Shown piece by piece: positions 1-64,000 of a DNA stretch of 64,000 bases. The stretch's first letter is position 1, and the number at the start of each line of letters is the position of its first letter. The stretch is taken from positions 62,001 to 126,000 of the forward strand of contig NZ_JAAXPG010000001.1 of the NCBI RefSeq assembly GCF_012396365.1, given 5' to 3'. Source of the DNA: Nocardiopsis alborubida. Its GTDB lineage: Bacteria; Actinomycetota; Actinomycetes; Streptosporangiales; Streptosporangiaceae. Made by a program: the position numbers and the translations under genes. Below the pieces are notes generated by a model that was not told the DNA's origin, ran no database searches, and saw only the letters and a program-made list of their open reading frames with translations.

Positions 1-115
1 CGTACGTCGCCTCGGGGTGCGGTGCGGTCTCCGAGACGATCCACCCCCCGTTGCCGATGGGCAGGAAGATGCCGTACTCGGTTTCGGCGGCCGGAAGCCC
101 GCCTTCTGCTGCCAT
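1..115 (-). CDS. RutA/LLM-type flavin-dependent monooxygenase, N-terminal fragment
   Basis: The gene runs off the left edge; only the first 38 codons are visible. The translation contains TEYGIFLPIGNGGWIVS followed by ETAPHPEATY, which matches the N-terminus of luciferase-like flavin monooxygenases of the pyrimidine monooxygenase (RutA) and alkanesulfonate monooxygenase group. The ATG has a GAGGAG ribosome binding site about 7 bases upstream. It lies 143 bases after the binding-protein gene on the same strand, so it is probably the last visible gene of the ABC operon. This suggests that the transported compound is a pyrimidine-like or other substrate of FMNH2-dependent oxygenation; that link is inference. 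Confidence 0.7.
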   Translation of the reverse strand, partial: MAAEGGLPAAETEYGIFLPIGNGGWIVSETAPHPEATY

Positions 116-211
116 CCTTGGCTCCTCATTCCACTCTCGGGCGCCGCGTACCGCGGTCGCCCGTACGCCGCGCGGCTCGTGCGCCGCGCCCAGGCGCTCT
201 ACGCGCCCGGT

Positions 212-230
212 GCGCGGCCCCGGGCCGCGC
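212..230. repeat. GC-rich palindrome between binding-protein gene and monooxygenase gene
   Basis: Nine-base arms GCGCGGCCC and GGGCCGCGC are separated by a single base. It could be a weak terminator or an RNA-processing hairpin separating the ABC genes from the downstream monooxygenase. No T-run follows it on either strand. Confidence 0.5.
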
Positions 231-258
231 GGTTCCTGCTTGTGTGCCGTGACAGGCC

Positions 259-1368
259 CTACTCGGACGGCCAGGACACCTCGGTGGCCACGTGCACGGC
301 CTCCAGGTAACGGGGGTCGAAGAGGGGCTCCACATCGGGCAGCTCGTCCAGCTGGCCGTTGTCGATGAGCGTCTGGCCCTCGGCCTCGGTCATGCTCAGG
401 TCGATGTAGCCGGGGGTGGAGTCGTCGGGCGTGGAGGCGGTCACCAGCTCCTGCTCGGAGTTCCAGATCCGCAGGTTGTGCTCGGTGTCGTATCCGGCCT
501 CGGCCAGTTCGGCGGCGTAGCCGACGCACTCCTCACCGTTGCCCTGGCAGTACTCGAAGGCCTTGGCGATCGCGCGCAGGTAGTCCTCGACGACCGTCGG
601 GTTCTCCTCCGCCCACACGGGGTTGGTGGCCATCACGCCGAACGAGCCCACGACCCCGTAGTTCTCGGGGAGCCACTCGTTGTACTCCTCGCCCATGTCG
701 GTCAGGAGGAAGGGCTCGTTGGAGCGGAACGCGGTGAGCGCCTGCACCTGGTCGCGCGGCAGCACGCTGGGGTCGTAACCGACCTCGACGATGTCGATGG
801 AGTCCATGTCCACGCCGTCGGCGACGAGCATGGCCTCCAGCGGCGCGGGGAGCATGCCCTTGTGGCCGAGGGTGGTGCCCTCCAGGTCCTTGAGCTCCTC
901 GATGCCGGTGCCGGTCAGCAGGCTGGCGATCGGGACGTGCCCGTAGGTGGAGACGCCGATGACCTCGTGTCCGGCGTCGTTGGCCTGGAGCACCTCGGCC
1001 TCGTTGCCCAGGGAGGTGAAGTGGGCGGTGCCGGCCGACACCAGCTGGGAGTTGCCGATGGTGTCGCCGCTGCCGGGCTGGATCTCCACGTCCAGGCAGA
1101 CGGCCTCGAAGTAGCCGAGGGCGTCCGCGGCGATGGCCTCCAGGATGGAGACCGAGGCCTGGTACTGGTAGCCGGTGATGTAGGTGATCGTCCCGACATC
1201 GCGGTTGGTCTGGCAGCGCTCCTCGTCGATGACGGTGGCGACCTGGTTCTCCTCCTCGGCGGCCTCCCCTCCGCTGCACGCGGCGGTGAGGAGGAGGACC
1301 GATGCCGCGGTTGCGGCCGCGAGGGAGCGTCGGCGCCGGGGACTGGGGCGGTGGGGCGGATTGGTCAT
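259..1368 (-). CDS. ABC transporter substrate-binding lipoprotein, NMT1/THI5-like
   Basis: Periplasmic-type binding protein of 369 residues. The N-terminus has an arginine-rich stretch, a hydrophobic segment and the lipobox LTAAC, so Cys31 should be lipidated after signal peptidase II cleavage. The body (GTITYITGYQYQASVSILEAIAA, then YFEA..LDVEIQPGSGD) resembles NMT1/THI5 and SsuA/TauA proteins, which bind pyrimidines, sulfonates and related small molecules. The ATG has AAGGAA as ribosome binding site and lies 9 bases after the permease stop. It is the third gene of a minus-strand operon (ATPase, permease, binding protein, monooxygenase). The substrate cannot be named from sequence; riboflavin or thiamine precursors, pyrimidines and sulfonates are all possible. 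Confidence 0.85.
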   Translation of the reverse strand: MTNPPHRPSPRRRRSLAAATAASVLLLTAACSGGEAAEEENQVATVIDEERCQTNRDVGTITYITGYQYQASVSILEAIAADALGYFEAVCLDVEIQPGSGDTIGNSQLVSAGTAHFTSLGNEAEVLQANDAGHEVIGVSTYGHVPIASLLTGTGIEELKDLEGTTLGHKGMLPAPLEAMLVADGVDMDSIDIVEVGYDPSVLPRDQVQALTAFRSNEPFLLTDMGEEYNEWLPENYGVVGSFGVMATNPVWAEENPTVVEDYLRAIAKAFEYCQGNGEECVGYAAELAEAGYDTEHNLRIWNSEQELVTASTPDDSTPGYIDLSMTEAEGQTLIDNGQLDELPDVEPLFDPRYLEAVHVATEVSWPSE

Positions 1369-1377
1369 GGGGGTTCC

Positions 1378-2223
1378 TTAGGAGGTGGTGCGCTGCTGGG
1401 ACTCGTGCCAGAACAGCAGTCTGCGTTCGAGGACGGTGATGAGTGCGAGCATCAGCACGCCCATGACGGCCAGACAGGCGACGGCCGCGTAGACGTACTC
1501 CAACCGGGCGGTCGCGGCCGAGTTGCGGATCATCGTGCCGAGCCCGCTTGAGGACCCGGCGGCGACGAACTCCGCGACCACGGCGCCCACGATGGACAGG
1601 GGGAACACCACCCGCAGAGCGGCGAGGGTGTAGGGGAGGCTGCTGGGGATACGCAGCCGGAGCAGCACCTCCAGACGGGAGGCGTGCAGGGTGGAGAAGA
1701 CGTGCAGGACGGGCCGGGAGACCGACCGCAGTCCCGTGGTCACGTTGATCAGCACCGGGAAGAACGTGATGATCGCGGTCACGATGACCTTGGGGGTCAT
1801 GCCGAAGCCGAACGCCACCACCAGGGCGGGGGCGATCGCGATGACCGGGGTCACGTTCAGGACGACGGCGAGCGGCATGACCGCGCGCCGCAGCAGCGGG
1901 ATCTCCGACATCAGCAGGGCCAGGACGAACGCGGTGCCCGCGCCGAAGGCCACGCCCGTCAGGGCGATGCTGAGGGTGGCCCAGGCGTTGTGCACGAACA
2001 GCAGCGGGTCCTCGACCAGGATCCCCCCGACCTCCGCCAGCGGAGGCAGGAGGTAGGGCTGGTCCTCGGCGGTCGCCGACCAGGCGAAGCCGACGATCAC
2101 CACCGCCACGGCGGTGGGCAGCCACACGCTGAGCCTGAGGCCGAACCGGCGCCGACGCGCGGCACCGCGCTTCGGGGACGCCTCGCCTCCGGGGCGGGGA
2201 CGGGCGGGTGTGCTGGTGGCCAT
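1378..2223 (-). CDS. ABC transporter permease, SsuC/TauC-like
   Basis: Inner-membrane permease of 281 residues in the BPD_transp_1 family. After a basic N-terminus there are about six hydrophobic segments. The expected EAA-like cytoplasmic loop lies in the second half (STLHASRLEVLLRLRIPSSLPY), where the G of the classic motif is replaced. The longer open frame upstream only shadows the ATPase gene. The ATG at 2223 is preceded by GGAGGAGAG and sits 14 bases after the ATPase stop, so this start is well supported. It should form a homodimer with the neighbouring ATPase and take substrate from the lipoprotein encoded next. Confidence 0.87.
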   Translation of the reverse strand: MATSTPARPRPGGEASPKRGAARRRRFGLRLSVWLPTAVAVVIVGFAWSATAEDQPYLLPPLAEVGGILVEDPLLFVHNAWATLSIALTGVAFGAGTAFVLALLMSEIPLLRRAVMPLAVVLNVTPVIAIAPALVVAFGFGMTPKVIVTAIITFFPVLINVTTGLRSVSRPVLHVFSTLHASRLEVLLRLRIPSSLPYTLAALRVVFPLSIVGAVVAEFVAAGSSSGLGTMIRNSAATARLEYVYAAVACLAVMGVLMLALITVLERRLLFWHESQQRTTS

Positions 2224-2237
2224 GGTCTCTCCTCCTC

Positions 2238-3041
2238 TCACAGGGGAACGAGGTCGTCGGGGGCGGCTCCGGCTTCCCAGGCGGACTGCAGGGACGCGCG
2301 GACCCGGTCCTCCAGGGCGTGCATGTGCGGTCCGGTCACCACGTCCCTGTCGCGGGGGCGGGGCAGGTCGACGGGCAGCACCTCGTGCACCCGGCCGGGG
2401 CGGGCCGACATCACGACGACGCGGTCGGAGAGCGTGACCGCCTCGCGCACCGAGTGGGTGACGAACACGACCGTCGTGGACATGCGCTCCCACAGGTTCA
2501 GGAGCTGGAGCTGGAGCGCCTCGCGAGTGAACTCGTCCAGCGCGGAGAAGGGCTCGTCCATCAGGAGCAGGTCGGGCCGCAGGCCGAAGGCGCGGGCGAT
2601 CGCCACGCGCTGCTGCATGCCGCCGGACAGCTCGTGCGGGTACTTGCGGGCGGAGTCGTCCAGGCCGACCATGCGCAGCAGCTGGTCCGGGTCCTCGCTG
2701 CCCCTGCCAGCCCGGCGGTTGACCCGGGAGGGCAGGGAGACGTTGCGCCGCACGTTCAGCCACGGCAGCAGGGCGGGGGTCTGCGGGACCAGGCCCACGG
2801 CCTTGGCCTCGCACATGCGCTTGGGCGTGGAGCCGAAGACGGTGACGTCGCCGCTGTCGTGGCCCTCCAGCCCGGCGACCACCCGCAGCAGGGTGGACTT
2901 GCCGCAACCGCTGGGGCCGATCAGGCTGACGAACTCGCCGCGGGGGATGTCCAGGTCGATGAGGTCGAGCGCGGGCCGGTGCGGGTCACCGCCCTCGTAG
3001 GTCTTGCTGAGTCCGCGTACTTCGATACGGTCGTCGCTCAC
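2238..3041 (-). CDS. ABC transporter ATP-binding protein, SsuB/TauB-like
   Basis: Complete 267-residue ATPase. Walker A is GPSGCGKST near residues 42-50, the Q-loop glutamine is near 87, the signature LSGGMQQ is at 138-144, Walker B LLLMDEP at 158-164, and the H-loop histidine sits in FVTHSVREA. The family energises uptake of nitrate, sulfonate, taurine or NMT1-type substrates. The GTG start is the first gene of the operon; its ribosome binding site (AGCGGGA) is weak. A 475-base leader without genes lies upstream. Confidence 0.9.
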   Translation of the reverse strand: MSDDRIEVRGLSKTYEGGDPHRPALDLIDLDIPRGEFVSLIGPSGCGKSTLLRVVAGLEGHDSGDVTVFGSTPKRMCEAKAVGLVPQTPALLPWLNVRRNVSLPSRVNRRAGRGSEDPDQLLRMVGLDDSARKYPHELSGGMQQRVAIARAFGLRPDLLLMDEPFSALDEFTREALQLQLLNLWERMSTTVVFVTHSVREAVTLSDRVVVMSARPGRVHEVLPVDLPRPRDRDVVTGPHMHALEDRVRASLQSAWEAGAAPDDLVPL

Positions 3042-3516
3042 GCGGCGTCCCGCTTTCGGTACGCGTGTTCGGTGCGCCGGGCCACGGGCCCTCGGCCCGT
3101 CTCCGGCCGTGCTGGACGTGCCATACCTTCTCCTCGGAATGTGTGGTCGGATGATTGCACAACGTGTCCTGGCGGTGAATGGGTGCTGGAGGTGCAGGAA
3201 CGGGCGCGCAGGTCACGGGGGTGTGGCGTCATCGACCGAGGAGGGGACCGGGCAGCACGGAGCCGGAGCGGGGCGGGAGCGCCGCGGAGCGCGTCGCGGG
3301 GCCGCCGGGGGGCGTGGCGGTGTGCGGGCCGGAAGTGCTTGCGATGACGACCGCATGGGGAAAGCCCATGGGACACCCTCCAGATGGCTGTCTCCGGGCA
3401 TGGGTGCCCGAGGACCTTCGATGGAGAGCGGGTGGAAGCAAGCATGGCGACGGCCCGCGGGAATCTTGACGTGTCGAACGTTAGGGATTGCTGATTAACG
3501 CGTTATGAAGCGTTGA
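3042..3516. other. 475-base leader/intergenic region with two adjacent hairpins
   Basis: No convincing gene. Two short perfect inverted repeats sit about 30 bases apart: CATGGG/CCCATG around 3353-3369 and CGGGCA/TGCCCG around 3395-3410. In the direction of the ABC operon (minus strand) they lie more than 300 bases upstream of the ATPase start. They could be part of a structured leader or just chance in GC-rich DNA. I could not match the region to the TPP, guanidine-I, SAM or glycine riboswitch consensus. AT content rises toward 3480-3516, near the end of the next gene. Confidence 0.4.
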
Positions 3517-3954
3517 TCACATACTGATATCGAGTGCCCGAATCCTGAGACGGTCGTCAACCAGGGCGACCGCGATCCGGTGTGAGGCGAAGGCCACGGG
3601 CAGCCACGCGCCGCGCCCGAAGAGCTTGGCGAGGGGCTCGCCCAGCACCACGAGCGGACGTGCGTCCGGGAAGTGGCGGTCCCGCAGCCAGGCCAGCTTG
3701 AAGGCGTCCGCGATGACCTTGTTGCGCTGGGCCGACTTCATCGGCCCGTGCAGGGGCGAGAACTGGGCGAGGACGGTCGGCTGACCGCCGTCGGCGCAGT
3801 CGACCCCGACCCGGGTCCCGTCCGCGAGGGTGAACTCCCGAGGGGCGAGCTCGACCCCCAGGTACGCGGAGAGTGCCCTGGTGAGCTCGGGATTACCCTC
3901 CCGGGCCGATCGGATTATGTCCCCCGATGACGGACTTCTCGCTGAATGCCCCAT
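3517..3954 (-). CDS. conserved actinobacterial protein of unknown function
   Basis: Complete 145-residue soluble protein without signal peptide or membrane segment. I do not recognise a named family. The middle reads as an ordered domain (VLAQFSPLHGPMKSAQRNK, then ADAFKLAWLRDRHFPDARPLVV), with acidic and lysine residues reminiscent of nuclease-like folds; that is only an impression. It stands alone, with non-coding DNA on both sides. The ribosome binding site is poor. Confidence 0.6.
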   Translation of the reverse strand: MGHSARSPSSGDIIRSAREGNPELTRALSAYLGVELAPREFTLADGTRVGVDCADGGQPTVLAQFSPLHGPMKSAQRNKVIADAFKLAWLRDRHFPDARPLVVLGEPLAKLFGRGAWLPVAFASHRIAVALVDDRLRIRALDISM

Positions 3955-4460
3955 AGCAAGGAAACTTTAGTGCACACGGGCCCCAGCGGCATCGCGCTTG
4001 TCTCGGCGCACCCCAGGCCGGGAAGGGTGCGGGCTCTGTGACCTGCGATTTTGCGAGAAGCTTCCGTGTTGTGCTTCACATCGGCCCTTCCCGGGCCGAA
4101 CTCGTGACCGAAGTCCCGTTCCGGTAGGTCCTACCGGTGCGGTCGGCGTCCGCGCGCGCTCTCCGAGGAGCATGGACCTGAACGTATCCCCTGGTCGAAG
4201 CGGGTGTCGGGAAGAAATGGCCCGGTAATTTCCCGCGAGAGCGCCGTTAGGACAACTCCAGTTCACCGTGTGGAGGTCCGCACAGTGGACTGATGGCGGT
4301 CGTTGTTCACCCGGTGATGATAGGCGCCGCGGAATGGGCGCGGTTCTCACGGCGCGCCGGCGGCGGATCCGGGGTCGCGGGGAGCCGCCATGTTCACCTG
4401 TGCCGCCCCCCGGGCAGGCGGGGATGGCAGGCGTCGCACGAGGAACACGAGGAGGCGGCG
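3955..4460. other. 506-base intergenic region with two inverted repeats
   Basis: No gene is supported. Two perfect inverted repeats are visible: TCGGCCC/GGGCCGA with a 5-base spacer at 4081-4099, and CCGGTAGG/CCTACCGG around a single T at 4121-4137. The second looks like a dimeric regulator site. Both lie more than 100 bases upstream of the minus-strand gene that starts at 3954 and more than 300 bases upstream of the plus-strand gene at 4461. Confidence 0.4.
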
Positions 4461-4715
4461 ATGGAGATCGTCCGTGCCGAGCACGTGGCTCGGCTGCTGA
4501 GTACGGAGGACGGCGACCCGGTGCTGGTCGTCCACGAGGGACGGGCCGACGTCGTGGAGGAGGCCGACCTCGACGACCCGAGCCACGCGGGGGCGCTGCG
4601 CGTGATCGGCCGCGCGGACCTGCTGGCGGAGCGCGGCGGCGCGCGACCGGGGCCGGAGGAGACCGAGGCCCTCGCGCGGCGGCTGGACACCGCGGTGCGG
4701 AGCCTCGGCGGGTGA
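4461..4715 (+). CDS. small hypothetical protein (84 aa)
   Basis: The ATG at 4461 follows GAGGAGGCGGCG, a good ribosome binding site, and is preferred over an in-frame ATG at 4293 whose extra 56 residues look like non-coding translation. The product is acidic and soluble (MEIVRAEHVARLL, then VLVVHEGRADVVEEADLDD) with no transmembrane segment. I do not recognise the family. It stands alone, convergent with the uppP gene downstream. Confidence 0.55.
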   Translation: MEIVRAEHVARLLSTEDGDPVLVVHEGRADVVEEADLDDPSHAGALRVIGRADLLAERGGARPGPEETEALARRLDTAVRSLGG

Positions 4716-4841
4716 CGGCAGGGGACCGGCGGACGGCCGCCGGCCCCCTGCCGTGATCGCGGGCGGCGGACCCGCGCCGTGCTCCTGGGCGACGGACGTC
4801 CGCCGTGTCACGGACGGCGGACCCGCGCGGGGCCGAGCCCC

Positions 4842-5996
4842 CTAACCGGCCGCCTGGGGGTCGTAGGTCTCACCGGTCACCGGGTTGGTGGCCAGACCGG
4901 TGACCGGGTCGTAGTCCACGTCCATGCCCAGGTCGGAGTCGTGGTAGAGCCCGGTCTCGGGGTTGCGCGGCAGCCCCACCTCGGGGTCGATCTCCCAGCC
5001 GGTGACCGGGTCGACGGTCGGGACGGACTCCTCGGAGGGCGCCCCGGACGGCTCCGCGGACGTCTCGGAGGAGGGACCGGTCTCGGTGTCGGCCTCCGGC
5101 TCCGGTGCGGGCTCCTCCCGCGTCGTCTCCTGCTCGCTCACGATCTCGCTCTCGGCGGGCTGCGCGCCCGCGCCGCCCTGCGGGTCGAGCGCGCCCCAGC
5201 TCACCAGGGCCAGGATGAGGATGCCCAGGCCGACGCGGTAGTAGACGAACGGCATGAAGCTGTGCGTGGAGATGAAGCGCATCAGCCAGGCGATCACCAC
5301 GAAACCGACGACACCCGCGATGAGCGTGCCCACGATGGTGGCGCCCCACCCGGCGTACTCGTTCTCACCGATGTCGGTGAGCTTGTACAGGCCCGAACCG
5401 AAGACGGCGGGCAGTGCCAGCAGGAAGGCGTACTCGGCCGCGTCCGCGCGCTTGAAGCCGAGCAGCATGCCGCCGGTGACGGTGCCGCCCGACCGGGAGA
5501 CGCCCGGTACGAGGGCGAGCGCCTGGAACAGCCCGAAGGTCATGCCTCGGGAGACGTTGAGGTCCTCCAGGGTGCGGTGCTTGCGCGAGTACCGGTCCAC
5601 GATGCCGAGGATCACGCCGAAGATGATGAGGTTCAGCGCGATCAGGCGCAGGTCGCGGAAGACGCTGTCGATCTGCTCCTCCAGGAGCAGCCCCAGGACC
5701 ACGATGGGGACGGAGCCGAGGATGACGTACCAGCCCATGCGCGCGTTGATGTCGCTGCGCAGTTCGCGGTTGACCAGCGACCTGGTCCACGTGGACAGGA
5801 TCGCCCAGACCCGCTGGCGGAAGTAGATCACCACGGCCAGCTCGGTGCCGATCTGGCTGACGGCCGTGAAGGCGGCGCCGGGGTCGGGCCACCCGAAGAA
5901 GGCCGACACCACGCGCAGGTGTCCGCTGGAGGAGATCGGGAGGAACTCGGTCAGTCCCTGGACGAGGCCAAGGATGACTGCTTCGAAGAGGGACAC
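4842..5996 (-). CDS. uppP: undecaprenyl-diphosphatase with C-terminal repeat extension
   Basis: Membrane phosphatase of the BacA/UppP family, which recycles undecaprenyl pyrophosphate for peptidoglycan and teichoic acid synthesis and confers bacitracin tolerance. The signature TEFLPISSSGH is at residues 16-26 and PGVSRSGGT at 164-172, carrying the catalytic Glu and Arg. The conserved membrane core ends near residue 271, the usual family length. A tail of about 113 residues follows: first an acidic Glu/Ser/Pro-rich linker, then repeated units of the type DPVTG, NPETG, DPVTG, NPVTG. This tail is unusual and its side of the membrane is not established. Confidence 0.92.
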   Translation of the reverse strand: MSLFEAVILGLVQGLTEFLPISSSGHLRVVSAFFGWPDPGAAFTAVSQIGTELAVVIYFRQRVWAILSTWTRSLVNRELRSDINARMGWYVILGSVPIVVLGLLLEEQIDSVFRDLRLIALNLIIFGVILGIVDRYSRKHRTLEDLNVSRGMTFGLFQALALVPGVSRSGGTVTGGMLLGFKRADAAEYAFLLALPAVFGSGLYKLTDIGENEYAGWGATIVGTLIAGVVGFVVIAWLMRFISTHSFMPFVYYRVGLGILILALVSWGALDPQGGAGAQPAESEIVSEQETTREEPAPEPEADTETGPSSETSAEPSGAPSEESVPTVDPVTGWEIDPEVGLPRNPETGLYHDSDLGMDVDYDPVTGLATNPVTGETYDPQAAG

Positions 5997-6465
5997 GGCA
6001 GAGTCTGCTCCAGCTGCTTCGGTCGCCTCCCTCGGCGGGACGCGGCGACGGTGGACAGGGCACGGCGGGGGCGCGCTCGGGGAAAAGGGGGTGGTCCAGG
6101 AAGCTTACTGAGTACTCCGGGCCGGCGTGGCATCGCCGTGGGCCGAAGGACGGCGCCGCCCCGCCTCCGCGGCCGGACGGGTGCGCACGCGCGGGCGGGG
6201 CGCAGGGGCCGTCCGGCCGCGGCGGCCGGGCACACCGGAACGGGAATCGTGCACTGAGTTCTCCGGACCGCCGCCGGGCCGGGGAGCAATCCGGTAAATG
6301 ATTCTTCGTCGTGAGAAATCACGGGTGGCGGACATGACGATTTCTTCGGGCGGGGCCGGGGAACATGGTCAAGTCTTTGCCCTTCGGGGCCGATTGCCTT
6401 TTGGATCCGGGGCCGATACGTGGGAGACATGTGTCGTCACCTCACACGACCGTAAGGAAGAGGCA
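5997..6465. other. 469-base intergenic region with a 14-bp inverted repeat
   Basis: No gene is supported. A perfect 14-base inverted repeat (CCGCGGCCGGACGG at 6167-6180 and its complement at 6209-6222) has a 28-base spacer. It may be a transcription stop or only GC-rich palindromic DNA. Promoters for uppP (minus) and the small membrane gene (plus) should lie here. Confidence 0.4.
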
Positions 6466-6627
6466 ATGCCCTACGGATACGCCGCCAGTTCCGGCGGGAC
6501 GCTCGCCGTGACCGGGCTCGCCACCGGTTACCTCTGGCTGGTCGTCACCGGGTTCGTCCTGGTGGTCGCCGGAGCGCTGCTCGTCCGCGTCTCCTTCCGC
6601 CGGGACCGGGGGCCGCTGGAGCGATGA
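6466..6627 (+). CDS. 53-aa membrane miniprotein with LAVTG sorting-like tail
   Basis: The ATG at 6466 follows AAGGAAGAGG. The 53-residue product is MPYGYAASSGGT, then LAVTG, a hydrophobic helix of about 22 residues, and a basic tail VSFRRDRG. This order (LAxTG, helix, positive tail) is that of a class E sortase substrate, but there is no N-terminal signal peptide. The stop overlaps the start of the glycosyltransferase gene (ATGA), so the two are translationally coupled. The role is unknown; it may assist the polysaccharide synthase in the membrane. Confidence 0.65.
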   Translation: MPYGYAASSGGTLAVTGLATGYLWLVVTGFVLVVAGALLVRVSFRRDRGPLER

Positions 6628-8057
6628 GTCCTGCCTCCGCCACCGGAAACGACCGGGATCCGTGGGCCGGGGGCTCGCGGGACGATCCGCCGCTGCCCAC
6701 CGCGAGGTGCGCCAGACCCGGCGTGACGGCGTTCCTGGGCATGATCGCGCTCTGCGGGTTCGCCGTCTGGGGGCTGCTCCACGTGGTCGGCGTGGCCGGG
6801 GGCTCCGAGGCGAGCCTGGCCGTGGTGTGGCTCGCCTCGTTCCTGCTCCTGTGGTGGGCGCCCCTGGCCTGGCTGGAACGGCCGATCCGGGCCACGCCCG
6901 AGGAGCACGAGGCGCTGGACGCACTGACCGTCACCGTCCAGGTTCCCGTCTACAACGAGGACCCGCTGATCCTGCGCTCGTGCCTGCGCTCTGTCCTCGC
7001 GCAGAGCCGCCGGGTGGACCGCGTGCGGGTCGTCGACGACGGGTCCGTGGACGCGTCCACCGGGCGGCCCGTGGACTACGACGGGATCCGCGCCTGGTTC
7101 CTCGCCCGGGCGGCCGAACTGGGGGTCGAGGCCACCTGGGACCGCACCGAGAACCGCGGCAAGCGGTTCGCCCAAATGCACGTCCTGGCCGGGGACGACG
7201 CGGATGTCTTCGTCACCCTCGACAGCGACTCGGTGCTCGACCGCCACGCCGTGCGGGAGGGGCTGGCGCCCTTCGCCCGGCCGGAGGTGCAGTCGGTGGC
7301 GGGCCACGTCCTGGTGCTCAACAGGACGGCGGGCCTGCTCACCAGGCTCACGTGCGTGCTCTACCTGCCGTTCACCCGCGGCCTGCGCAGCGCCCAGTCG
7401 GTCCTGCGCCGGGTGACGATCAACTCCGGCACGCTGGCCTTCTACCGGGCCGAGACGGTCCGCGCGTGCGCGGGGGCGTACGAGAACGAGCACTTCTGGG
7501 GCCGTCCCATGCAGATGAACGACGACTCCATGCTCACGTTCTACGCGCTGCTCCGGGGCGACACGGTGCACCAGCCGTCCGCGATCGTCTTCACCCTCGT
7601 CCCGGAACGGCTGCGCCACTACTTCGGCCAGCAGCTGCGCTGGATGCGCGGGACGACGGTGCGCCACCTGTGGTGGCTGCGGTACATGCCGGTGGGCGGC
7701 GTGGTGTTCTGGGGGACGGTGACCGAGTACCTCCACCTGGTCCTGTCCTACGCGCTTCCGCTGCTGATCCTGCTGGACGACGGCCTGCGCCAGCAGTGGG
7801 GGACCATCGCCGCCGCCGCGTTCCAGATCGGCCTGGCGATCAACTACATCATGGCCCTGCGGCTGTTCACCGTCCGCAGGAGCGACGAGCCCGGGGGCTA
7901 CCTGCTCCTGCTGTACCTGCTCTCGCCGCTGGCCGCGCTGTGGCGCCTGGTCGTCCTGCGGCCCCTGTACCTCTACGCGATGCTGACGTGCCGCAGGATC
8001 GCCCGGTGGGGGACCAGGGAGGGCGTCGAGGTGGCCCTTCGAAGCCGACCGGCGTGA
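6624..8057 (+). CDS. processive family 2 glycosyltransferase (hyaluronan/cellulose synthase-like)
   Basis: Membrane glycosyltransferase of 477 residues. Two helices lie near residues 35-85; the catalytic domain has VPVYNEDP near 107-114, DDG at 138-140, DSDS at 200-203, NDDSMLTFYALLRG near 295, and QQLRWMRG (the QxxRW motif of processive enzymes) near 335. A C-terminal block of helices follows. Such proteins polymerise a sugar from an NDP donor and extrude the chain. The acceptor and sugar cannot be read from sequence. It overlaps the LAVTG miniprotein gene by 4 bases. Confidence 0.87.
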   Translation: MSPASATGNDRDPWAGGSRDDPPLPTARCARPGVTAFLGMIALCGFAVWGLLHVVGVAGGSEASLAVVWLASFLLLWWAPLAWLERPIRATPEEHEALDALTVTVQVPVYNEDPLILRSCLRSVLAQSRRVDRVRVVDDGSVDASTGRPVDYDGIRAWFLARAAELGVEATWDRTENRGKRFAQMHVLAGDDADVFVTLDSDSVLDRHAVREGLAPFARPEVQSVAGHVLVLNRTAGLLTRLTCVLYLPFTRGLRSAQSVLRRVTINSGTLAFYRAETVRACAGAYENEHFWGRPMQMNDDSMLTFYALLRGDTVHQPSAIVFTLVPERLRHYFGQQLRWMRGTTVRHLWWLRYMPVGGVVFWGTVTEYLHLVLSYALPLLILLDDGLRQQWGTIAAAAFQIGLAINYIMALRLFTVRRSDEPGGYLLLLYLLSPLAALWRLVVLRPLYLYAMLTCRRIARWGTREGVEVALRSRPA

Positions 8058-8125
8058 GACCGGGCCCGGGTCCTGCGGGGGCCGGGGCGGAAAAAGGCGG
8101 GCAAGCCGAGGAGCCGGGTCGTCGA

Positions 8126-8194
8126 GGGCCCGTTCGGTGCACGCGCGCGGACGGGCCCCGCCGCGTGCGGACCCCGGGGCGCGGGCGCCCCGGG
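8126..8194. terminator. paired hairpins between convergent genes
   Basis: Two stem-loops lie between the glycosyltransferase stop and the arsC stop: GGGCCCGT/ACGGGCCC (8126-8133 with 8151-8158), and CCCGGGGCGC/GCGCCCCGGG with a 2-base loop (8173-8194). They probably end transcription from both sides. There are no strong T-tracts, as is common in high-GC actinomycetes. Confidence 0.6.
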
Positions 8195-8200
8195 CACTCC

Positions 8201-8626
8201 CTACGGCCGAGCGCCGGGGGAGAGCTCCCCGATCAGCTCCTCGACGCGCTCCCTGATCTCGTCGCGGATGGGTCGGACGGCCGCCACGCCCTGTCCGGCG
8301 GGGTCGGGCAGGGCCCAGTCCAGGTAGCGCTTGCCGGGGAAGACGGGGCAGGCGTCGCCGCAGCCCATGGTCACGCACACGTCGGAGGCCTCGACGGCCT
8401 CGACGGTGAGGATCCTGGGCCGCTGGCCGGTGATGTCGACGCCGACCTCGGCCATGGCCTCGACCACGGCGGGGTTGAGCGCGTCGGCGGGCGCGGACCC
8501 GGCGGAGCGGACCTCCACGCGGTCCCCGGCCAGGTGGGACAGCCAGGCGGCGGCCATCTGGGAGCGGCCCGCGTTGTGGACGCACACGAACAGGACGGAC
8601 GGCTTGTCGGAACTGGCCACGGTCAT
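8201..8626 (-). CDS. arsC: arsenate reductase, low-molecular-weight phosphatase fold
   Basis: Reduces arsenate to arsenite in the cytoplasm so that Acr3 can export it. The 141-residue product begins with the phosphatase loop VCVHNAGRSQ (C-X5-R, nucleophile Cys near 15) and has the further cysteines MGCGDACPVFPG near 89-96 used for disulfide relay to thioredoxin or mycothiol systems. DWALPDP is the conserved aspartate loop. It is divergent from arsR and acr3, with 229 bases between. Confidence 0.93.
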   Translation of the reverse strand: MTVASSDKPSVLFVCVHNAGRSQMAAAWLSHLAGDRVEVRSAGSAPADALNPAVVEAMAEVGVDITGQRPRILTVEAVEASDVCVTMGCGDACPVFPGKRYLDWALPDPAGQGVAAVRPIRDEIRERVEELIGELSPGARP

Positions 8627-8847
8627 TCGCCTTCTGTTTCCTTTCGGTGGTGGACTGGCGCCGAGGGGAACCGGGCCCCGCGGACGCAGGGAGGGCCCGA
8701 ATCCCCTCCGGGGCCGCCCCGGCGGTCCGCCGCGGCCGCGTGTCCGGGCCCGGCCGGAAAAGACGTCGGATCCGGACCTGGACCGGGTTCCCCGGGAAAC
8801 GGGGGCAGGGCGCCCGGCGTCTTATCAGCGACAACTGACGGGATATT

Positions 8848-8863
8848 ATCAGCGGATGCTGAT
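8848..8863. promoter_or_regulatory. probable ArsR operator overlapping the arsR start
   Basis: Perfect inverted repeat ATCAGC-GGAT-GCTGAT, extending to seven bases per arm. It overlaps the first possible ATG of arsR (8856) and lies downstream of a related half-site TTATCAGC at 8822-8829. Its place in the arsC-arsR divergent region fits repression of arsR-acr3 by ArsR. No binding data. Confidence 0.6.
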
Positions 8864-9167
8864 ATCAGTCGACACTGACCTCATGAGGGCTCTGGGAGAC
8901 CCGCTCCGGCTGCGGATCGTGGCCCTGCTCGCCCGGGAGACCCTGTGTACGACGCACCTGGTCGAGGAGACCGGGGCGCGCCAGACCAACCTGTCCAACC
9001 ACCTGCGGATCCTGCGCGAGGCGGGGGTGGTGGAGACCGAGCCCTGCGGCCGGTTCACCTACTACCGGCTGCGCCCGGACCGGATCGAGGACCTCTCCGA
9101 GGCCCTGGCCGGGCTCGCCGCCACCGCCCGCTCCAGCGGCGCCGCAGCGAACAGGAGGCCCTGCTGA
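8856..9167 (+). CDS. arsR: ArsR-family metalloregulator
   Basis: Winged-helix repressor of about 103 residues. LMRALGDPLRLRIVALLA begins the fold, the ligand-region cysteine is in ETLCTTHLVEE, and the recognition helix is QTNLSNHLRILREAG. FTYYRLRPDRIE is the wing. Two starts are possible: ATG 8856, which overlaps the palindromic operator, or ATG 8883, which gives 94 residues. Neither has a strong ribosome binding site. A long in-frame extension upstream to 8331 is antisense to arsC and was ignored. The stop overlaps the acr3 start (TGATG), so the two are coupled. A further Cys at the C-terminus (RRPC) may help bind As(III). Confidence 0.88.
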   Translation: MLISVDTDLMRALGDPLRLRIVALLARETLCTTHLVEETGARQTNLSNHLRILREAGVVETEPCGRFTYYRLRPDRIEDLSEALAGLAATARSSGAAANRRPC

Positions 9168-10249
9168 TGTCCTCCGCCGACAGGACCGCCGGGACCGCCG
9201 GCCCCCCGGTCGCGGGCCGGTTGTCCACACCCGACCGGTTCCTCGCGGTGTGGATCCTGCTCGCCATGGCCGCGGGCCTGGGCCTGGGACGCCTGGTCCC
9301 CGGGCTGGACGCCTTCCTGGCCGCCGTGGAGGTCGGCGGGATCTCCCTGCCCATCGCGCTCGGCCTGCTGGTCATGATGTACCCGGTGCTGGCCAAGGTG
9401 CGCTACGACCGGCTGGACACCGTCACCCGCGACACCCGGCTGCTGGTCTCCTCGGTCGTGGTGAACTGGCTCGTCGGCCCCGCGGTGATGTTCGCGCTGG
9501 CCTGGATCTTCCTGGCCGACCTGCCCGAGTACCGCACCGGCCTGATCATCGTCGGCCTGGCCCGCTGCATCGCGATGGTCATCATCTGGAACGACCTGGC
9601 CTGCGGCGACCGCGAGGCCGCCGCAGTGCTGGTCGCGCTGAACTCGGTCTTCCAGGTGCTGGTCTTCGGTCTGCTGGGCTGGTTCTACCTGGACCTGCTG
9701 CCCGGGTGGCTGGGCCTGGACACCGGCGGCCTGGACGCCTCCCCCTGGCTCATCGCGCTCAACGTGGTGATCTTCCTCGGCGTCCCGCTGGCGGCGGGTT
9801 TCCTCACCCGCCGGATCGGCGAGCGGCGGATGGGCCGCGAGCGCTACGAGTCCGACCTCCTGCCCCGGATCGGCCCGTGGGCGCTCTACGGCCTGCTGTT
9901 CACCATCGTGCTGCTGTTCGCCCTCCAGGGGGACCGGATCACCAGCCAGCCGCTGGACGTGGTGCGCATCGCGGTGCCGCTGCTGGCCTACTTCGCCATC
10001 ATGTGGTTCGGCACCTTCGCCTTCGGCAAGGCGATCGGGATGGACTACGGCCGCACCACCACGCTGGCCTTCACGGCGGCGGGCAACAACTTCGAGCTGG
10101 CCATCGCGGTGGCCATCGCCACGTTCGGGGTGGCCTCGGGCCAGGCCCTGGCCGGGGTGGTGGGTCCGCTGATCGAGGTGCCGGTGCTGGTGGGCCTGGT
10201 GTACGTGTCCCTGGCCTGGCGCAGGCGGTTCGCGCCGGAGCGACGGTAG
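9167..10249 (+). CDS. acr3: arsenite efflux permease, ACR3 family
   Basis: Exports As(III) across the membrane. The 360-residue product has about ten hydrophobic segments and the family signatures: MMYPVLAKVRYD near 65-78, ARCIAMVIIWNDLACGD (with the functional Cys) near 131-147, and FTAAGNNFELAIAVAIA near 302-318. The start is the ATG overlapping the arsR stop, with ACAGGAGG as ribosome binding site. A hairpin terminator follows 16 bases after the stop. Together with arsR and the divergent arsC this is a complete inorganic arsenic resistance set. Confidence 0.95.
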   Translation: MSSADRTAGTAGPPVAGRLSTPDRFLAVWILLAMAAGLGLGRLVPGLDAFLAAVEVGGISLPIALGLLVMMYPVLAKVRYDRLDTVTRDTRLLVSSVVVNWLVGPAVMFALAWIFLADLPEYRTGLIIVGLARCIAMVIIWNDLACGDREAAAVLVALNSVFQVLVFGLLGWFYLDLLPGWLGLDTGGLDASPWLIALNVVIFLGVPLAAGFLTRRIGERRMGRERYESDLLPRIGPWALYGLLFTIVLLFALQGDRITSQPLDVVRIAVPLLAYFAIMWFGTFAFGKAIGMDYGRTTTLAFTAAGNNFELAIAVAIATFGVASGQALAGVVGPLIEVPVLVGLVYVSLAWRRRFAPERR

Positions 10250-10265
10250 GGGCCCACCGGAGCGC

Positions 10266-10293
10266 GCGGGCCCGCATCTGACCGCGGGCCCGC
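10266..10293. terminator. terminator hairpin after acr3
   Basis: GCGGGCCCGC occurs twice with an 8-base spacer. As the unit is self-complementary, the two copies form a 10-bp stem just after the acr3 stop. No T-run. Confidence 0.6.
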
Positions 10294-10470
10294 ACGGGCT
10301 CCGGCGCTCCGGCCCGGGCCCGTCCGATCGGGACCGGACCCGTAACCGGCCACCTCGACCGGCCGAGTAGTCGCCGCACGACGTGACGTGCGTCCCGGCG
10401 GACTCCGCGCAGGGTGGCCGAGGAGAAGCGGGAGGGGACCGTCGTACGGGGGAGTGCGCCGGGGAGAAGG

Positions 10471-11712
10471 TCAGGAAAGGGTGGTGGAGGGAGTCCGCTC
10501 GTCCCTGACACGGGTGGCCAGGGAGGTCAGCGCGCCGAGCGCTGCCAGGGCTCCCAGTGCCGCGAACGCCGCCGGATAGCCGCCCAGGGGTCCGGCCAGG
10601 GCGGCGCCCGCCCAGGGCGCGACCGCGATGGCCAGCATCAGCGGGGTGTGCATGAGGCCGTTGAGGGTGGCGTAGTGCTCCGTGCCCCACCGGTCGGACA
10701 CCGCGGTGGCCTGGAGGAGGGTGAGGATGCCGCGTGCCATGCCCGCCAGCACCGCGATGGCCAGGACCAGTCCCAAGGGTCCCGGCATCAGCGCCAGGAG
10801 AAGGGTGGTCACCGCACAGGCGCCCAGCACGGCCACGGCGCGCGGTACCGGGCCGGTCCACCGTTCCAGGGGCGCGTAGACCAGGCGGCCGAGCACCTGT
10901 CCCACACCGCCCACCCCCAGGGCCCATGCCGCTTCCGTCGTGCCGAAGCCCCGTTCCTCCAGCAGGGGAACGATGTTGACCACGACCGCGTAGACGGTGA
11001 AGGACCCCAGGGCCAGAGCCGTCGTCAGAGCCCGGAACGCCCGACCGCGCACGACGGCACGCGCGCTCTGCCCCCTGTCGCCCCGGTGCCCGACACCTCC
11101 TGGGTTCCAGCCTCGTGGCAGGGCGAGGGCGTGCAGGGGCACCACCACGACCAGGAGCACGGCCGCGAGCACCAGGTAGGCGCCCCGCCACCCCCAGGCT
11201 CCTTCCAGGAGCGCGGTCAGGGGAGCGAAGACGGTGCTGGCCAGCCCGGCGGCCAGGGTCAGGGCGGTCAGGGCCCGCACTTTCGCCTTCCCGTACCAGT
11301 GGGTCAGGGCGGCGAAGGCCGGAGGGTAGAACAGTCCGGCCATCGCGGCTCCGGCCACCAGCCACGCGGCGGCGAAGACCCACGGGTCCGGGGCCAGGGC
11401 GACGGCGGCCACGGCGGGAGCCGCGAGCAGGGCCGCCGCCGTCATCGCCGGGCGCGGACCCCGGGCCTGGAGCCAGCGCCCCACCGGGATACCCGCCAGT
11501 CCCGCGATGACCTGGGAGGCGGAGAACAGCGCGGTCACCGTGGTCAGGGACCACCCGGTGTCGTCGGTGATGCTCGGAGCCAGGACGGGGAGGGCGTAGA
11601 ACAGCACCCCGTAGCTGGTGGTGACGGTGACGCACAGGGCTACCAGGCCCCGGCGCGCGCCGACCACGGTGGGTGCGGGCGCGCCGGATGCCTGACCGGA
11701 CGCAGGTGTCAC
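10471..11712 (-). CDS. major facilitator superfamily exporter in arsenic island
   Basis: Membrane transporter of 413 residues with about twelve hydrophobic segments. The A-like motif between helices 2 and 3 is GIPVGRWLQARGPRP, and the middle has the central loop GWNPGGVGHRGDRGQ. It starts 4 bases inside the end of the upstream ArsO-like gene, so both are made together. In that context it may export arsenical or acetylated arsenical products, but MFS sequence alone does not define substrate. Related genes occur next to arsenic regulators in other actinomycetes. Confidence 0.75.
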   Translation of the reverse strand: MTPASGQASGAPAPTVVGARRGLVALCVTVTTSYGVLFYALPVLAPSITDDTGWSLTTVTALFSASQVIAGLAGIPVGRWLQARGPRPAMTAAALLAAPAVAAVALAPDPWVFAAAWLVAGAAMAGLFYPPAFAALTHWYGKAKVRALTALTLAAGLASTVFAPLTALLEGAWGWRGAYLVLAAVLLVVVVPLHALALPRGWNPGGVGHRGDRGQSARAVVRGRAFRALTTALALGSFTVYAVVVNIVPLLEERGFGTTEAAWALGVGGVGQVLGRLVYAPLERWTGPVPRAVAVLGACAVTTLLLALMPGPLGLVLAIAVLAGMARGILTLLQATAVSDRWGTEHYATLNGLMHTPLMLAIAVAPWAGAALAGPLGGYPAAFAALGALAALGALTSLATRVRDERTPSTTLS

Positions 11713-13202
11713 GAGACCCGGTCCGGCTCACCCGGCCCGACCTGCTGCGAAGACGCGTCGGAGCAGCAGCCGCTCCCGGTGGAAGCCGCCGCCTCCTGGG
11801 AGGGCGCGGTGCGGTCGCCACCGAGGGAGATCACCGGCGCCTCGGAGACCTCCAGGCCACCGCGGAGACCACCCCGCTCGGCTGCGGGCTCCTCCGCGGT
11901 CTCCGGTACGGGCCCGCAGCAGCCGCCGCTTCCGGCCGCCGCTTCCGGCTCGTCGAACAGGCCCGCGCCGCCGCACACCCCGGTTTCGGGCAGGACCAGC
12001 TCCACCCGTGCGGCGGCCTCGCGGTCCCCGGCCAGGTGTGCGGCGATGCTGCGCACCTGCTCGTAGCCGGTCAGTGCGAGGAAGGTCGGGGCGCGCCCGT
12101 AGGACTTCATCCCCGCGAGGAAGAACCCCTCCTCGGGGTGGGAGAGCTCCTGCGCTCCGTGGGGGTAGACGGTGCCGCAGGAGTGCTGGTTGGGGTCGAT
12201 GAGCGGGGCGAGTTCCACCGGTGCCTGGAGGGTGCTGTCCAGGCCGAGGCGGATCTCGGACAGGAAGGACAGGTCGGGGCGGAATCCGGTGAGGACGACC
12301 ACCTCGTCCGCGGGGGCCAGCTCCCGGCCGTCCTCGTCGGCCAGCACGAGACGCCCGTCCCGCTCCGTCCGGACCTCTGCGGTACGGAATCCGGTCACCA
12401 CCTCGACGTGCCCGGCCTCCACCGCCGCCCGGGCCCGCTGGCCCAGGGCGCCGCGCGCGGCCAGCCGGTCGTCCGCGCCCCCGCCGAAGGCGTCGCCGAC
12501 CTCTCCGCGGCGCAGCACCCACACCGCCTTCGTCCCCGGGTGTTCCCCGGCCAGCGCGGCCAGGTCGGCCAGGGCGGTCAGCGCCGAGTGCCCGCGCCCG
12601 ACCACGGCCGTGGTGCGGCCCGCGTGGCGCGCGCGGACGACGGGGTCGGCCAGGTCGGGGACGCGGTAGGCCAGGTGTGCGGCCGCGGCGGTTTCGCCCA
12701 GCGCGGGCAGGCCGTCGCCGCCCACCGGGTTGGGCGAGCCCCAGGTGCCCGAAGCGTCCACGACCGCGCGGGCCAGGATCCGCTCCTCACCAGCCGCGGT
12801 GCGCAGACGCACGGTGAAGGGCTGCCTCCCGCGGTCGGCGTCCACGACCCGGTCCCGGCCCAGGCGGCTCACCCCGGTCACCTCGGCGCCGAAGCGGACC
12901 CGCTCGCCCAGGGCCTCGGCCAGGGGAACGAGGTAGGCGTCGGTCCACTCGCGGCCGGTCGGGTAGCCCGCGTCGTCCGGGCGCCGCCAGCCGGTGGCGG
13001 TGAGCAGCTTCTCCGCCGCGGGGGCGACCAGGTCGCGCCACATCGAGAACAGGCGCACGTGCCCCCACTCGGCCACCGCCGCTCCGGCGGAGCCCCCCTT
13101 CTCCAGTACCAGGACCGGCAGGTCGCGCGCGACCAGCTCCGCGGCCGCCGCCAGTCCTGCGGGTCCGGCTCCGATCACCACGACGGGACGCTCGTCGCCC
13201 AT
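11709..13202 (-). CDS. arsO: ArsO-like FAD/NAD(P)-dependent oxidoreductase with Cys-rich tail
   Basis: Flavoprotein of 497 residues. The FAD Rossmann motif VVVIGAGPAGLAAAAEL begins at residue 7, the second nucleotide-binding motif TAVVGRGHSALTAL lies near 200, and VVVLTGFRPD near 308 is the conserved flavin-monooxygenase end motif. ArsO proteins in arsenic operons are of this type; their reaction is not firmly settled. The last 90 residues are low-complexity and contain Cys410 and vicinal pairs Cys428-429 and Cys479-480, an unusual feature that could bind As(III). The gene is divergent from the ArsR-ArsN fusion, with 95 bases between, and is followed by the MFS exporter. Confidence 0.78.
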   Translation of the reverse strand: MGDERPVVVIGAGPAGLAAAAELVARDLPVLVLEKGGSAGAAVAEWGHVRLFSMWRDLVAPAAEKLLTATGWRRPDDAGYPTGREWTDAYLVPLAEALGERVRFGAEVTGVSRLGRDRVVDADRGRQPFTVRLRTAAGEERILARAVVDASGTWGSPNPVGGDGLPALGETAAAAHLAYRVPDLADPVVRARHAGRTTAVVGRGHSALTALADLAALAGEHPGTKAVWVLRRGEVGDAFGGGADDRLAARGALGQRARAAVEAGHVEVVTGFRTAEVRTERDGRLVLADEDGRELAPADEVVVLTGFRPDLSFLSEIRLGLDSTLQAPVELAPLIDPNQHSCGTVYPHGAQELSHPEEGFFLAGMKSYGRAPTFLALTGYEQVRSIAAHLAGDREAAARVELVLPETGVCGGAGLFDEPEAAAGSGGCCGPVPETAEEPAAERGGLRGGLEVSEAPVISLGGDRTAPSQEAAASTGSGCCSDASSQQVGPGEPDRVS

Positions 13203-13297
13203 GACACACCTCTTTCATCGACTGGTGTCTATGAAGTGGAACTCTATCGATGCCGACCGATGGACGCAACCATAGATGATGGTCGATAATGTGAGGC
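13203..13297. promoter_or_regulatory. divergent promoter region of arsO and arsR-arsN
   Basis: Ninety-five bases, clearly AT-richer than the genes. Several ATCGAT-like half-sites (TATCGATGCCGACCGAT, ATAGATGATGG) and a short repeat CCAT-AGATG-ATGG are visible near 13243-13284. These are plausible ArsR sites controlling both directions; no exact consensus could be applied. Confidence 0.4.
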
Positions 13298-14188
13298 ATG
13301 ACCGTGACGCAGCCCGAGCACACCGCACCAGCACTGCCCCAGCCCGAAGCGGAGACCTACGCCGCCTGGTTCGCCTGCCTGGCCGAACCCATGCGCGTCC
13401 AGCTCCTGCACGCCATCGCCACCACCCCCGGCTCGGTCAACGTGGGGCGGCTCGCCGAGATGGTGGAGGTCCGCCAGCCCACGGTCTCCCACCACCTGCG
13501 CAAACTCGCCGACGTCGGGTTCGTGACCCTCACCAAGGTGGGCACCTCCACCCGGGTCGCGGTCAACCCGGCCTGCTGCACGGGCCTGCCGCACGCGGCC
13601 GACGCCGTCATGGGGATGCTCAACGCGCGGCCGTGCTGCCCGACCGACCTGCCCGTCGACGTCACCACCCGCGCCATGGCCGACGCGGACCTGGAGGCGG
13701 TCCGGGAGATCTACGCCCAGGGCGTCGCCACCGGCCACGCCACCTTCGAGACCGAGGTCCCCGGAGCGGGTGCGCTGAAGGACAGGTGGACACCCGGGCA
13801 CCGCTGGGTGGCCGAGGCGGGTGGCCGCGTCGTCGGCTGGGCCGCGGCCTCGCCGGTCTCCGCCCGCGAGGTCTACTCCGGGGTGGCCGAGACCTCGGTC
13901 TACGTCGCCGAGGACGCGCGCGGCCGGGGCGTGGGCAAGGCGCTGCTGTACCGGCAGGTCACCGAGGCCGACGCCGCCGGACTGTGGACGCTCCAGACCT
14001 CGGTCTTCCCCGAGAACCGGGCCAGCCTGGCCCTGCACCACCAGGCGGGTTACCGCACCGTGGGCGTGCGCGAACGCATCGCCCGCCACCACGGGGTCTG
14101 GCGCGACACCGTCCTGCTGGAGCGGCGGCGCACGGAGGAGGGCGCCGAGTCCGGCGAGGCTCCCCGCGCGGACGGTTCGGGTTGCTAG
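13298..14188 (+). CDS. ArsR repressor fused to ArsN-type GNAT acetyltransferase
   Basis: One 296-residue chain holding two domains. Residues about 20-118 are an ArsR winged helix (recognition helix VRQPTVSHHLRKLADVGF) with vicinal cysteine pairs Cys93-94 and Cys113-114 suited to As(III). Residues about 121-280 are a phosphinothricin-acetyltransferase/ArsN1-like GNAT domain: RGRGVGKALL is the acetyl-CoA loop, and FPENRASLALHHQAGYRTVGVRERI with WRDTVLLERR are PAT signatures. ArsN1 enzymes acetylate the glutamate-like arsenical arsinothricin and phosphinothricin. The fusion would couple As sensing and detoxification. It is divergent from arsO and the MFS gene. The spacing between domains is short, so a frameshift or split gene is unlikely. 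Confidence 0.87.
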   Translation: MTVTQPEHTAPALPQPEAETYAAWFACLAEPMRVQLLHAIATTPGSVNVGRLAEMVEVRQPTVSHHLRKLADVGFVTLTKVGTSTRVAVNPACCTGLPHAADAVMGMLNARPCCPTDLPVDVTTRAMADADLEAVREIYAQGVATGHATFETEVPGAGALKDRWTPGHRWVAEAGGRVVGWAAASPVSAREVYSGVAETSVYVAEDARGRGVGKALLYRQVTEADAAGLWTLQTSVFPENRASLALHHQAGYRTVGVRERIARHHGVWRDTVLLERRRTEEGAESGEAPRADGSGC

Positions 14189-14592
14189 TCGCCTGACTTC
14201 CGGCAGCGCGGAGCGGCCCGTCGGGGCGAGGGCGTCACCGCGACCGCAGGAGGCGTTTCGGAAAACCCCTGGCAGCGGGAAGCCAGCTCTGAACCGGGAT
14301 TTCATTTTTCCAGGGGCATGGAAAGCCAGGGTGGTCCTGGATATACGAGTGAGGGCTCCTCGAAAATCGGAGGGCGAAAGCGAGAAGCGCAGGGACAGAG
14401 TGGGAAGACACGTCTCTGCCGCCTTCGGAACGGCACTCCCCGCCACGGCTTCGGGTCCGGATGCCTCGCCCATGCCCCTCCACGCAAGGGATCCGGGTCT
14501 CGTGCGCTCCCCTCCGGCGGCGGCCGCCCGGGGAATCCGCCGGACGAATTCCCCCTGACCACGTCTTATGGCGCCTTGCCCCGCTCTCCGGT

Positions 14593-16104
14593 ATGGTCCC
14601 GTCGTCGAGTTCGCGCCGTCGCTCCGCAGCGCCCCCGACCCGCTGGCCGGACCCGACCTCCTCCACAACGAATTCCGGGTTACTCGTGGTTTCCAGAAAA
14701 GCGTTTCCGGCCCGGCCCGGGAACAGTTGGATGTCCCTCGGCCAATGGGTGGCGTGCGCAGCGACCGGCCTGCTCATCGCGGGCAGCCTCACCGCCTACG
14801 CGGGCTACCGCGACGCCCTGGCCATCGAGACCGAGCAGATGGACACCGACGCCTGGGGCGATCGCCCCGCCCAGGTGGAGGGGGTCCACAACATCCTGCT
14901 GCTCGGCGGGGACAACGAGTCGCAGGGCAGACGCCCCGACGTCCTGGTCGTCGTCAACGTCAACGTGGACAGGGGCGCCGTGACCATGGTCAACCTGCCG
15001 CGCGACCTGATCGTGGACATCCCCCCGTGCGAACCGGTGGACGGCTCCTCCGGGTGGCCCGGCGGACCGCAGCAGATCAACCACGCCGCGTCCTACGGCG
15101 GCTTGGACTGCCTGGGCAACACCGTGGAGAGGACCACGGACATCCGCCTGGACCACATGGTGATGGTGGACTTCGCCGGGTTCGAGAACATCGTGGACAC
15201 CCTCGGCGGCGTCGAACTGTGCATTCCCCAGCCGATCAGCGACCCTAAGGCCCACCTGGAACTGGAAGCGGGAGTGCAGACCCTCCGCGGCCGGGAGGCG
15301 CTCGGACTGGCCCGCTCCCGCGACAGCACCCGGTTCAAGGACGACATGGGGCGCATCGAGAGCCAGCAGCGGTTGATCGGCGCCATCCTGCGCGAGGTCA
15401 CCAGCGGCGGAACCCTGTCCAGCCCCACCACCCTCTACGACTTCTTGGGCTCGGTCACCGACAGCATGGTGACTGACGACGGGTTCACGGTGGACAAGAT
15501 GGCGGAACTGGCCATCGCCATGCGCGAGGTCGACCTGAGCCGGGTCACCATGGTCATGGTGCCGGTCGTGAACTCCCGCACCCACGAGCACAAGGTGGAA
15601 CCCAAGGAGCCCGAGGCCGGTGAGCTCTTCGCCGCGGTGGCCGCGGGCGAGGTGCTGCCCGAGGAGGAGGGCGACGACGGTGCGGAGGGGGACGGGCCCA
15701 CCGACCCGGAGGAGCCCGCAGTGGAGCCCGCGGACGTGTCCGTGCGGGTGGTCAACGGCACGGGCGTGACCGGTCTGGCGGGCCAGGTGGGGACGCTCCT
15801 CGGAGAACGCGGGTTCGACGTCACCGGCGTCGGCGACCCCGTCGGGAGCGTTCCCTCCGCCACCACGGTCTACCACGGCCCCGGTCAGCGGGCGCACGCT
15901 GAGGAGTTGGCCTCGGTACTCGCCAACGCCCGGCTGGAGGAGGCCGCTGACCTCGGTGGGGAACTGGAACTGGTGATGGTGCCGCAGGACTGGGACGGGT
16001 TCGCCGACTCCGGTTCCGGCTCACACTCCGCTGCGGATGGGGACGCGGGGGCACTGGCCGGACTGGACACCGCGTCCGCGGCCGAGGACGGAGCCGTGTG
16101 CTGA
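14593..16104 (+). CDS. LytR-CpsA-Psr family cell-wall polymer ligase with LytR_C domain
   Basis: LCP proteins transfer undecaprenyl-linked glycopolymers to peptidoglycan. After a basic N-terminus a single membrane anchor (WVACAATGLLIAGSLTAYAG) is followed by the LCP catalytic domain: NILLLGGDNES, the DVLVVVNVNVDRGAVTMVNLPRD block with the catalytic arginine, and GLARSRDSTRFKDDMGRIESQQR. An acidic linker (EEEGDDGAEGDGPTDPEEP) leads to a C-terminal LytR_C domain (VRVVNGTGVTGLAGQVG). The start is uncertain: ATG 14593, GTG 14689 or ATG 14731 are possible and none has a clear ribosome binding site. It lies directly before tRNA-Lys. Confidence 0.85.
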   Translation: MVPSSSSRRRSAAPPTRWPDPTSSTTNSGLLVVSRKAFPARPGNSWMSLGQWVACAATGLLIAGSLTAYAGYRDALAIETEQMDTDAWGDRPAQVEGVHNILLLGGDNESQGRRPDVLVVVNVNVDRGAVTMVNLPRDLIVDIPPCEPVDGSSGWPGGPQQINHAASYGGLDCLGNTVERTTDIRLDHMVMVDFAGFENIVDTLGGVELCIPQPISDPKAHLELEAGVQTLRGREALGLARSRDSTRFKDDMGRIESQQRLIGAILREVTSGGTLSSPTTLYDFLGSVTDSMVTDDGFTVDKMAELAIAMREVDLSRVTMVMVPVVNSRTHEHKVEPKEPEAGELFAAVAAGEVLPEEEGDDGAEGDGPTDPEEPAVEPADVSVRVVNGTGVTGLAGQVGTLLGERGFDVTGVGDPVGSVPSATTVYHGPGQRAHAEELASVLANARLEEAADLGGELELVMVPQDWDGFADSGSGSHSAADGDAGALAGLDTASAAEDGAVC

Positions 16105-16322
16105 GGGGTGCTCCCACCGCAGGGTGAGGTGCTCCTCGTCCCGTCATCGCGCGGGTGTGCCCCACAGCACTGTGCGATTCCGTCGCGAGATCCTGGCGGC
16201 ACGGTGCGTCCGACCGGCGGGCAAGCCCTTGCCCCGCCGGGTGTACCGGCCGTCCAGAGCCCGTATGGCTGCGGTAGAGTTGGCTCCGGCGATGGCTGGG
16301 ACCGTGCTCCGAGCCGTGTCGC

Positions 16323-16395
16323 GGGCCTCTAGCTCAATTGGCAGAGCAACGGACTTTTAATCCGTGGGTTCAGGGTTCGAGCCCCTGGGGGCCTA
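16323..16395 (+). tRNA. tRNA-Lys (anticodon TTT)
   Basis: A complete 73-base cloverleaf. The acceptor GGGCCTC pairs with GGGGCCT (one or two G-U pairs), the D-arm is GCTC...GAGC, the anticodon arm ACGGA-CTTTTAA-TCCGT, and the T-arm CAGGG-TTCGAGC-CCCTG. CCA is not fully encoded. Its 3' part is the target of the island that follows. Confidence 0.95.
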
Positions 16396-16535
16396 CCCGC
16401 AAAACCCCAGTTCAGAGGCCGTGTTCGAGGCATCCGTCCTGGGGTTTTCGCATGCCCGGAGCTGTGTGGTTGCTCCAAGTGCGCTCTTCAGCCTCGGCCG
16501 TGCCTCCATCTCGACGGAGCACACCGGAGCAACAG
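16350..16535 (+). repeat. attachment-type repeat, copy 1 (tRNA-Lys 3' part and flank)
   Basis: 16350-16420 (71 bases from the anticodon stem to 25 bases past the tRNA) recurs at 26588-26658 with a single mismatch. The next 115 or so bases (to about 16535) are also related to those following copies 2 and 3. This is the arrangement left by tyrosine-recombinase elements that use a tRNA 3' end. Confidence 0.8.
16399..16449 (+). terminator. terminator downstream of tRNA-Lys
   Basis: GCAAAACCCCAG and CTGGGGTTTTCG form an 11 to 12-bp stem around a 28-base loop, ending in TTTT. The same structure is kept, in decayed form, after the repeat copies at 26636 and 28990. Confidence 0.65.
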
Positions 16536-16663
16536 GGCACCCAAACCAACCCAGACCGGCCCCTATTGCCCCGACCGTCTCGAAGTCCGTTGGTTACGAC
16601 CCGTACCCGATGGACGCATAATCCGCTGCCCCATCTCCGCAGGTGAAGGGCACGGGCCGCACC

Positions 16664-16824
16664 TCACCAGTCTCGCCAGATACTGACCAGCTCGGTCAGG
16701 GCGTCGAGTTCCGCAGGCCGCCACCTGGCCAGCGGGCGTGCCGTAACCGCGCTGGCCGCCTCCACCAGCAGCTCGTAGCGGACCAGGTAGGGCCGGGCTC
16801 CTCGATGCCGTCGACGTCGAGCAC
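16664..16824 (-). pseudogene. small frameshifted gene beside the RsbW-like gene
   Basis: The minus strand shows a clean C-terminal reading (ARPYLVRYELLVEAASAV, then LARWRPAELDALTELVSIWRDW) ending at a TGA. Its natural upstream part (GTG, then LDVDGIEE) lies in a different frame, joined near 16795 by an apparent indel. This looks like a short actinomycete gene often found after RsbW-like genes, now broken. A sequencing error would give the same picture. Family unknown. Confidence 0.4.
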
Positions 16825-16929
16825 TACACTTCCTCACGATTTCCTCTTGCTCATCCGGGTGGTGATCAGGCCCTGGCGGGTGTGCCCGCACCAGCCGGGG
16901 CGCCTCGCTCTCAGTGCCACGAGGTGTGC

Positions 16930-17466
16930 TCAGACCATGAGCGCCGCGGACCGTGGTGCCCGCAGGCGCGCGTGTTCCTCGACCAGCGCGCGGGTTCGGC
17001 GCGTGTCCAGCGCACTCCCGTCCATCGCCACCGCGAACCACACCCGCTTGCCCACGCCACAGCGGTAGACCCCACACACCTCGCGGGTGAACGCCCGGAT
17101 GAGCCCGAGTCCGCGCCCGTGGTCGTCGATCACCCGGGCCAGCTCCTCCGGCTCGGGGAACACCGGGAGCGTCGGCCCGGTGTCGTACACCTCGACCACC
17201 CCGCAGCGGCCCGGCCACGTCCAGACCTCCACGCCGACCTCAGGGCGTCCGTGGAGCAGGGCATTGGTGAACGCCTCGCTCACCGCCAACCGGGCCACAC
17301 CCAGACCGGCTTCGTCCACCTCGGCCGCCGCCAAGGCCCCGTCCACCTCGGCCGCCGCCAAGGCCCCGTCCACCTCGGCCGCCGCCAAGGCCCCGTCCAC
17401 CAGAAACCTGGCCAGCCCCACGTCCTCTGGTCCCGGACGCCTCCAGACACACATGACTTCGTTCAC
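16930..17466 (-). CDS. RsbW-like ATP-binding protein (HATPase, anti-sigma kinase type)
   Basis: A 178-residue protein. The GTG start has GAGGTG eight bases upstream. The GHKL ATPase motifs are visible: ARLAVSEAFTNALLHG (N box) near 59-74, EVYDTGP (G1) and DDHGRGLGLIRAF (G2) near 114-126. In actinomycetes such proteins bind sigma factors or STAS anti-anti-sigma proteins; no partner lies nearby. A 27-base unit encoding DGALAAAEV occurs three times near the N-terminus (residues about 25-51). Confidence 0.78.
   Translation of the reverse strand: MNEVMCVWRRPGPEDVGLARFLVDGALAAAEVDGALAAAEVDGALAAAEVDEAGLGVARLAVSEAFTNALLHGRPEVGVEVWTWPGRCGVVEVYDTGPTLPVFPEPEELARVIDDHGRGLGLIRAFTREVCGVYRCGVGKRVWFAVAMDGSALDTRRTRALVEEHARLRAPRSAALMV
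17314..17401. repeat. three perfect 27-bp tandem repeats inside the RsbW-like gene
   Basis: The unit starts GTCCACCTCGGCCGCCGCCA and repeats at 17314, 17341 and 17368, with a 7-base partial copy after. The copies are identical, so the expansion is recent. As 27 is a multiple of three, the frame is kept. Confidence 0.95.
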
Positions 17467-17664
17467 CGCGCATCACCTCGCTGTCGTCACCGATGCGGAG
17501 CGGGCCGCGCAACCGTTCACTTCCGACCCGCCGTATGTCCATCATGATTTGCAACGACGCAAATTACAAGCAGAGCAAGTCGCTATGTGTACAATGAGTG
17601 ACGATGTGTATTTCATGCGGGTGGGAAGATGGCCATGCCCGCGCAGCGAAGACAGGAGGTGGAG

Positions 17665-18519
17665 ATGCCCGAGGGCTCTCCGGTCCAGGGTTCTCCCGCC
17701 CGGCGGCACTACCTGGTCAGCCAGCTCAAGCGGCTACGCGCTCAGACCGGGTTGTCCCAGGAGGAGGCCGCCGAGGAGATGGGCTGGCACAAGTCCAAGG
17801 TCTCCCGGATCGAGAACGGCAAGTGGAAGCGGCTGAGCAGCCCGGAGATCGACGCGCTCTGCCGCTTCTACAAGGCTTCCGACGAGCTGAGGGAAGAACT
17901 CGCCCACATCGCCAAGGCCGCCAGCCGCAACCGGGCCTCCGCCTGGTGGAACGCCTACGAGGACGTTCCCGGCGGGGCGTACTACCCGTTGGAGTACGAG
18001 GCGGACCAGATCTTCGAGTACACCCTCGGCCTCTTCAGTGGCCTGGCCCAGCACCGCGACTACATCCGGGCTCTGATGGGGCGCGGCGCGGTGCCGGACG
18101 AGGCCGAACGCGAACGCAGGTTGGAGGCACGGTTGGAGCGGTCCCGCAGCATCCTGTACCGCGACCACCCGCCTCGGATGTGGTGGGTGGTCGACGAGCC
18201 CGTCCTCACCTGCCAGGTCGGCGGTCCCAGAGTGATGCGCGCCCAGCTTGAACACCTGCTGGAGCTGAGCGACCATCCCAGTGTCGACCTCCAGGTCCTT
18301 CCCCAGTCGGAGGGCATGAGCCTGAACTACGGGTTCTGCCTGCTGTGGATCGGGGACGACCGCGTCGGACACGTGGACGTGCCACCCCAGGGGCTGCTGT
18401 TCGACGCCTCCGAGGACGTGCAGCACCATGAACTGAGGTCCCACCATCTGAGGGCGGCGGCGCTGTCCCCCGAGCGTTCCCGCGACCTGGTCCGGGACCG
18501 GATCGCCGAACTCGACTGA
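17665..18519 (+). CDS. helix-turn-helix regulator with DUF5753 (Scr1 type)
   Basis: A 284-residue regulator. The XRE helix-turn-helix (RAQTGLSQEEAAEEMGWHKSK then VSRIENG) is in the first 70 residues, followed by the DUF5753 domain (YYPLEYEADQIFEYTLGLFSGL onwards) that is common in actinomycetes. The ATG at 17665 follows CAGGAGGTGGAG and is preferred over ATG 17629. A DUF397 gene follows after 13 bases. Scr1/DUF397 pairs act like toxin-antitoxin or developmental control modules; the role here is unknown. Confidence 0.88.
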   Translation: MPEGSPVQGSPARRHYLVSQLKRLRAQTGLSQEEAAEEMGWHKSKVSRIENGKWKRLSSPEIDALCRFYKASDELREELAHIAKAASRNRASAWWNAYEDVPGGAYYPLEYEADQIFEYTLGLFSGLAQHRDYIRALMGRGAVPDEAERERRLEARLERSRSILYRDHPPRMWWVVDEPVLTCQVGGPRVMRAQLEHLLELSDHPSVDLQVLPQSEGMSLNYGFCLLWIGDDRVGHVDVPPQGLLFDASEDVQHHELRSHHLRAAALSPERSRDLVRDRIAELD

Positions 18520-18532
18520 GGAGGGTCCCCAC

Positions 18533-18712
18533 ATGAGCATCCAGACCACGCCGTGGCACAAGTCCAGCTACAGCAACGAGGCCGGGACCTGTGTGGAGGT
18601 CTCCGAAGGACCCGTAACTGGGGTCCGGGATAACCAGAACCTCCACTTGGAGCCGCTGGACTTCGCCCCGGGCGTGTGGGCTCGTTTCCTGGGCAGTTTG
18701 CACACGGGCTGA
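18533..18712 (+). CDS. DUF397 domain small protein
   Basis: 59 residues, opening MSIQTTPWHKSSYSNEAG, then CVEVSEG and VRDNQN: the classic DUF397 pattern. The ribosome binding site is GAGGAGGG, 9 bases upstream. It pairs with the Scr1-type regulator directly upstream. The stop codon lies inside the following terminator stem. Confidence 0.9.
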   Translation: MSIQTTPWHKSSYSNEAGTCVEVSEGPVTGVRDNQNLHLEPLDFAPGVWARFLGSLHTG

Positions 18713-18749
18713 CTTCCGGTGCCCGTCGTGCTCGGCGGGCACCGGAAGT
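18712..18749. terminator. bidirectional terminator between DUF397 gene and lasso cluster
   Basis: A perfect 13-bp stem (ACTTCCGGTGCCC with GGGCACCGGAAGT) and a 12-base loop. It lies between convergent stops at 18712 and 18750, so it should end the DUF397 transcript and the lasso operon. Confidence 0.85.
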
Positions 18750-19325
18750 TCACACCCGAAACTGGTCCTTGACCAGCGAGGGGCCTTCGAACTCCTCGGG
18801 GATGGCGTCCATCAGCACCTCGTTGACGGTTTCTCCCAGCCACTGGTTGGAGTTGCGCCGCATCCCCTGCCGCTTGAATCCCGCCTTCTCGTAAGCGCGG
18901 ATCGCCCCGGCGTTGGGCTCGATGACAGTCAGGTACACGCACCTCAGGTTGGTGACGTGGAAGGCGTAGTCCAGCACCAGCCGGGTCGCCTCGGTACCCA
19001 CGCCCCTGCCCCGGGACTCACCCAGGGCCACCACGTACTCGCCGTTGCGCCGCATCTGGTCGATGTACACCTGGGCCAGGCCAACCGGGCACGGGCTCTT
19101 CCCGGTCAGGTCGTAGACGGTGAACCGCAACTCCCGGTCCGATGCCCGCGCGTAGCCCTCCAGGAGGATGTCTCGGGTGCTCTCCACCGGCTGCGGGGTC
19201 TGCCGGTTGTAGCCGACGATCGTCGGGATCGACTGCTCCCACCGCCAGTACTCCTCCACGAGATCGGCGCGCAACGGGCCGATCCCGGCCCTGTCGCCAC
19301 GCAGCCAGATCAGGGGTTCACTCAC
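18750..19325 (-). CDS. GNAT acetyltransferase of lasso-peptide cluster (albusnodin AlbT-like)
   Basis: A 191-residue GNAT. The acetyl-CoA loop RGRGVG is at residues 105-110 and the NAGAIRAYEKAGF segment at 138-150, as in RimJ/RimL-like enzymes. The GTG start overlaps the B gene stop (GTGA), with GGAGGAGAC upstream; a longer frame from 19367 is not needed. Fourth gene of the operon precursor, cyclase, B protein, GNAT. In albusnodin clusters the GNAT acetylates a core lysine; the core here has one lysine (Lys10), the expected target. A decayed copy of this gene lies at 29160-29330. Confidence 0.85.
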   Translation of the reverse strand: MSEPLIWLRGDRAGIGPLRADLVEEYWRWEQSIPTIVGYNRQTPQPVESTRDILLEGYARASDRELRFTVYDLTGKSPCPVGLAQVYIDQMRRNGEYVVALGESRGRGVGTEATRLVLDYAFHVTNLRCVYLTVIEPNAGAIRAYEKAGFKRQGMRRNSNQWLGETVNEVLMDAIPEEFEGPSLVKDQFRV

Positions 19326-19939
19326 GTGGTCTCCTCCACGGTCGGGATGGTCAGCAGTGCCGTGCACCGCCGTGTGCTGTCAGGTTCGGCCACCGGATGC
19401 CCCTCCGCTTCGATCCAGGCATGCAGACGGATGGGGTCGGCGATCACGCCGTGGCACCAGCGCACGCCGCGTCCGAGGACGGCCAGGGCCAGTGTCGCGG
19501 CCACCGATTCTTCCAAGCAGGCGACTCGTACGGGCGAGAACAGCCCCAAAGCACGTACTGCGTGGACGGCGTTCTCCGCCTCGGAGAGCGTGGCCGTCCG
19601 GCCGCCGCCGTGTAACGCCCGGACCAGACGCACCATGCGGCCCATCCGAGCCGAGCGCGGCCCGGCCCGCATAACGGCCAGGGAGACGGGCAAAGCCACG
19701 GCTGCGGCCATCCGGTACCGCGCGGGGACTCTGGGGAGTTCCGAGAAGCCCATGGGTAGCTCTTGCACGCCCCAGCTCGGCTCCCACCGATGACCGGTCA
19801 CCACCGCCGTGGAACCGCGGTCTGCCCTCCATTTTCGGGCAGCGGCTGGGGAGAGGACCCGTACAGTCCCCTTCCTGTAGTGGACGACCACCGTTGCGGA
19901 GCCGAGGTCGCAGGCGCGTTCTTCATCAGTCGGAGTCAT
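19322..19939 (-). CDS. lasso-peptide B protein: B1-like N-terminus plus B2 leader peptidase
   Basis: A 205-residue protein. Residues about 14-40 (SATVVVHYRKGTVRVLSPAA) look like a reduced PqqD/RRE fold, which binds the leader. Residues about 80-200 are the transglutaminase-like B2 protease, with the catalytic cysteine in VACLEES (Cys141) and histidine in RLHAWIEAEG (His173). It removes the leader so the cyclase can act. The ATG at 19939 overlaps the cyclase stop (ATGA); an in-frame start at 20002 is inside the cyclase gene. Being a B1-B2 fusion, it replaces the two separate genes of many lasso clusters. The extreme C-terminus is duplicated in the wreck at 29340-29385. Confidence 0.85.
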   Translation of the reverse strand: MTPTDEERACDLGSATVVVHYRKGTVRVLSPAAARKWRADRGSTAVVTGHRWEPSWGVQELPMGFSELPRVPARYRMAAAVALPVSLAVMRAGPRSARMGRMVRLVRALHGGGRTATLSEAENAVHAVRALGLFSPVRVACLEESVAATLALAVLGRGVRWCHGVIADPIRLHAWIEAEGHPVAEPDSTRRCTALLTIPTVEETT

Positions 19940-21627
19940 CGCATCACCGCTTCGTCCGGGAACCACTCGGGGACCGGTGCACGGAGTACCGCGCGTAACC
20001 ATGTCTCGGTCGCCACCGTGGACTCGATCTGCGCCAGCTCCTCACCGAGGCCCAGCGCGGCACGCGTCAGCGAGTTGTGCAGAGAGGGCACGTTGATCAT
20101 CCCTTCCTGGGCCAGGTGGCCGTCCACGAAATCCATCAGGAAGGGCAGGGATCGTCGCAGCCCTTCGTGGTGGTCGCTGGAGGCGTCGCCCTTGGTAGTG
20201 CGCGTCAGCAGCTTTGCAGGGAACAGGTCCCGCATCGCGTCGGCCATGACCGGCTTGTAGCGAGCAGGGCCGGGCAGGTCCTCCACGGGGATGCTCAGGT
20301 AGGCGTCCACCACCTGGGAGTCGAAGTAGGGGTTGTGCAGGGGGACCCCGACGGCCTGAGCCAGCTGCACATCCGCTCGCGCGGTACGCCCAGCGTGGAC
20401 CATGGTCCGCTCCAGCATCCGGCGTGTTCGTCCCCGGGGCGAGGGATCCTCGACGTTCTGCGGTACGGGCAAGGCGGCTCGTACCCAGGTCGGTACGGGA
20501 TCGGGGCCTGCCCTGGAACGGGCCGCCCGCAAGGCGTCGAGGGCCGACATCCTGCGGACGTGGGCCCATCGGACGGCCTCCCGGAAAGCGTGCCTCACCC
20601 GTCTCCGGTACAGCAGTTCCACCAGTTGGTACGGCGGAGTCAGTAACAGGGCGTCTCCGCCGTCGCCGGTCATGTGCATGTCCGAGCCGATCTCCTCCGA
20701 CAGCCACCGCAACTGGGCGGAGAAGTAGGCGTACGAGACCGTCGACGGTGCAGGTTCGTCGGTGGGTGGAACGCAGTCCAGGCCGCCATAGGGGGAGTGC
20801 TCCAGGCCCAAGGGGAGGAGGCGGTGGTGCACTGCGGGATGCTGTGCCGCTTCGCGGGAGTAGTCCAGATCACCACCGTGGAGTACACCGTCAGGGTGCA
20901 CGGTCACCCCGACGATCTCTCGGCCATGCGGCGCCAGGCGTTCGGCGGCCAGGAGGCCGAGTGCCGTGGAGTCGAAGCCACCGGAGAAGTCCGTGCTGGG
21001 CGTCGTGGCGTGGTTCACACGAACCGCTACCGCTCCTTCCAGTGCCGCCCGCAACCGCTCTCCATGACCGGAGCCGACATCCTGGGGCTCCCACACCCGC
21101 CTTGCCGCAGGTTCGGTGCCTCTGCTGAGGACGAGTCGGTGTCCGGCGGAGACCCTCTCGACCCCGGTGAAGTACGACCCCATCCCGTACTCCGCTGTAT
21201 CGGGACCGATCAACCTCTCCGCCACCTTGGCGAAGTCGACCTGGACGGAGCCGTACAGTCCGGCCAGAATCCGGGAACTCGAAGCCCACAGCACCCCGTC
21301 CTCGGTTCTCCGGATGTAGAGAGGCAGTGCTGAGGTCAGATTCGTCCACAGCGTGACGGATCCGGTGAGCACCTCGACCACTACGTAGCTTCCCCGCCAC
21401 CGCCAGGCCACATCGTCGGGGACGGCCAACGCCGTGGCCCGGTGTAGTTCAGCGGAGTCGACATCGCAGGTGCCGAACACCAGGACATGCCGTTCACCGT
21501 GCGAAGTGATGACGAGTTCGCGCTTGGGCCACTCGGTGCTCGTCCACACCCCGGGCACATCCGGGCTCACCGGGACGGCAGGTGCGGGACGTAGGGGAAT
21601 GGGGCCGGTGGAACCACCGAACCACAT
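19936..21627 (-). CDS. lasso-peptide cyclase (asparagine-synthase-like, C protein)
   Basis: A 563-residue protein. It adenylates an acidic side chain of the core and closes the N-terminal macrolactam. The PP-loop SGGFDS is at 215-220 and the Mg/ATP segment TGDGGDALLL near 330. The chain starts MWFGG, without the Cys1 of glutamine-hydrolysing asparagine synthetases, as expected for a lasso cyclase. It is the first large gene after the precursor (71 bases) and overlaps the B gene by 4 bases. Confidence 0.9.
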   Translation of the reverse strand: MWFGGSTGPIPLRPAPAVPVSPDVPGVWTSTEWPKRELVITSHGERHVLVFGTCDVDSAELHRATALAVPDDVAWRWRGSYVVVEVLTGSVTLWTNLTSALPLYIRRTEDGVLWASSSRILAGLYGSVQVDFAKVAERLIGPDTAEYGMGSYFTGVERVSAGHRLVLSRGTEPAARRVWEPQDVGSGHGERLRAALEGAVAVRVNHATTPSTDFSGGFDSTALGLLAAERLAPHGREIVGVTVHPDGVLHGGDLDYSREAAQHPAVHHRLLPLGLEHSPYGGLDCVPPTDEPAPSTVSYAYFSAQLRWLSEEIGSDMHMTGDGGDALLLTPPYQLVELLYRRRVRHAFREAVRWAHVRRMSALDALRAARSRAGPDPVPTWVRAALPVPQNVEDPSPRGRTRRMLERTMVHAGRTARADVQLAQAVGVPLHNPYFDSQVVDAYLSIPVEDLPGPARYKPVMADAMRDLFPAKLLTRTTKGDASSDHHEGLRRSLPFLMDFVDGHLAQEGMINVPSLHNSLTRAALGLGEELAQIESTVATETWLRAVLRAPVPEWFPDEAVMR

Positions 21628-21700
21628 GGCGATCCTTATCCGTTCGGGAGAACGTCCAAGGCCGCCGCGCGGAGGCAGCGGCCGTGGACGCCTCGGCGGG

Positions 21701-21829
21701 TCAGTTGTAGGGGTTGCGCTTGTTTTCGTTCTGGGCCCGGCCCTGGCCGAGCGTCAGGTCGGCGGCGTCGCCCAGGTCGACGATCAGTTCCAGACCGAGA
21801 TCAGGGGAGTCCTGTACCGGCTTATCCAT
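21701..21829 (-). CDS. lasso-peptide precursor, albusnodin-like (42 aa)
   Basis: A short gene. The ATG follows GGAGAGG. The 27-residue leader ends LGDAADLTL; the threonine two before the cut is the usual lasso recognition residue. The predicted 15-residue core is GQGRAQNENKRNPYN. Gly1 can only join to Glu8, the sole acidic residue, giving an eight-residue ring. Lys10 is the sole lysine, in the position of the acetylated lysine of albusnodin, whose core also starts GQG. The linear mass computed by hand is 1744.84 Da; ring closure and one acetyl give 1768.84 Da. The cyclase, B and GNAT genes follow on the same strand. Confidence 0.9.
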   Translation of the reverse strand: MDKPVQDSPDLGLELIVDLGDAADLTLGQGRAQNENKRNPYN

Positions 21830-21952
21830 GGGGACCTCTCCTTGCTGTGAGCGGAAGGCACACCGACGCCTCAGAGGGGAGGCTGAGCCTCAGTGTGGGG
21901 TTGCACTGTGATCGTCGCTCGTGGTTGCCGGATGCGGCCATTCCAGCCCGGG

Positions 21953-21969
21953 TATCCCACCGTGGGATA
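21953..21969. promoter_or_regulatory. palindromic operator upstream of helix-turn-helix gene
   Basis: TATCCCA-CCG-TGGGATA, a perfect 7-bp inverted repeat, ends 12 bases before the GTG start of the regulator gene and lies 124 bases upstream of the divergent lasso precursor start. It is a likely binding site of the regulator itself and may also affect the lasso operon. Confidence 0.55.
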
Positions 21970-21981
21970 TAGCTTCTGAGC

Positions 21982-22800
21982 GTGACCGAGAGCCTTCTGC
22001 CCCAGCGAACCTGGGACAACCAGGAAATGCGCACTGTTCTCCGCAAAAGGGATATTTCTTCGCTTTTCCGGATCATCGGGGCGCATGGCATTTCCCAATC
22101 CCGACTCGGCAGTGTGGTGGGGATGAGCCAGGCGCGAGTCTCGGAGATCGTCAGCGGCTCGCGTACAGTCACCGCGATGGCCGTCTACGAGCGCATCGCT
22201 GAAGGGCTCGGCATGCCCGACCCGGCCCGCGTCGTCTTCGGGCTGGCGCCCCTGCACCCGGCAGGGCTGGACCACCTCGGGGCTTCGGGTCGTGCTGAGG
22301 TCATCGAGGTCTACCCGTCCCAGTCAGCCGCCACGGGGGAGATTCGTACCCGCGCTGCGAAGGCCTCCTCGTTGGAGGTGCTCGCCGTCCGAGGACTGGG
22401 GATCGTCGGCATGAACGACTCTCTACTCCGCAACGCCGTACGTAAGGGGAAAGTCCGGTTGCGGTTGCTGCTCCTGGATCCGGAGTGTCCGGCCGCCGCT
22501 CACCGGGCCGAGGAGATCGGCGAGAGCACGGGGTCCTTCACTGCCGGCATCCGGTTGGCCATAGCCCGGGTCCAGGAGTTGAGTCAGGGGGACAACGTCG
22601 AGCTGTACCTCTACGACAGGCTTCCGGTATGGCGTGTCATCGCGATTGACAATCTGCTCTACCTGTCGGCCTTCGGAGCGGATTGGGAAGGACATTCCTC
22701 GGCCATGTACAAGTTGGCGCCCACGCCTTACGGTGCTCTGCATCGCGGCGTGCGACGGCACATGGAAGACCTCCAGTGTGGGGCGCGACGCCTCCTGTGA
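21982..22800 (+). CDS. XRE-type transcriptional regulator beside the lasso cluster
   Basis: A 272-residue protein with GTG start. A helix-turn-helix (GISQSRLGSVVGMSQARVSE then IVSGSR) spans residues about 36-64. The C-terminal 190 residues form an uncharacterised domain common in actinomycete regulators (EIRTRAAKASSLEVLAVRG, then RKGKVRLRLLLLDPE) that resembles ligand or phospholipase-D-like folds. It is divergent from the lasso precursor and followed after 22 bases by the CYTH gene. Cluster control is plausible but unproven. Confidence 0.8.
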   Translation: MTESLLPQRTWDNQEMRTVLRKRDISSLFRIIGAHGISQSRLGSVVGMSQARVSEIVSGSRTVTAMAVYERIAEGLGMPDPARVVFGLAPLHPAGLDHLGASGRAEVIEVYPSQSAATGEIRTRAAKASSLEVLAVRGLGIVGMNDSLLRNAVRKGKVRLRLLLLDPECPAAAHRAEEIGESTGSFTAGIRLAIARVQELSQGDNVELYLYDRLPVWRVIAIDNLLYLSAFGADWEGHSSAMYKLAPTPYGALHRGVRRHMEDLQCGARRLL

Positions 22801-22822
22801 CGCTCATGAAGGGATACCGCCG

Positions 22823-23383
22823 GTGATCGAGGCAGAGGTGAAGGCACGGGTGGACGACCCGGAGCAGGTACTGGCCGCGCTACGCGAGTGTGCTCCGGGC
22901 GAGGAAGCCGTGTACCGGGACGTCTACTACGACCTTCCGGACCGTTCACTGACCGCCCAAGGACGGGAGTTGCGGGTTCGTGTGATCGAGCGCGACGGTT
23001 CGGAGCAGGTGGTATTCACCTACAAGGCCCCGGCAGTGGACGAGGAGACCGACTCCAAGCCCGAGCACGAGACCCATGCCGAATCCGCGCAGGCCCTAGA
23101 TGCCATCCTGGCCGGTCTCGGCTACGAGCACCTGGTGGCGTTGACCAAGCACTGCACCAACTTTCCCCTGACCGCCGCGACCGGGCGGGAGTGCTTGGCC
23201 ACCGTGGTGACGGTGCCCGAGCTGGGCGGGATCTTCATCGAGGTCGAGACCCTCGTTGAAGAGGACAACCTTTCCGAAGGCCTGACCGCCGTACGCGGTG
23301 TCCTGGCCAAGCTGGGCATCGGCGAGGACGCTTTCACCACCGAGCAGTACACCGACGCCGTCATCGCTCACCGCGCAACCTGA
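22823..23383 (+). CDS. CYTH-domain protein (class IV adenylate cyclase-like)
   Basis: 186 residues from a GTG preceded by AAGGGA. IEAEVKARV opens with the ExExK signature of CYTH phosphohydrolases and cyclases. Further conserved features are YYDLPDRSLTAQGRELRVR, VFTYKAP and FIEVETLV. Such enzymes bind triphosphate tunnels (thiamine triphosphatase, CyaB, inorganic triphosphatase). Which activity applies cannot be read here. It follows the helix-turn-helix gene closely and so is probably cotranscribed with it. Confidence 0.85.
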   Translation: MIEAEVKARVDDPEQVLAALRECAPGEEAVYRDVYYDLPDRSLTAQGRELRVRVIERDGSEQVVFTYKAPAVDEETDSKPEHETHAESAQALDAILAGLGYEHLVALTKHCTNFPLTAATGRECLATVVTVPELGGIFIEVETLVEEDNLSEGLTAVRGVLAKLGIGEDAFTTEQYTDAVIAHRAT

Positions 23384-23985
23384 GAGCACGAATATCCCGC
23401 TTCTACGAGACCCAACACATCAATCGATCGAAGCGGGAGCCTGCCCTGGGTCTGTTCACAGGCGTTTCCACAGTCAAAGAATATTGAGATAAAGGAACGT
23501 GAGTTTTAAAATAAAAATGCCCCATTATGGGACAAATCCTTTGCCGTGGAACGTCCCTCGCTTGTTGTACCTTTTGCTTGGGGGTCGCAAATTTATCATC
23601 GTGATCGTTGGGTAACTGGGGGTTGCCTTGGTGTCTGGTTTCCGGTGCGGATGTGCGCGACACCCAGAACCGCTCGCGCGGCCAGCTCGCCTTCACTTCG
23701 GCTGCCTGGGGTGCCTTTCTCGTCTCCCTTGCCCAGGCGAGCAGGAACCGATAGCAGTCCTCTAGCGGTAATGGGTTCGCGTTTTCACAGGTCAGGGGTA
23801 GACCAATTCAAAGCTTTCGAGTGGTCTAGCACTCCTGCGTAGTTTGTTCCGGTAACGCCTGGTTCTGACCTCCGGTAACTGCTCTTATCAGTGCGGTCAG
23901 GCCGCCTTCGGGCTTCGCTGGAGAACCCCGTTCTCCGGAGTAGCGGGGAACGGGGCTTTTCGGGTTTCAGGGCCCGGGTGTCGTA
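23384..23985. other. 602-base AT-rich gap between CYTH and Sel1-repeat genes
   Basis: No gene is supported. The stretch 23460-23600 is markedly AT-rich (runs such as GAGTTTTAAAATAAAAATG), unlike the rest of the window, suggesting transferred DNA or a promoter/origin-like region. Short open frames exist but lack codon bias and ribosome binding sites. Confidence 0.5.
23926..23960. terminator. terminator before the convergent Sel1-repeat gene
   Basis: CCCCGTTC and GAACGGGG form an 8-bp stem with a 14-base loop, followed by CTTTT. It lies 26 bases beyond the end of the Sel1-repeat gene and can serve both strands. Confidence 0.65.
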
Positions 23986-25863
23986 TCACCCCACGATCGT
24001 CTGCACGGACATCATTGCGGTGGGCGCGGCAAGTAGAAAGAAGAGCAGGATCGCACATCCGCTTCCGGCTTGAGACGCCCTGGAGGCGTTCCCTGTTGCC
24101 TTCTCACGTTGGGACGGCGGGGCGGATTCCGAGTCCTGGTCGTCCTCGGCCCTATCGTGTCGGAGCTGCCACTGCTCGGCTTCCTGGGAACGGCCAACCC
24201 GTTTCAAGAGTTGGGCCAGGCCCCACATGGCGTCAGAGTCTCCGGCTTCGGCGCCCTGGCGGTACCACCGTTCGGCCTCTTGGAACTCGCCCTTCCTCTG
24301 CGCCAAATCGCCCAGGGAGTCCAGATTTTCGACTTTGCCGGCCTCGACGCTCTGGCGGTACCACCGTTCGGCCTCCTGGAAGTCGCCCTTCCTCTCCGCC
24401 AAACGGCCCAGGTAGTGCAGGGAGGTGTCGTCGCCTGCTTTGAGAGCGCGCCGGTACCATCGCTCGGCTTCCCACAGGCGGCCGGCATGCTCCGCCAAGA
24501 GGCCCAGGGACCACATGGCACTGGCGTCTCCGGCTTCAGCGTCCTGGCGGTACCACCGCTCGGCCTCCTCGAGCAGGCCGGCCTGCTTAGCCCAAAAGCC
24601 CCGGTGTGCGGTGTCGCCGGTATCGACACTCTCGTGATACTGTTTCGCGGCCTCCTCGCGACGGACGGCCTTCTTCGCCAGGTCGTCCAGGCTCTTCTGG
24701 GCCTCGGTGTCGCCGGCCTCGACGCCCCGGCGGTACCACTGCTCGGCCTCTTGGAGACGGCCGACTTGTTCCAACAGGCGGCCCAGGCGTTGCAGGGCGT
24801 ATTCTTCGCCGGTCTCGGCGCCCTGGCGGTACCACCGTTCGGCTTCCCGGAAGTCGCCGCTCTCCTCAGCCAAGCTGCCCAGATACCACAAGGCACTGGT
24901 ATCCCCGGCGTTGAGGGTGCGCCGGTACCACCGCTCAGCCTCCTGGAAGCGGCCCATGCTCTTCGCCAACGAACCCAGCTCTGTCATCGCCCGGGTCTCA
25001 CCGGCTTGGGCCGCGCGGCGGTACCACTGCTCGGCCTCTGGGAAGCGTCCGGCTTGCTGAGCCGACCAGCCCAGCTGTGTCATCGCATCGGCGTTGCCGG
25101 CCTCGGCCGCTCGCCGGTACCACTGCTCGGCCTGGACAGGGTCGTCGTCGATACTCGCCAGGATGAGCATGGCCCGGGTATCACCCGCCTCCGCGAAGGC
25201 GCGGCACACCTTCGCGACTTCCTCACCCTGGCCCAGGTCCCGCAGCAACGAGACATGCTCGTAGAGGGCCTCGTCGTCCTCCCCGGTCTCAAAGGCACGG
25301 CGGAGCCGTCCCAGCGGACTCTCGTCAGGAGACGGAGCCTGCTCCTCGCGGGCCCCCTCGTCCTGGTGACGACGGCTGGAGGCCGCAGGCTGCTCGCCTT
25401 TCGCAGGCTCCTGCTGCTGCGGTCCGCCAGTGTCCCGCTCCGGGGGAGGGGCCTCCTCCGTGGGGTCTTTCGCTGCGGCCGGCTCCTCGGCCCGGTCCTT
25501 GCGGGCGGCGTTGCGCCACAGCCCCAGCATGCGGGCGACCTCGGTCTCGACGTCGGCGTCGCGGACCGTCTCGGCCAGGACCTCGGTGATCATCTCGACC
25601 GCGCCCTGGGTGGGCAGGTCCGGTTTGGTGAGGGTGTCGTGGACCTTGGTGCGAGACATCGGCACCCTCTTGTCCTCCAGAGCCCGCTGGATCTCGCGGG
25701 AAGAGGGCCAACCGGCCCGGTGGTGCAGCTCGTGCAACGCGAGGTTGAGCTCACCGAGCGGGCCCGGAGGTAGGTCGGGGCGCTTCCAGGGTTGAGGCAC
25801 ACCAGCTCCTGTGCGGAAGAGGGGGCGGGGGGTGGTCCGCGGGTGTCCGGAACTGTCAGACAT
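23986..25863 (-). CDS. Sel1/TPR-repeat protein with N-terminal helix-turn-helix-like region and C-terminal membrane helix
   Basis: About 625 residues. The first 100 or so (SREIQRALEDKRVPMSRTKV, then HDTLTKPDLPTQGAVEMI) look like a DNA-binding or Cro-like fold. A charged, low-complexity linker follows. The bulk is roughly ten 36-residue Sel1-like repeats, each with EAERWYRRAAEAGD-type sequence. One hydrophobic segment (CAILLFFLLAAPTAMM) ends the chain. These repeats form protein-binding solenoids. The start is taken as ATG 25863, not the upstream frame start at 25944. Such proteins occur near mobile elements in actinomycetes; function unknown. Confidence 0.75.
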   Translation of the reverse strand: MSDSSGHPRTTPRPLFRTGAGVPQPWKRPDLPPGPLGELNLALHELHHRAGWPSSREIQRALEDKRVPMSRTKVHDTLTKPDLPTQGAVEMITEVLAETVRDADVETEVARMLGLWRNAARKDRAEEPAAAKDPTEEAPPPERDTGGPQQQEPAKGEQPAASSRRHQDEGAREEQAPSPDESPLGRLRRAFETGEDDEALYEHVSLLRDLGQGEEVAKVCRAFAEAGDTRAMLILASIDDDPVQAEQWYRRAAEAGNADAMTQLGWSAQQAGRFPEAEQWYRRAAQAGETRAMTELGSLAKSMGRFQEAERWYRRTLNAGDTSALWYLGSLAEESGDFREAERWYRQGAETGEEYALQRLGRLLEQVGRLQEAEQWYRRGVEAGDTEAQKSLDDLAKKAVRREEAAKQYHESVDTGDTAHRGFWAKQAGLLEEAERWYRQDAEAGDASAMWSLGLLAEHAGRLWEAERWYRRALKAGDDTSLHYLGRLAERKGDFQEAERWYRQSVEAGKVENLDSLGDLAQRKGEFQEAERWYRQGAEAGDSDAMWGLAQLLKRVGRSQEAEQWQLRHDRAEDDQDSESAPPSQREKATGNASRASQAGSGCAILLFFLLAAPTAMMSVQTIVG

Positions 25864-26008
25864 CCTGCCAGCACGGGCTTCCAGGCGCCCGCTTCTGTCA
25901 ATGATTGGCCGGTCTTGGACGCCGCCGTCCGAGCCCGTCCACACCCTCTTCGGGCGGGTTCAGGCTGATCGCATCCCGATCCGCCCACCCGTGATGGAGG
26001 AACCCCCG

Positions 26009-26242
26009 ATGCCCGCACACACCCTTTCCGAACCGTCCCTGGACCTGCTCGTCGCCCTCCTGGGCACCGCCGACACCTGGCCCATGCTCCTGCTCGTCCT
26101 GCTCGTGGCCGTCCCCGCCGTGTGGTCGCGTGATGCCCGCCGGCGCCGCCGCGCCCGGCAGGTTCTGGCCCTGCTGCGCCCCCACCGCGGGTCCGACGAG
26201 GAACCGCGCTCGGGGGCCGAGGAGGACCGCTACAGGATGTAG
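26009..26242 (+). CDS. small single-pass membrane protein (77 aa)
   Basis: The ATG is preceded by GGAGG at 8 bases. The chain has a hydrophobic helix near residues 25-40 (PMLLLVLLVAVPAVW), then an arginine run RDARRRRRARQ and an acidic tail. The topology is probably Nout. Function unknown. It is divergent from the Sel1-repeat gene and followed by a strong hairpin at 26274. Confidence 0.6.
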   Translation: MPAHTLSEPSLDLLVALLGTADTWPMLLLVLLVAVPAVWSRDARRRRRARQVLALLRPHRGSDEEPRSGAEEDRYRM

Positions 26243-26273
26243 CGCTTCACACCCCCTAAAGTCACGGCCAGAT

Positions 26274-26318
26274 CACGACGGCCCCCGCGCAACCGACCGT
26301 TGCGTGGGGGCCGTCGTG
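26274..26318. terminator. large hairpin near the end of element 1
   Basis: Twenty-base arms (CACGACGGCCCCCGCGCAAC with its near-complement) around CGACC, with one mismatch. A related hairpin with the same CGCGCAAC/GTTGCG core lies at 28635, in the homologous position of element 2. It may be a terminator or a conserved end structure of the elements. Confidence 0.65.
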
Positions 26319-26587
26319 TGTCCGCATTCGTCAATCGGAGTTGTCTGGCCGCCGATAAGGTTCACTTACCAAACTCAAGTACCTGGACTGCTGTCTGCTG
26401 TGAGAACAGTTCGAGTCACCAACGGATTTGATCCGTGAGCCGTTGGGCGGGGAAATGCTCGGTGATTGCTCGGCTGTTCCGGGACGGGGTGGCACGGGGC
26501 GGTCTCCGGTGTCACGCACCGGGACACAGCCGCCCAGACGGTCTGGAACGAACCCCTGCATACCGGGGTGTTTCGCCCACGCACACA

Positions 26588-26772
26588 CGGACTTTTAATC
26601 CGTGGGCTCAGGGTTCGAGCCCCTGGGGGCCTACCCGCAAAACCCCAGTTCAGAGGCCCTGTGTAAGGCTCCTGTCCGGGGTTTTCGTGTGCCCGGGGTC
26701 GTCTGCTCGCTCCATGTGCGCTCTTCGGCCTCGACCGTGCCTCCACCCCGACGGAGCACACAGGAGCAACAC
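26588..26772 (+). repeat. attachment-type repeat, copy 2
   Basis: 26588-26658 matches 16350-16420 with one mismatch. It has the anticodon arm, T-arm and 3' end of tRNA-Lys but no 5' half, so it is not a gene. Related sequence continues to about 26772. Confidence 0.8.
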
Positions 26773-26995
26773 GTCCTCTGAGCCCTATCCGAATCCGGGC
26801 AAGCCAGGACCGTCCAGGCGCGGGTCGGTGGTGCGGCGGCGATCCTGTCCGTGCGTTTCGCGCGCTCCTTGGCCCGCTACGGGCGAGGTCCCACGATGCC
26901 TTTTTGCGGTCATGTGGTCCCAGGATTCACAGATCCGGTTCTGACAAACAGCGGGACACACCAATGTGCCATTTCATGGCATCGGTTCCTCGCGA

Positions 26996-27982
26996 TCAGG
27001 CTTGGCGAGCGTAGGACGCAAGGCGATCGGCGAGCGCGGTGACGAGGCCGCGCAGTTCGTCGGGGCGCTCGATGACGAACGGCCGGTCGAGTGAGGCGAG
27101 TACTGGAGGCAACCAGTCGAGCCGCTCTACCCGCATCTCGACGCGCAACCAGCGCTCGGGCTGCCCGTCCTTGCCCGCCGCGGGCTCGTGCTCCTCCAGG
27201 CTCGCGATACTGGCGGGCAGATGGGAACGGATCTGCTCGACTGTCCCGTGGACCCGCAGGGTCACCTCATACCGGTACTCAGCCGTGGCGAACGCTGACA
27301 ACACGCGCTGCGCCGGACCGGAACCCACGGGTGCTTCGAACGAGCCGGGCAGGGTCCGCGCGTCTGCGATGCGGTCGAGCCGAAAGGTTCGCTCCTCACC
27401 GATTCGGGCGTCCTTGCCCGTGACGTACCACCGGCCCGCATGGGAGACGATTCCGTACGCGTGCAGCGTGCGTTCGCTGCGCTGTTCGCCGCGGTCGGTG
27501 TAGCGGATCGAGACCGGTCGGCGATGGCGTACCGCATCGGCGAGGGTGAGCAGGACCCCGGCGTCCGGAGCGTCGGGCTCTCCGGGCTGTTCCGTGAAGG
27601 CGAGGGATTCCAGGAGCGTGTCGAGCCGGTGGGCGATGTGCTTGGGCAGCACCCGCCGGATCTTCGCCGATGCCGTCTCGTTCGCCGTGTGCTGCGTCGT
27701 CAGCCCTGCTCGGCGGCCGGCGACCAGGCCGAGCAGCACGGCCAGCGCCTCGTCGTCGCTGAGCATGAGCGGAGGCAAGCGGTACCCGGGAGCGAGCCGG
27801 TACCCGCCGTAGCGGCCACGCACTGATTCCACGGGTACATCCAGGTCGATCAGCTGGTCCACATACCGCCGCACGGTACGTCCTTCGACGCCGAGCCGGT
27901 CGGCTAGTTCGGCCACCGTTCGGGTGCCGCCCGACTGCAGCAGCTCCAGGAGTGTCAGTACGCGGGCAGTGGGTCGGGACAT
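26996..27982 (-). CDS. WYL-domain transcriptional regulator (YafY family)
   Basis: 328 residues. The N-terminal helix-turn-helix is VAELADRLGVEGRTVRRYVD; the WYL domain covers about 140-220 (RYTDRGEQRSERTLHAYG, then WYVTGKDARIGEERTFRLDRI), and the WCX extension follows. ATG 27982 is used; an upstream GTG (27988) adds only two residues. It is divergent from the VOC gene, its likely target. Confidence 0.88.
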   Translation of the reverse strand: MSRPTARVLTLLELLQSGGTRTVAELADRLGVEGRTVRRYVDQLIDLDVPVESVRGRYGGYRLAPGYRLPPLMLSDDEALAVLLGLVAGRRAGLTTQHTANETASAKIRRVLPKHIAHRLDTLLESLAFTEQPGEPDAPDAGVLLTLADAVRHRRPVSIRYTDRGEQRSERTLHAYGIVSHAGRWYVTGKDARIGEERTFRLDRIADARTLPGSFEAPVGSGPAQRVLSAFATAEYRYEVTLRVHGTVEQIRSHLPASIASLEEHEPAAGKDGQPERWLRVEMRVERLDWLPPVLASLDRPFVIERPDELRGLVTALADRLASYARQA

Positions 27983-28075
27983 GGGCACAACCTAATGCGT
28001 TTACAGGACCGATTCTGTCCACTATTTCTCCTAGTCTGCGCGATGTACGCCTCCAGCGCGACCAAGGAGATCCCC

Positions 28076-28474
28076 ATGGAGTTCGTCTCCATCCGCATCA
28101 TCACCAGCGACGTAGCACGCCTCGTCGAGTTCTATGAGCGAGCCACAGGGTCGCAGGCGACGTGGGCCACCGAAGACTTCGCCGAACTCAACACCGGGGG
28201 CGCCACCCTCGCGATCGCCAGCACCAGGACCGTCCCGCTGTTCGCTCCGGGCTCCGCCCGCCCGGCGGACAACCACAGCGTGATCACCGAGTTCCTCGTC
28301 GACGACGTGGACCGCGTTCATCAGAACCTGACCGGCTTCCTCACCGACTTCGTCACCGAGCCCACCACGATGCCCTGGGGCAACCGGTCGCTGCTGTTCC
28401 GTGACCCCGACGGCAACCTCGTTAACTTCTTCACCCCTGTCACCCCGGCGGCCATCGAGAAGTTCGCACGCTGA
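28076..28474 (+). CDS. VOC family protein (glyoxalase/bleomycin resistance fold)
   Basis: 132 residues. The ATG follows AAGGAGA. VSIRIITSDVARLVEFYERATG opens the first beta-alpha-beta unit and LLFRDPDGNLVNFFTP closes the second, as in glyoxalase-like dioxygenases and resistance proteins. Metal ligands cannot be assigned with confidence. It pairs with the divergent WYL regulator and is followed by a strong palindromic terminator. Confidence 0.82.
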   Translation: MEFVSIRIITSDVARLVEFYERATGSQATWATEDFAELNTGGATLAIASTRTVPLFAPGSARPADNHSVITEFLVDDVDRVHQNLTGFLTDFVTEPTTMPWGNRSLLFRDPDGNLVNFFTPVTPAAIEKFAR

Positions 28475-28491
28475 CGCCACGCGAAGCCGTT

Positions 28492-28525
28492 CATTGGGAG
28501 CCCTGAGATCTCAGGGCTCCCAATG
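28492..28525 (+). terminator. perfect 34-base palindrome after the VOC gene
   Basis: Arms of 17 bases (CATTGGGAGCCCTGAGA and its complement) meet without a spacer. It lies 18 bases after the stop codon and should act as a terminator hairpin. Confidence 0.75.
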
Positions 28526-28634
28526 GACGCGGCCGTCGAGTCCAGGAGCGCCATCAGCAGAGGACAGGGGGCGAAGAGGGTTCCTACGGGGTTTAGCGGC
28601 AGGCCCACACCAGAAATCATGGAAGGATCACGAC

Positions 28635-28667
28635 AACCTCCGCGCAACGGTCCGTTGCGCGGAGGTT
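28635..28667. repeat. hairpin near the end of element 2
   Basis: AACCTCCGCGCAAC and GTTGCGCGGAGGTT form a perfect 14-bp stem around GGTCC. It is the counterpart of the hairpin at 26274; the compensated base changes between the two copies suggest the stem itself is kept. Confidence 0.7.
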
Positions 28668-28940
28668 GCTTCGCACACGAGGCCGCCAACCTGGGGTGCC
28701 TGGCCGTCGGTAAGGTTCACTTGCCGAACATAAGTGCCTGAGCGACTTTCTGCCGTGAGGCCGGTTCGCGTCACCAGCGGACTTTGTCCGTGCCTTCCGG
28801 CCATAGGAGATGCTCGGCGATTTCTCGGCTGTTCTGGGACATCGTGGCACGGGATGGCCTCCGGTGGCACGTACGGGGACGCCGCAGCCCGGATGGGGTG
28901 GAACAAATATCCGTATAGCGGGGTATTCCGCCTCCGCGCA

Positions 28941-29106
28941 CGCGCTTTTCATCCGTGGGTCCAGGGCCCGGGCCCCTGGGGGACTGCCCGCAAAACCCCA
29001 GTTCAGAGGTTGTCGAGGTCCTCGTCCTGGGGTTCTCGTGCGTCTGGGGCCGTCTGGCCGCTCCGTGTGCGCTCTTCGGCCTCGGCCGCGCCTCCACCTC
29101 TTGAGA
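28941..29106 (+). repeat. attachment-type repeat, copy 3 (decayed)
   Basis: Clearly related to copies 1 and 2 but with many substitutions in the tRNA part (for example CTTTTCATCC for CTTTTAATCC). The downstream stem CAAAACCCCAG/CTGGGGTT is kept. No functional tRNA. Confidence 0.65.
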
Positions 29107-29159
29107 TGCTTCCCGGGGACGGCACCATCAGACCATCAGGTGGGACTGGGCCCTGCCCG

Positions 29160-29385
29160 GTGAGGGGCCTTCGAAATCCTCGGGGATGGCGTCCGGTAGC
29201 ACCTCGTTGACGGTCTCACCCAACCCACTGGTGGGAGTCGAACCACATCCCCTGCCGCTTGAACCCCGCCTTCTCGTAGGCGCGGACCGCCCCGGTCTTG
29301 TCGCCGCGCGGTCAGATCAGGGGGCCGCTCGCGCGGTCTCCCCCACCGCGGGGATGGTCAGCAGTGTCGTGCACCGCCGGGGAAG
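29160..29385 (-). pseudogene. wreck of a second lasso locus (GNAT and B-protein ends)
   Basis: The minus strand repeats, with substitutions and frame breaks, the 3' end of the lasso GNAT gene (compare 18765-18910), jumps over its middle, and continues with its 5' end and the last 20 or so codons of the B gene (compare 19285-19365). The B end still reads RRCTTLLTIPAVGET, against RRCTALLTIPTVEET in the intact copy. An internal deletion of about 370 bases explains the layout. No precursor or cyclase remnant remains. Confidence 0.75.
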
Positions 29386-29401
29386 CCGCCGCCTCAGCCC
29401 T

Positions 29402-30019
29402 TCACGACGGAGCGTCCGTCTGCTGGCGTGCCGGGGTCGAGAAGGCGGCGAACGCAGCGTCCAGCAGGTCGCCGAGGTCCTCTCGGCCGTCGCTCGCACT
29501 CCATTGCCCGAGGACGATCCACAAGATTTCGAGCGCCGCCGCCACGCGCACGTTGGCGATGACCGATGACCCGTCGGCCGAGGAGGTTGTCCTCCGCAGC
29601 CGGTCGACGATCTCTGGTCGCCATCCAGCCTGCTTCTCGCGGAGGCGCGCGCACAGGGCCGGGGTCTGCTCGATGAGGCCGAGGATCGTCACGAGTTCCC
29701 GGACGTCGCGCACGAGGAACCTCACGGCTGACTCCATGGCGTCGCGCAACCTGCTCCAGTCGTCCTGGTCGCCCCGCTCGGCATCGAGAGCGTCGGCGAT
29801 GACGTCACCGACAGGGTCGAAGACGAACAGGACCACGTCTTCCTTGGTGCCGAAGTAGCGCAGGAAGGTGCTCCGCGACACTCCGGCGGCTTCGGAGAGG
29901 TCGGCGAAGGTGACCTGGTCGAAGCCCGTGAGGCAGAACCGGTTGAACGCGACGCGGGCCAGCTCTGCTCGCACCGCGTGGCGGCTGATCTCGCGGGTGC
30001 CGATTGGCGCTGTGCTCAT
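29402..30019 (-). CDS. TetR-family regulator
   Basis: 205 residues. The helix-turn-helix is VTFADLSEAAGVSRSTFLRYFGTKEDV at residues about 35-61. ATG 30019 is preferred over a longer frame from 30091. It is divergent from the enoyl-CoA hydratase gene, which it probably represses through one of two palindromes in the gap. Confidence 0.87.
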   Translation of the reverse strand: MSTAPIGTREISRHAVRAELARVAFNRFCLTGFDQVTFADLSEAAGVSRSTFLRYFGTKEDVVLFVFDPVGDVIADALDAERGDQDDWSRLRDAMESAVRFLVRDVRELVTILGLIEQTPALCARLREKQAGWRPEIVDRLRRTTSSADGSSVIANVRVAAALEILWIVLGQWSASDGREDLGDLLDAAFAAFSTPARQQTDAPS

Positions 30020-30023
30020 GGGG

Positions 30024-30090
30024 GCGAGTGTACTCGGACACACTCGCTTGCTTCTTTGGATACAGGTTCCTAATCTGACACCCAGTGTCA
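30024..30090. promoter_or_regulatory. two palindromes between TetR and hydratase genes
   Basis: GCGAGTGT/ACACTCGC with an 8-base spacer (30024-30047) abuts the TetR start, and TGACAC-CCA-GTGTCA lies at 30076-30090. Both suit TetR dimers; the first is the better candidate for autoregulation. Confidence 0.6.
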
Positions 30091-30175
30091 CCCACGATGC
30101 TGGGATTCGCGACGCGGTCCCCAGTCGGCGGCCCGGTCACAGGCCGTCCCTTACACGCGTACATGGAGCCACCTC

Positions 30176-31036
30176 ATGAGCTACGAAGACCTTCCCGCCC
30201 TGACGATCGACGTCTTGGACGGGGTCGCGACGGTGACAATCGACCACCCGCCGCTCAACCTGATGGACGCGGTCCTCCTGCCGTCACTCCGGGCATTCGT
30301 CGCGCGTGTGCGGGATGACGCCGACGTCCGCGTCATCGTCTTCGAGAGCGCTGACCCGGAGTTCTTCATCGCGCACGGTGACATGGCCTACCTCACCGAC
30401 CCTGACGCGCTGCCTGCGGCCACCCGCGCCGCGATCGCGGCCGCGCCGGGCTCGACCATCCCGGAAGGCCTGAACATCCTCCAGGCGATGAGCGAGGAGG
30501 TCCGCTCGCTGCCGCAGGTCACCATCGGCAAGCTCGCGGGCTTCGCGCGCGGCGCGGGCAACGAGTTCTTCATGTACCTGGACATGCGGTTCGCGGCGAT
30601 CGGCAAGTCGGGTCAGGGGCAGCCTGAGTCCTTGATGGGGATCCTCCCCGGAGGCGGCGGCACGGTGAACATGACGCGCCTGGCGGGAAGGGCCCGCGCG
30701 CTGGAGCTCATCCTCGGGGCCGAGCTCGTGGACGCGGAGCTCGCGGAACGGTACGGCCTGATCAACCGTGCCCTGCCCGCCGCGGAACTCGATTCCTTCG
30801 TCGACACCCTCGCCCGACGGATCGCCGGCCTCCGGCCGGAGGTGATCTCCGTTACGAAGGCTGCGGTCGACGCGGTCGCTCAGCCGATCCCGCGCGCGGC
30901 GTACGTCGTTGAGAACGAGGGCCTGTTCGCTGCGTTCGGCGATGAGGTCACCGAGCTCGCCCACAAGCTGCTCGCCGCTGGCATCCAGACCCGCGAGGGC
31001 GAACGGGACCACGAGCGCATCGCCAACGGCATCTGA
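30176..31036 (+). CDS. enoyl-CoA hydratase/isomerase family protein
   Basis: 286 residues of crotonase fold. GFARGAGNEFFMYLDMRFAA carries the oxyanion-hole glycine region, and PESLMGILPGGGGTVNMTRLAG the second active-site region. It is longer than typical hydratases because of an insert (PDALPAATRAAIAAAPGSTI). The substrate is unknown. Divergent from TetR. Confidence 0.82.
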   Translation: MSYEDLPALTIDVLDGVATVTIDHPPLNLMDAVLLPSLRAFVARVRDDADVRVIVFESADPEFFIAHGDMAYLTDPDALPAATRAAIAAAPGSTIPEGLNILQAMSEEVRSLPQVTIGKLAGFARGAGNEFFMYLDMRFAAIGKSGQGQPESLMGILPGGGGTVNMTRLAGRARALELILGAELVDAELAERYGLINRALPAAELDSFVDTLARRIAGLRPEVISVTKAAVDAVAQPIPRAAYVVENEGLFAAFGDEVTELAHKLLAAGIQTREGERDHERIANGI

Positions 31037-31351
31037 GCTCCCGAGCTCTCGCCCTCGGCTCCCGCCCTCCGTGCGCAGAGGCTCCGTGAAAGGGAGTTCC
31101 TCAGCCATCGCCGGCGCGCGTGTTCCCGAGCGGTCGGGTCGACCGCCCCGGTTCGCCGGGCACTGTGTCGGGAACACGGCCGGCTGAAGCGCCGGAAGCG
31201 GTGGGCGGGGGAGCGGACGGCGTAAGCAGCCGTAGATTCGGCAGCGCTGTCGGCCGCGCGAGTGGGCGCGGTCGGGAAGGCGGGCAGCCGAGCGGGCACA
31301 GGTCCCGTCGGTCATGGAGCGGCTGGCACTCCGTGATCACCGAGGAGGCCT

Positions 31352-31498
31352 GTGCCCGCGCTTCCGTCACGGCTGGCCGAGCCGCTCCGGGACCGATTCG
31401 CGGTCCTGTTTCCCGAGCGGCCGGGATGCCGCCCGGACCACCCGCCTGGCTGTCACCACCGAAGCCGGTACATGCCAGACTTGTTCCGTGCCTGGCCA
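31352..31498 (+). pseudogene. N-terminal remnant of an insertion-sequence transposase
   Basis: A GTG preceded by GAGGAGG starts PALPSRLAEPLRDRFAVLFP, then ERPGCRPDHPPGCHHRSRY, resembling the start of actinomycete IS5-like transposases (PALPSxLxEPLxxxFAALLPERP and HPxGCHRRR). The match ends near 31498, where the frame runs into the end of the RidA gene. No inverted repeats were found. The rest of 31037-31532 shows nothing else. Confidence 0.45.
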
Positions 31499-31532
31499 GC
31501 CCGCGATGAAACCGCCACGGAACAGTGGTGGT

Positions 31533-31958
31533 TCAGCTCCCGGAGCCGACGATGGCGGTGACGCGGATCTCCACGCGCATCGCGGCGAGGCCGAGGACGG
31601 TGACGCCGGTCTCGGTCCAGATCGGCGCGCGGCCGCCGAGGCGGCGGCGGAACTGCTCGGCCATGACCCTGTTGTGGTCGTCGCCGATGGCCTCATCCCC
31701 CGGTGTGACCTTGTGGTAGGAGTTGACGTGGATGACGTCCTTCCAGGTCGCGCCGACCGTGGCGAGTGTGCGCTCCACGTTGTCGAAAGCCTGGATGATC
31801 TCGTCCTCCAGCGAGTCGGGGATGGTCAGGTCGTCATCCACTCCGGCCTGGCCGGAGGTCTCGACCCGGTCGCCGACGCGGACGGCCCCGCTGTAGCCGA
31901 GGGCCGCGTGCAGCTTCTCGCCCTGGCCCGGAGCGATGCCGAAGGTGACGGTACTCAT
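31533..31958 (-). CDS. RidA/YjgF-family protein
   Basis: 141 residues. LGYSGAVRVGDRVETSGQAGVD and IQAFDNVERTLATVGATWKDV are RidA-type segments, ending RVEIRVTAIVGSGS. The family hydrolyses reactive enamines and imines; subgroup residues vary, so the exact reaction is uncertain. It is divergent from a MarR regulator with repeated operators between. Confidence 0.87.
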   Translation of the reverse strand: MSTVTFGIAPGQGEKLHAALGYSGAVRVGDRVETSGQAGVDDDLTIPDSLEDEIIQAFDNVERTLATVGATWKDVIHVNSYHKVTPGDEAIGDDHNRVMAEQFRRRLGGRAPIWTETGVTVLGLAAMRVEIRVTAIVGSGS

Positions 31959-32017
31959 GTTGCTCCCTTTTCCTTGTCGCAGGGGTGCGCCTCGTCGCAG
32001 GGGTGCGCCTCCCCGTC

Positions 32018-32073
32018 AATGACTTCAAGCGTAAAGTGAATCTAGCAAGCAATGACTTCAAGCGTCAAGTGAT
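32018..32073. promoter_or_regulatory. two 23-bp direct repeats, probable MarR operators
   Basis: AATGACTTCAAGCGTAAAGT and AATGACTTCAAGCGTCAAGT (both continuing GTGA) lie at 32018 and 32051, 33 bases apart. Each contains an imperfect palindrome ACTT...AAGT. They lie between the RidA and MarR genes and would place two dimers on the same face of DNA, about three turns apart. A separate 15-base repeat TCGCAGGGGTGCGCC lies just before them. Confidence 0.65.
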
Positions 32074-32104
32074 AACCGGCTTTGTCGAAAGAACGGGAGG
32101 ATCC

Positions 32105-32593
32105 ATGAGCGGCACACACGAGCACGGGGACGACGAGGAGCCGCGATGGCTCGACGAACAGGAGAAGGCGGCGTGGACGGGCCTGGTCTCCCTCGTCCTG
32201 CTGCTGCCCGGCAAGCTGGAGTCACCGCTGCGGCAGGAGAACGGCCTCACCCTGTTCGAGTACCTCGTGCTCAGCCACCTCTCCGAGGCTCCGGAGCGCA
32301 GGCTGCGGATGGGGGAGCTCGCCTTCCTCGCCAGCGGATCGCTCTCCCGTCTGTCCAACGTCGTCAAACGCTGTGAACAGCGCGGCTGGGTCGTGCGGAC
32401 ACCCGACCCCGACGACGGCCGCTACACCCTCGCCGAACTCACCGACGTCGGCCTCGACCTCGTGCGCTCGGCAGCGCCCACGCATCTGCGCTCCGTGCGC
32501 CGCACCGTCCTCGACCCGCTCAACACGACCGACCTGAAGGCCCTCGCCCGCATCGCGGAAAAACTCGGCATCGTCCCCGACGGCCTCGGCTGA
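32105..32593 (+). CDS. MarR-family regulator
   Basis: 162 residues from an ATG with GGGAGG upstream. The winged helix is RMGELAFLASGSLSRLSNVVKR and GWVVRTPDPDDGRYTLAELTD is the wing. Divergent from RidA. Probably self-regulated through the direct repeats upstream. Confidence 0.87.
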   Translation: MSGTHEHGDDEEPRWLDEQEKAAWTGLVSLVLLLPGKLESPLRQENGLTLFEYLVLSHLSEAPERRLRMGELAFLASGSLSRLSNVVKRCEQRGWVVRTPDPDDGRYTLAELTDVGLDLVRSAAPTHLRSVRRTVLDPLNTTDLKALARIAEKLGIVPDGLG

Positions 32594-32687
32594 CAGCGGT
32601 CCCTTCCCGTGCCGCGACCCGTGGCGGCCGGGCCCGTGCGGGGGCGGCGGGTCGGCCCGCCTGCACCGGCACGGCCCCCACCCGGTC

Positions 32688-32712
32688 CTGCCCGGCCCCC
32701 GGGGCCGGGCAG
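32688..32712. terminator. terminator between MarR and exporter genes
   Basis: CTGCCCGGCCCC and GGGGCCGGGCAG form a perfect 12-bp stem around one base, between convergent stops. The tight centre suggests the actual loop opens to four or more bases. Confidence 0.65.
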
Positions 32713-32723
32713 GGACCCGAGGA

Positions 32724-34187
32724 CTACGACTGCGCCCCGGCCGTGACCGGCGCGGGCGCCGCGCGTCCGCCGCGCACCACCATGCCCGCGGGCACCGCGG
32801 CGAGGGCGAAGAGAACCCCGGCCATCAGCACGTAGAGGTACACGCCGGTCGCCGTGCTCACCGGGGCGCCGTCGGCCATGCTCCCGGGGACGTGGGTGGC
32901 CTTGAGGAGTTCGCCTCCGGCGAAGCTGAAGACGACCGAGCCGAGGGCGAACATGACCGACACCAGGCCGGAGATCGTGCCCTGCCGCTCCGGCGGTGCC
33001 AGGCTGGTCGCCAGGTTGTAGCCGGACGTCGAGATCGCTCCGGCGGCCATGCCGACCAGGGCCCCGCAGGCGATCGCCAGCGGCAGTGCCGACACGCCGA
33101 CCAGCATCATGAGGGTCGCCGTCGCACCGACGGCGATGGAGACGAGGAGGGGCCGTGCGGCACCGAAGCGCCCCGCGACCCATCCGGCGAGGATGCCGCC
33201 GACCATGATGCCGAGCGAGGGCGCGGCGAGCAGTACCGCCACCGCCCCTCCGCTGCCCAGCCCGTAGCCGAGCCCCAGTTCGGGGGGCACCTGGGCGACG
33301 ATGCTCGTCAGCTGGAGCATGCTCCGGAAGGAGCCCGCGGCCAGGACCAGGGCCAGCAGCGTCAGCAGGACCGGTCGGCTGAGGCTCCGGATGTCGATGA
33401 TGGGTTCGGTGACCCGCAGGGCCAGGACCGCCCAACCGGCCAACATGGCGGCACCGGCCGCCAGCAGCACGATCATTCCCGCGGACAGCCACCCGGCGTC
33501 TCCGCCGAGGCTGGCGTAGGCGAGCACGGAGCCGAGGCCGCCTCCCAGCAGGAGCGCCCCGCCCACGTCGATCCGGCCGGTGCCGAGCACCGGCGGCTCC
33601 GGGATGAGGGAGCGCACGCAGAGCGCGGCCACCGCGGCGAGCAGCGCCGCCACGACGAACACGCTGCGGTAGCCGAACAGGTCGATGACCGGCACCATCA
33701 CGAACGGCTCGATGATCCCGACGATCGCCGAGCCCGACGTCACGAGCCCGATCACGGGCATGGCCACCCGCGGGGAGCAGATCTGGCGTATGAGGGCCAC
33801 CGTGATGAAGACCGCGGCCAGGGCGGCCCCCTGGAGGAAGCGCCCCACCAGGAAGATCCAGACGTTGGGGGCCACGAGACAGACCAGTGCGCCCGCGCAC
33901 GCGGTCACCAGCGTGATGACGAGCAGCCGCCGCTTGCCGAAGAGGTCGGAGCTCTTCGCGAGCAGCGGCGACCAGATGGCCCCGGCCAGCATCGCGCTCG
34001 CGTTCAGCCACGCGGCCTGGTCGGTGTCGAAGTGTTCGAGCAGCTGGGGCAGGACCAGCAGGGGGGAGGCGATGGCCACGTCGGCCAGGACGTTGGCGAG
34101 GATGAGAACGGCGACCCAGAGGACGAGTCGCCCGCTCCATCGGTGTTCCCGGGTGTCGGCGGCGGGCCCTTCCGGCGTGTCCTTCAC
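32724..34187 (-). CDS. MFS multidrug exporter, DHA2 (14-helix) type
   Basis: 487 residues with about fourteen hydrophobic segments. LAKSSDLFGKRRLLVITLV is the motif A loop and GRFLQGAALAAVFI follows as motif B. The GTG 34187 with GAGAGG upstream is the start; the longer frame is antisense-like translation of the neighbouring gene. It follows a flavin monooxygenase gene by 62 bases on the same strand, so the pair may both inactivate and export a drug. Confidence 0.85.
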   Translation of the reverse strand: MKDTPEGPAADTREHRWSGRLVLWVAVLILANVLADVAIASPLLVLPQLLEHFDTDQAAWLNASAMLAGAIWSPLLAKSSDLFGKRRLLVITLVTACAGALVCLVAPNVWIFLVGRFLQGAALAAVFITVALIRQICSPRVAMPVIGLVTSGSAIVGIIEPFVMVPVIDLFGYRSVFVVAALLAAVAALCVRSLIPEPPVLGTGRIDVGGALLLGGGLGSVLAYASLGGDAGWLSAGMIVLLAAGAAMLAGWAVLALRVTEPIIDIRSLSRPVLLTLLALVLAAGSFRSMLQLTSIVAQVPPELGLGYGLGSGGAVAVLLAAPSLGIMVGGILAGWVAGRFGAARPLLVSIAVGATATLMMLVGVSALPLAIACGALVGMAAGAISTSGYNLATSLAPPERQGTISGLVSVMFALGSVVFSFAGGELLKATHVPGSMADGAPVSTATGVYLYVLMAGVLFALAAVPAGMVVRGGRAAPAPVTAGAQS

Positions 34188-34249
34188 ATCTATCCTCTCC
34201 AGCGCGCCTCTCCGGCGCGTCAGTGGTCGAGAACTCTTCACGCCGGGGT

Positions 34250-35365
34250 TCAGCGCGTGCCGGTGTCCGCCGCCCGCAGGGCCTCGTCGCGGGCGGCGAT
34301 GGCGGCCCAGCTGGTCGGCAGCATGCGGTCGCGGCCGCTGTGGACGCTGGCCTGGGCGAAGGTGACGTAGGGGCGCTGGCGGGCCTCGTACCGTTCGAAC
34401 GCGGCGGTGTGGTCGCCGCCGCAGCGGTCGAGTTCCTCGGCGAGGATGCGCGCGCCGGTGAGCGCGAGTGAGGTTCCCCTGCCGGAGAGGAACGCCGGGC
34501 TGTACCCGGCGTCGCCGACGAGGGCGACGCGGCCGCGGTGCCAGGAGGGCAGGTGGATCTGGCTCGCGGAGTCGAAGAAGAAGGCGGGATCGGCGCGGAC
34601 CGCGTCGAGCAGTTCCGGGATTCTCCACGACCGGTGGCCGGCGAAGGCGTCGATGACGATCTTCTTCTGGGCGTCCAGGTCGTGGCGGTCGTAGTCGAGC
34701 GGTTCCGAGCGGAACTGGAAGACCGCGACGGCCCTGTCCTTGTACCAGAAGGTGCCCGCCACCCGTCCGGGGACGTTGTGCAGCGAGTTGACGCCCCCGG
34801 TCCGGGCCTCGCCGGGCAGGGCGGCGAGCGCGATGTAGACACCGAGGTGGCGGAGGTAGTCCTCCTCGGGCCCGAACACCAGTCTGCGTACCGCGGAGTG
34901 CTGGCCGTCGGCGCCGAGCACGAGATCGTACCGCCCGGTGCGGCCGGAGGCGAAGCGCACGCCGACGCCGTCGCCACCGTCGGTCAGCGCCGCGATCGAG
35001 TCCCCGAAGCGGATCGCCGCGGTGCCCGGGAGCGCGTCGGCGAGGATGCGCACGAGGTCCTCGCGCAGGATCTCGATGTCGTCCTCGGAGTCGCTGATCT
35101 GGGCGATGGGGATGCGGCCCACCGTTTCGCCGTCGCCGTCGACGAACCGGGTGGACTCGGTCATCCGCAGGCGCTGCTCCAGGATGCTGGAGAGCAGGCC
35201 CATCTCCTCCACGGTTCGGACCGCGTCACCGCGGATGTCGATGGGTGTGCCCGCGAGGCGGAGGCTGTGGTCGTACTCCACGACGGTGACGTCGTGGCCG
35301 CGGGTGCCGAGTTCGCGTGCGGCGGCGAGCCCGGCGATGCCGGCTCCGGAGACGAGGATGTTCAC
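34250..35365 (-). CDS. FAD-dependent monooxygenase, aromatic-hydroxylase/TetX-like
   Basis: 371 residues from a GTG. FAD motif NILVSGAGIAGLAAARELG at the N-terminus, VLGADGQHSAVRRLVF near 155 (the DG motif) and RVALVGDAGYSPAFLSGRGTSLALTGA near 285 (the GD motif). Members oxidise antibiotics, quinones or polyketides. The gene is divergent from TetR and upstream of the DHA2 exporter. TetX-like resistance is possible but the substrate is unknown. Confidence 0.86.
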   Translation of the reverse strand: MNILVSGAGIAGLAAARELGTRGHDVTVVEYDHSLRLAGTPIDIRGDAVRTVEEMGLLSSILEQRLRMTESTRFVDGDGETVGRIPIAQISDSEDDIEILREDLVRILADALPGTAAIRFGDSIAALTDGGDGVGVRFASGRTGRYDLVLGADGQHSAVRRLVFGPEEDYLRHLGVYIALAALPGEARTGGVNSLHNVPGRVAGTFWYKDRAVAVFQFRSEPLDYDRHDLDAQKKIVIDAFAGHRSWRIPELLDAVRADPAFFFDSASQIHLPSWHRGRVALVGDAGYSPAFLSGRGTSLALTGARILAEELDRCGGDHTAAFERYEARQRPYVTFAQASVHSGRDRMLPTSWAAIAARDEALRAADTGTR

Positions 35366-35487
35366 GGGTGTGCTCCAGGTGGGTCTGGGCGGACGTGCGG
35401 GGCAGGTCGGTGGCGGTGCTCCGGAGCAGGGGAGGGGTGCGCGGCAGCGCGGTCGGCGCGGGGGCCACGGTCGCGGCACCCGGCAAC

Positions 35488-35510
35488 TAAAGCAACTATT
35501 TGTTGCTTTA
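35488..35510. promoter_or_regulatory. TetR operator between monooxygenase and TetR genes
   Basis: TAAAGCAAC and GTTGCTTTA flank TATTT: a perfect 9-bp inverted repeat in an AT-rich island, midway between divergent starts at 35365 and 35593. A further CAACTA half-site is beside it. Confidence 0.75.
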
Positions 35511-35592
35511 ATGAAGCCTACTGGCGACCGGCTTGCACTGCAACGCCACGCCTGGTGACAATCGGCACCCGAGCAGAGAACAGGAGGTGGGC

Positions 35593-36204
35593 GTGGAGAC
35601 GACCGACGGGACCGCCGGCCGGCCGCCCGCACGGCGCCCCGGCGGCCGCAACGCGCGGGTGCGGGCGCAGGTCCTCGCCGCGACCGCCGAGCTCGTCGCA
35701 CGCGACGGCGTCGTGGGCTTTCGCTACGAGGAGGTGGCCGAGCTCGCCGGTGTGCACAAGACCAGCGTCTACCGCAACTGGCCCGACCGCGAGGAGCTGG
35801 TCGTCGACGCCATACTGAGCTACGCCGAGACCCTCGCGTCGGTCGCCGACACCGGTGACCTCCACCGGGACCTGGCGGACTTCCTGATGGGCCTCGCCGG
35901 TGGCCTGGAGACGCCTTTCGGCCGGACGCTCGAACAGGCCATCCAGCCCGCCCACCAGAGTCCCGCCGTCCGGCAGGCGCTCGCCAGGATCCTCGACCAG
36001 CGCGTGGCCGTCATGCGACGGCGGGTGGACACCGCGGTCGAACGGGGTGAGCTGCCCCCGGTCGACAGCGCCTTCCTCGGCGAGATGATCTCCGGTCCGG
36101 TGCACCTCATCCTCAACCGCGGCCTGCGCGCGTTCACCCGCGCGGACGCCGAGCGCATCGTCGCCGTGGTCCTCGCCGGTATCAGCGCCACGGCACCCGG
36201 CTGA
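35593..36204 (+). CDS. TetR-family regulator
   Basis: 203 residues. The GTG follows CAGGAGGTGGGC; an in-frame ATG at 35533 is not supported. Helix-turn-helix: FRYEEVAELAGVHKTSVYRNW at about residues 47-67. A TetR C-terminal domain of the TetR_C_11 type (EQAIQPAHQSPAVRQAL) follows. It probably represses the divergent monooxygenase-exporter operon via the palindrome at 35488. Confidence 0.88.
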   Translation: METTDGTAGRPPARRPGGRNARVRAQVLAATAELVARDGVVGFRYEEVAELAGVHKTSVYRNWPDREELVVDAILSYAETLASVADTGDLHRDLADFLMGLAGGLETPFGRTLEQAIQPAHQSPAVRQALARILDQRVAVMRRRVDTAVERGELPPVDSAFLGEMISGPVHLILNRGLRAFTRADAERIVAVVLAGISATAPG

Positions 36205-36338
36205 GCCGTGCGACCGGCCCAAGACGGCGGGAGAAGGCCGGTCCCCCGATCCCCGAACCGCCGTTTCCGGTGGCTTCCACGAACACGCCGGAGCTTCGGG
36301 AGGTACCGTGCTGACAACTTCGGACCAGGGGAGCGGCC

Positions 36339-36905
36339 ATGTGGGTGGTACTGGGTATCTGCGGCAGCCTGCGCCGGAACTCCCACAACGCCGCACTGCT
36401 GCGCCTGGCGGGCCGCAGCAACCCCGACGTCTCCGTGGTCGGCGGTGACCTGGCCGGACGCCTCCCCCTGTTCAACCCCGACCTGGACAACGACGAGGAC
36501 CTGCCGGAGGTCGTCACGAGGTTCCGGTCCTGTGCCGACCGGGCCGAAGGCGTGGTCATCGCGACCCCCGAGTACGCGCACGGCCCCTCCGGAGCAACCA
36601 AGAACGCCATGGACTGGCTGGTCGGCTCCGGAGGGCTCGCCGGGAAGCCGACCCTCCTCATGAGCGCGTCGCCGGGGCAGGCGGGCGGTATGCGAGGCCA
36701 CCTCGCGCTGATTCCCACGCTGACCCTGATGGGGAGTGTCCTGGTCGACTCGGTCACGGTCTCCGGGGCCCCCGCCCGGGTGGACTCCCGTGGCGAGTTC
36801 CGCGATCCGGCGGTGCTGGAGCGGGTCCGTCTGGCCATGGACGAGATGGCCACGGCGCTGTCCTACTCCCGTCAGAAGAAGGCGACGGACCTGCTCCTGG
36901 AGTAG
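36339..36905 (+). CDS. NADPH-dependent FMN reductase
   Basis: 188 residues of flavodoxin-like fold. GICGSLRRNSHNAALLR binds the FMN phosphate and ATPEYAHGPSGATKNAMDWL is the family signature. It may supply FMNH2 or reduce quinones or chromate. It stands after the TetR gene on the same strand at 134 bases; the plausible link to the flavin enzymes nearby is inference. Confidence 0.88.
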   Translation: MWVVLGICGSLRRNSHNAALLRLAGRSNPDVSVVGGDLAGRLPLFNPDLDNDEDLPEVVTRFRSCADRAEGVVIATPEYAHGPSGATKNAMDWLVGSGGLAGKPTLLMSASPGQAGGMRGHLALIPTLTLMGSVLVDSVTVSGAPARVDSRGEFRDPAVLERVRLAMDEMATALSYSRQKKATDLLLE

Positions 36906-37187
36906 CCCCGCTCCTTCGCGGGCGCCGTGGGCAGCGGACCGCCGACACGACCCGGTCGGGGTCCGCCCCGCCGGTCAGAGGCGTGAACACGGGGCTGTCC
37001 CGGCCGCCCGGACCGGTGCCCGGCACGTGCCCCCGACCCGCGCACGAACGCGGCGGGCGACGCAGACCGATCCTGTGCGAGGTCTGGGGGCGGTGTAGCT
37101 CCTGGGAAAGGTGTGACTCCCGGCAAACGGGGAACCTCCTACTTCCCCCCTCTTGTCGAACACATCGAACAACGGAGTGAAGCCAGC

Positions 37188-38459
37188 GTGCGCATCCACC
37201 AGACCACCCCCCGCATCGCGGCGTCGGCGCTCATCGCGGCCCCCGTCCTCGCCCTGGCCGCCCCGGCGCAGGCCGAGCAGGCGACCGGCTGCCTCGGCCG
37301 GGAAGGCGCCACCGTCGAGGAGGCCCGGGTCACCGAGGAGGTCCCCCAGGAGATCCTGCGCAGATCCGGGTTCGCCATGGCCGTGGACCGCTTCACGCGG
37401 GAGCTGTGCGCGGCGTCCGGAGCGGACGAGGCGAGCGCGGTCGTCGAACGCCACGGCGACGCGCTCTGGCGCGAGGCGGTGGACCGGGTCCAGGGCAACG
37501 GGAAGGTCGGGGGGAGCCTGAGCGCCGGGGACGACCGGCCGGTCTACTGGGCCCGGCTCGCCATGACCTCGGCCCTCAACCGCTGGCAGCCCGACTTCGA
37601 GCTGAGCGACGCCGACCGCGCCGGACTCGTGGCCGACATGGACCGCCGCTCCCGCGGCCACGACGACACGGACTTCGCCGAGGTCCCGGGGGAGCCCGAG
37701 GCCCTCCACATCATCGTGACCGGGTTCGACCCGTTCCGCCTCGACAACGACATCCGCCAGGCCAACCCCTCCGGTGCGGCCGCCCTCGCCCTGGACGGGG
37801 CGGTGATCGAGACCGACGCCGGCGTCGCGGTCGTCGAGACCATGCTCTTCCCGGTGCGCTGGCGCGACTTCACCGACGGCATGGTCGAGGAGGCCCTCCT
37901 GCCGCACTACACCGGCGACCGGCCGGCCGACGCGGTCATCACCGTCAGCCAGGGCCGACCGGGCCAGTTCGACCTTGAGGCCCACAACGGCGCCTGGCGC
38001 GGCGGCGCCGCGGACAACGAGTCGGCCGGCCCGGAGGAGATGATCCCCGTCCCCGACGGCGTCCCCACCGTCACACCGCAGCCGCAGTGGTCGGACTCCA
38101 CCCTCGACCACCCCGCGATCGTCGAGGAGACCACCGGCGCGCCGTTCCCCGTGGTCGACAACACCACGGTGACCGAGATCCCCGAGGGCGAGACCGAACC
38201 GGTGGTGAGCGAGGACGGGCCCACCCCCGGCTCCGAGGCGCGGGCCGGAGGCGGAGGCGACTACCTCTCCAACGAGATCGCCTACCGCAACACCCTGCTG
38301 CGCGACGCCACAGGCCTGGACATCCCCGCCGGTCACGTGCACACCCCGGTCCTGGACCTCGGCTCCGGCGACGGCGTCACCGACCCCGGGTTCGAGGAGA
38401 ACCGCGCGGCGATCGTCGGCCAGGTCGAGGACATCGTCGCGGCCGCCGTCCGCGGGTGA
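37188..38459 (+). CDS. secreted pyroglutamyl-peptidase-like protein with Cys-to-Ser change
   Basis: 423 residues. A GTG start with GGAG upstream leads into a signal peptide (IAASALIAAPVLALAAPAQA, cut near residue 29). The middle has VTGFDPF (177-183) and NPSGAAALAL, the start of the pyrrolidone-carboxylate peptidase (C15) fold. The region of the catalytic cysteine reads YLSNEIAYR where C15 enzymes have a Cys-Asn pair, so Cys is replaced by Ser; the histidine region (GHVHTP) is kept. The first 150 residues are unassigned. Either inactive or altered. Confidence 0.7.
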   Translation: MRIHQTTPRIAASALIAAPVLALAAPAQAEQATGCLGREGATVEEARVTEEVPQEILRRSGFAMAVDRFTRELCAASGADEASAVVERHGDALWREAVDRVQGNGKVGGSLSAGDDRPVYWARLAMTSALNRWQPDFELSDADRAGLVADMDRRSRGHDDTDFAEVPGEPEALHIIVTGFDPFRLDNDIRQANPSGAAALALDGAVIETDAGVAVVETMLFPVRWRDFTDGMVEEALLPHYTGDRPADAVITVSQGRPGQFDLEAHNGAWRGGAADNESAGPEEMIPVPDGVPTVTPQPQWSDSTLDHPAIVEETTGAPFPVVDNTTVTEIPEGETEPVVSEDGPTPGSEARAGGGGDYLSNEIAYRNTLLRDATGLDIPAGHVHTPVLDLGSGDGVTDPGFEENRAAIVGQVEDIVAAAVRG

Positions 38460-38690
38460 CGTCCGAGGGGCCGGGCCCCCTCGGTGCGCTTCCACCGCAC
38501 CGTCCGTGAGGCCCCGGCCGCCGCGTGGCCGGGCACCGCGCTCCGGCGGGGGCCCCGTCGCGATCCGCGGGGTCCGTGCGGCAGCGGGGTGCCTCGGGCG
38601 TTCGCGTGGCCGCGCAGGCGAACGCGAGCCGGCAGGCGCCTGCGCGGAACGGGCGCCTGCGCGGAACGGGCGTTGGCGTGGTCGGCCCGG

Positions 38691-39563
38691 TCAGGCCCCG
38701 GGCGCGGCGAGGAAGTCCCGCACCAGCGCGTTCACCCGCTCGGGCGACTGCCGGTTGACCCAGTGGCCGTGGCCCTCCAGCATCTCGACGCGGGAGCGGG
38801 GGACCAGCTTCGCAGCGGCCACGGTGTGCCGGGGGCGCACGCCGGCGTCCTGGTCCCCCTGGACGAACAGGGTGGGGCACCGGATCTCGCCCAGGCGGGG
38901 GCGCAGGTCCACGTTCATCCGCCACGGACCGATGGAGGCGTTCTGCCAGTCGGAGGAGCCCGCGCCGTTGGCCCGGACCTCGGGCATGATCTCCTCGACG
39001 ATGTCGTCGAAGTCGTCTACCGGACCGGCGAACAGGCCGGTGCGTGCGAACCGGGCCACCCCCTCGCGGCTGCGGAACAGCCACGTGGGCAGTGTGTGGT
39101 TGAGCAGACGGCTCCTGGCCGTCAGCCACAGCAGCTGGTGCACCAGGGGAGGGAACGAGATGATCCCGGCCGGAGCCAGGGCGACGAGCCGGTCCAGCCG
39201 GTCGGGGTGGTCGATGGCGTAGGCCAAGGCGAGCGCGCCGCCCTGCGACAGACCCACCAGGGAGGCCCGACCGACCCCGAAGTGGTCCAGGACCGCGGTG
39301 ACGCATCCCAGCATCCGGGCGTGGTCGGCGGTGCCGTCCCAGGGCCTGCTGTGCCCCTGTTTGGGCCAGTCCAGGGCGAGGACCCTGTGGTCGGGGGCCA
39401 GGACGGGGATCAGGTGGCGCCAGCTCAGCAGGGCGTTGTCCAGGCCGGCTCCGCTCAGCAGCAGGACCGTGCTCGTGCCCTGCCCCGCGGTGATGACGCT
39501 CAGAGCGCCCTCGGGCTGTTCGACGCTGACGCGGGAGAAGGGGTCCGACGGCGGAGGGCTCAT
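38691..39563 (-). CDS. alpha/beta hydrolase
   Basis: 290 residues. The nucleophile elbow GLSQGG lies near residue 123, FVQGDQDAGVRP carries the acid and EGHGHWVNRQSP the histidine. Substrate unknown. It overlaps the end of the GbsR-type regulator gene by 4 bases and is its likely target. A 231-base gap follows, holding a short direct repeat (GCCTGCGCGGAACGGGC twice, near 38638). Confidence 0.86.
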   Translation of the reverse strand: MSPPPSDPFSRVSVEQPEGALSVITAGQGTSTVLLLSGAGLDNALLSWRHLIPVLAPDHRVLALDWPKQGHSRPWDGTADHARMLGCVTAVLDHFGVGRASLVGLSQGGALALAYAIDHPDRLDRLVALAPAGIISFPPLVHQLLWLTARSRLLNHTLPTWLFRSREGVARFARTGLFAGPVDDFDDIVEEIMPEVRANGAGSSDWQNASIGPWRMNVDLRPRLGEIRCPTLFVQGDQDAGVRPRHTVAAAKLVPRSRVEMLEGHGHWVNRQSPERVNALVRDFLAAPGA

Positions 39564-40042
39564 GGGCGCCGACCGCTCCTCTCCCGCTCACTCCGCCACC
39601 GGGAGAAGAGCGGCGGCAGCTCGGCCTCCAGGAATCCGTAGAGCTCATGGACGTTGGCCAGGCGTTCGCGGCGCTCGTCCGGGGCGTCCCGGAGCACCCT
39701 GAGCCCGCGCTCGGTGACCTCGCGGAAGGCGGCCGCCTGGGCGTAGCGGCGCTCCAGCATCCGGCTCCAGCCGTCCGCGGCGATACGGAAGTACTCCTGG
39801 CGCTGTCCGCGCCTGCGCACTCCCTCGACCAGGCCGCTGGGGGTGAGCAGGCGCGTGGCGCTGCTGATGGAGCTGCGGCTGACCTGGAGGGTCTGCGCGA
39901 GCTGGGCGGCACTCTGTTCCGGTGGGTCGCTGATCAGCAGCCAGCCGATGACCCGTCCGGCGATCAGGGGCAGGCCCTCGCGCTCGAAGAACACCGCGAC
40001 CTCGTCGACGAAGGCCAGTTCGTCCTCTGGGGGTTCGCTCAT
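39560..40042 (-). CDS. GbsR/MarR-type transcriptional regulator
   Basis: 160 residues. LAQTLQVSRSSISSATRLLTPSGLVEGV is the winged helix, and the N-terminal FFEREGLPLIAGRVIGWLLIS is typical of the GbsR subgroup. The ATG has GAACCC... upstream with weak Shine-Dalgarno. Coupled to the downstream hydrolase. A palindrome lies just upstream. Confidence 0.84.
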   Translation of the reverse strand: MSEPPEDELAFVDEVAVFFEREGLPLIAGRVIGWLLISDPPEQSAAQLAQTLQVSRSSISSATRLLTPSGLVEGVRRRGQRQEYFRIAADGWSRMLERRYAQAAAFREVTERGLRVLRDAPDERRERLANVHELYGFLEAELPPLFSRWRSERERSGRRP

Positions 40043-40054
40043 GTGAGGACATTA

Positions 40055-40075
40055 CAGTCATTGCAGTAATGACTG
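40055..40075. promoter_or_regulatory. operator upstream of the GbsR-type gene
   Basis: CAGTCATT-GCAGT-AATGACTG, a perfect 8-bp inverted repeat 13 bases upstream of the start. Probable autoregulatory site. Confidence 0.7.
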
Positions 40076-40314
40076 CAACGAAGTGGCGTCGCGGGGGCCC
40101 GCCGCCACGGCGGCCCACGGCCTCCGCCCGGGGCGCGGAAGCGGTCCGGGCGGAGGCGGTCCAGCCCGTCCCGAAGCGCCTGGACACCGGTCGGCCCGCG
40201 GCTTCCCGGCTGTTCCCCGACGCGGTCCGTCCGTCTCGGGCGCGTCGCCGCGTCCGCCCCGGAACGTGTTGGTGTACTCGACACCATCGGCGTCAACCGA
40301 CGACAAGGAGTGAC

Positions 40315-40701
40315 ATGGCTTTCTCGGAGAAGCAGCAGGCGGTCCTGCGCAAACCGGCCTTCGGGCACGTGGCCACGCTCGGACCGGACGGTTCCCCCCA
40401 GTCCAGCCCCGTGTGGATCGACTGGGACGGCGAGTTCCTCAGGTTCAGCCAGACCACGACGCGGCAGAAGCTCCAGAACCTCAGGCGCGACGGCCGGATC
40501 GCGGTCTCGGCCACCGACCCCGACGACGCCTACATGTACGTGGAGGTCCGCGGCGTGGTCGACCGGGTGGAGGAGGACCAGGACAAGGCCTTCATCAACG
40601 AGATGGCGCAGAAGTACCTCGGAACGCCCTACCCGTGGGACGACCCCGACGAGGAGCGTGTCATCGTTTACGTTCGGCCGGAGCGCTTCGTCGGCCGCTA
40701 G
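40315..40701 (+). CDS. PPOX-class F420/flavin-dependent reductase
   Basis: 128 residues of split-barrel fold. FGHVATLGPDGSPQSSPVWI and NLRRDGRIAVSATDPDD are typical of F420-dependent biliverdin-reductase-like proteins common in actinomycetes. The ATG follows AAGGAG. Cofactor (F420 or FMN) not determined. Stand-alone. Confidence 0.88.
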   Translation: MAFSEKQQAVLRKPAFGHVATLGPDGSPQSSPVWIDWDGEFLRFSQTTTRQKLQNLRRDGRIAVSATDPDDAYMYVEVRGVVDRVEEDQDKAFINEMAQKYLGTPYPWDDPDEERVIVYVRPERFVGR

Positions 40702-40821
40702 ACGGGCGCGGCCCCGTCCCGGCGGGGCCGCGCGCTCCGGCGCGCGGTCTCCGTTCCTGGGGGATACTTGTGGGAAACTTTGCATGGACTGCAAGGATCG
40801 ACCTTGTACGGGAGAGGACCA

Positions 40822-41436
40822 TTGGGGCTTCGCGAACGCAAGAAGCAGGCCACGCGCCGTGCCCTCCAGGACGCGGCCGTCCGCCTCACGCTGGAGCGCG
40901 GCCTGGAGAACGTGACCGTGGAGGAGATCGCGGCAGAGGCCGACGTCTCCACCCGGACGTTCTTCAACTACTTCGCCACCAAGGAGGACGCCCTCCTCGG
41001 TGAGGTCCCGCGGTGCCCCGACGAGGACATGCGCAGGCAGTTCACCGAGGGCGGCCCCACCGGTGACTTCGTCGAGGACCTCATCACCATGCTGATCGCC
41101 TTCCTGGTCAGCACCGAAGACCTCGACACCCAGCGCGACGACATGCGCCTGCGCAAACAGCTCATGGACCGCGAGCCACAGCTCGTCCCCAGGATGCTCG
41201 CCCGCTTCCACACCGTGGAGATGGAGCTCGCCGCCATCATCGCCGAGCGGACCGGCGTCCCCGCCGAGGACGACCGCTCGGTCGTGGTCGCGGCGGCGGC
41301 CATGGCGGTGATGCGCCACACGATGAGGCGCCTGCGCTTCTCGGAGCACGAGGAGGCGGCGGACGTCCGTGCCAGGCTCCGCACCGACTTCCGCTTCCTG
41401 GGCGAGGCCTACGGGCGGCCCGGCCCCGCTGACTGA
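40822..41436 (+). CDS. TetR-family regulator with TTG start
   Basis: 204 residues. The likely start is TTG 40822, with GGGAGAGG upstream; the upstream ATG at 40768 would add residues without similarity. Helix-turn-helix [26 protein letters not shown] at about 34-59. A short palindrome TTGCA-TGGAC-TGCAA at 40780-40794, just before the gene, is a likely operator. Target unknown. The 312 bases after it hold no gene. Confidence 0.85.
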
Positions 41437-41748
41437 CCCGAGGCCCCGTTCAGGCCCTCCGTGCCCGGGCTCCACGCCCTGAGCCCGGGGGCCCTGACCC
41501 GTGCCCGGGGGTCGGGGCCTGACCCGGACTCCGGCTCTCCGCCCCGCCCGCGGCACGGTCTCCGCGTCCGGTGTGCTCCACGCCTCAGCAGTTGGCCGGA
41601 ACGCCGTGCGCCCCCGCCCGCGTCCAACCCCCTGCGGGACGCGTCAGCAACCCCGTGCCCGGCCCCTCCAGGGGCTCGGGGGGATGTCAGGGGACGCCCA
41701 GGGCTGTCCCGGATGGGAATCGTCGTCAGGAGGGGGCAGGGTGGAGAC

Positions 41749-42009
41749 ATGAACCAGAACTTCCAGAGCAAGCGCTTCCGACGCAGCGGAAGCGACCGCT
41801 ACCTCGCCGGTGTCTGCGGGGGGATCGCCGAGTTCCTCAACGTCGACTCCACGCTGGTCCGCCTGGTCTTCGTGGTCCTGACGGTCCTCGGGTTCAGCGG
41901 CGTCTTCGTCTACATCCTGGCCTGGCTGATCATGCCGGCCGAGAACGAGAAGCGCTCCTTGCTGGAGCAGATCATCCGCAACTTCCAGGGAAAGCCGAGT
42001 CAGAGCTGA
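41749..42009 (+). CDS. PspC-domain membrane protein
   Basis: 86 residues. RRSGSDRYLAGVCGGIAEFLN is the PspC signature, followed by one or two hydrophobic segments (LVRLVFVVLTVLGFSGVFVY). Such proteins take part in envelope-stress signalling. ATG with GTGGAG upstream. The stop overlaps a tiny frame (next entry). Confidence 0.9.
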   Translation: MNQNFQSKRFRRSGSDRYLAGVCGGIAEFLNVDSTLVRLVFVVLTVLGFSGVFVYILAWLIMPAENEKRSLLEQIIRNFQGKPSQS

Positions 42010-42125
42010 TGTGGACCCTCAGAGCACAACCGGGTTGGAAACGACGCGAGCTGCGCACCCCGCGGGAGGAGCGCGAGGCCGAGCAGGCCTGCGAAGCCCC
42101 CGCGGAGTGCGGCAAGGAGCGCTAG
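42009..42125 (+). CDS. possible 38-aa basic protein coupled to the PspC gene
   Basis: ATG overlaps the PspC stop (TGATG), giving MWTLRAQPGWKRRELRTPRE and a charged tail with two cysteines. Translational coupling is the only support; codon bias cannot be judged in so short a frame. Confidence 0.35.
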   Translation: MWTLRAQPGWKRRELRTPREEREAEQACEAPAECGKER

Positions 42126-42146
42126 GAACCCCGTGCGGCGGGGAAC

Positions 42147-43451
42147 CTAGGCGCTGTCCCCGGTCGCGTTCATCTGATCGATGGTCTCACCGGCCATCCG
42201 CGACCACGGGAACGCCAGGAGCACCGCGCAGACCACGCCGATGGCACCGGCCGCGACGATGACGACACCGGTGCCGAACTTCTCGGCGAAGAACCCGGCC
42301 ACCAGGATGCCCACGCCCTGTGCGGCCTGGAGCCCGGCCGCGACCAGCCCGAAGGCCAGTCCGCGGCCCTCCTTGGGCACGCACAGCACGAACGCCGCGT
42401 TGGCCACGAACTGGTAGGAGCCCGCGACGCCGCAGAGCGCTAGTGCGGTCACCATCAGCCACAGCGGCGGGTCGGTCAGCCACAGCAGCAGCGGCGCCGA
42501 GGTGAGGACGGCCAGCGGGCCGAGCAGGCGCATGCGGATGGACGGCGGGACGAACCGGGTCAGGACGAACCCGCCGACGAACCCGCCGATCGCCGAGCCC
42601 GCCATGATGAACCCGGCCGCCGCCGCTCCTGCGCCGATCTCCTCGGCCATCGGGTTGGCGAGCCCGTAGGGGATGCCGTACAGGCCGGCGAGCCAGGCGA
42701 GCAGCGCCAGGGTGCGCAGCCTGCGGTCGGAGAAGACCAGCTTGGCCCCGTCCCGGGTCATCGCGGCGAACCCGGGGCGGTCTCCCTGCCCCCCGCGGGG
42801 CGCGGGGCGCGCGGCCACACCCAGCAGCACGGTGAGCGCGGACAGCACGAAGAGGACGCCGGTCGACATCACGGCGATGTTGGGGCCGATGACGGCGACG
42901 ATCAGGCCGCCGGCGACCAGACCGGCGAGCATGCCCAGCTGCGAGGTGAGCTGGATGATGGCCGTGCTGGCGACGTAGCGCTCGCCCTGGATGATCTCGG
43001 CCATCATCGCGGCGCGGGCCGCGGCGAAGGGGACCGACGGCAGCACCGAGCAGAAGAGCAGTATCCAGACGGCCCAGATCGGCATGCCGGGGATACCGAT
43101 GAGCACGATCACGGCCGCGCGCGCGAGGTCGCAGGCGATCATGACGCGGCGGCGGGGGAGGAGGTCGGCGAGCCCGGAGATGAGCGGGCTGATGATCGGG
43201 GGCAGGAAGGTCAGGGCCAGGGTGACGCCCGCGGCCAGCGCGGAGCCGGTGATCTGGAAGACGAGCACGCTGGTGGCGATGTTCAGCAGGTTCGTGCCGA
43301 TGACCGAGAGCGCGTGGGCGAGCCAGACGGCCCGGAACTCGGCGATCGCCATGACGACGCGGTAGCTGCTCCGCCAGTCGTCGTTGTTGGGGGCGCTCGA
43401 AGACTCGTGGTCTCCGTTGTCAGGTGTGTTGTCGAGGCGCGGATTGGCCAC
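42147..43451 (-). CDS. MFS transporter (enterobactin-exporter-like)
   Basis: 434 residues with about twelve hydrophobic segments. FRAVWLAHALSVIGTNLLNIA and ISGLADLLPRRRVMIACDLARA match the MFS_3 group. The GTG at 43451 has AAGGGAG upstream. A small inverted repeat TTACA-GGGT-TGTAA (43469-43482) lies 18 bases before it. Substrate unknown. The 334 bases upstream (43452-43785) show no gene and become AT-rich near 43680-43740. Confidence 0.82.
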   Translation of the reverse strand: MANPRLDNTPDNGDHESSSAPNNDDWRSSYRVVMAIAEFRAVWLAHALSVIGTNLLNIATSVLVFQITGSALAAGVTLALTFLPPIISPLISGLADLLPRRRVMIACDLARAAVIVLIGIPGMPIWAVWILLFCSVLPSVPFAAARAAMMAEIIQGERYVASTAIIQLTSQLGMLAGLVAGGLIVAVIGPNIAVMSTGVLFVLSALTVLLGVAARPAPRGGQGDRPGFAAMTRDGAKLVFSDRRLRTLALLAWLAGLYGIPYGLANPMAEEIGAGAAAAGFIMAGSAIGGFVGGFVLTRFVPPSIRMRLLGPLAVLTSAPLLLWLTDPPLWLMVTALALCGVAGSYQFVANAAFVLCVPKEGRGLAFGLVAAGLQAAQGVGILVAGFFAEKFGTGVVIVAAGAIGVVCAVLLAFPWSRMAGETIDQMNATGDSA

Positions 43452-43785
43452 CCGGCACTCCCTTACTGTTACAGGGTTGTAATCACGCTGTGTCGTGTCC
43501 CAATAACCAACAGTTCCGGAAGGTGAGCTTCGTCGCAAGCCGTTCTGGGGAATTCGTGTCTGATTCGTTGCTGTGGGTGAGGAATGCCGGGTGGATTCGT
43601 CCGTGTTGTCAAGCCGCCTTGGACGGATTGTCTTCGCTGGTCGCGCCGTGTCTGAGCGGAGTCGTACGCCCGCCTTGGAATGTCGTTTATGAGCATAATG
43701 TTGATTGATATGTGCGAAGAGTGACGAAAAGCGTGATCCGAAGGAGACCGCGGCCCGGGGGCGAGGGACCGGAGGAGTGCCGGGT

Positions 43786-44136
43786 TCAGCCCCAGCCGAG
43801 CTCGGTCAGGCGGGAGTCGTCGATGCCGAAGTGGTGTGCGATCTCGTGCACCACGGTCACGAGCACCTCCTCCACCACCTGCTCGGGGGTCTCGCAGAAG
43901 GCGCAGATGTTGCGCCGGTAGATGAAGATCTGGTCGGGGAGCACGCCGAAGTAGGAGTCGCCCCGCTCAGTCAGGGGGATGCCCTCGTACAGGCCGAGCA
44001 GCCCCTCCGGCGACTCGTCCTCGACGGTGATCACCACGTTGTCCATGAGCTGCGCCAGCTCGGGCGGGATCTGGTCGAGGGCGTCGGCGACCAGTTCCTC
44101 GAAATCCCTGCGCGTCAGTTCCACCACACCTGCCAT
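43786..44136 (-). CDS. zincin-like metallopeptidase family protein
   Basis: 116 residues. TVVHEIAHHFGIDDSRL carries the HExxH zinc motif near 98-102, with His106 and Asp as further candidates. The short length fits the Zincin_1 (DUF1025) family, small cytoplasmic metallopeptidases of unknown substrate. ATG 44136; divergent from the phosphoesterase gene at 44231. Confidence 0.88.
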   Translation of the reverse strand: MAGVVELTRRDFEELVADALDQIPPELAQLMDNVVITVEDESPEGLLGLYEGIPLTERGDSYFGVLPDQIFIYRRNICAFCETPEQVVEEVLVTVVHEIAHHFGIDDSRLTELGWG

Positions 44137-44230
44137 TGTGCTGCCTCCCCACGGCACGCCGGAAGCGACATAACACTCTCGAAGGGGAGGAAACACGGGA
44201 ACGCCTCCCCCGGAGGGGCATGATGGGGGT

Positions 44231-45766
44231 GTGTTGTCTTGGGAAGCGATCCGCGGATACGACCTTCGCGGAGCCCTCCGACGGCTCCGCGGCACCTTTG
44301 ACCGGCTGCGCTCCGGCCGCGCGTGGCGGTGGGGGTGCGTCGTCGTCGCGGGCCTGGTCGGCGGCTGGCTGGGCCTGGCCCTGGGCGGCCAGGTGGTCAC
44401 TCCCATCGGCCCCGCGGACGTCACGATGAGCCTGAGCCCCCAGTGGCGGGGTGAGACGGTCGTCGACGTGGCCCCGCTGGGGCAGCTGGCCTTCGACACC
44501 CACAGCGCCCCGATCAAGCTGGAGGCGAGGATCTCCAACATCCGGCTGTCCGCGGCCGAGGAGGTCTTCGCCGACCCCGAGGCGATCAACCGCATGGCCG
44601 CGGGGATCGGTTCCGACCTGCGCGCCGGTGTGATCGGCCTGCTGGTGCGCGCGGTGCTCGCCGCGGCCCTGGGGGCCGCCGTGGTGGGGCTGCTGCTCTT
44701 CCGCGACGTGTGGCGGGCCCTGGCCAGCGCCCTGGTGTCGCTGGGCGTGCTCGTGGCCTCCGGAGCGGTGGCCGCCAACACCTTCAACCCCAGCGCCATC
44801 GCCGAGCCCCGCTACACCGGACTGATCGCGGGCGCCCCGCAGGTGGTGGGCAGCGCGGAGGAGGTGGTGGGCCGGTTCAGCCAGTACCAGGAGCAGTTGG
44901 CGGGGCTGGTCGGCAACGTCGCGATGATCTACGAGGCCACTTCCACCCTCCCCGTGTACGAGAAGGACGAGTCCGTCATCACCGTGCTGCACGTGTCCGA
45001 CATCCAGCTGAACCCGGCCTCGCGGAGCATCATCCGCACGCTCCGGGAGCAGTACGGGGCGGACATGGTCGTGGACTCGGGGGACCTCACCGACCGGGGG
45101 AGCGCGGCCGAGGACGCGTTCGCCGACGAGATCGGCGGGCTGGACGTGCCGTACGTGTGGGTGCGCGGCCGGCACGACTCCATGGGAACGCAGCGGGCGG
45201 TGGCGGCACAGGAGAACGCCGTCGTGCTGGACGGCGAGGTCCGGGAGGTGGGCGGCCTGACCTTCTACGGGTCGGGGGACCCCCGGTACGTCCCGGACGC
45301 GACCCGGCTCAACCCCGACGCCTCCGAGGTGGCCGCACGGGGCGAGGAGGAGGCCGCGAAGGTGGTCGACTCCCGCGAGGACGTGGACGTGGTCGTCATG
45401 CACACGCGCACGCAGGCTGAGGCCTTCGACGGGGTGGTGCCGCTGGTGCTGACGGGCGACGACCACCTGCGGTCCACCGAGCTGACCGACCTGGGCACCC
45501 GGTTCCTCGTGCAGGGGTCCACCGGCGGGGCCGGTCTGCGCGGGCTGGATCACGGCCCCGGCCGTCCGACCCCGTACCAGGCGTCGGTGCTGTACTTCGA
45601 TGCCGAGACCGGGCGCCTCCAGGCCCGCGACGACATCGATCTGGGCGGCATCGGACTGACGTCGGCACAGGTCGAGCGGCACATCGAGACCGACCCGCAG
45701 CGCCCGGTGGGCGAACCCTCCGAGGAACCTGAGGAGGAGGCCAGCGACGGGGAGCGGACTCCCTGA
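44231..45766 (+). CDS. membrane-anchored metallophosphoesterase
   Basis: 511 residues from a GTG. One membrane helix near 35-55 and another pair near 137-185 enclose an extracytoplasmic region. The phosphoesterase domain begins VITVLHVSDIQLNP near 252, continues VDSGDLTDRGS near 279 (metal ligands Asp), VRGRHDS near 310, where the family usually has GNHD, so the Asn is replaced by Arg, and VMHTRTQ and TGDDH further on. Metal binding may therefore differ. An acidic tail ends the chain. Confidence 0.83.
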   Translation: MLSWEAIRGYDLRGALRRLRGTFDRLRSGRAWRWGCVVVAGLVGGWLGLALGGQVVTPIGPADVTMSLSPQWRGETVVDVAPLGQLAFDTHSAPIKLEARISNIRLSAAEEVFADPEAINRMAAGIGSDLRAGVIGLLVRAVLAAALGAAVVGLLLFRDVWRALASALVSLGVLVASGAVAANTFNPSAIAEPRYTGLIAGAPQVVGSAEEVVGRFSQYQEQLAGLVGNVAMIYEATSTLPVYEKDESVITVLHVSDIQLNPASRSIIRTLREQYGADMVVDSGDLTDRGSAAEDAFADEIGGLDVPYVWVRGRHDSMGTQRAVAAQENAVVLDGEVREVGGLTFYGSGDPRYVPDATRLNPDASEVAARGEEEAAKVVDSREDVDVVVMHTRTQAEAFDGVVPLVLTGDDHLRSTELTDLGTRFLVQGSTGGAGLRGLDHGPGRPTPYQASVLYFDAETGRLQARDDIDLGGIGLTSAQVERHIETDPQRPVGEPSEEPEEEASDGERTP

Positions 45767-45862
45767 CCCGCGCGTCGCCGCAGGTGGAGGAGGCGGCGAC
45801 TGGCCGGGCTTATCACTTTGGTGTTGGTTGCGAATCTCCCCTATGCTTGACGTGTCACACGG

Positions 45863-45935
45863 GCCCCCATCGTCTAGCGGCCTAGGACGCCGCCCTTTCA
45901 AGGCGGTAGCGCGGGTTCGAATCCCGTTGGGGGTA
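45863..45935 (+). tRNA. tRNA-Glu (anticodon TTC)
   Basis: 73 bases: acceptor GCCCCCA pairs TGGGGGT, anticodon arm CCGCC-CTTTCAA-GGCGG, T-arm GCGGG-TTCGAAT-CCCGT. First of three clustered tRNAs. Confidence 0.95.
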
Positions 45936-46024
45936 CGAGGCGGTTCGAGCACTACCGGACATCTGGCAGAATGAGAACCGCAGCGAGAGCACGGGGCCCA
46001 ACACCCGGTGCGACAACTGAACAA

Positions 46025-46099
46025 GGTCCTGTGGAGCAGTTAGGAGTGCTCGCCACCCTGTCAAGGTGGAGGCCGCGGGTTCAAATCCCGTCAGGACCG
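46025..46099 (+). tRNA. tRNA-Asp (anticodon GTC), copy 1
   Basis: 75 bases: acceptor GGTCCTG pairs CAGGACC, anticodon arm CCACC-CTGTCAA-GGTGG. Identical to the copy at 48217. Confidence 0.95.
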
Positions 46100-46124
46100 C
46101 CGTCGCCGAAGTATCGGCGAGTGC

Positions 46125-46198
46125 GGCTAGGTAGCTCAGTTGGTACGAGCGTCCGCCTGAAAAGCGGAAGGTCGGCGGTTCGACCCCGCCCCTAGCCA
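46125..46198 (+). tRNA. tRNA-Phe (anticodon GAA)
   Basis: 74 bases: acceptor GGCTAGG pairs CCTAGCC, the anticodon arm contains TGAAAA, T-arm GGCGG-TTCGACC-CCGCC. The last tRNA of the cluster, followed by a strong terminator. Confidence 0.95.
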
Positions 46199-46216
46199 CT
46201 CCAAGCAGACATGCAC

Positions 46217-46256
46217 AAAGGCCCCGCCACCTGCGGAAGCAGGCGGCGGGGCCTTT
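46217..46256 (+). terminator. terminator of the tRNA cluster
   Basis: AAAGGCCCCGCC and GGCGGGGCCTTT form a 12-bp stem, ending CCTTTGCG. Confidence 0.85.
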
Positions 46257-46828
46257 GCGTTGGTCGCGGTGGTCGTGGGTGGGCGGCTGCGGTCCCCGGT
46301 GGGTGTCCACGGCCAATGCGCGGCCACGGGGTCGTGGGGTCTCACCGGCTTCGGGTCCGATCCCGTCCTCGTGGGGCCTGGTGGACTCGTGGGGACTGGT
46401 GGAGAGGCCGACTGGCAACGCTGACGGGTGGCGCCTCGGTACAGCCGGTGCGCCTCCTCGCCCTGGCCCCTGGTGCGACTTCGTCCGCACCCGCGAGGCA
46501 CGTGCGTGGGACGCCTTCAGCGCTCCCGTGCTGTGCCGGGACGAGCTGAGCGGGCGTCCGGGCGGGGTGCCCGCGCTTTCCGGGCGTTGAGCGGCCTCAG
46601 GCCCGCTGGGAGACCTCTGGTCCGCTGGGAGACCTCTGACGAATCCGGCCAGGTCCATGTGCCCCGGTAAGCGGTCACGGTCAGGGGACCGCCTCCGCGC
46701 GCGTCGGGTCCTGCACGTCCTCCGTGGGGGCGGACGGGACCGTCCCGGGCGCCGTGCCGAGAACCCCCGGGCGGTGGGGTGACGCCGACCACGGCGTGCG
46801 CGGAGCTCCTCGGGTAGTGTCCGGACCC
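46257..46828. other. 572-base intergenic region
   Basis: Open frames here lack ribosome binding sites and family similarity; I see no gene. Some CTCGTGGGG-type near-repeats occur (46372-46400) and the sentence-like repeat CCGCTGGGAGACCTCTG occurs twice at 46604 and 46621. Confidence 0.4.
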
Positions 46829-47626
46829 GTGAGCCACGTGACCGCAGCTGACGGAACCCGGATCTGGTACGACGTCCTCGGGCAGGGCGATCCCCTCCTG
46901 CTCCTCAACGGGCAGTCCCTCGACCACGAGATGTGGGACGGGGTGCACACCGACCTGGCCCGGCACCACAGGGTCGTGCGGATGGACTTCCGGGGGACCG
47001 GCGGCAGCGACGCGCCCCTGGACGAGCCCTACACCTTCGGACTGTTCGTGGACGACGCCCTCACCGTCCTGGACGCCCTGGGGATCTCCCGTACGCACGT
47101 CTACGGGTTCTCCATGGGCGGGAAGGTCGCCCAGACCTTCGCGGCCACCGCGCCCGGCCGCCTCGGCGCGCTCGTGCTGGGCTCCACTGCGCCGGGCGGG
47201 AGCAACGAGGTCGAACGCCCGAGGTCGGCCACCCTCGCGCTGCGCCGGGCCGGTACGGCCGAGGGGCGCGACAGGATCGCCGAACTCTTCTACGGCTCCG
47301 AGTGGGCCGCCGCCCACCCCGACACGGTCACCCGCGTCCTGCCGCGCGGACCGCTGCGCGCCCAGCGCCTGCACTTCGGTGCCAGCTCGGGCTACGACGG
47401 GTGGGAGCTGTTGCCCTCGATCCAGGCGCCGACCCTGGTCGTGCACGGTGAGGACGACGTCCTCACCCCGGTCGGCAACGCCGCCCTCCTGGCGGAGCGC
47501 GTCCCCGGAGCCCGGCTGCTGGTCCTGCCCGGCATGCGCCACGGCTACCTGCACGAGGACGCGGCCAAGGCCACGCACGAGGTGCTGGACTTCCTGGCGG
47601 AGCACCCGCTCCCCGCGCAGGGCTGA
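46829..47626 (+). CDS. alpha/beta hydrolase
   Basis: 265 residues from a GTG; a longer frame from 46724 has no similarity. Oxyanion region LLLNGQSLDHEMWD, nucleophile elbow GFSMGG near residue 97, acid in VVHGEDDVLTP and histidine in MRHGYLHED. Similar to 3-oxoadipate enol-lactonase-type hydrolases; the substrate is unknown. TAGTGT lies 14 bases before the GTG, so the mRNA may be nearly leaderless. Confidence 0.86.
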   Translation: MSHVTAADGTRIWYDVLGQGDPLLLLNGQSLDHEMWDGVHTDLARHHRVVRMDFRGTGGSDAPLDEPYTFGLFVDDALTVLDALGISRTHVYGFSMGGKVAQTFAATAPGRLGALVLGSTAPGGSNEVERPRSATLALRRAGTAEGRDRIAELFYGSEWAAAHPDTVTRVLPRGPLRAQRLHFGASSGYDGWELLPSIQAPTLVVHGEDDVLTPVGNAALLAERVPGARLLVLPGMRHGYLHEDAAKATHEVLDFLAEHPLPAQG

Positions 47627-47702
47627 CCGGTCGCCCCGGCCGACGGGGCCCGGACCCCGGTCCCGCCAGCCGGTCCCGCCGACCGTTTCCCACGGCCGCG
47701 CG

Positions 47703-48119
47703 CTACGGCGCGGGCGGGCCCGGCGGGAAGTCGCTGCGCAGCCTGTCCAGCATGCGGCGGTCGCGCTTGGTCGGCCTCCCGGCCCCCCGGTCGCGCCTGA
47801 TGACGGGCGTGGTCGCCTGCGGCGGGGGCGTCGGCGTCCTGTCGGTGTAGCAGCGGGCGGCGATCGGCGCGCTCACGCGCTTCTCGATGACATGGCCCAC
47901 ATCGACCGTGCGCGTGGTCCCGTGCAGCCGGACGCGCACCTCGTCGCCGACCTTGACCGTGGTGGCGGGCTTGGCCGGGCGGTCGTTGACGCGCACGTGC
48001 CCGCCGCGGCAGGCCTGTGCGGCGTCCGAGCGCGTCTTGGTGAGGCGTACGGCCCACATCCAGCGGTCGACCCGGGTGCTCTCCGGGCCCGGCGGCAGGG
48101 GCGCCGAGAACTCGTTCAC
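47703..48119 (-). CDS. S4-domain RNA-binding protein (Hsp15/HslR-like)
   Basis: 138 residues. STRVDRWMWAVRLTKTRSDAA then CRGGHVRVNDRPAKP is the S4 domain of the ribosome-associated Hsp15 family, which rescues stalled 50S subunits. A basic C-terminus follows. GTG 48119 with GGAAGGA upstream is chosen over GTG 48134. Convergent with the hydrolase gene. Confidence 0.88.
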   Translation of the reverse strand: MNEFSAPLPPGPESTRVDRWMWAVRLTKTRSDAAQACRGGHVRVNDRPAKPATTVKVGDEVRVRLHGTTRTVDVGHVIEKRVSAPIAARCYTDRTPTPPPQATTPVIRRDRGAGRPTKRDRRMLDRLRSDFPPGPPAP

Positions 48120-48216
48120 GCCGGTTCCTTCCACTCTCCTGGGACGTTTCCCGCCACTCTAGGCGGCCACCGGTACGAAGTACTCCGAAGTCGCGCTAGA
48201 GTTGTTCATGCAGCGA

Positions 48217-48291
48217 GGTCCTGTGGAGCAGTTAGGAGTGCTCGCCACCCTGTCAAGGTGGAGGCCGCGGGTTCAAATCCCGTCAGGACCG
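48217..48291 (+). tRNA. tRNA-Asp (anticodon GTC), copy 2
   Basis: The 75-base sequence is identical to 46025-46099, with different flanks. A strong terminator follows. Confidence 0.95.
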
Positions 48292-48297
48292 CATGGT

Positions 48298-48332
48298 GAA
48301 GGCCCGGTGTCGTTTTCAGACACCGGGCCTTC
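48298..48332 (+). terminator. terminator after second tRNA-Asp
   Basis: GAAGGCCCGGTGTC and its complement form a perfect 14-bp stem around GTTTTCA. Confidence 0.85.
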
Positions 48333-48375
48333 GGCGTTCTGCGGCTGACACGGACACAGAAGGGCATGAGGGACC

Positions 48376-49107
48376 TTGGGTTACCGGTACGCCGTCGAGC
48401 GGACCGACCACTCGGCCCTGGCGAGCGGACACGTGCTGCGGTCCGCACCGGGCTTTCCGGGCTTTCCGGTGCGGCTGGCCAGCGAGCTGTTCCAGCGCGC
48501 GATGGTGCACACCGGAGGGGAGGCCGTCCGCCTGTGGGACCCGTGCTGCGGCAGCGGGTACCTGGCGACGGTGCTGGGCCTGCTGCACCGGGACCTCCTC
48601 ACCGGCGTCCGCGCCACCGACGTGGACGCCGAAGCGGTCGCCCTGGCCGCGCGCAACCTGCGGCTGCTGACGGCCGAGGGGCTCGCCGAACGCGAGGAGG
48701 AGCTGCGCCGCTCCGCCCGGGACTTCGGCCGTGTGGCCTTCGTGGAGCGCGCCGAGGCCGCCCGCGACCTGGCGGCGGGGCTGGCCGCGCAGGGCGGCGA
48801 CCTGCCCCATGAGACGGCCGTGGCCGACGTGTTCTCCCTGGAGGAGGGCGTGGACGCGGACCTGGTGGTGACGGACGTGCCCTACGGCGAGATGACCCGG
48901 TGGGAGGGGGACGTTCCCGGCGGTGCCGGGGAGCCGATGCGGGGACTGCTGGCCTCCCTGGGGCGGGTGCTGCCCGACCACGCCGTCGTCGTGGTGACCG
49001 CCCGCACCCGCCGGGTCGCCCTGCCCGAGGGCGTGCGCGCACTGGAGCGGGTGAAGGTGGGCAACCGGGCCGCGGTGCTGGTGCGCGCCCGCGACATCGC
49101 GCCCTAG
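48376..49107 (+). CDS. AviRa-like 23S rRNA methyltransferase
   Basis: 243 residues from a TTG with GAGGGA upstream. LWDPCCGSGYLATVLGLLHRDLL (SAM motif I), ATDVDAEAVALAARNL (motif II) and VVTDVPYGEMTRWEG (catalytic motif) match AviRa, the enzyme that methylates 23S rRNA G2535 for avilamycin resistance. The N-terminal GHVLRSAPGFPGFPVRLASE is characteristic. It stands alone with no orthosomycin genes nearby, so it may be intrinsic ribosome modification or stand-alone resistance. Confidence 0.72.
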   Translation: MGYRYAVERTDHSALASGHVLRSAPGFPGFPVRLASELFQRAMVHTGGEAVRLWDPCCGSGYLATVLGLLHRDLLTGVRATDVDAEAVALAARNLRLLTAEGLAEREEELRRSARDFGRVAFVERAEAARDLAAGLAAQGGDLPHETAVADVFSLEEGVDADLVVTDVPYGEMTRWEGDVPGGAGEPMRGLLASLGRVLPDHAVVVVTARTRRVALPEGVRALERVKVGNRAAVLVRARDIAP

Positions 49108-49336
49108 CCGGACTGACCGGAACCGTCGCCGGTGTGACACGAGGGCCCGGCGAACCTCTGTGGTCGCCTGGACACCCGTCACACGGTTCCCGGCCGCGGA
49201 GCTTCGTCCACAGGCTGTGGACGACCGCTCGCCCCGGCCCGCTCCGCGCGTGCTCCCCGCTTCCCGGTCCCGTGGACGGTTCCCCGGCGCGGCACGGGGC
49301 CGCTGCCCCGGCGGCCGGACCCGTCTCCCGGCCGTC

Positions 49337-50533
49337 TCACCCCCGCACGTGGGCGAAGGCCCTCCAGGCGTACAGGGCCACCGCCAGGGCGACCGCCGCC
49401 AGCAGCACGAAGCCCAGCGTGTAGGCCCCCGTCGCCTGGTACACCGCCCCCATGAGCAGCGGCGGGAAGTAGCCGCCCAGTCCGCCGGCCGCACCCACCA
49501 GACCCGTGACCGTGCCGACCCTGGACGGCTCCACCAGCTTGGCCACCAGCGCGAACACGGCTCCGGTGCCCAGCCCCAGCGACAGCGCGATCAGGACGAA
49601 CGCCGCACCGGCGGGGAACTCCGCGGGCGGGTGCAGGGCCAGCACGACCGCGAACACGCAGGTGCCGACGAACGAGACCAGGCACACCCGCACCGGGCCG
49701 ATCCGGTCCGACAGGACGCCGCCGACCGGCCGGGCGGCCACGGCGGCCACCGCGAACCCGGCGGTGCGCAGCCCCGCGGCGGTCTGCGCGTAGTCGTAGG
49801 CCAGCGTCAGCAGCGTCGGCAGGTAGGTCGAGAAGGCCACGAAACCGCCGAAGGCGACCGCGTACAGCAGCGACGCCTGCCAGGTCGCCCGCAGCCGCAC
49901 CGCCTCCCTCATGCGCGGCAGCGCGGGCTCCGTGCGCGGCCGCCACTCCGGTGAGTCCCGGCACAGCAGCCACATCACCACGCCCATGGCCGCCAGCGCG
50001 GCGCACAGCAGCAGGTGCGTGGTGAACAGCCCCACCGCGTCCACCAGCCAGGGGGTGAGGAAGGACGACAGGGCGGTGCCGCCCATCCCCGCGCCGAACA
50101 CGCCCGTCGCGAACCCGCGCCGGTTCGCCGGGTACCAGGCGTTCACGAAGGGGATGCCGACCGCGAACGACGTGCCGGCGACGCCCAGGACGAAGCCCCA
50201 CAGCAGCAGCATCCCGTAGGAGTCCCCCGACACCCCCACCAGGAACGTCGGCACGATGCTCGCGAAGCACAGGACCGTGAACATCAGCCGTCCGCCGTAG
50301 CGGTCGGTCAGCGCGCCCACGGGGATGCGCCCCAGCGCCCCCACCAGCACCGGGAAGGCCACCAGGACGGAGGTCTGCGTGGGCGTCAGCCCCAGGTTCT
50401 CGGTGTAGGTGCGCGACAGGGGACCGATGAGGTTCCACGCCCAGAAGGTGAGCGTGAACGCCGCCGTGGCCAGCGCGAGGTTGCCGCCCGCCGTGCCGCG
50501 GCGCGACACCCTTCTCCCCGATTCCGTACGCAT
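49337..50533 (-). CDS. narK: nitrate/nitrite transporter, NarK family
   Basis: 398 residues with twelve hydrophobic segments. The nitrate signatures GAGMGGTALSSFLTP and GLVGAAGGLGGYFPPLLMG are both present, and RIPVGALTDRYGGR is the loop 2-3 motif. The ATG at 50533 lies 162 bases from narG, divergent. It takes up nitrate and/or exports nitrite for the reductase next door. A much longer open frame on this strand through narGHJI is a shadow. Confidence 0.93.
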   Translation of the reverse strand: MRTESGRRVSRRGTAGGNLALATAAFTLTFWAWNLIGPLSRTYTENLGLTPTQTSVLVAFPVLVGALGRIPVGALTDRYGGRLMFTVLCFASIVPTFLVGVSGDSYGMLLLWGFVLGVAGTSFAVGIPFVNAWYPANRRGFATGVFGAGMGGTALSSFLTPWLVDAVGLFTTHLLLCAALAAMGVVMWLLCRDSPEWRPRTEPALPRMREAVRLRATWQASLLYAVAFGGFVAFSTYLPTLLTLAYDYAQTAAGLRTAGFAVAAVAARPVGGVLSDRIGPVRVCLVSFVGTCVFAVVLALHPPAEFPAGAAFVLIALSLGLGTGAVFALVAKLVEPSRVGTVTGLVGAAGGLGGYFPPLLMGAVYQATGAYTLGFVLLAAVALAVALYAWRAFAHVRG

Positions 50534-50695
50534 CCGCGCACCCCTTCCTCCGCCGTTCCATGCGATTGTCACCCGATCCGGTGTGGGATGCGCCTTTTTC
50601 ACGCCGGAGAAGGCATATTTGTTGGCGGAATGCATTGGGTTCTGGCCCGGTGTCCCCGCTGGGGGCCAAGGAACGGTAAACGGGGTGTTGTCCTT

Positions 50696-53600
50696 ATGGC
50701 GGCGGAAAGCAAAAAAGGAGGCGCGGGGAACGCCCTTCTGGCGCTGGGCAACCACCTCACCCGCTCGGAGCCGCTGGACGGGGGCCGTGCCCAGGTCAGG
50801 AAGGGTGGGCGCCAGGGGGACTCCTTCTACCGCGACCGGTGGAGCCACGACCGCGTGGTCCGTTCCACGCACGGCGTGAACTGCACGGGATCGTGTTCCT
50901 GGGACGTTTACGTCAAGGACGGAATCATCACCTGGGAAACGCAGGCCACCGACTATCCCTCCGTCGGTCCGGACCGCCCGGAATACGAACCGCGCGGATG
51001 TCCGCGCGGTGCAGCCTTCTCCTGGTACACCTATTCGCCGACCCGTGTCCGCTATCCCTACGCGCGCGGCGTCCTCGTCCAGATGTACCGCGAGGCGCGC
51101 GCCCGCCTGGGCGATCCGGTGGCGGCCTGGGAGGAGATCACCACCGACCCCGACAGGCGCGCCCGCTACCAGCGGGCCCGGGGCAAGGGCGGCCTGGTCC
51201 GGATCACCTGGGACGAGGCCCTGGAGATCGCCGCCGCCGCGCACGTGCTCACCATCCGGAGGTACGGACCGGACCGCATCGCCGGGTTCTCCCCGATCCC
51301 CGCGATGTCGATGGTCTCCCACGGCGTGGGCGCGCGCTTCGTGAACCTGCTCGGCGGCTCCATGCTGTCCTTCTACGACTGGTACGCCGACCTGCCGGTC
51401 GCCTCGCCGCAGGTGTTCGGCGACCAGACCGACGTCCCCGAGTCCGGTGACTGGTGGGACGCCGCCTACCTGGTGCTGTGGGGCTCCAACGTCCCCGTCA
51501 CCCGCACCCCCGACGCCCACTGGATGGCCGAGGCCCGCTACCGGGGCCAGAAGGTGGTGGTCGTCTCCCCGGACTACAGCGACGCCACCAAGTTCGCCGA
51601 CGAGTGGCTGGCGCCCCACCCGGGCACGGACGGGGCCCTGGCGATGGCCATGGGGCACGTGATTCTCAAGGAGCGGTTCGTCGACCGCACCACGCCGCGC
51701 TTCGACGACTACGTGCGCCGCTACACCGACCTGCCGTTCCTGGTGGCCCTCGACAGCCGCGAGGGCCGCCTCGTCCCCGACAAGTTCCTCACCGCCGCCG
51801 ACCTGGGGGACACGGGGGAGAACGCCGAGTGGAAGCCGGTGTTCTGGCCGGAGGGCGAGGACGCCCCCGTCGCACCCAACGGCACCGTCGGCCACCGCTG
51901 GGGCGAGGCCGGGACCGGCCGGTGGAACCTGGACCTGGAGGGCCGCGTTCCCGCCCTCACCCTCTACGCGGAGGGCGGGGAGGCCGCCGAGGTCGCCCTG
52001 AACCGCTTCGACAACCCCGGCGGCACGGCCGAGGTCCTCACCCGCGGCGTCCCGGTCCGCAGGGTCGGCGGACGCCTCGTCACCACCGTCTTCGACCTGG
52101 TCCTGGCCCACTACGGGGTGCACCGGCACGACCTGCCCGGCACCTGGCCCACCGGCTACGACGACGCCGCCGAACCCTGCACGCCCGCCTGGCAGGCCGA
52201 GCTCACCGGGGTCCCCGCCGACCGGGCGGCCCGTATCGCCCGCGAGTTCGCCGACACCGCCGAGGAGTCCGGCGGCCGGGCCATGATCATCCTCGGCGCG
52301 GGCACCAACCAGTGGTTCCACGGCGAGAACGCCTACCGGGCCTTCCTGTCCCTGCTGCTGCTCACCGGGTGCCAGGGGGTCAACGGCGGCGGCTGGGCCC
52401 ACTACGTCGGCCAGGAGAAGTGCCGCACCTCCGCGGGGTGGGCCGCGTTCGCCTCCGCCGCGGACTGGGCCCGGCCGCAGCGCTTCATGGCCGGAACCTC
52501 CTACTGGTACCTGCACACCGACCAGTGGCGCTACGACACCTACCGCGCCGACGCCCTCGCCTCGCCGCTCGGCCCGGGACGGGTGCGCGGACGGCACACC
52601 GCCGACCTGGTCGCCGCCTCCGCCCGGATGGGGTGGATGCCCTCCTACCCGACCTTCGACCGCAACCCGATCGAGCTGGGACGCGAGGCGCGCGAGCGTG
52701 GGCAGGACCCCGCGGAGTACGTCGCCGACCAGCTCCACAGCGGTGGCCTGCGCTTCGCCGCCGAGGATCCCGACGCCCCCGAGAACTGGCCCCGGGTCCT
52801 CACCGTGTGGCGGTCCAACCTGTTCGGCTCCTCGGCCAAGGGCAACGAGTACTTCCTCAAGCACCTGCTCGGCACCCGCTCCAACCTGCTGGCCGAACCC
52901 GCCGGGCCGGGGGACCGGCCCGCCGACGTCACCTGGCGCGAGGACGTCCCCGAGGGCAAGCTCGACCTGCTGCTGTCCATCGACTTCCGGATGACCAGCA
53001 CGACCCTGCTGTCCGACGTCGTGCTGCCCGCCGCGACCTGGTACGAGAAGCACGACCTGTCCACCACGGACATGCACCCCTTCGTGCACTCGTTCAACCC
53101 GGCCATCGACCCGCCCTGGGAGACCCGCACCGACTTCGACGCCTTCCACGCCCTGGCCAGGACGTTCAGCGCCCTGGCCGCCGACCACCTGGAGGAGGTC
53201 ACCGACCTGGTGGCCGTCCCCCACCAGCACGACACCCCCGGCGAGCTCGCCCAGCCGCACGGCGTCCCGCCGGACTGGAAGGCGGACGGCACGCGGCCCG
53301 TCCCCGGCCGGACCATGCCCGCCGTCGTGCCCGTGCGCCGCAACTACTCCGAGGTCGCGCAGAAGCTGGCCGCCCTGGGGCCGCTGGCCGAGTCCAGGGG
53401 ACTGCCGGTCAAGGGCGTGTCCTTCACCCCGGACCTGGAGGTGGAGTGGCTGCGCCGGCGCAACGGGGCCGTCCGGGGCGGGGTCGCCGACGGCCGCCCG
53501 GCCCTGGACACCGACGTCAAGGCCTGCGAGATGATCCTGGCCCTGTCCGGAACCAGCAACGGCCGCCTGGCCGCGCAGGGCTTCCGGCTCCTGGCCGAGC

Positions 53601-54373
53601 GCACCGGCACCGACATGGACGAGCTGATCCACCGGGCCGCGGAGCGCCGGGTGGTCTTCTCGGACGCGAGCCGGGGGCCCACGACGGTGGGCACCAGCCC
53701 GGAGTGGTCGGGCAAGGAGGCCCCCGACCGCCGGTACTCGCCGTTCACCATCAACGTCGAGCACGACAAGCCCTGGCACACCCTCACCGGCCGCCAGCAC
53801 TTCTACCTCGACCACGACTGGATGCACGAGTTCGGAGAGGCCCTGCCGGTCTACCGGCCGCCGCTCGACATCAGCCGCCTGTTCGGCGAACCGCGACTCG
53901 GTCCGACCGGCCAGCGCGAGGTGGTCGTGCGCTATCTGACCCCGCACTCCAAGTGGTCGATCCACTCCGAGTACCAGGACAACCTGCTGCTCCAGACCCT
54001 CTCCCGCGGCGGCCCCACGATCTGGATGAGCCCCGTCGACGCCGAGGCGATCGGCGCGGCCGACAACGACTGGGTGGAGGCGGTCAACCGCAACGGCGTG
54101 GTGGTGGCGCGGCTGGTGGTCTCCCACCGGATGCCCGCCGGAACCGTGTACATGTACCACGTCCAGGAGCGCACCATCGACGTGCCCAAGTCCGAGACCA
54201 CCGGCAGGCGCGGCGGCATCCACAACTCGCTCACGCGCCTGCTGGTCAAGCCCACCCACCTCATCGGCGGCTACGCGCAGCTCACCTACGCCTTCAACTA
54301 CCTCGGCCCGACCGGCAACCAGCGCGACGAGGTCACCGTCGTGCGCAAGCGGACCACGGAGGTGCGTTACTGA
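50696..54373 (+). CDS. narG: respiratory nitrate reductase alpha subunit
   Basis: 1225 residues, the usual NarG length. Catalytic subunit with bis-MGD molybdenum; it reduces nitrate to nitrite at the inner face of the membrane. His59, Cys63, Cys67 and Cys102 (HGVNCTGSCSW, then GCPRG) coordinate the FS0 [4Fe-4S] cluster. SFYDWYADLP contains the aspartate molybdenum ligand. No Tat signal is visible, in line with other NarG. ATG 50696; the stop overlaps the narH start. First of the narGHJI operon. Confidence 0.97.
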   Translation: MAAESKKGGAGNALLALGNHLTRSEPLDGGRAQVRKGGRQGDSFYRDRWSHDRVVRSTHGVNCTGSCSWDVYVKDGIITWETQATDYPSVGPDRPEYEPRGCPRGAAFSWYTYSPTRVRYPYARGVLVQMYREARARLGDPVAAWEEITTDPDRRARYQRARGKGGLVRITWDEALEIAAAAHVLTIRRYGPDRIAGFSPIPAMSMVSHGVGARFVNLLGGSMLSFYDWYADLPVASPQVFGDQTDVPESGDWWDAAYLVLWGSNVPVTRTPDAHWMAEARYRGQKVVVVSPDYSDATKFADEWLAPHPGTDGALAMAMGHVILKERFVDRTTPRFDDYVRRYTDLPFLVALDSREGRLVPDKFLTAADLGDTGENAEWKPVFWPEGEDAPVAPNGTVGHRWGEAGTGRWNLDLEGRVPALTLYAEGGEAAEVALNRFDNPGGTAEVLTRGVPVRRVGGRLVTTVFDLVLAHYGVHRHDLPGTWPTGYDDAAEPCTPAWQAELTGVPADRAARIAREFADTAEESGGRAMIILGAGTNQWFHGENAYRAFLSLLLLTGCQGVNGGGWAHYVGQEKCRTSAGWAAFASAADWARPQRFMAGTSYWYLHTDQWRYDTYRADALASPLGPGRVRGRHTADLVAASARMGWMPSYPTFDRNPIELGREARERGQDPAEYVADQLHSGGLRFAAEDPDAPENWPRVLTVWRSNLFGSSAKGNEYFLKHLLGTRSNLLAEPAGPGDRPADVTWREDVPEGKLDLLLSIDFRMTSTTLLSDVVLPAATWYEKHDLSTTDMHPFVHSFNPAIDPPWETRTDFDAFHALARTFSALAADHLEEVTDLVAVPHQHDTPGELAQPHGVPPDWKADGTRPVPGRTMPAVVPVRRNYSEVAQKLAALGPLAESRGLPVKGVSFTPDLEVEWLRRRNGAVRGGVADGRPALDTDVKACEMILALSGTSNGRLAAQGFRLLAERTGTDMDELIHRAAERRVVFSDASRGPTTVGTSPEWSGKEAPDRRYSPFTINVEHDKPWHTLTGRQHFYLDHDWMHEFGEALPVYRPPLDISRLFGEPRLGPTGQREVVVRYLTPHSKWSIHSEYQDNLLLQTLSRGGPTIWMSPVDAEAIGAADNDWVEAVNRNGVVVARLVVSHRMPAGTVYMYHVQERTIDVPKSETTGRRGGIHNSLTRLLVKPTHLIGGYAQLTYAFNYLGPTGNQRDEVTVVRKRTTEVRY

Positions 54374-56142
54374 TGGCACAGGCCCACGGCAGCGGGGACG
54401 GGACCGGCGGCCCGGGCGGGGAACGGCCGATCGGCAGGGTCATGGCGCAGGTCGCCATGGTGATGAACCTGGACAAGTGCATCGGCTGCCACACGTGCTC
54501 GGTCACCTGCAAGCAGGCCTGGACCAACCGCAGCGGCGTCGAGTACGTGTGGTTCAACAACGTCGAGACGCGGCCCGGGCAGGGCTACCCGCGCACCTAC
54601 CAGGACCAGGAGCGCTGGAAGGGCGGCTGGGTCCTCGACGCCAGGGGGCGTCTCAAGCCCCGCGCGGGCGGGCGGCTCAAGCGGCTCTCCACCATCTTCG
54701 CCAACCCGGTGATGCCCTCCCTCCAGGACTACTACGAGCCCTGGACCTACGACTACGAGACGCTGACCAACGCTCCTCTGGGGGACGACTTCCCGGTGGC
54801 CGAGCCGCGGTCGGCGCTCACCGGCGAGCCCATGAAGGTCAGCTGGAGCGCCAACTGGGACGACGACCTCGGCGGCGGGCCCGAGCTGACCCGCCGGGAC
54901 CCGATCGTGCGCAGGCTCGGCGACAAGGTGCGGTTCTCCTTCGAGGAGACCTTCATGTTCTACCTGCCGCGCATCTGCGAGCACTGCCTCAACCCCTCGT
55001 GCGTGGCCGCCTGCCCCAGCGGCGCCCTGTACAAGCGGGTCGAGGACGGCATCGTCCTGGTCGACCAGGACCGCTGCCGGGGCTGGCGCATGTGCGTCAC
55101 CGGCTGCCCGTACAAGAAGGTCTACTTCAACCACAAGACGGGCAAGGCCGAGAAGTGCACGTTCTGCTACCCGCGGGTGGAGGTGGGCATGCCCACCGTC
55201 TGCTCCGAGACGTGCGTGGGACGGCTGCGCTACCTGGGCGTGGTCCTCTACGACGCCGACCGGGTCCGCGAGGCGGCGTCGGTGGCGGACGAGAGGGACC
55301 TGTACCGCGCCCAGCTCGACGTGTTCCTCGACCCCTCCGACCCCGCGGTGCGCGCCGCGGCCCGCCGCGACGGCATCCCCGACCGCTGGGTGGAGTCGGC
55401 TGTCCGCTCCCCGGTCTACGCGCTGGCCAAGCGCTTCCGGGTGGCGCTGCCGCTGCACCCGGAGTACCGCACGATGCCGATGGTCTGGTACATCCCGCCG
55501 CTGTCCCCGGTGGTGGACACGCTCTCCTCCACCGGGCACGACGGCGAGGACGCCGACAACCTCTTCGCCGCCATCGACACCCTGCGCATCCCCGTGGAGT
55601 ACCTGGCCGAGCTGTTCACCGCGGGTGACACCGGCCCCGTGGACCTGGTCCTGCGGCGGCTCGCGGCCATGCGCTCCCACATGCGCCGGATCAACCTGGG
55701 CCGGGAGCGCGACGACTCCATCGCCGCCGCCGTCGGGATGACCGGCACCGAGATCGAGGACATGTACCGGCTCCTGGCCCTGGCCAAGTACGACGAGCGC
55801 TACGTCATCCCCACCGCCTACGGGGTGGACGAGGCCGACCGCGGGGTCATCGACGAGGTCGGGTGCAGCCTCGACTTCGAGGGCGGGCCGGGCATGGGCG
55901 GCATGGGCGGGGGCGTGCCCTTCGGCGAGGCCTCCGGGCAGCCCGAGGCCGCGACCGTGGAGAACTTCCACGCCCTGCGCACCCGCCAGACCAGCGACGC
56001 CCAGGCGGACACGAGCGGCCGGGTCAACCTCCTCAACTGGGACGGCAACGGCCGCCCCGCAGGGCTCTTCCCACCCCGACGGGGTGGCGACGACGACGGC
56101 GGTGGCGGCGACGCCGCGCCGCGGAAGAGGGGGAGAGGATGA
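54373..56142 (+). CDS. narH: respiratory nitrate reductase beta subunit
   Basis: 589 residues carrying four iron-sulfur clusters. CIGCHTCSVTC and CEHCLNPSCVAACPSG bind [4Fe-4S]; CRGWRMCVTGCP has Trp in place of one Cys, as for the [3Fe-4S] centre of NarH; CTFC and CSETC complete the set. Passes electrons from NarI to NarG. Overlaps narG by one base and narJ by four. The Gly/Asp-rich C-terminus (GGDDDGGGGDAAP) is longer than in E. coli. Confidence 0.96.
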   Translation: MAQAHGSGDGTGGPGGERPIGRVMAQVAMVMNLDKCIGCHTCSVTCKQAWTNRSGVEYVWFNNVETRPGQGYPRTYQDQERWKGGWVLDARGRLKPRAGGRLKRLSTIFANPVMPSLQDYYEPWTYDYETLTNAPLGDDFPVAEPRSALTGEPMKVSWSANWDDDLGGGPELTRRDPIVRRLGDKVRFSFEETFMFYLPRICEHCLNPSCVAACPSGALYKRVEDGIVLVDQDRCRGWRMCVTGCPYKKVYFNHKTGKAEKCTFCYPRVEVGMPTVCSETCVGRLRYLGVVLYDADRVREAASVADERDLYRAQLDVFLDPSDPAVRAAARRDGIPDRWVESAVRSPVYALAKRFRVALPLHPEYRTMPMVWYIPPLSPVVDTLSSTGHDGEDADNLFAAIDTLRIPVEYLAELFTAGDTGPVDLVLRRLAAMRSHMRRINLGRERDDSIAAAVGMTGTEIEDMYRLLALAKYDERYVIPTAYGVDEADRGVIDEVGCSLDFEGGPGMGGMGGGVPFGEASGQPEAATVENFHALRTRQTSDAQADTSGRVNLLNWDGNGRPAGLFPPRRGGDDDGGGGDAAPRKRGRG

Positions 56143-56873
56143 GTACCACCGCTGACGCCGAAGGAGCTGGCGGGACGGCACGGAGCGGCACCGGTTGGCT
56201 GGGGGCGGCGCGCACCATCCGCCGGGCGCACCGCGTGGCGGTCACCCACCAGTCCGCCTCGGTCCTGCTCGGCTATCCCGACCAGGTCTTCTTCGAGCGC
56301 CTGCCGCTGGTGGCCCGCGCGGTCGCCGAGCTGCCGCGGGGAGGGGTGCGCGCGGCGCTCCAGGAGTTCTGCGACCACGCCTCCACCACCTCCGAGCTGG
56401 AGCTGTGCGAGCACTACGTGGACGTGTTCGACCTGCGCAGGCGCAGGACCCTGTACATGACCTACTACACGGACGGCGACACCCGCCGCAGGGGGCACGC
56501 CCTGGCCGAGGTCAAGCGCGTCTACGCCGAGGCCGGGTGGCGGGTGGAGAACCGCGAGCTGCCCGACCACCTGGCGGTGGTCCTGGAGTTCGCGGCCCGG
56601 GGGGACGCGCGCGCGGGCGAGGCCCTGCTGCTGCGCTTCCGGCCGGGCCTGGAGCTGATGTCGCGGACCCTGCACGACCACGGCACCCCGTACGCGCGGA
56701 TCGTGGACGCGGTCCGCATGACCCTGCCCGCGCAGGAGCGCGGGGACCTGGAGCTCGTGCGCAGGCTCGCGGCCCAGGGGCCGCCCGCCGAGGACGTGGG
56801 GCTGGAACCGTACGGGGTGCGGGCGCCGCTGCCGCGGACCGAGGCCCCCGGGCGTGACGGGGAGGAACGGTGA
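56139..56873 (+). CDS. narJ: nitrate reductase molybdenum cofactor assembly chaperone
   Basis: 244 residues. HQSASVLLGYPDQVFFERLPL and CEHYVDVFDLRRRRTLYMTYYTDGDTRRRG are NarJ hallmarks. It binds NarG before membrane insertion and cofactor loading. ATG overlaps the narH stop; the stop overlaps narI. Confidence 0.94.
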   Translation: MSTTADAEGAGGTARSGTGWLGAARTIRRAHRVAVTHQSASVLLGYPDQVFFERLPLVARAVAELPRGGVRAALQEFCDHASTTSELELCEHYVDVFDLRRRRTLYMTYYTDGDTRRRGHALAEVKRVYAEAGWRVENRELPDHLAVVLEFAARGDARAGEALLLRFRPGLELMSRTLHDHGTPYARIVDAVRMTLPAQERGDLELVRRLAAQGPPAEDVGLEPYGVRAPLPRTEAPGRDGEER

Positions 56874-57622
56874 ACGGGTACGGCGCACTCGACCTGCTGC
56901 TGTGGGGCGTGCTGCCCTACGCGGTCCTGGTCCTCGTGGTGGGCGGCCTCGTCTGGCGGTACCGGTACGACCGGTTCGGCTGGACCACCCGCTCGTCCGA
57001 GCTGTACGAGTCCAGGCTGCTGCGGATCGGCAGCCCGTTGTTCCACGTGGGCCTGCTCCTGGTGATCGGGGGACACGCGGTGGGGCTGCTCGTGCCCGAG
57101 GGCTGGACCCGGGCGCTCGGGGTGTCCGACACCGTCTACCACGTCACCGCCCTGTCGCTCGGGCTCGTGGCGGGGGTGTGCACGCTCGGCGGGATCGCGC
57201 TGCTGATCTGGCGCCGCCGCACGACGGGCCCGGTGTTCAGCGCCACCACGCGCAACGACAAGCTCATGTACCTGGTGCTGGTCCTGGCCATCGTCACCGG
57301 GCTGGGCATGACCGCCTACTTCGCCGGGGTGGAGGTGGCGGGCGGGCACACCCAGGACTACAGGCGGACGGTGTCGCCGTGGTTCCGCTCCATCTGGGTG
57401 CTCCAGCCCGACGTCGCGGCGATGTCGGGGGCCGAGGCCCCGTACAAGCTGCACGCCCTCGTCGGCCTCGGGCTGTTCGCCCTGCTGCCCTTCACCCGCC
57501 TGGTGCACGCGTTCAGCGCGCCGGTCGGCTACCTCTTCCGCCCCTACGTCGTCTACCGCACGCGGGACCGGTACCCGACCGCCGCCGGGCAGGCGGAGCG
57601 ACCCGCGCGCCGGGGCTGGTGA
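56870..57622 (+). CDS. narI: respiratory nitrate reductase gamma subunit (cytochrome b)
   Basis: 250 residues, five hydrophobic segments. GSPLFHVGLLLVIGGHAVG and KLHALVGLGLFALLPFTRLVH supply the histidines of two b hemes. Takes electrons from menaquinol. GTG start within the narJ end (GTGA). Confidence 0.95.
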   Translation: MNGYGALDLLLWGVLPYAVLVLVVGGLVWRYRYDRFGWTTRSSELYESRLLRIGSPLFHVGLLLVIGGHAVGLLVPEGWTRALGVSDTVYHVTALSLGLVAGVCTLGGIALLIWRRRTTGPVFSATTRNDKLMYLVLVLAIVTGLGMTAYFAGVEVAGGHTQDYRRTVSPWFRSIWVLQPDVAAMSGAEAPYKLHALVGLGLFALLPFTRLVHAFSAPVGYLFRPYVVYRTRDRYPTAAGQAERPARRGW

Positions 57623-57775
57623 CCCTGCCCTCCGCGCGGTCCGGGCGGCCCGCGGGCCTCACAGATCACGGACGGTGACCGCGCGACCGGGGTGTGCGCG
57701 ACGGTTATGTGTGGGAACGTGGTCATTGGCCCGCGCACACCGCGTGCGCGAACACGGGGAGTGGGAGAGAGTGCC

Positions 57776-58063
57776 ATGGACCTGACGGTCGTCGACGTTC
57801 CGGAACGCTCGCGCTACGAGGTGAGCGCAGACGGGGCGGTGGTGGGGTTCTCCGCCTACCACCTGATCGACAAGGGCGTGTACGCCCTGCCGCACGTGGA
57901 GGTCGACTCCTCCTTCGAGGGCAAGGGGGTGGCGAGCCGCCTCATGCGCGACTCCCTGGACCACATCCGGTCGCGCGGGCTCAAGATCGTGCCGATCTGC
58001 CCGTTCGCGCAGGCCTACCTCAAGAAGAACCCGTCCTACGCGGACCTGGTCCACGAGGGCTGA
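57776..58063 (+). CDS. small GNAT-like acetyltransferase (YjdJ/Gtn10-type)
   Basis: 95 residues. LPHVEVDSSFEGKGVASRLM is the acetyl-CoA loop and VPICPFAQAYLKKNPSYADLV the conserved end of this short family. The substrate is unknown. Stand-alone with GAGAGAG upstream. Confidence 0.87.
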   Translation: MDLTVVDVPERSRYEVSADGAVVGFSAYHLIDKGVYALPHVEVDSSFEGKGVASRLMRDSLDHIRSRGLKIVPICPFAQAYLKKNPSYADLVHEG

Positions 58064-58126
58064 TCCCGCGGGTCCGCGCGGGGCCCTCCGTGGCGGCTCC
58101 GCGGGCCGGAGGCGAATAACGGGAAC

Positions 58127-58162
58127 ATCACCATCCGGGCACGGCGTGTCCCGGATGGTGAT
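58127..58162 (+). terminator. hairpin upstream of the symporter gene
   Basis: ATCACCATCCGGG and its complement form a perfect 13-bp stem with a 10-base loop. It lies 64 bases after the acetyltransferase stop and 64 bases before the symporter start, so it may be a terminator of the former or an attenuator of the latter. Confidence 0.7.
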
Positions 58163-58225
58163 TCCGTGCACTTCACGGGTATGTGGGGGCGGTTGTCCTC
58201 TTACGGAGCAAAGGAGCCCCGCCCC

Positions 58226-59719
58226 GTGCTGCCTGCCGACCAAGCGCCCACCCTGGACGCGCGCCTGACCGACGCGATAGCCACGTTCAACAACGACTTC
58301 CTCTGGGCCTGGATCCTGATCCCGCTGCTGGTGGTGGTGAGCGTCTACCTCACCATCCGGACGGGAGTCGTCCAGATCCGGATGCTCCCGGAGATGTTCC
58401 GGGTGCTCAGGAGCAAGCCCGAGATCGCTCCTGACGGGGGCAAGGCCGTCTCCTCGCTCCAGGCGTTCATGATCTCGGCCGCGGCCCGCATCGGTACGGG
58501 CAACATCGTCGGTGTGGCCGTCGCCATCTCCCTGGGCGGTCCGGGCGCCGTCTTCTGGATGTGGACGATGGCGATCGTGGTGTGCGCGGCCAGCTTCGTC
58601 GAGTCCACCCTGGCCCAGCTCTACAAGGTCAGGGACTCCACCGGCTACCGGGGCGGTCCGGCCTACTACATGGAGAAGGGCCTGGGGCAGCGCTGGCTGG
58701 GCGTGCTCTTCGCGATCGTCCTCATCGTGACCTTCCCGATGGTCTTCAACGCCGTGCAGAGCAACACCATCGCCGGGGCCGTCACCAACTCCGCCGAGAA
58801 CATGAACGTGACCCCGGGCCTGGGGCTGTCGGCCGCGGTCGGGGTCGTGCTCGTCGCGGTCACCGCGATGGTGATCTTCGGCGGCGTCCGCAGGATCGCG
58901 CAGACCGCCCAGGCCCTGATCCCGGCCTTCGCGCTGATCTACCTGATCATGGGCGTCATCATCGTGGGGATGAACTTCGAGCGCATCCCCGGGATGTTCA
59001 CGCTCATCTTCGAGCACGCCTTCGGCATCCGCGAGTTCGCCGCCGCCGGTCTGGGCACGGTGATCATCCAGGGCGTGCGCCGGGGCATGTTCTCCAACGA
59101 GGCGGGCCTGGGCTCGGCCCCCAACGCCGCGGCCAGCGCCGCGGTCACCCACCCCGCCAAGCAGGGCCTGGTGCAGACCCTCGGCGTCTACTTCGACACC
59201 CTCGTGGTCTGCTCCGTCACGGCCTTCATCATCCTCATCGGCTACCAGGGCGACTCCGAGCGCGAGCTGGAGGGCGACCTCACCCAGATGGCGGTCACCG
59301 AGGCGCTGGGCCCCTGGGCACTGCACCTGATGACGCTGATCATCCTCCTGGTCGCGTTCACGTCGGTGCTGGGCAACTACTACTACGGCGAGTCGAACCT
59401 GGAGTACCTGACCGCCGACCGGCGCGTCATGCTCGGCTACAAGATCGTCTTCCTCGTGGCCAGCTTCCTCGGCTCGCTGGGCTCGATCGACCTGGTCTGG
59501 ACGCTGGCGGACACGACCATGGGCATGATGGCGCTGATCAACCTCGTGGCCATCACACCGCTGGCCGCGATCGCGGCACGGGTGCTCAAGGACTACAACG
59601 ACCAGCGGCGCCAGGGCATCGACCCCGTGTTCACGCGGGACCGGCTGCCCGACCTGCGCGGCGTGGAGTGCTGGGAGCCCAGTGAGAGGGAGACGGCCGC
59701 CGAGTCCGACCGGGTCTGA
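58226..59719 (+). CDS. alanine/glycine:cation symporter (AGCS family)
   Basis: 497 residues from a GTG with AAGGAG upstream; the in-frame GTG 58166 lies just after the hairpin. Family signature GGPGAVFWMWTMAIVVCAASFVE near residues 105-130, and GMFSNEAGLGSAPNAAASA near 290-308. About ten helices. Imports alanine or glycine with Na+ or H+. No glycine riboswitch was seen. Confidence 0.93.
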   Translation: MLPADQAPTLDARLTDAIATFNNDFLWAWILIPLLVVVSVYLTIRTGVVQIRMLPEMFRVLRSKPEIAPDGGKAVSSLQAFMISAAARIGTGNIVGVAVAISLGGPGAVFWMWTMAIVVCAASFVESTLAQLYKVRDSTGYRGGPAYYMEKGLGQRWLGVLFAIVLIVTFPMVFNAVQSNTIAGAVTNSAENMNVTPGLGLSAAVGVVLVAVTAMVIFGGVRRIAQTAQALIPAFALIYLIMGVIIVGMNFERIPGMFTLIFEHAFGIREFAAAGLGTVIIQGVRRGMFSNEAGLGSAPNAAASAAVTHPAKQGLVQTLGVYFDTLVVCSVTAFIILIGYQGDSERELEGDLTQMAVTEALGPWALHLMTLIILLVAFTSVLGNYYYGESNLEYLTADRRVMLGYKIVFLVASFLGSLGSIDLVWTLADTTMGMMALINLVAITPLAAIAARVLKDYNDQRRQGIDPVFTRDRLPDLRGVECWEPSERETAAESDRV

Positions 59720-59798
59720 GCGCCGCGGGACGGGGCCGGGACCGTGCTGCGCCCGGATCCGGCCGTCCCGGGCCCCGGCCGGGGTTCTGATCCGTCCA

Positions 59799-59837
59799 CC
59801 GGTGGGGCGGGGGTGTACGCATCCCCCGCCCCACCGG
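59799..59837. terminator. terminator after the symporter gene
   Basis: CCGGTGGGGCGGGGG and its perfect complement (15-bp stem, 9-base loop). Confidence 0.85.
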
Positions 59838-59977
59838 CGTCTTCAACGGGTCATTCAGTGACAGAACCCACCAGGTAAGGCTTTTCAGTGCATCTGTGTT
59901 CTTTCGGTCACGGCGAATAATCGCTAGTGTGCTGGATCACAGTTGTGGCGGCCCGTGTGTCTCGTCGAGGGAGTCCG

Positions 59978-60577
59978 ATGTCCATCGTCTCAATCGAGCC
60001 CGCCACCGCCGAGCGGTGGGAAGACCTGGAGAACCTGTTCGGACCGACCGGAGCCTACGGGCACTGCTGGTGCACCTTCTTCCGGAGGCGGGCCAAGGAC
60101 CACACGGCCAGCACCTCCTGCGACCGCTCCCAGCGCGGTGTGGACAACAAGGAGGAACTGCGGCGCCTGACCCTGGACGGGCGGGTGCCCGGCCTGCTCG
60201 CCTACGACGAGGACGGTCCCTGCGGGTGGGTGTCCGTGGCCCCCCGCGAGGACTTCATCCGGCTGTCGCGGTCGCGGTCCCTGCGCCCGGCCGATCCCCG
60301 TGAACCCGGCGTGTGGTCGCTGGTCTGCTTCTGGCTCCCGCCCCGCCGGCGCAGACGCGGCCTGGGCAGCCGCCTGCTGGACGGGGCGATCGAGTACGCC
60401 AGGACCAACGGGGCGCGCGTCCTGGAGGCCTATCCGGTGGACACCGCCGGGGGCCGGGCGCCCAGCGCCGAGGTCTACACGGGGACGGTGGAGATGTTCC
60501 GGCGGGCCGGGTTCACGCTGAACAACCACCACGCGAGCGAGCGCGTGGTCGCCCGCCTGGAACTCAAAACCGAGTAG
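59978..60577 (+). CDS. GNAT-family N-acetyltransferase
   Basis: 199 residues. The ATG follows GAGGGAG. GHCWCTFFRRR near residues 27-37 and CGWVSVAPREDFIRLSRSR belong to a GNAT subgroup common in actinomycetes; RRRRRGLGSRLLDGAIEYA is the acetyl-CoA loop. The substrate is unknown. A frame start upstream (59927) is not supported. Confidence 0.86.
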   Translation: MSIVSIEPATAERWEDLENLFGPTGAYGHCWCTFFRRRAKDHTASTSCDRSQRGVDNKEELRRLTLDGRVPGLLAYDEDGPCGWVSVAPREDFIRLSRSRSLRPADPREPGVWSLVCFWLPPRRRRRGLGSRLLDGAIEYARTNGARVLEAYPVDTAGGRAPSAEVYTGTVEMFRRAGFTLNNHHASERVVARLELKTE

Positions 60578-60887
60578 CACGCGCCTCCTCTTTCCCCTTT
60601 TCCTGATCCGCCTCCCCTCTGAACCCCCACCCCCTGAACCCCCCGCCCCCCATCGCAGCCCCCCTTCCGGCTTCTGACAGTCCCGCCCCCAGCGGAACCC
60701 GGTGCACCCGCCGCCCCCGCTCTCCGGTCCGAACACGGGCCGCCCCCGGAGAACGGGGGGAGGGTATCCGGAACGCCCGCCGGGGTCCGCGGACGCCTCC
60801 CCGTTCCCCGGGGGTGCCGCCCGAGGTCCTCGCACGTCGCGTGCGGGGGCCTTCGTCGTTTCCGGGGGCGGCGCGCTCGGCGGACAT

Positions 60888-60918
60888 TTGACAGCACCAT
60901 ACCCCTGAGGGGTATGTT
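60888..60918 (+). promoter_or_regulatory. copZ-copA promoter with CsoR-type operator
   Basis: TTGACA (60888-60893) as -35 is followed by the perfect palindrome ATACCCC-TGA-GGGGTAT (60899-60915), the classic CsoR operator, overlapping a TATGTT -10 (60913-60918). Copper should release CsoR and induce the operon. csoR itself is not in the window. The rest of 60578-60887 shows nothing. Confidence 0.85.
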
Positions 60919-60978
60919 GAACGCATTGGAGTCCGGTCCCAGGAGGACTGGCACAGCACACATGCCCCAGGAGGCGAA

Positions 60979-61194
60979 ATGGCTGCCACCACCACCGCTG
61001 TTTACACCGTTGACGGCATGAGCTGCGGACACTGCGTCAACTCCGTCACCGAGGAGGTCGGCGGGGTCGCGGGGGTCACCGACGTCAAGGTCGACCTCGA
61101 CAGCAAGAAGGTGACCGTCACCAGCGACGGCCCGGTCGACGACGCGTCGGTCCGAGCCGCCATCGACGAGGCCGGCTACGAGGTGCGCGGCTGA
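60979..61194 (+). CDS. copZ: copper chaperone, heavy-metal-associated domain
   Basis: 71 residues. MxCxxC motif GMSCGHC near 13-19 binds Cu(I). TVYTVDG...[19 protein letters not shown] is a ferredoxin-like HMA fold. ATG with GGAGGCG. Delivers copper to CopA encoded 177 bases downstream. Confidence 0.95.
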
Positions 61195-61370
61195 CGCGCA
61201 CACCGGACCCGCGGTCCGGGCAGGGGCGGCGCACGGCCGGTCCCGGGCCGCGGGGGAGTTCCGGCGCGGAACGGGAGATCCGCCCGCGCCGGGCCCCGGG
61301 GCCGCCCGGCCGCGGAGCACAGAACCGTCCACGGGAACACGGGGACGTCACGGAGGACCGAGGAAGGGCT

Positions 61371-63653
61371 ATGAGCAGCAGCGCAGCCGCGGCGGGCCGG
61401 GCCGACACCGCACCGGTCGAACTGGACATCGGCGGCATGACCTGTGCCGCCTGCGCCAACCGGGTCGAGAAACGGCTCAACAAGCTCGACGGTGTCACCG
61501 CCACCGTCAACTTCGCCACCGAGAGGGCCCGGGTCTCCTTCGACGGCTCGCCCACCCCGGTGGAGGACCTCGTCGCCCAGGTCGAGAAGGCGGGCTACAC
61601 CGCCACCGTGCCCCGGGTCGAACCCGAGGCGGCCGAGGACGCCGCGGAACCCGCCGACCCCGCCCGCGCGCTGCGCGACCGGGTGATCGTCAGCGCGGTG
61701 CTGTCGGTGCCGGTCATCGCGATGGCGATGGTCCCCGCCCTGCAGTTCACCTACTGGCAGTGGGCCTCGCTGGCCCTGGCGGCGCCCGTCGTCGTCTGGG
61801 GCGCGCTGCCCTTCCACGTCGCCGCCTGGAAGAACCTCAGGCTGGGCAGCGCCACCATGGACACGCTGGTCTCCCTCGGGGTGTCGGCCGCGTTCCTGTG
61901 GTCGCTGTACGCGCTGTTCCTCGGGACCGCGGGCATGCCGGGGATGACGCACCCCTTCGAGTTCACCGTCGCCCGCGGCGACGGCTCGGCCAACATCTAC
62001 CTGGAGGTGGCCGCAGGGGTCACCACCTTCATCCTCCTCGGCAAGTACTTCGAGGCCCGCTCCAAGAGGCGTGCGGGCGCCGCCCTGCGCGCCCTGCTCG
62101 AACTCGGGGTCAGGGAGGCCACCGTCCTGCGCGGCGCGGACGCTCGGCAGGAGTCGGTGCCCGTGGACCGGCTCGTCGTCGGCGACCGCCTCCTCGTCCG
62201 GCCGGGGGAGAAGGTGGCCACCGACGGCGTGGTGGAGGAGGGCACCTCCGCCGTGGACATGAGCATGCTCACCGGTGAGTCGGTGCCGGTGGAGGTCGGG
62301 CCCGGCGACTCCGTGGTCGGTGCGACCGTCAACGCGGGCGGGCGCCTCGTCGTGCGCGCCACCCGGGTCGGCTCGGACACCCAGCTCGCCCAGATGGCAC
62401 GTCTGGTGGAGGAGGCCCAGAACGGCAAGGCCGAGGTCCAACGCCTGGCCGACCGCGTCTCCGGGGTCTTCGTCCCGATCGCCATCCTCGTCGCTCTCGC
62501 CACGCTCGTCCTCTGGCTCGTGCTGGGGGCGTCCGCCCCGGCCGCCTTCACCGCCGCGGTCGCGGTGCTCATCATCGCCTGCCCGTGCGCCCTGGGCCTG
62601 GCCACGCCCATGGCCCTGATGGTGGGCACCGGGCGCGGCGCCCAGCTGGGCATCCTCATCAAGGGACCGGAGGTGCTGGAGGACACCCGCCGCGTGGACA
62701 CGGTCGTGCTGGACAAGACCGGCACCGTCACCACCGGCCGGATGACCCTGACCGGCGTGTTCACCGCCGAGGGCGAGGACGAGGAGGAGGTCCTGCGCCT
62801 GGCCGGTGCCCTGGAGGACGCCTCCGAGCACCCCATCGCGCGGGCGGTCGCCGCCGGGGCCGCCGACCGAGTGGGCGCACTCCCGACCCCCGAGGACTTC
62901 GCCAACGCCGAGGGCCTGGGCGTGCGGGGGACCGTCGAGGGCCGTGCCGTGGCCGTCGGCCGGGTCGCGCTGCTGGAGGAGCACGGCGCCGTCCTGCCCG
63001 AGCGGCTGGCCGCCGCTCTCGGGGACGCCGAGGCCGAGGGCCGCACCGCCGTGGCCGTGGGCTGGGAGGGCCGGGTCCGGGGCGTGCTGGTGGTGGCCGA
63101 CACTGTCAAGCCGACCAGTGCCGAGGCCGTCCGCAGGTTCCGTGAGCTGGGGCTCACCCCGATCCTGCTCACCGGGGACAACCGGGCGGTGGCCCGGTCG
63201 GTGGCCGACCAGGTCGGCATCGACGAGGTGGTCGCCGAGGTCCTGCCCCGCGACAAGGTCGAGGTCGTGCAGCGGTTGCAGGGCGAGGGGCGCACGGTGG
63301 CGATGGTCGGCGACGGGGTCAACGACGCCGCCGCCCTGGCCCAGGCGGACCTGGGGCTGGCGATGGGCACGGGGACGGACGTGGCCATCGAGGCCAGCGA
63401 CCTGACGCTCGTGCGCGGCGACCTGCGCGCCGCCGCCGACGCCATCCGCCTCTCCCGCAGGACCCTCAGCACCATCAAGGGCAACCTGTTCTGGGCCTTC
63501 GCCTACAACGCCGCCGCGATCCCGCTGGCGGCGGCGGGACTGCTCAACCCCATGATCGCCGGAGCCGCCATGGCCTTCTCCAGCGTCTTCGTCGTCAGCA
63601 ACAGCCAGCGGCTGCGCCGGTTCCGCCCGCTGGCGGGGGACCGGGCCTCCTGA
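61371..63653 (+). CDS. copA: Cu(I)-exporting P1B-type ATPase
   Basis: 760 residues. One N-terminal HMA domain ([10 protein letters not shown], residues 22-31), eight membrane segments, TGES in the actuator domain, CPC in [17 protein letters not shown] (the Cu(I) site), DKTGT phosphorylation motif, EHPIARAV and [16 protein letters not shown]. Exports cytoplasmic Cu(I). Shares the CsoR-controlled promoter with copZ. Confidence 0.96.
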
Positions 63654-63675
63654 CCGGCGCACGGGGAGACGACAA

Positions 63676-63712
63676 GGGGGGAGGGGCGCGGGCCGTCCGC
63701 GTCCCTCCCCCC
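63676..63712 (+). terminator. terminator after copA
   Basis: GGGGGGAGGG with CCCTCCCCCC, a 10-bp stem, 22 bases after the copA stop. Confidence 0.75.
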
Positions 63713-64000
63713 CTGACGAGGGGGCGTCCTCCGTTCCGCCGCGGCGGGTTCCGCCGACCCCGGTCCCGACACGACCTGGTGATGACCACGGGTGTTCCCC
63801 TGATCGCGGACGGAGGTGCCGGAGGTGGACCGGGCCCCGATCCGAGGGGGTCCTGCCCCGGCCAAGGATGTGAGGCGGGTCTCGCGCCCGCCCGGGGCGG
63901 GCCGCTAAGGTTGCGCGGGGCCGCGCGGTCCGGGCGTGTCCGCGCGATCGGTGCGGCCCCGCCGTGCCCGTACGCCCCCGCACACGAGGCCCCCGCCCCG
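63713..64000. other. right end of window, no gene seen
   Basis: About 290 GC-rich bases. Frames exist but none shows a start signal or a recognisable domain. It may contain the promoter of a gene beyond the edge. Confidence 0.4.

What the first reader, a model, noticed from the sequence alone, without database searches (positions are those of the whole stretch)
18750..21829. Albusnodin-like acetylated lasso-peptide cluster with a 42-codon precursor
A reading of the short minus-strand frame at 21701-21829 gives a leader ending LGDAADLTL and the core GQGRAQNENKRNPYN. Immediately downstream lie a lasso cyclase (PP-loop SGGFDS), a fused B1-B2-like leader peptidase and a GNAT, each overlapping by 4 bases. 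Known: albusnodin is a lasso peptide whose cluster includes an essential acetyltransferase and whose core also starts GQG with a lysine at position 10. Inference: ring Gly1-Glu8 (the only acidic residue), acetyl on Lys10 (the only lysine). The core differs from albusnodin at several sites and lacks its final Cys, so the product is probably new. No transporter gene is in the operon.
Basis: partly seen in the sequence, partly recalled or inferred. Interest (0 to 1): 0.92.

Follow-up and report, generated by a model that had tools for sequence, protein, structure and literature searches.

The report
Albusnodin-type lasso peptide operon, Nocardiopsis
This is a real gene set for making a small knotted peptide of a known family (albusnodin), with the same peptide encoded in several related bacteria; comparison across relatives suggests that its acetyl-adding enzyme may protect cells from the peptide rather than just decorate it.

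Summary
Window 18750-21829 (-) carries a 42-codon precursor, lasso cyclase, fused leader protease and GNAT; the last two joints overlap by 4 nt. NCBIfam places precursor (56.8 bits, cut-off 30) and cyclase (680 bits, cut-off 300) in the albusnodin family: a new member of a known kind. The same 15-residue core is encoded in three further genomes of the genus.

All 28 intact operons found with this GNAT have an acid-x-Lys core in which the residue between varies (ring at Glu8, acetyl on Lys10); 0 of 14 comparable clusters with another readable core have the motif or the GNAT in the operon.

New here: intact, mostly constrained copies of this GNAT occur at 22 places without an intact cyclase, half of them beside operon debris; the reverse was not seen. 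The tree needs at least 11 changes. This fits an immunity gene, as reported for triculamin and lariocidin, better than a purely biosynthetic step. Unproven. Also, the leader-binding part of the B protein is about half size in 14 of 27 relatives, this one included.

The parts
21749..21829 (-). leader of the precursor (27 aa, ends LGDAADLTL, Thr at -2)
21704..21748 (-). core GQGRAQNENKRNPYN (15 aa; Gly1, Glu8, Lys10, Tyr14)
   Evidence: identical in L049, L050, L052
21835..21843 (-). likely ribosome-binding site AAGGAGAGG before the precursor
   Evidence: read by eye
19936..21627 (-). lasso macrolactam cyclase, 563 aa, PP-loop SGGFDS
   Evidence: NF033561 680 bits, cut-off 300; PF00733
19322..19939 (-). 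fused B protein, 205 aa: shortened leader-binding (RRE) part + B2 transglutaminase-like protease
   Evidence: NF033537 68 bits, PF13471; models and fold search
18750..19325 (-). GNAT acetyltransferase, 191 aa, GTG start
   Evidence: PF00583; PDB 9iy3 E 3e-71
21953..21969 (.). perfect palindrome TATCCCACGGTGGGATA, possible operator between the operon and the divergent regulator; imperfect copy in L051 and L053
21982..22800 (+). divergent XRE-type regulator, 71-72% identical at the same place in L051 and L053, not found in the stretches L048-L050 and L052
29145..29379 (-). dead remnant of a second copy: end of B and end of GNAT, frame broken, internal part missing

Best explanation
A complete albusnodin-type operon. 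The B protein removes the leader, the cyclase joins the Gly1 amine to the Glu8 side chain around the tail, and the GNAT acetylates Lys10, two residues after the ring acid. The GNAT most likely serves mainly as immunity: Lys10 acetylation disarms peptide inside cells, so cells that make it, or meet it, keep the enzyme. Shown: genes, family membership, the acid-x-Lys core going together with the GNAT, survival of intact GNATs without the other genes. Inferred: the chemistry in this strain, that unacetylated peptide is harmful, and that solitary GNATs act on such peptides.
For: Family models. The acid-x-Lys core is in 28 of 28 intact operons that hold this GNAT; among 20 further loci with an unbroken cyclase over the cut-off, 14 have a readable core without the motif and 6 none that I found, and none of the 20 has the GNAT in the operon; one of the 14 (L042) has one 1.76 kb behind the cyclase (Fisher 5e-10 counting L042 against, no correction for relatedness). 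Loci with intact GNAT but no intact cyclase: 22, of which 11 keep other pieces of the operon; loci with intact cyclase and acid-x-Lys core but no intact GNAT: 0. Tree: 13 changes between the states, 11 forced by well-supported branches. dN/dS of the 22 against the nearest cluster GNAT: 0.04-0.22 in 16, 0.30-0.49 in 6. Control by a gene of similar length: at the 10 such places in the genus a B of this type is intact at 2, and I found no B of this type intact without the GNAT (not all B matches were inspected). In 5 of 5 genomes with an intact cluster plus an intact GNAT elsewhere, the extra GNAT is of another type (45-66% to the own one, 79-96% to another cluster's); G014 has a similar case as a tandem. 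Acetylation as self-resistance is reported for triculamin and lariocidin (PMC13352647, passages).
Against: In albusnodin, removing the acetyltransferase gave no peptide at all, and reviews call the step vital and early, or a prerequisite (PMC9266682, passages; PMC10373908, passages). The only product seen there was acetylated, so the released form may be the acetylated one. The cyclase is three times longer than the GNAT and may break first by size alone: 22 of 22 has probability 0.0016 under that null, but 0.04 if only 11 events are independent. The GNAT is the last gene, so deletions from the 5' side spare it. Three operon remnants lost the GNAT (L043, L074, L075), and ten broken GNAT pieces were examined, so it decays too. 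dN/dS pair values include shared history before the loss. The order and class searches scored only the best 3 cyclase and 8-9 GNAT candidates per genome, so rare cases may be missed.
Confidence: 0.6

Rival explanations
1. The GNAT is a biosynthetic enzyme: acetylation of Lys10 on the precursor is needed before leader removal or ring closure, and the solitary GNATs are leftovers not yet decayed.
For: Loss of product without albT (PMC9266682, passages). Tight coupling to the acid-x-Lys core. Ten broken GNAT pieces show that copies do decay.
Against: 22 intact solitary or debris-flanked copies, at least 11 changes on the tree, and dN/dS well under 1 also between two solitary copies (L128-L129 0.26; L112-L113 0.09); B, of equal length and next to it, is broken or absent at 8 of the 10 such places in the genus.
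Confidence: 0.27
2. The solitary GNATs have taken on, or always had, another substrate in the cell, and the operon copy was recruited from them.
For: Some solitary copies are divergent (L120, L123, L126, L130; dN/dS 0.35-0.49 to the nearest cluster GNAT) and have no operon debris by the profile (L120 has a weak B trace).
Against: Others lie beside broken cyclase or B genes and nest among cluster GNATs on the tree.
Confidence: 0.1
3. An ordinary lasso cluster next to an unrelated acetyltransferase.
For: A neighbouring acetyltransferase seemed unrelated to the product in ulleungdin (PMC9266682, passages).
Against: 4-nt overlap with B and 28 of 28 intact acid-x-Lys operons with the GNAT behind B on the same strand.
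Confidence: 0.03

Closest known systems
Albusnodin cluster of Streptomyces albus DSM 41398 (albA, albC, albB, albT)
   Same: Precursor and cyclase family models; a GNAT beside A, B and C; acetyl-Lys10 (PMC9266682, passages)
   Different: Core sequence and no final Cys (albusnodin core recalled, not fetched); shortened leader-binding part of B here (albB not seen)
Triculamin and lariocidin clusters
   Same: A GNAT that acetylates Lys of a lasso peptide; there reported as self-resistance (PMC13352647, passages)
   Different: Cores unrelated; lariocidin has the ABC transporter LrcD1D2 (PMC11451635, passages); whether the GNATs are close relatives was not tested
PDB 9iy3, 9iy4, 9ubc (GCN5-related N-acetyltransferase)
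   Same: Close relative of this GNAT (E 3e-71) and closer to the GNAT of L068, whose core is GQGKGSSEDKRRAYN (E 6e-98)
   Different: No paper naming these entries was found in the library; organism and substrate not known to me
TbiB1 leader-binding protein (PDB 5v1u, 5v1v)
   Same: N-terminal part of the L068 B model matches over 81-89 columns, probability 0.91-1.00 (E-values only 0.007-0.26)
   Different: The window's B model matches over only 34-39 columns, probability 0.57-0.91: one helix is missing

Membership tests
Albusnodin family lasso peptides | Precursor scores over the NF033525 cut-off | tested here: met
   56.8 bits, cut-off 30
Albusnodin family lasso peptides | Cyclase scores over the NF033561 cut-off | tested here: met
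   680 bits, cut-off 300
Albusnodin family lasso peptides | GNAT gene in the same operon | tested here: met
   18750-19325, 4-nt overlap with B
Albusnodin family lasso peptides | Lysine at core position 10, two after the ring acid | tested here: met
   E8-N9-K10 here; in the 28 intact GNAT operons K10 in 21 and K11 (with Glu9) in 7
Albusnodin family lasso peptides | B2 leader protease with conserved Cys and His | tested here: met
   NF033537, PF13471; Cys141 and His173 invariant in 27 aligned B proteins; their catalytic role is recalled
Albusnodin family lasso peptides | Threaded ring and N-epsilon-acetyl lysine in the product | not testable with these tools
   needs mass spectrometry and NMR
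Triculamin/lariocidin family | ABC transporter in the cluster (lariocidin) | tested here: not met
   No ABC ATPase found in the 16-kb stretch with three queries
Triculamin/lariocidin family | Core like SKKSKPGDGIRGKGVRG | tested here: not met
   Core is GQGRAQNENKRNPYN; triculamin core as printed in PMC13192320 (passages)
Lasso self-resistance acetyltransferases | GNAT protects cells from the peptide | tested here: inconclusive
   Indirect only: survival without the other genes

The most novel reading that the evidence does not exclude
The albusnodin acetyltransferases are a family of immunity genes against a widespread set of acid-x-Lys lasso peptides. Actinomycetes gather them as solitary copies of types other than their own cluster's, in the way known for bacteriocin immunity genes, and the reported need for the acetyltransferase in albusnodin production reflects poisoning of the host by unacetylated peptide.
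Probability: 0.45. Interest if true: 0.68.

Novelty: new member of a known kind. Interest (0 to 1): 0.45.

Why it matters
The cluster itself adds one more, shared, member to a known family. The comparison makes an open point testable: why the acetyltransferase is indispensable in this family. If it is immunity, the unacetylated peptides may be unnoticed antibiotics and the solitary GNATs natural resistance genes. The half-size leader-binding part in half of these B proteins also asks how such a protease still finds its leader.

Tried and rejected
Unrelated-neighbour GNAT: rejected by the 28 of 28 association. Core peculiar to this strain: rejected, identical core in three other genomes. A link to triculamin GNATs by finding a triculamin cluster: a back-translated pattern found 0 of 394 genomes, so the two GNAT groups were not compared. 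Higher protein identity of GNAT than of cyclase (373 of 378 pairs; the wrong one of two GNATs was used for L057 there) has mixed causes: dN/dS is 0.09-0.11 in GNAT against 0.28-0.31 in cyclase for the window with L049, L050, L052, but 0.17-0.20 against 0.20-0.23 with L048 and L051; and synonymous differences are 0.25 in GNAT against 0.56 in cyclase with L049, the other way round (0.31 against 0.18) with L052. I read this as a mosaic history and draw no more from it. Rfam, viral and plasmid searches were not run.

Rows left out of counts: L065 and L066 (probably one cluster cut by a contig end), L057's second GNAT, L044 (broken cyclase of the other core type), the loci under the cyclase cut-off (L046, L047, L094-L107) for the core/GNAT table; L089 for the B-length count. 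L123 (HMM positions 9-174 of 187) was counted as intact. One GNAT match with a stop inside (G134, 38%) was not fetched. The pattern that collected cores demands acid-x-Lys; searches used a looser one, which missed L068 and L071 (found). B-only places were sought in the 40 genomes of the genus alone; matches beside weaker cyclases were taken as other lasso types without inspection, and a 58-residue match in G030 was not examined.
Full report
What is there. On the minus strand lie a 42-codon precursor (21701-21829), a lasso cyclase (19936-21627), a fused leader protease (19322-19939) and a GNAT (18750-19325); cyclase/B and B/GNAT overlap by 4 nt. NCBIfam names the cyclase 'albusnodin/ikarugamycin family macrolactam cyclase' (680 bits, cut-off 300), the precursor 'albusnodin family lasso peptide' (56.8 bits, cut-off 30) and B as lasso B2 (68 bits, cut-off 33); Pfam gives the GNAT. 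The four named relatives are Nocardiopsis; the contig lengths of L032-L035 equal those of contigs of G015, G024, G022 and G014, so these handles are most likely N. sp. N85, N. sinuspersici, N. quinghaiensis and N. kunsanensis, and the window's genome is of the same genus (inference).

How common it is. The cyclase family is over its cut-off in 20 of 40 genomes of the genus, 39 of 345 of the order (which contains the genus) and 15 of 394 drawn from the class (overlapping); searches scored only the best three candidates per genome. I took stretches around matches and scored cyclase, B and GNAT with profiles built from 23 of the loci. 28 loci have an unbroken cyclase with B and this GNAT behind it: L036, L037, L048-L063, L067 (the window), L068-L073, L088-L090.

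Core. GQGRAQNENKRNPYN is the same, letter for letter, in G000, G007, G013 and G015, with different leaders. In all 28 operons with the GNAT, the core starts with Gly and holds Glu-x-Lys, where x is N, D, A or S. In seven of them (GTSSRSGSEDKRYKYQ and the like) Glu and Lys are shifted by one (9 and 11).

Lysine and GNAT go together. Twenty further loci over the cut-off have a cyclase without stops but no GNAT in the operon. In 14 the core is readable and has no Glu-x-Lys (nine contain DTAD); in 6 I found no precursor (L078, L083-L085, L087, L093). Some of the 14 have lysines elsewhere (L076, L077, L079, L086), and L082 has one at position 10 directly after an Asp, so it is the motif, not any lysine, that goes with the GNAT. 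L042, one of the 14, has a GNAT 1.76 kb behind its cyclase, 96% like that of L054. This is a natural control for the lysine as target. Fisher 5e-10 with L042 counted against; relatedness not corrected.

GNATs that outlive their operon. Searches with the GNAT in the same genome sets (25 of 40, 36 of 345 and 19 of 394 genomes with a match) and stretches around the matches show 22 places with an intact GNAT but no intact cyclase. Eleven keep pieces of the operon (L064, L091, L108, L110, L111, L114, L115, L121, L122, L131, L132); eleven keep none by my profile (L042, whose cyclase and B are of the other type, L109, L112, L113, L120, L123, L126-L130). L064 and L091 have one break in the cyclase frame, which could be a sequencing error; L111, L112 and L121 are on contigs of 3.5-4.2 kb; L108 and L109 are identical copies in one genome. 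No place has an intact cyclase with an acid-x-Lys core and a missing or broken GNAT. Against this, three remnants (L043, L074, L075) have a broken cyclase and no GNAT, and ten broken GNAT pieces were examined (L116-L119, L124, L125, L133, second ones in L049 and L055, and the window's 29145-29379). On a tree of 52 GNATs the two states need 13 changes, 11 forced by well-supported branches; the long branches L123, L130, L132 and L121 are of unsure place, and shuffled labels need 16.6 on average. dN/dS of the 22 against the nearest cluster GNAT is 0.04-0.22 in 16 and 0.30-0.49 in 6; such pair values include history before the loss. Pairs of two solitary copies give 0.26 (L128-L129) and 0.09 (L112-L113).

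Is that more than gene length? Cyclase (1689 nt) is a bigger target than GNAT (573 nt). Under hits in proportion to length, 22 of 22 has probability 0.0016, and 11 independent cases 0.04. B (615 nt) is the better control: at the 10 such places in the genus a B of this type is intact at 2 (L064, L115). A B search in the 40 genomes showed no B of this type without its GNAT; three unpaired matches that I fetched (L134-L136) are closest to the B of the other core type; others beside weaker cyclases were not inspected. 8 against 0 gives a sign test of 0.008. The place of the GNAT at the 3' end remains a possible reason.

Types. In the five genomes that have an intact cluster and an intact GNAT elsewhere (G013, G015, G009, G469, G487), the extra one is of another type: 45-66% identical to the own cluster's GNAT, 79-96% to that of another kind of cluster. 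G014 has two intact GNATs in tandem, the second 86% like that of L061, whose core is of the GT type, while its own core is GSDDQSVESKQSPYD. This resembles a set of immunities to other makers' peptides (inference).

Literature. For albusnodin, the product was acetylated at Lys10 and a cluster without albT gave no product; reviews read this as an early, vital step (PMC9266682, passages; PMC10373908, passages). The original (Zong et al. 2018) was not held. For triculamin and lariocidin, lysine acetylation is reported as self-resistance, installed after threading (PMC13352647, passages; PMC11451635 gives it as a hypothesis, passages). The triculamin follow-up (PMC12070363) was not held. Searches for 'albusnodin'+'self-resistance' (2 papers) and lasso+acetyltransferase+immunity terms (10 papers) listed no title about immunity in the albusnodin family; of those listed I read passages of PMC13352647 and PMC9266682 only. 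The library is open-access only, so I cannot say that the idea is not in print.

Mechanism. B cuts the leader, the cyclase closes Gly1-Glu8, the GNAT acetylates Lys10. Whether before or after threading is open. I hold immunity by acetylation as the likeliest main role of the GNAT. With three ABC ATPases as queries, 27 of the 28 intact clusters had no match in the stretch held, and the one match (L052, itself a query) is 9.9 kb away; none of the 20 other loci over the cut-off had one either, while 9 of 14 lasso loci under it had one within about 4 kb (two of the queries come from those loci). How the peptide leaves the cell is unknown.

Half a leader-binding part. The stretch of B before the P-S-W-G region is 91-96 aa in 10 of the 28, at least 82 in L073 (start not found), 77 in L049 and L050, and about 44-53 in 14, the window among them; L089 was not resolved (L055, L057, L058 and L062 read by eye because the script's motif missed or misplaced it). 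The model of L068's B (pLDDT 89.6) matches TbiB1 bound to its leader over 81-89 columns; the window's B (pLDDT 88.5) keeps the first strands and one helix and matches over 34-39 columns. Only these two were modelled. No RRE/PqqD model of Pfam matched the five B proteins scanned.

Regulation and mosaic make-up. The window, L051 and L053 share a divergent XRE regulator (71-72%) and a conserved block around TATCCCACGGTGGGATA (perfect palindrome only in the window); L048-L050 and L052 have a different upstream region. Downstream, an XRE-DUF5753 gene is 88-99% identical in all six closest relatives (L048-L053). Synonymous divergence differs between cyclase and GNAT in both directions. The locus seems to have been reassembled by recombination while the core hardly changed.

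Verdict.

Noticed in passing
window 29145-29379: Broken remnant joining the end of a B gene to the end of a GNAT gene: debris of a second cluster of this kind about 7 kb upstream of the precursor.
   Followed up: yes
L039 (window's own genome, contig C12, 235000-250000): A second cyclase over the family cut-off (380.8 bits) with a probable precursor of another kind (core about GDVPEDSEDNDRYFTDVGVGVDDA), no lysine and no GNAT.
   Followed up: partly
window 16930-18712: XRE-DUF5753 regulator, DUF397 gene and anti-sigma-like kinase beside the operon; the XRE gene is 88-99% identical in the six closest relatives.
   Followed up: partly
B proteins of L036, L048, L051-L058, L063, L067, L088, L090: Leader-binding part shortened to about 50 aa; in the window's model a helix is missing that the full-size L068 model has.
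   Followed up: partly
L108 8897-9694 and L109 4821-5618: Two copies of the GNAT 9.4 kb apart in one genome with no cyclase beside them; about 800 bp of duplicated DNA at 98.6% identity.
   Followed up: partly
L042 4218-4781: Intact GNAT of the L054 type behind a lasso cluster whose core has no lysine.
   Followed up: partly
L082, near the cyclase start: Core SGNCCDTADKGAYYW with a lysine at position 10 directly after Asp and no GNAT: a lysine at that place does not by itself call for the GNAT.
   Followed up: no
window 23986-25944: Protein of many Sel1/TPR-looking repeats (EAERWYR...AGD) on the minus strand, not examined.
   Followed up: no
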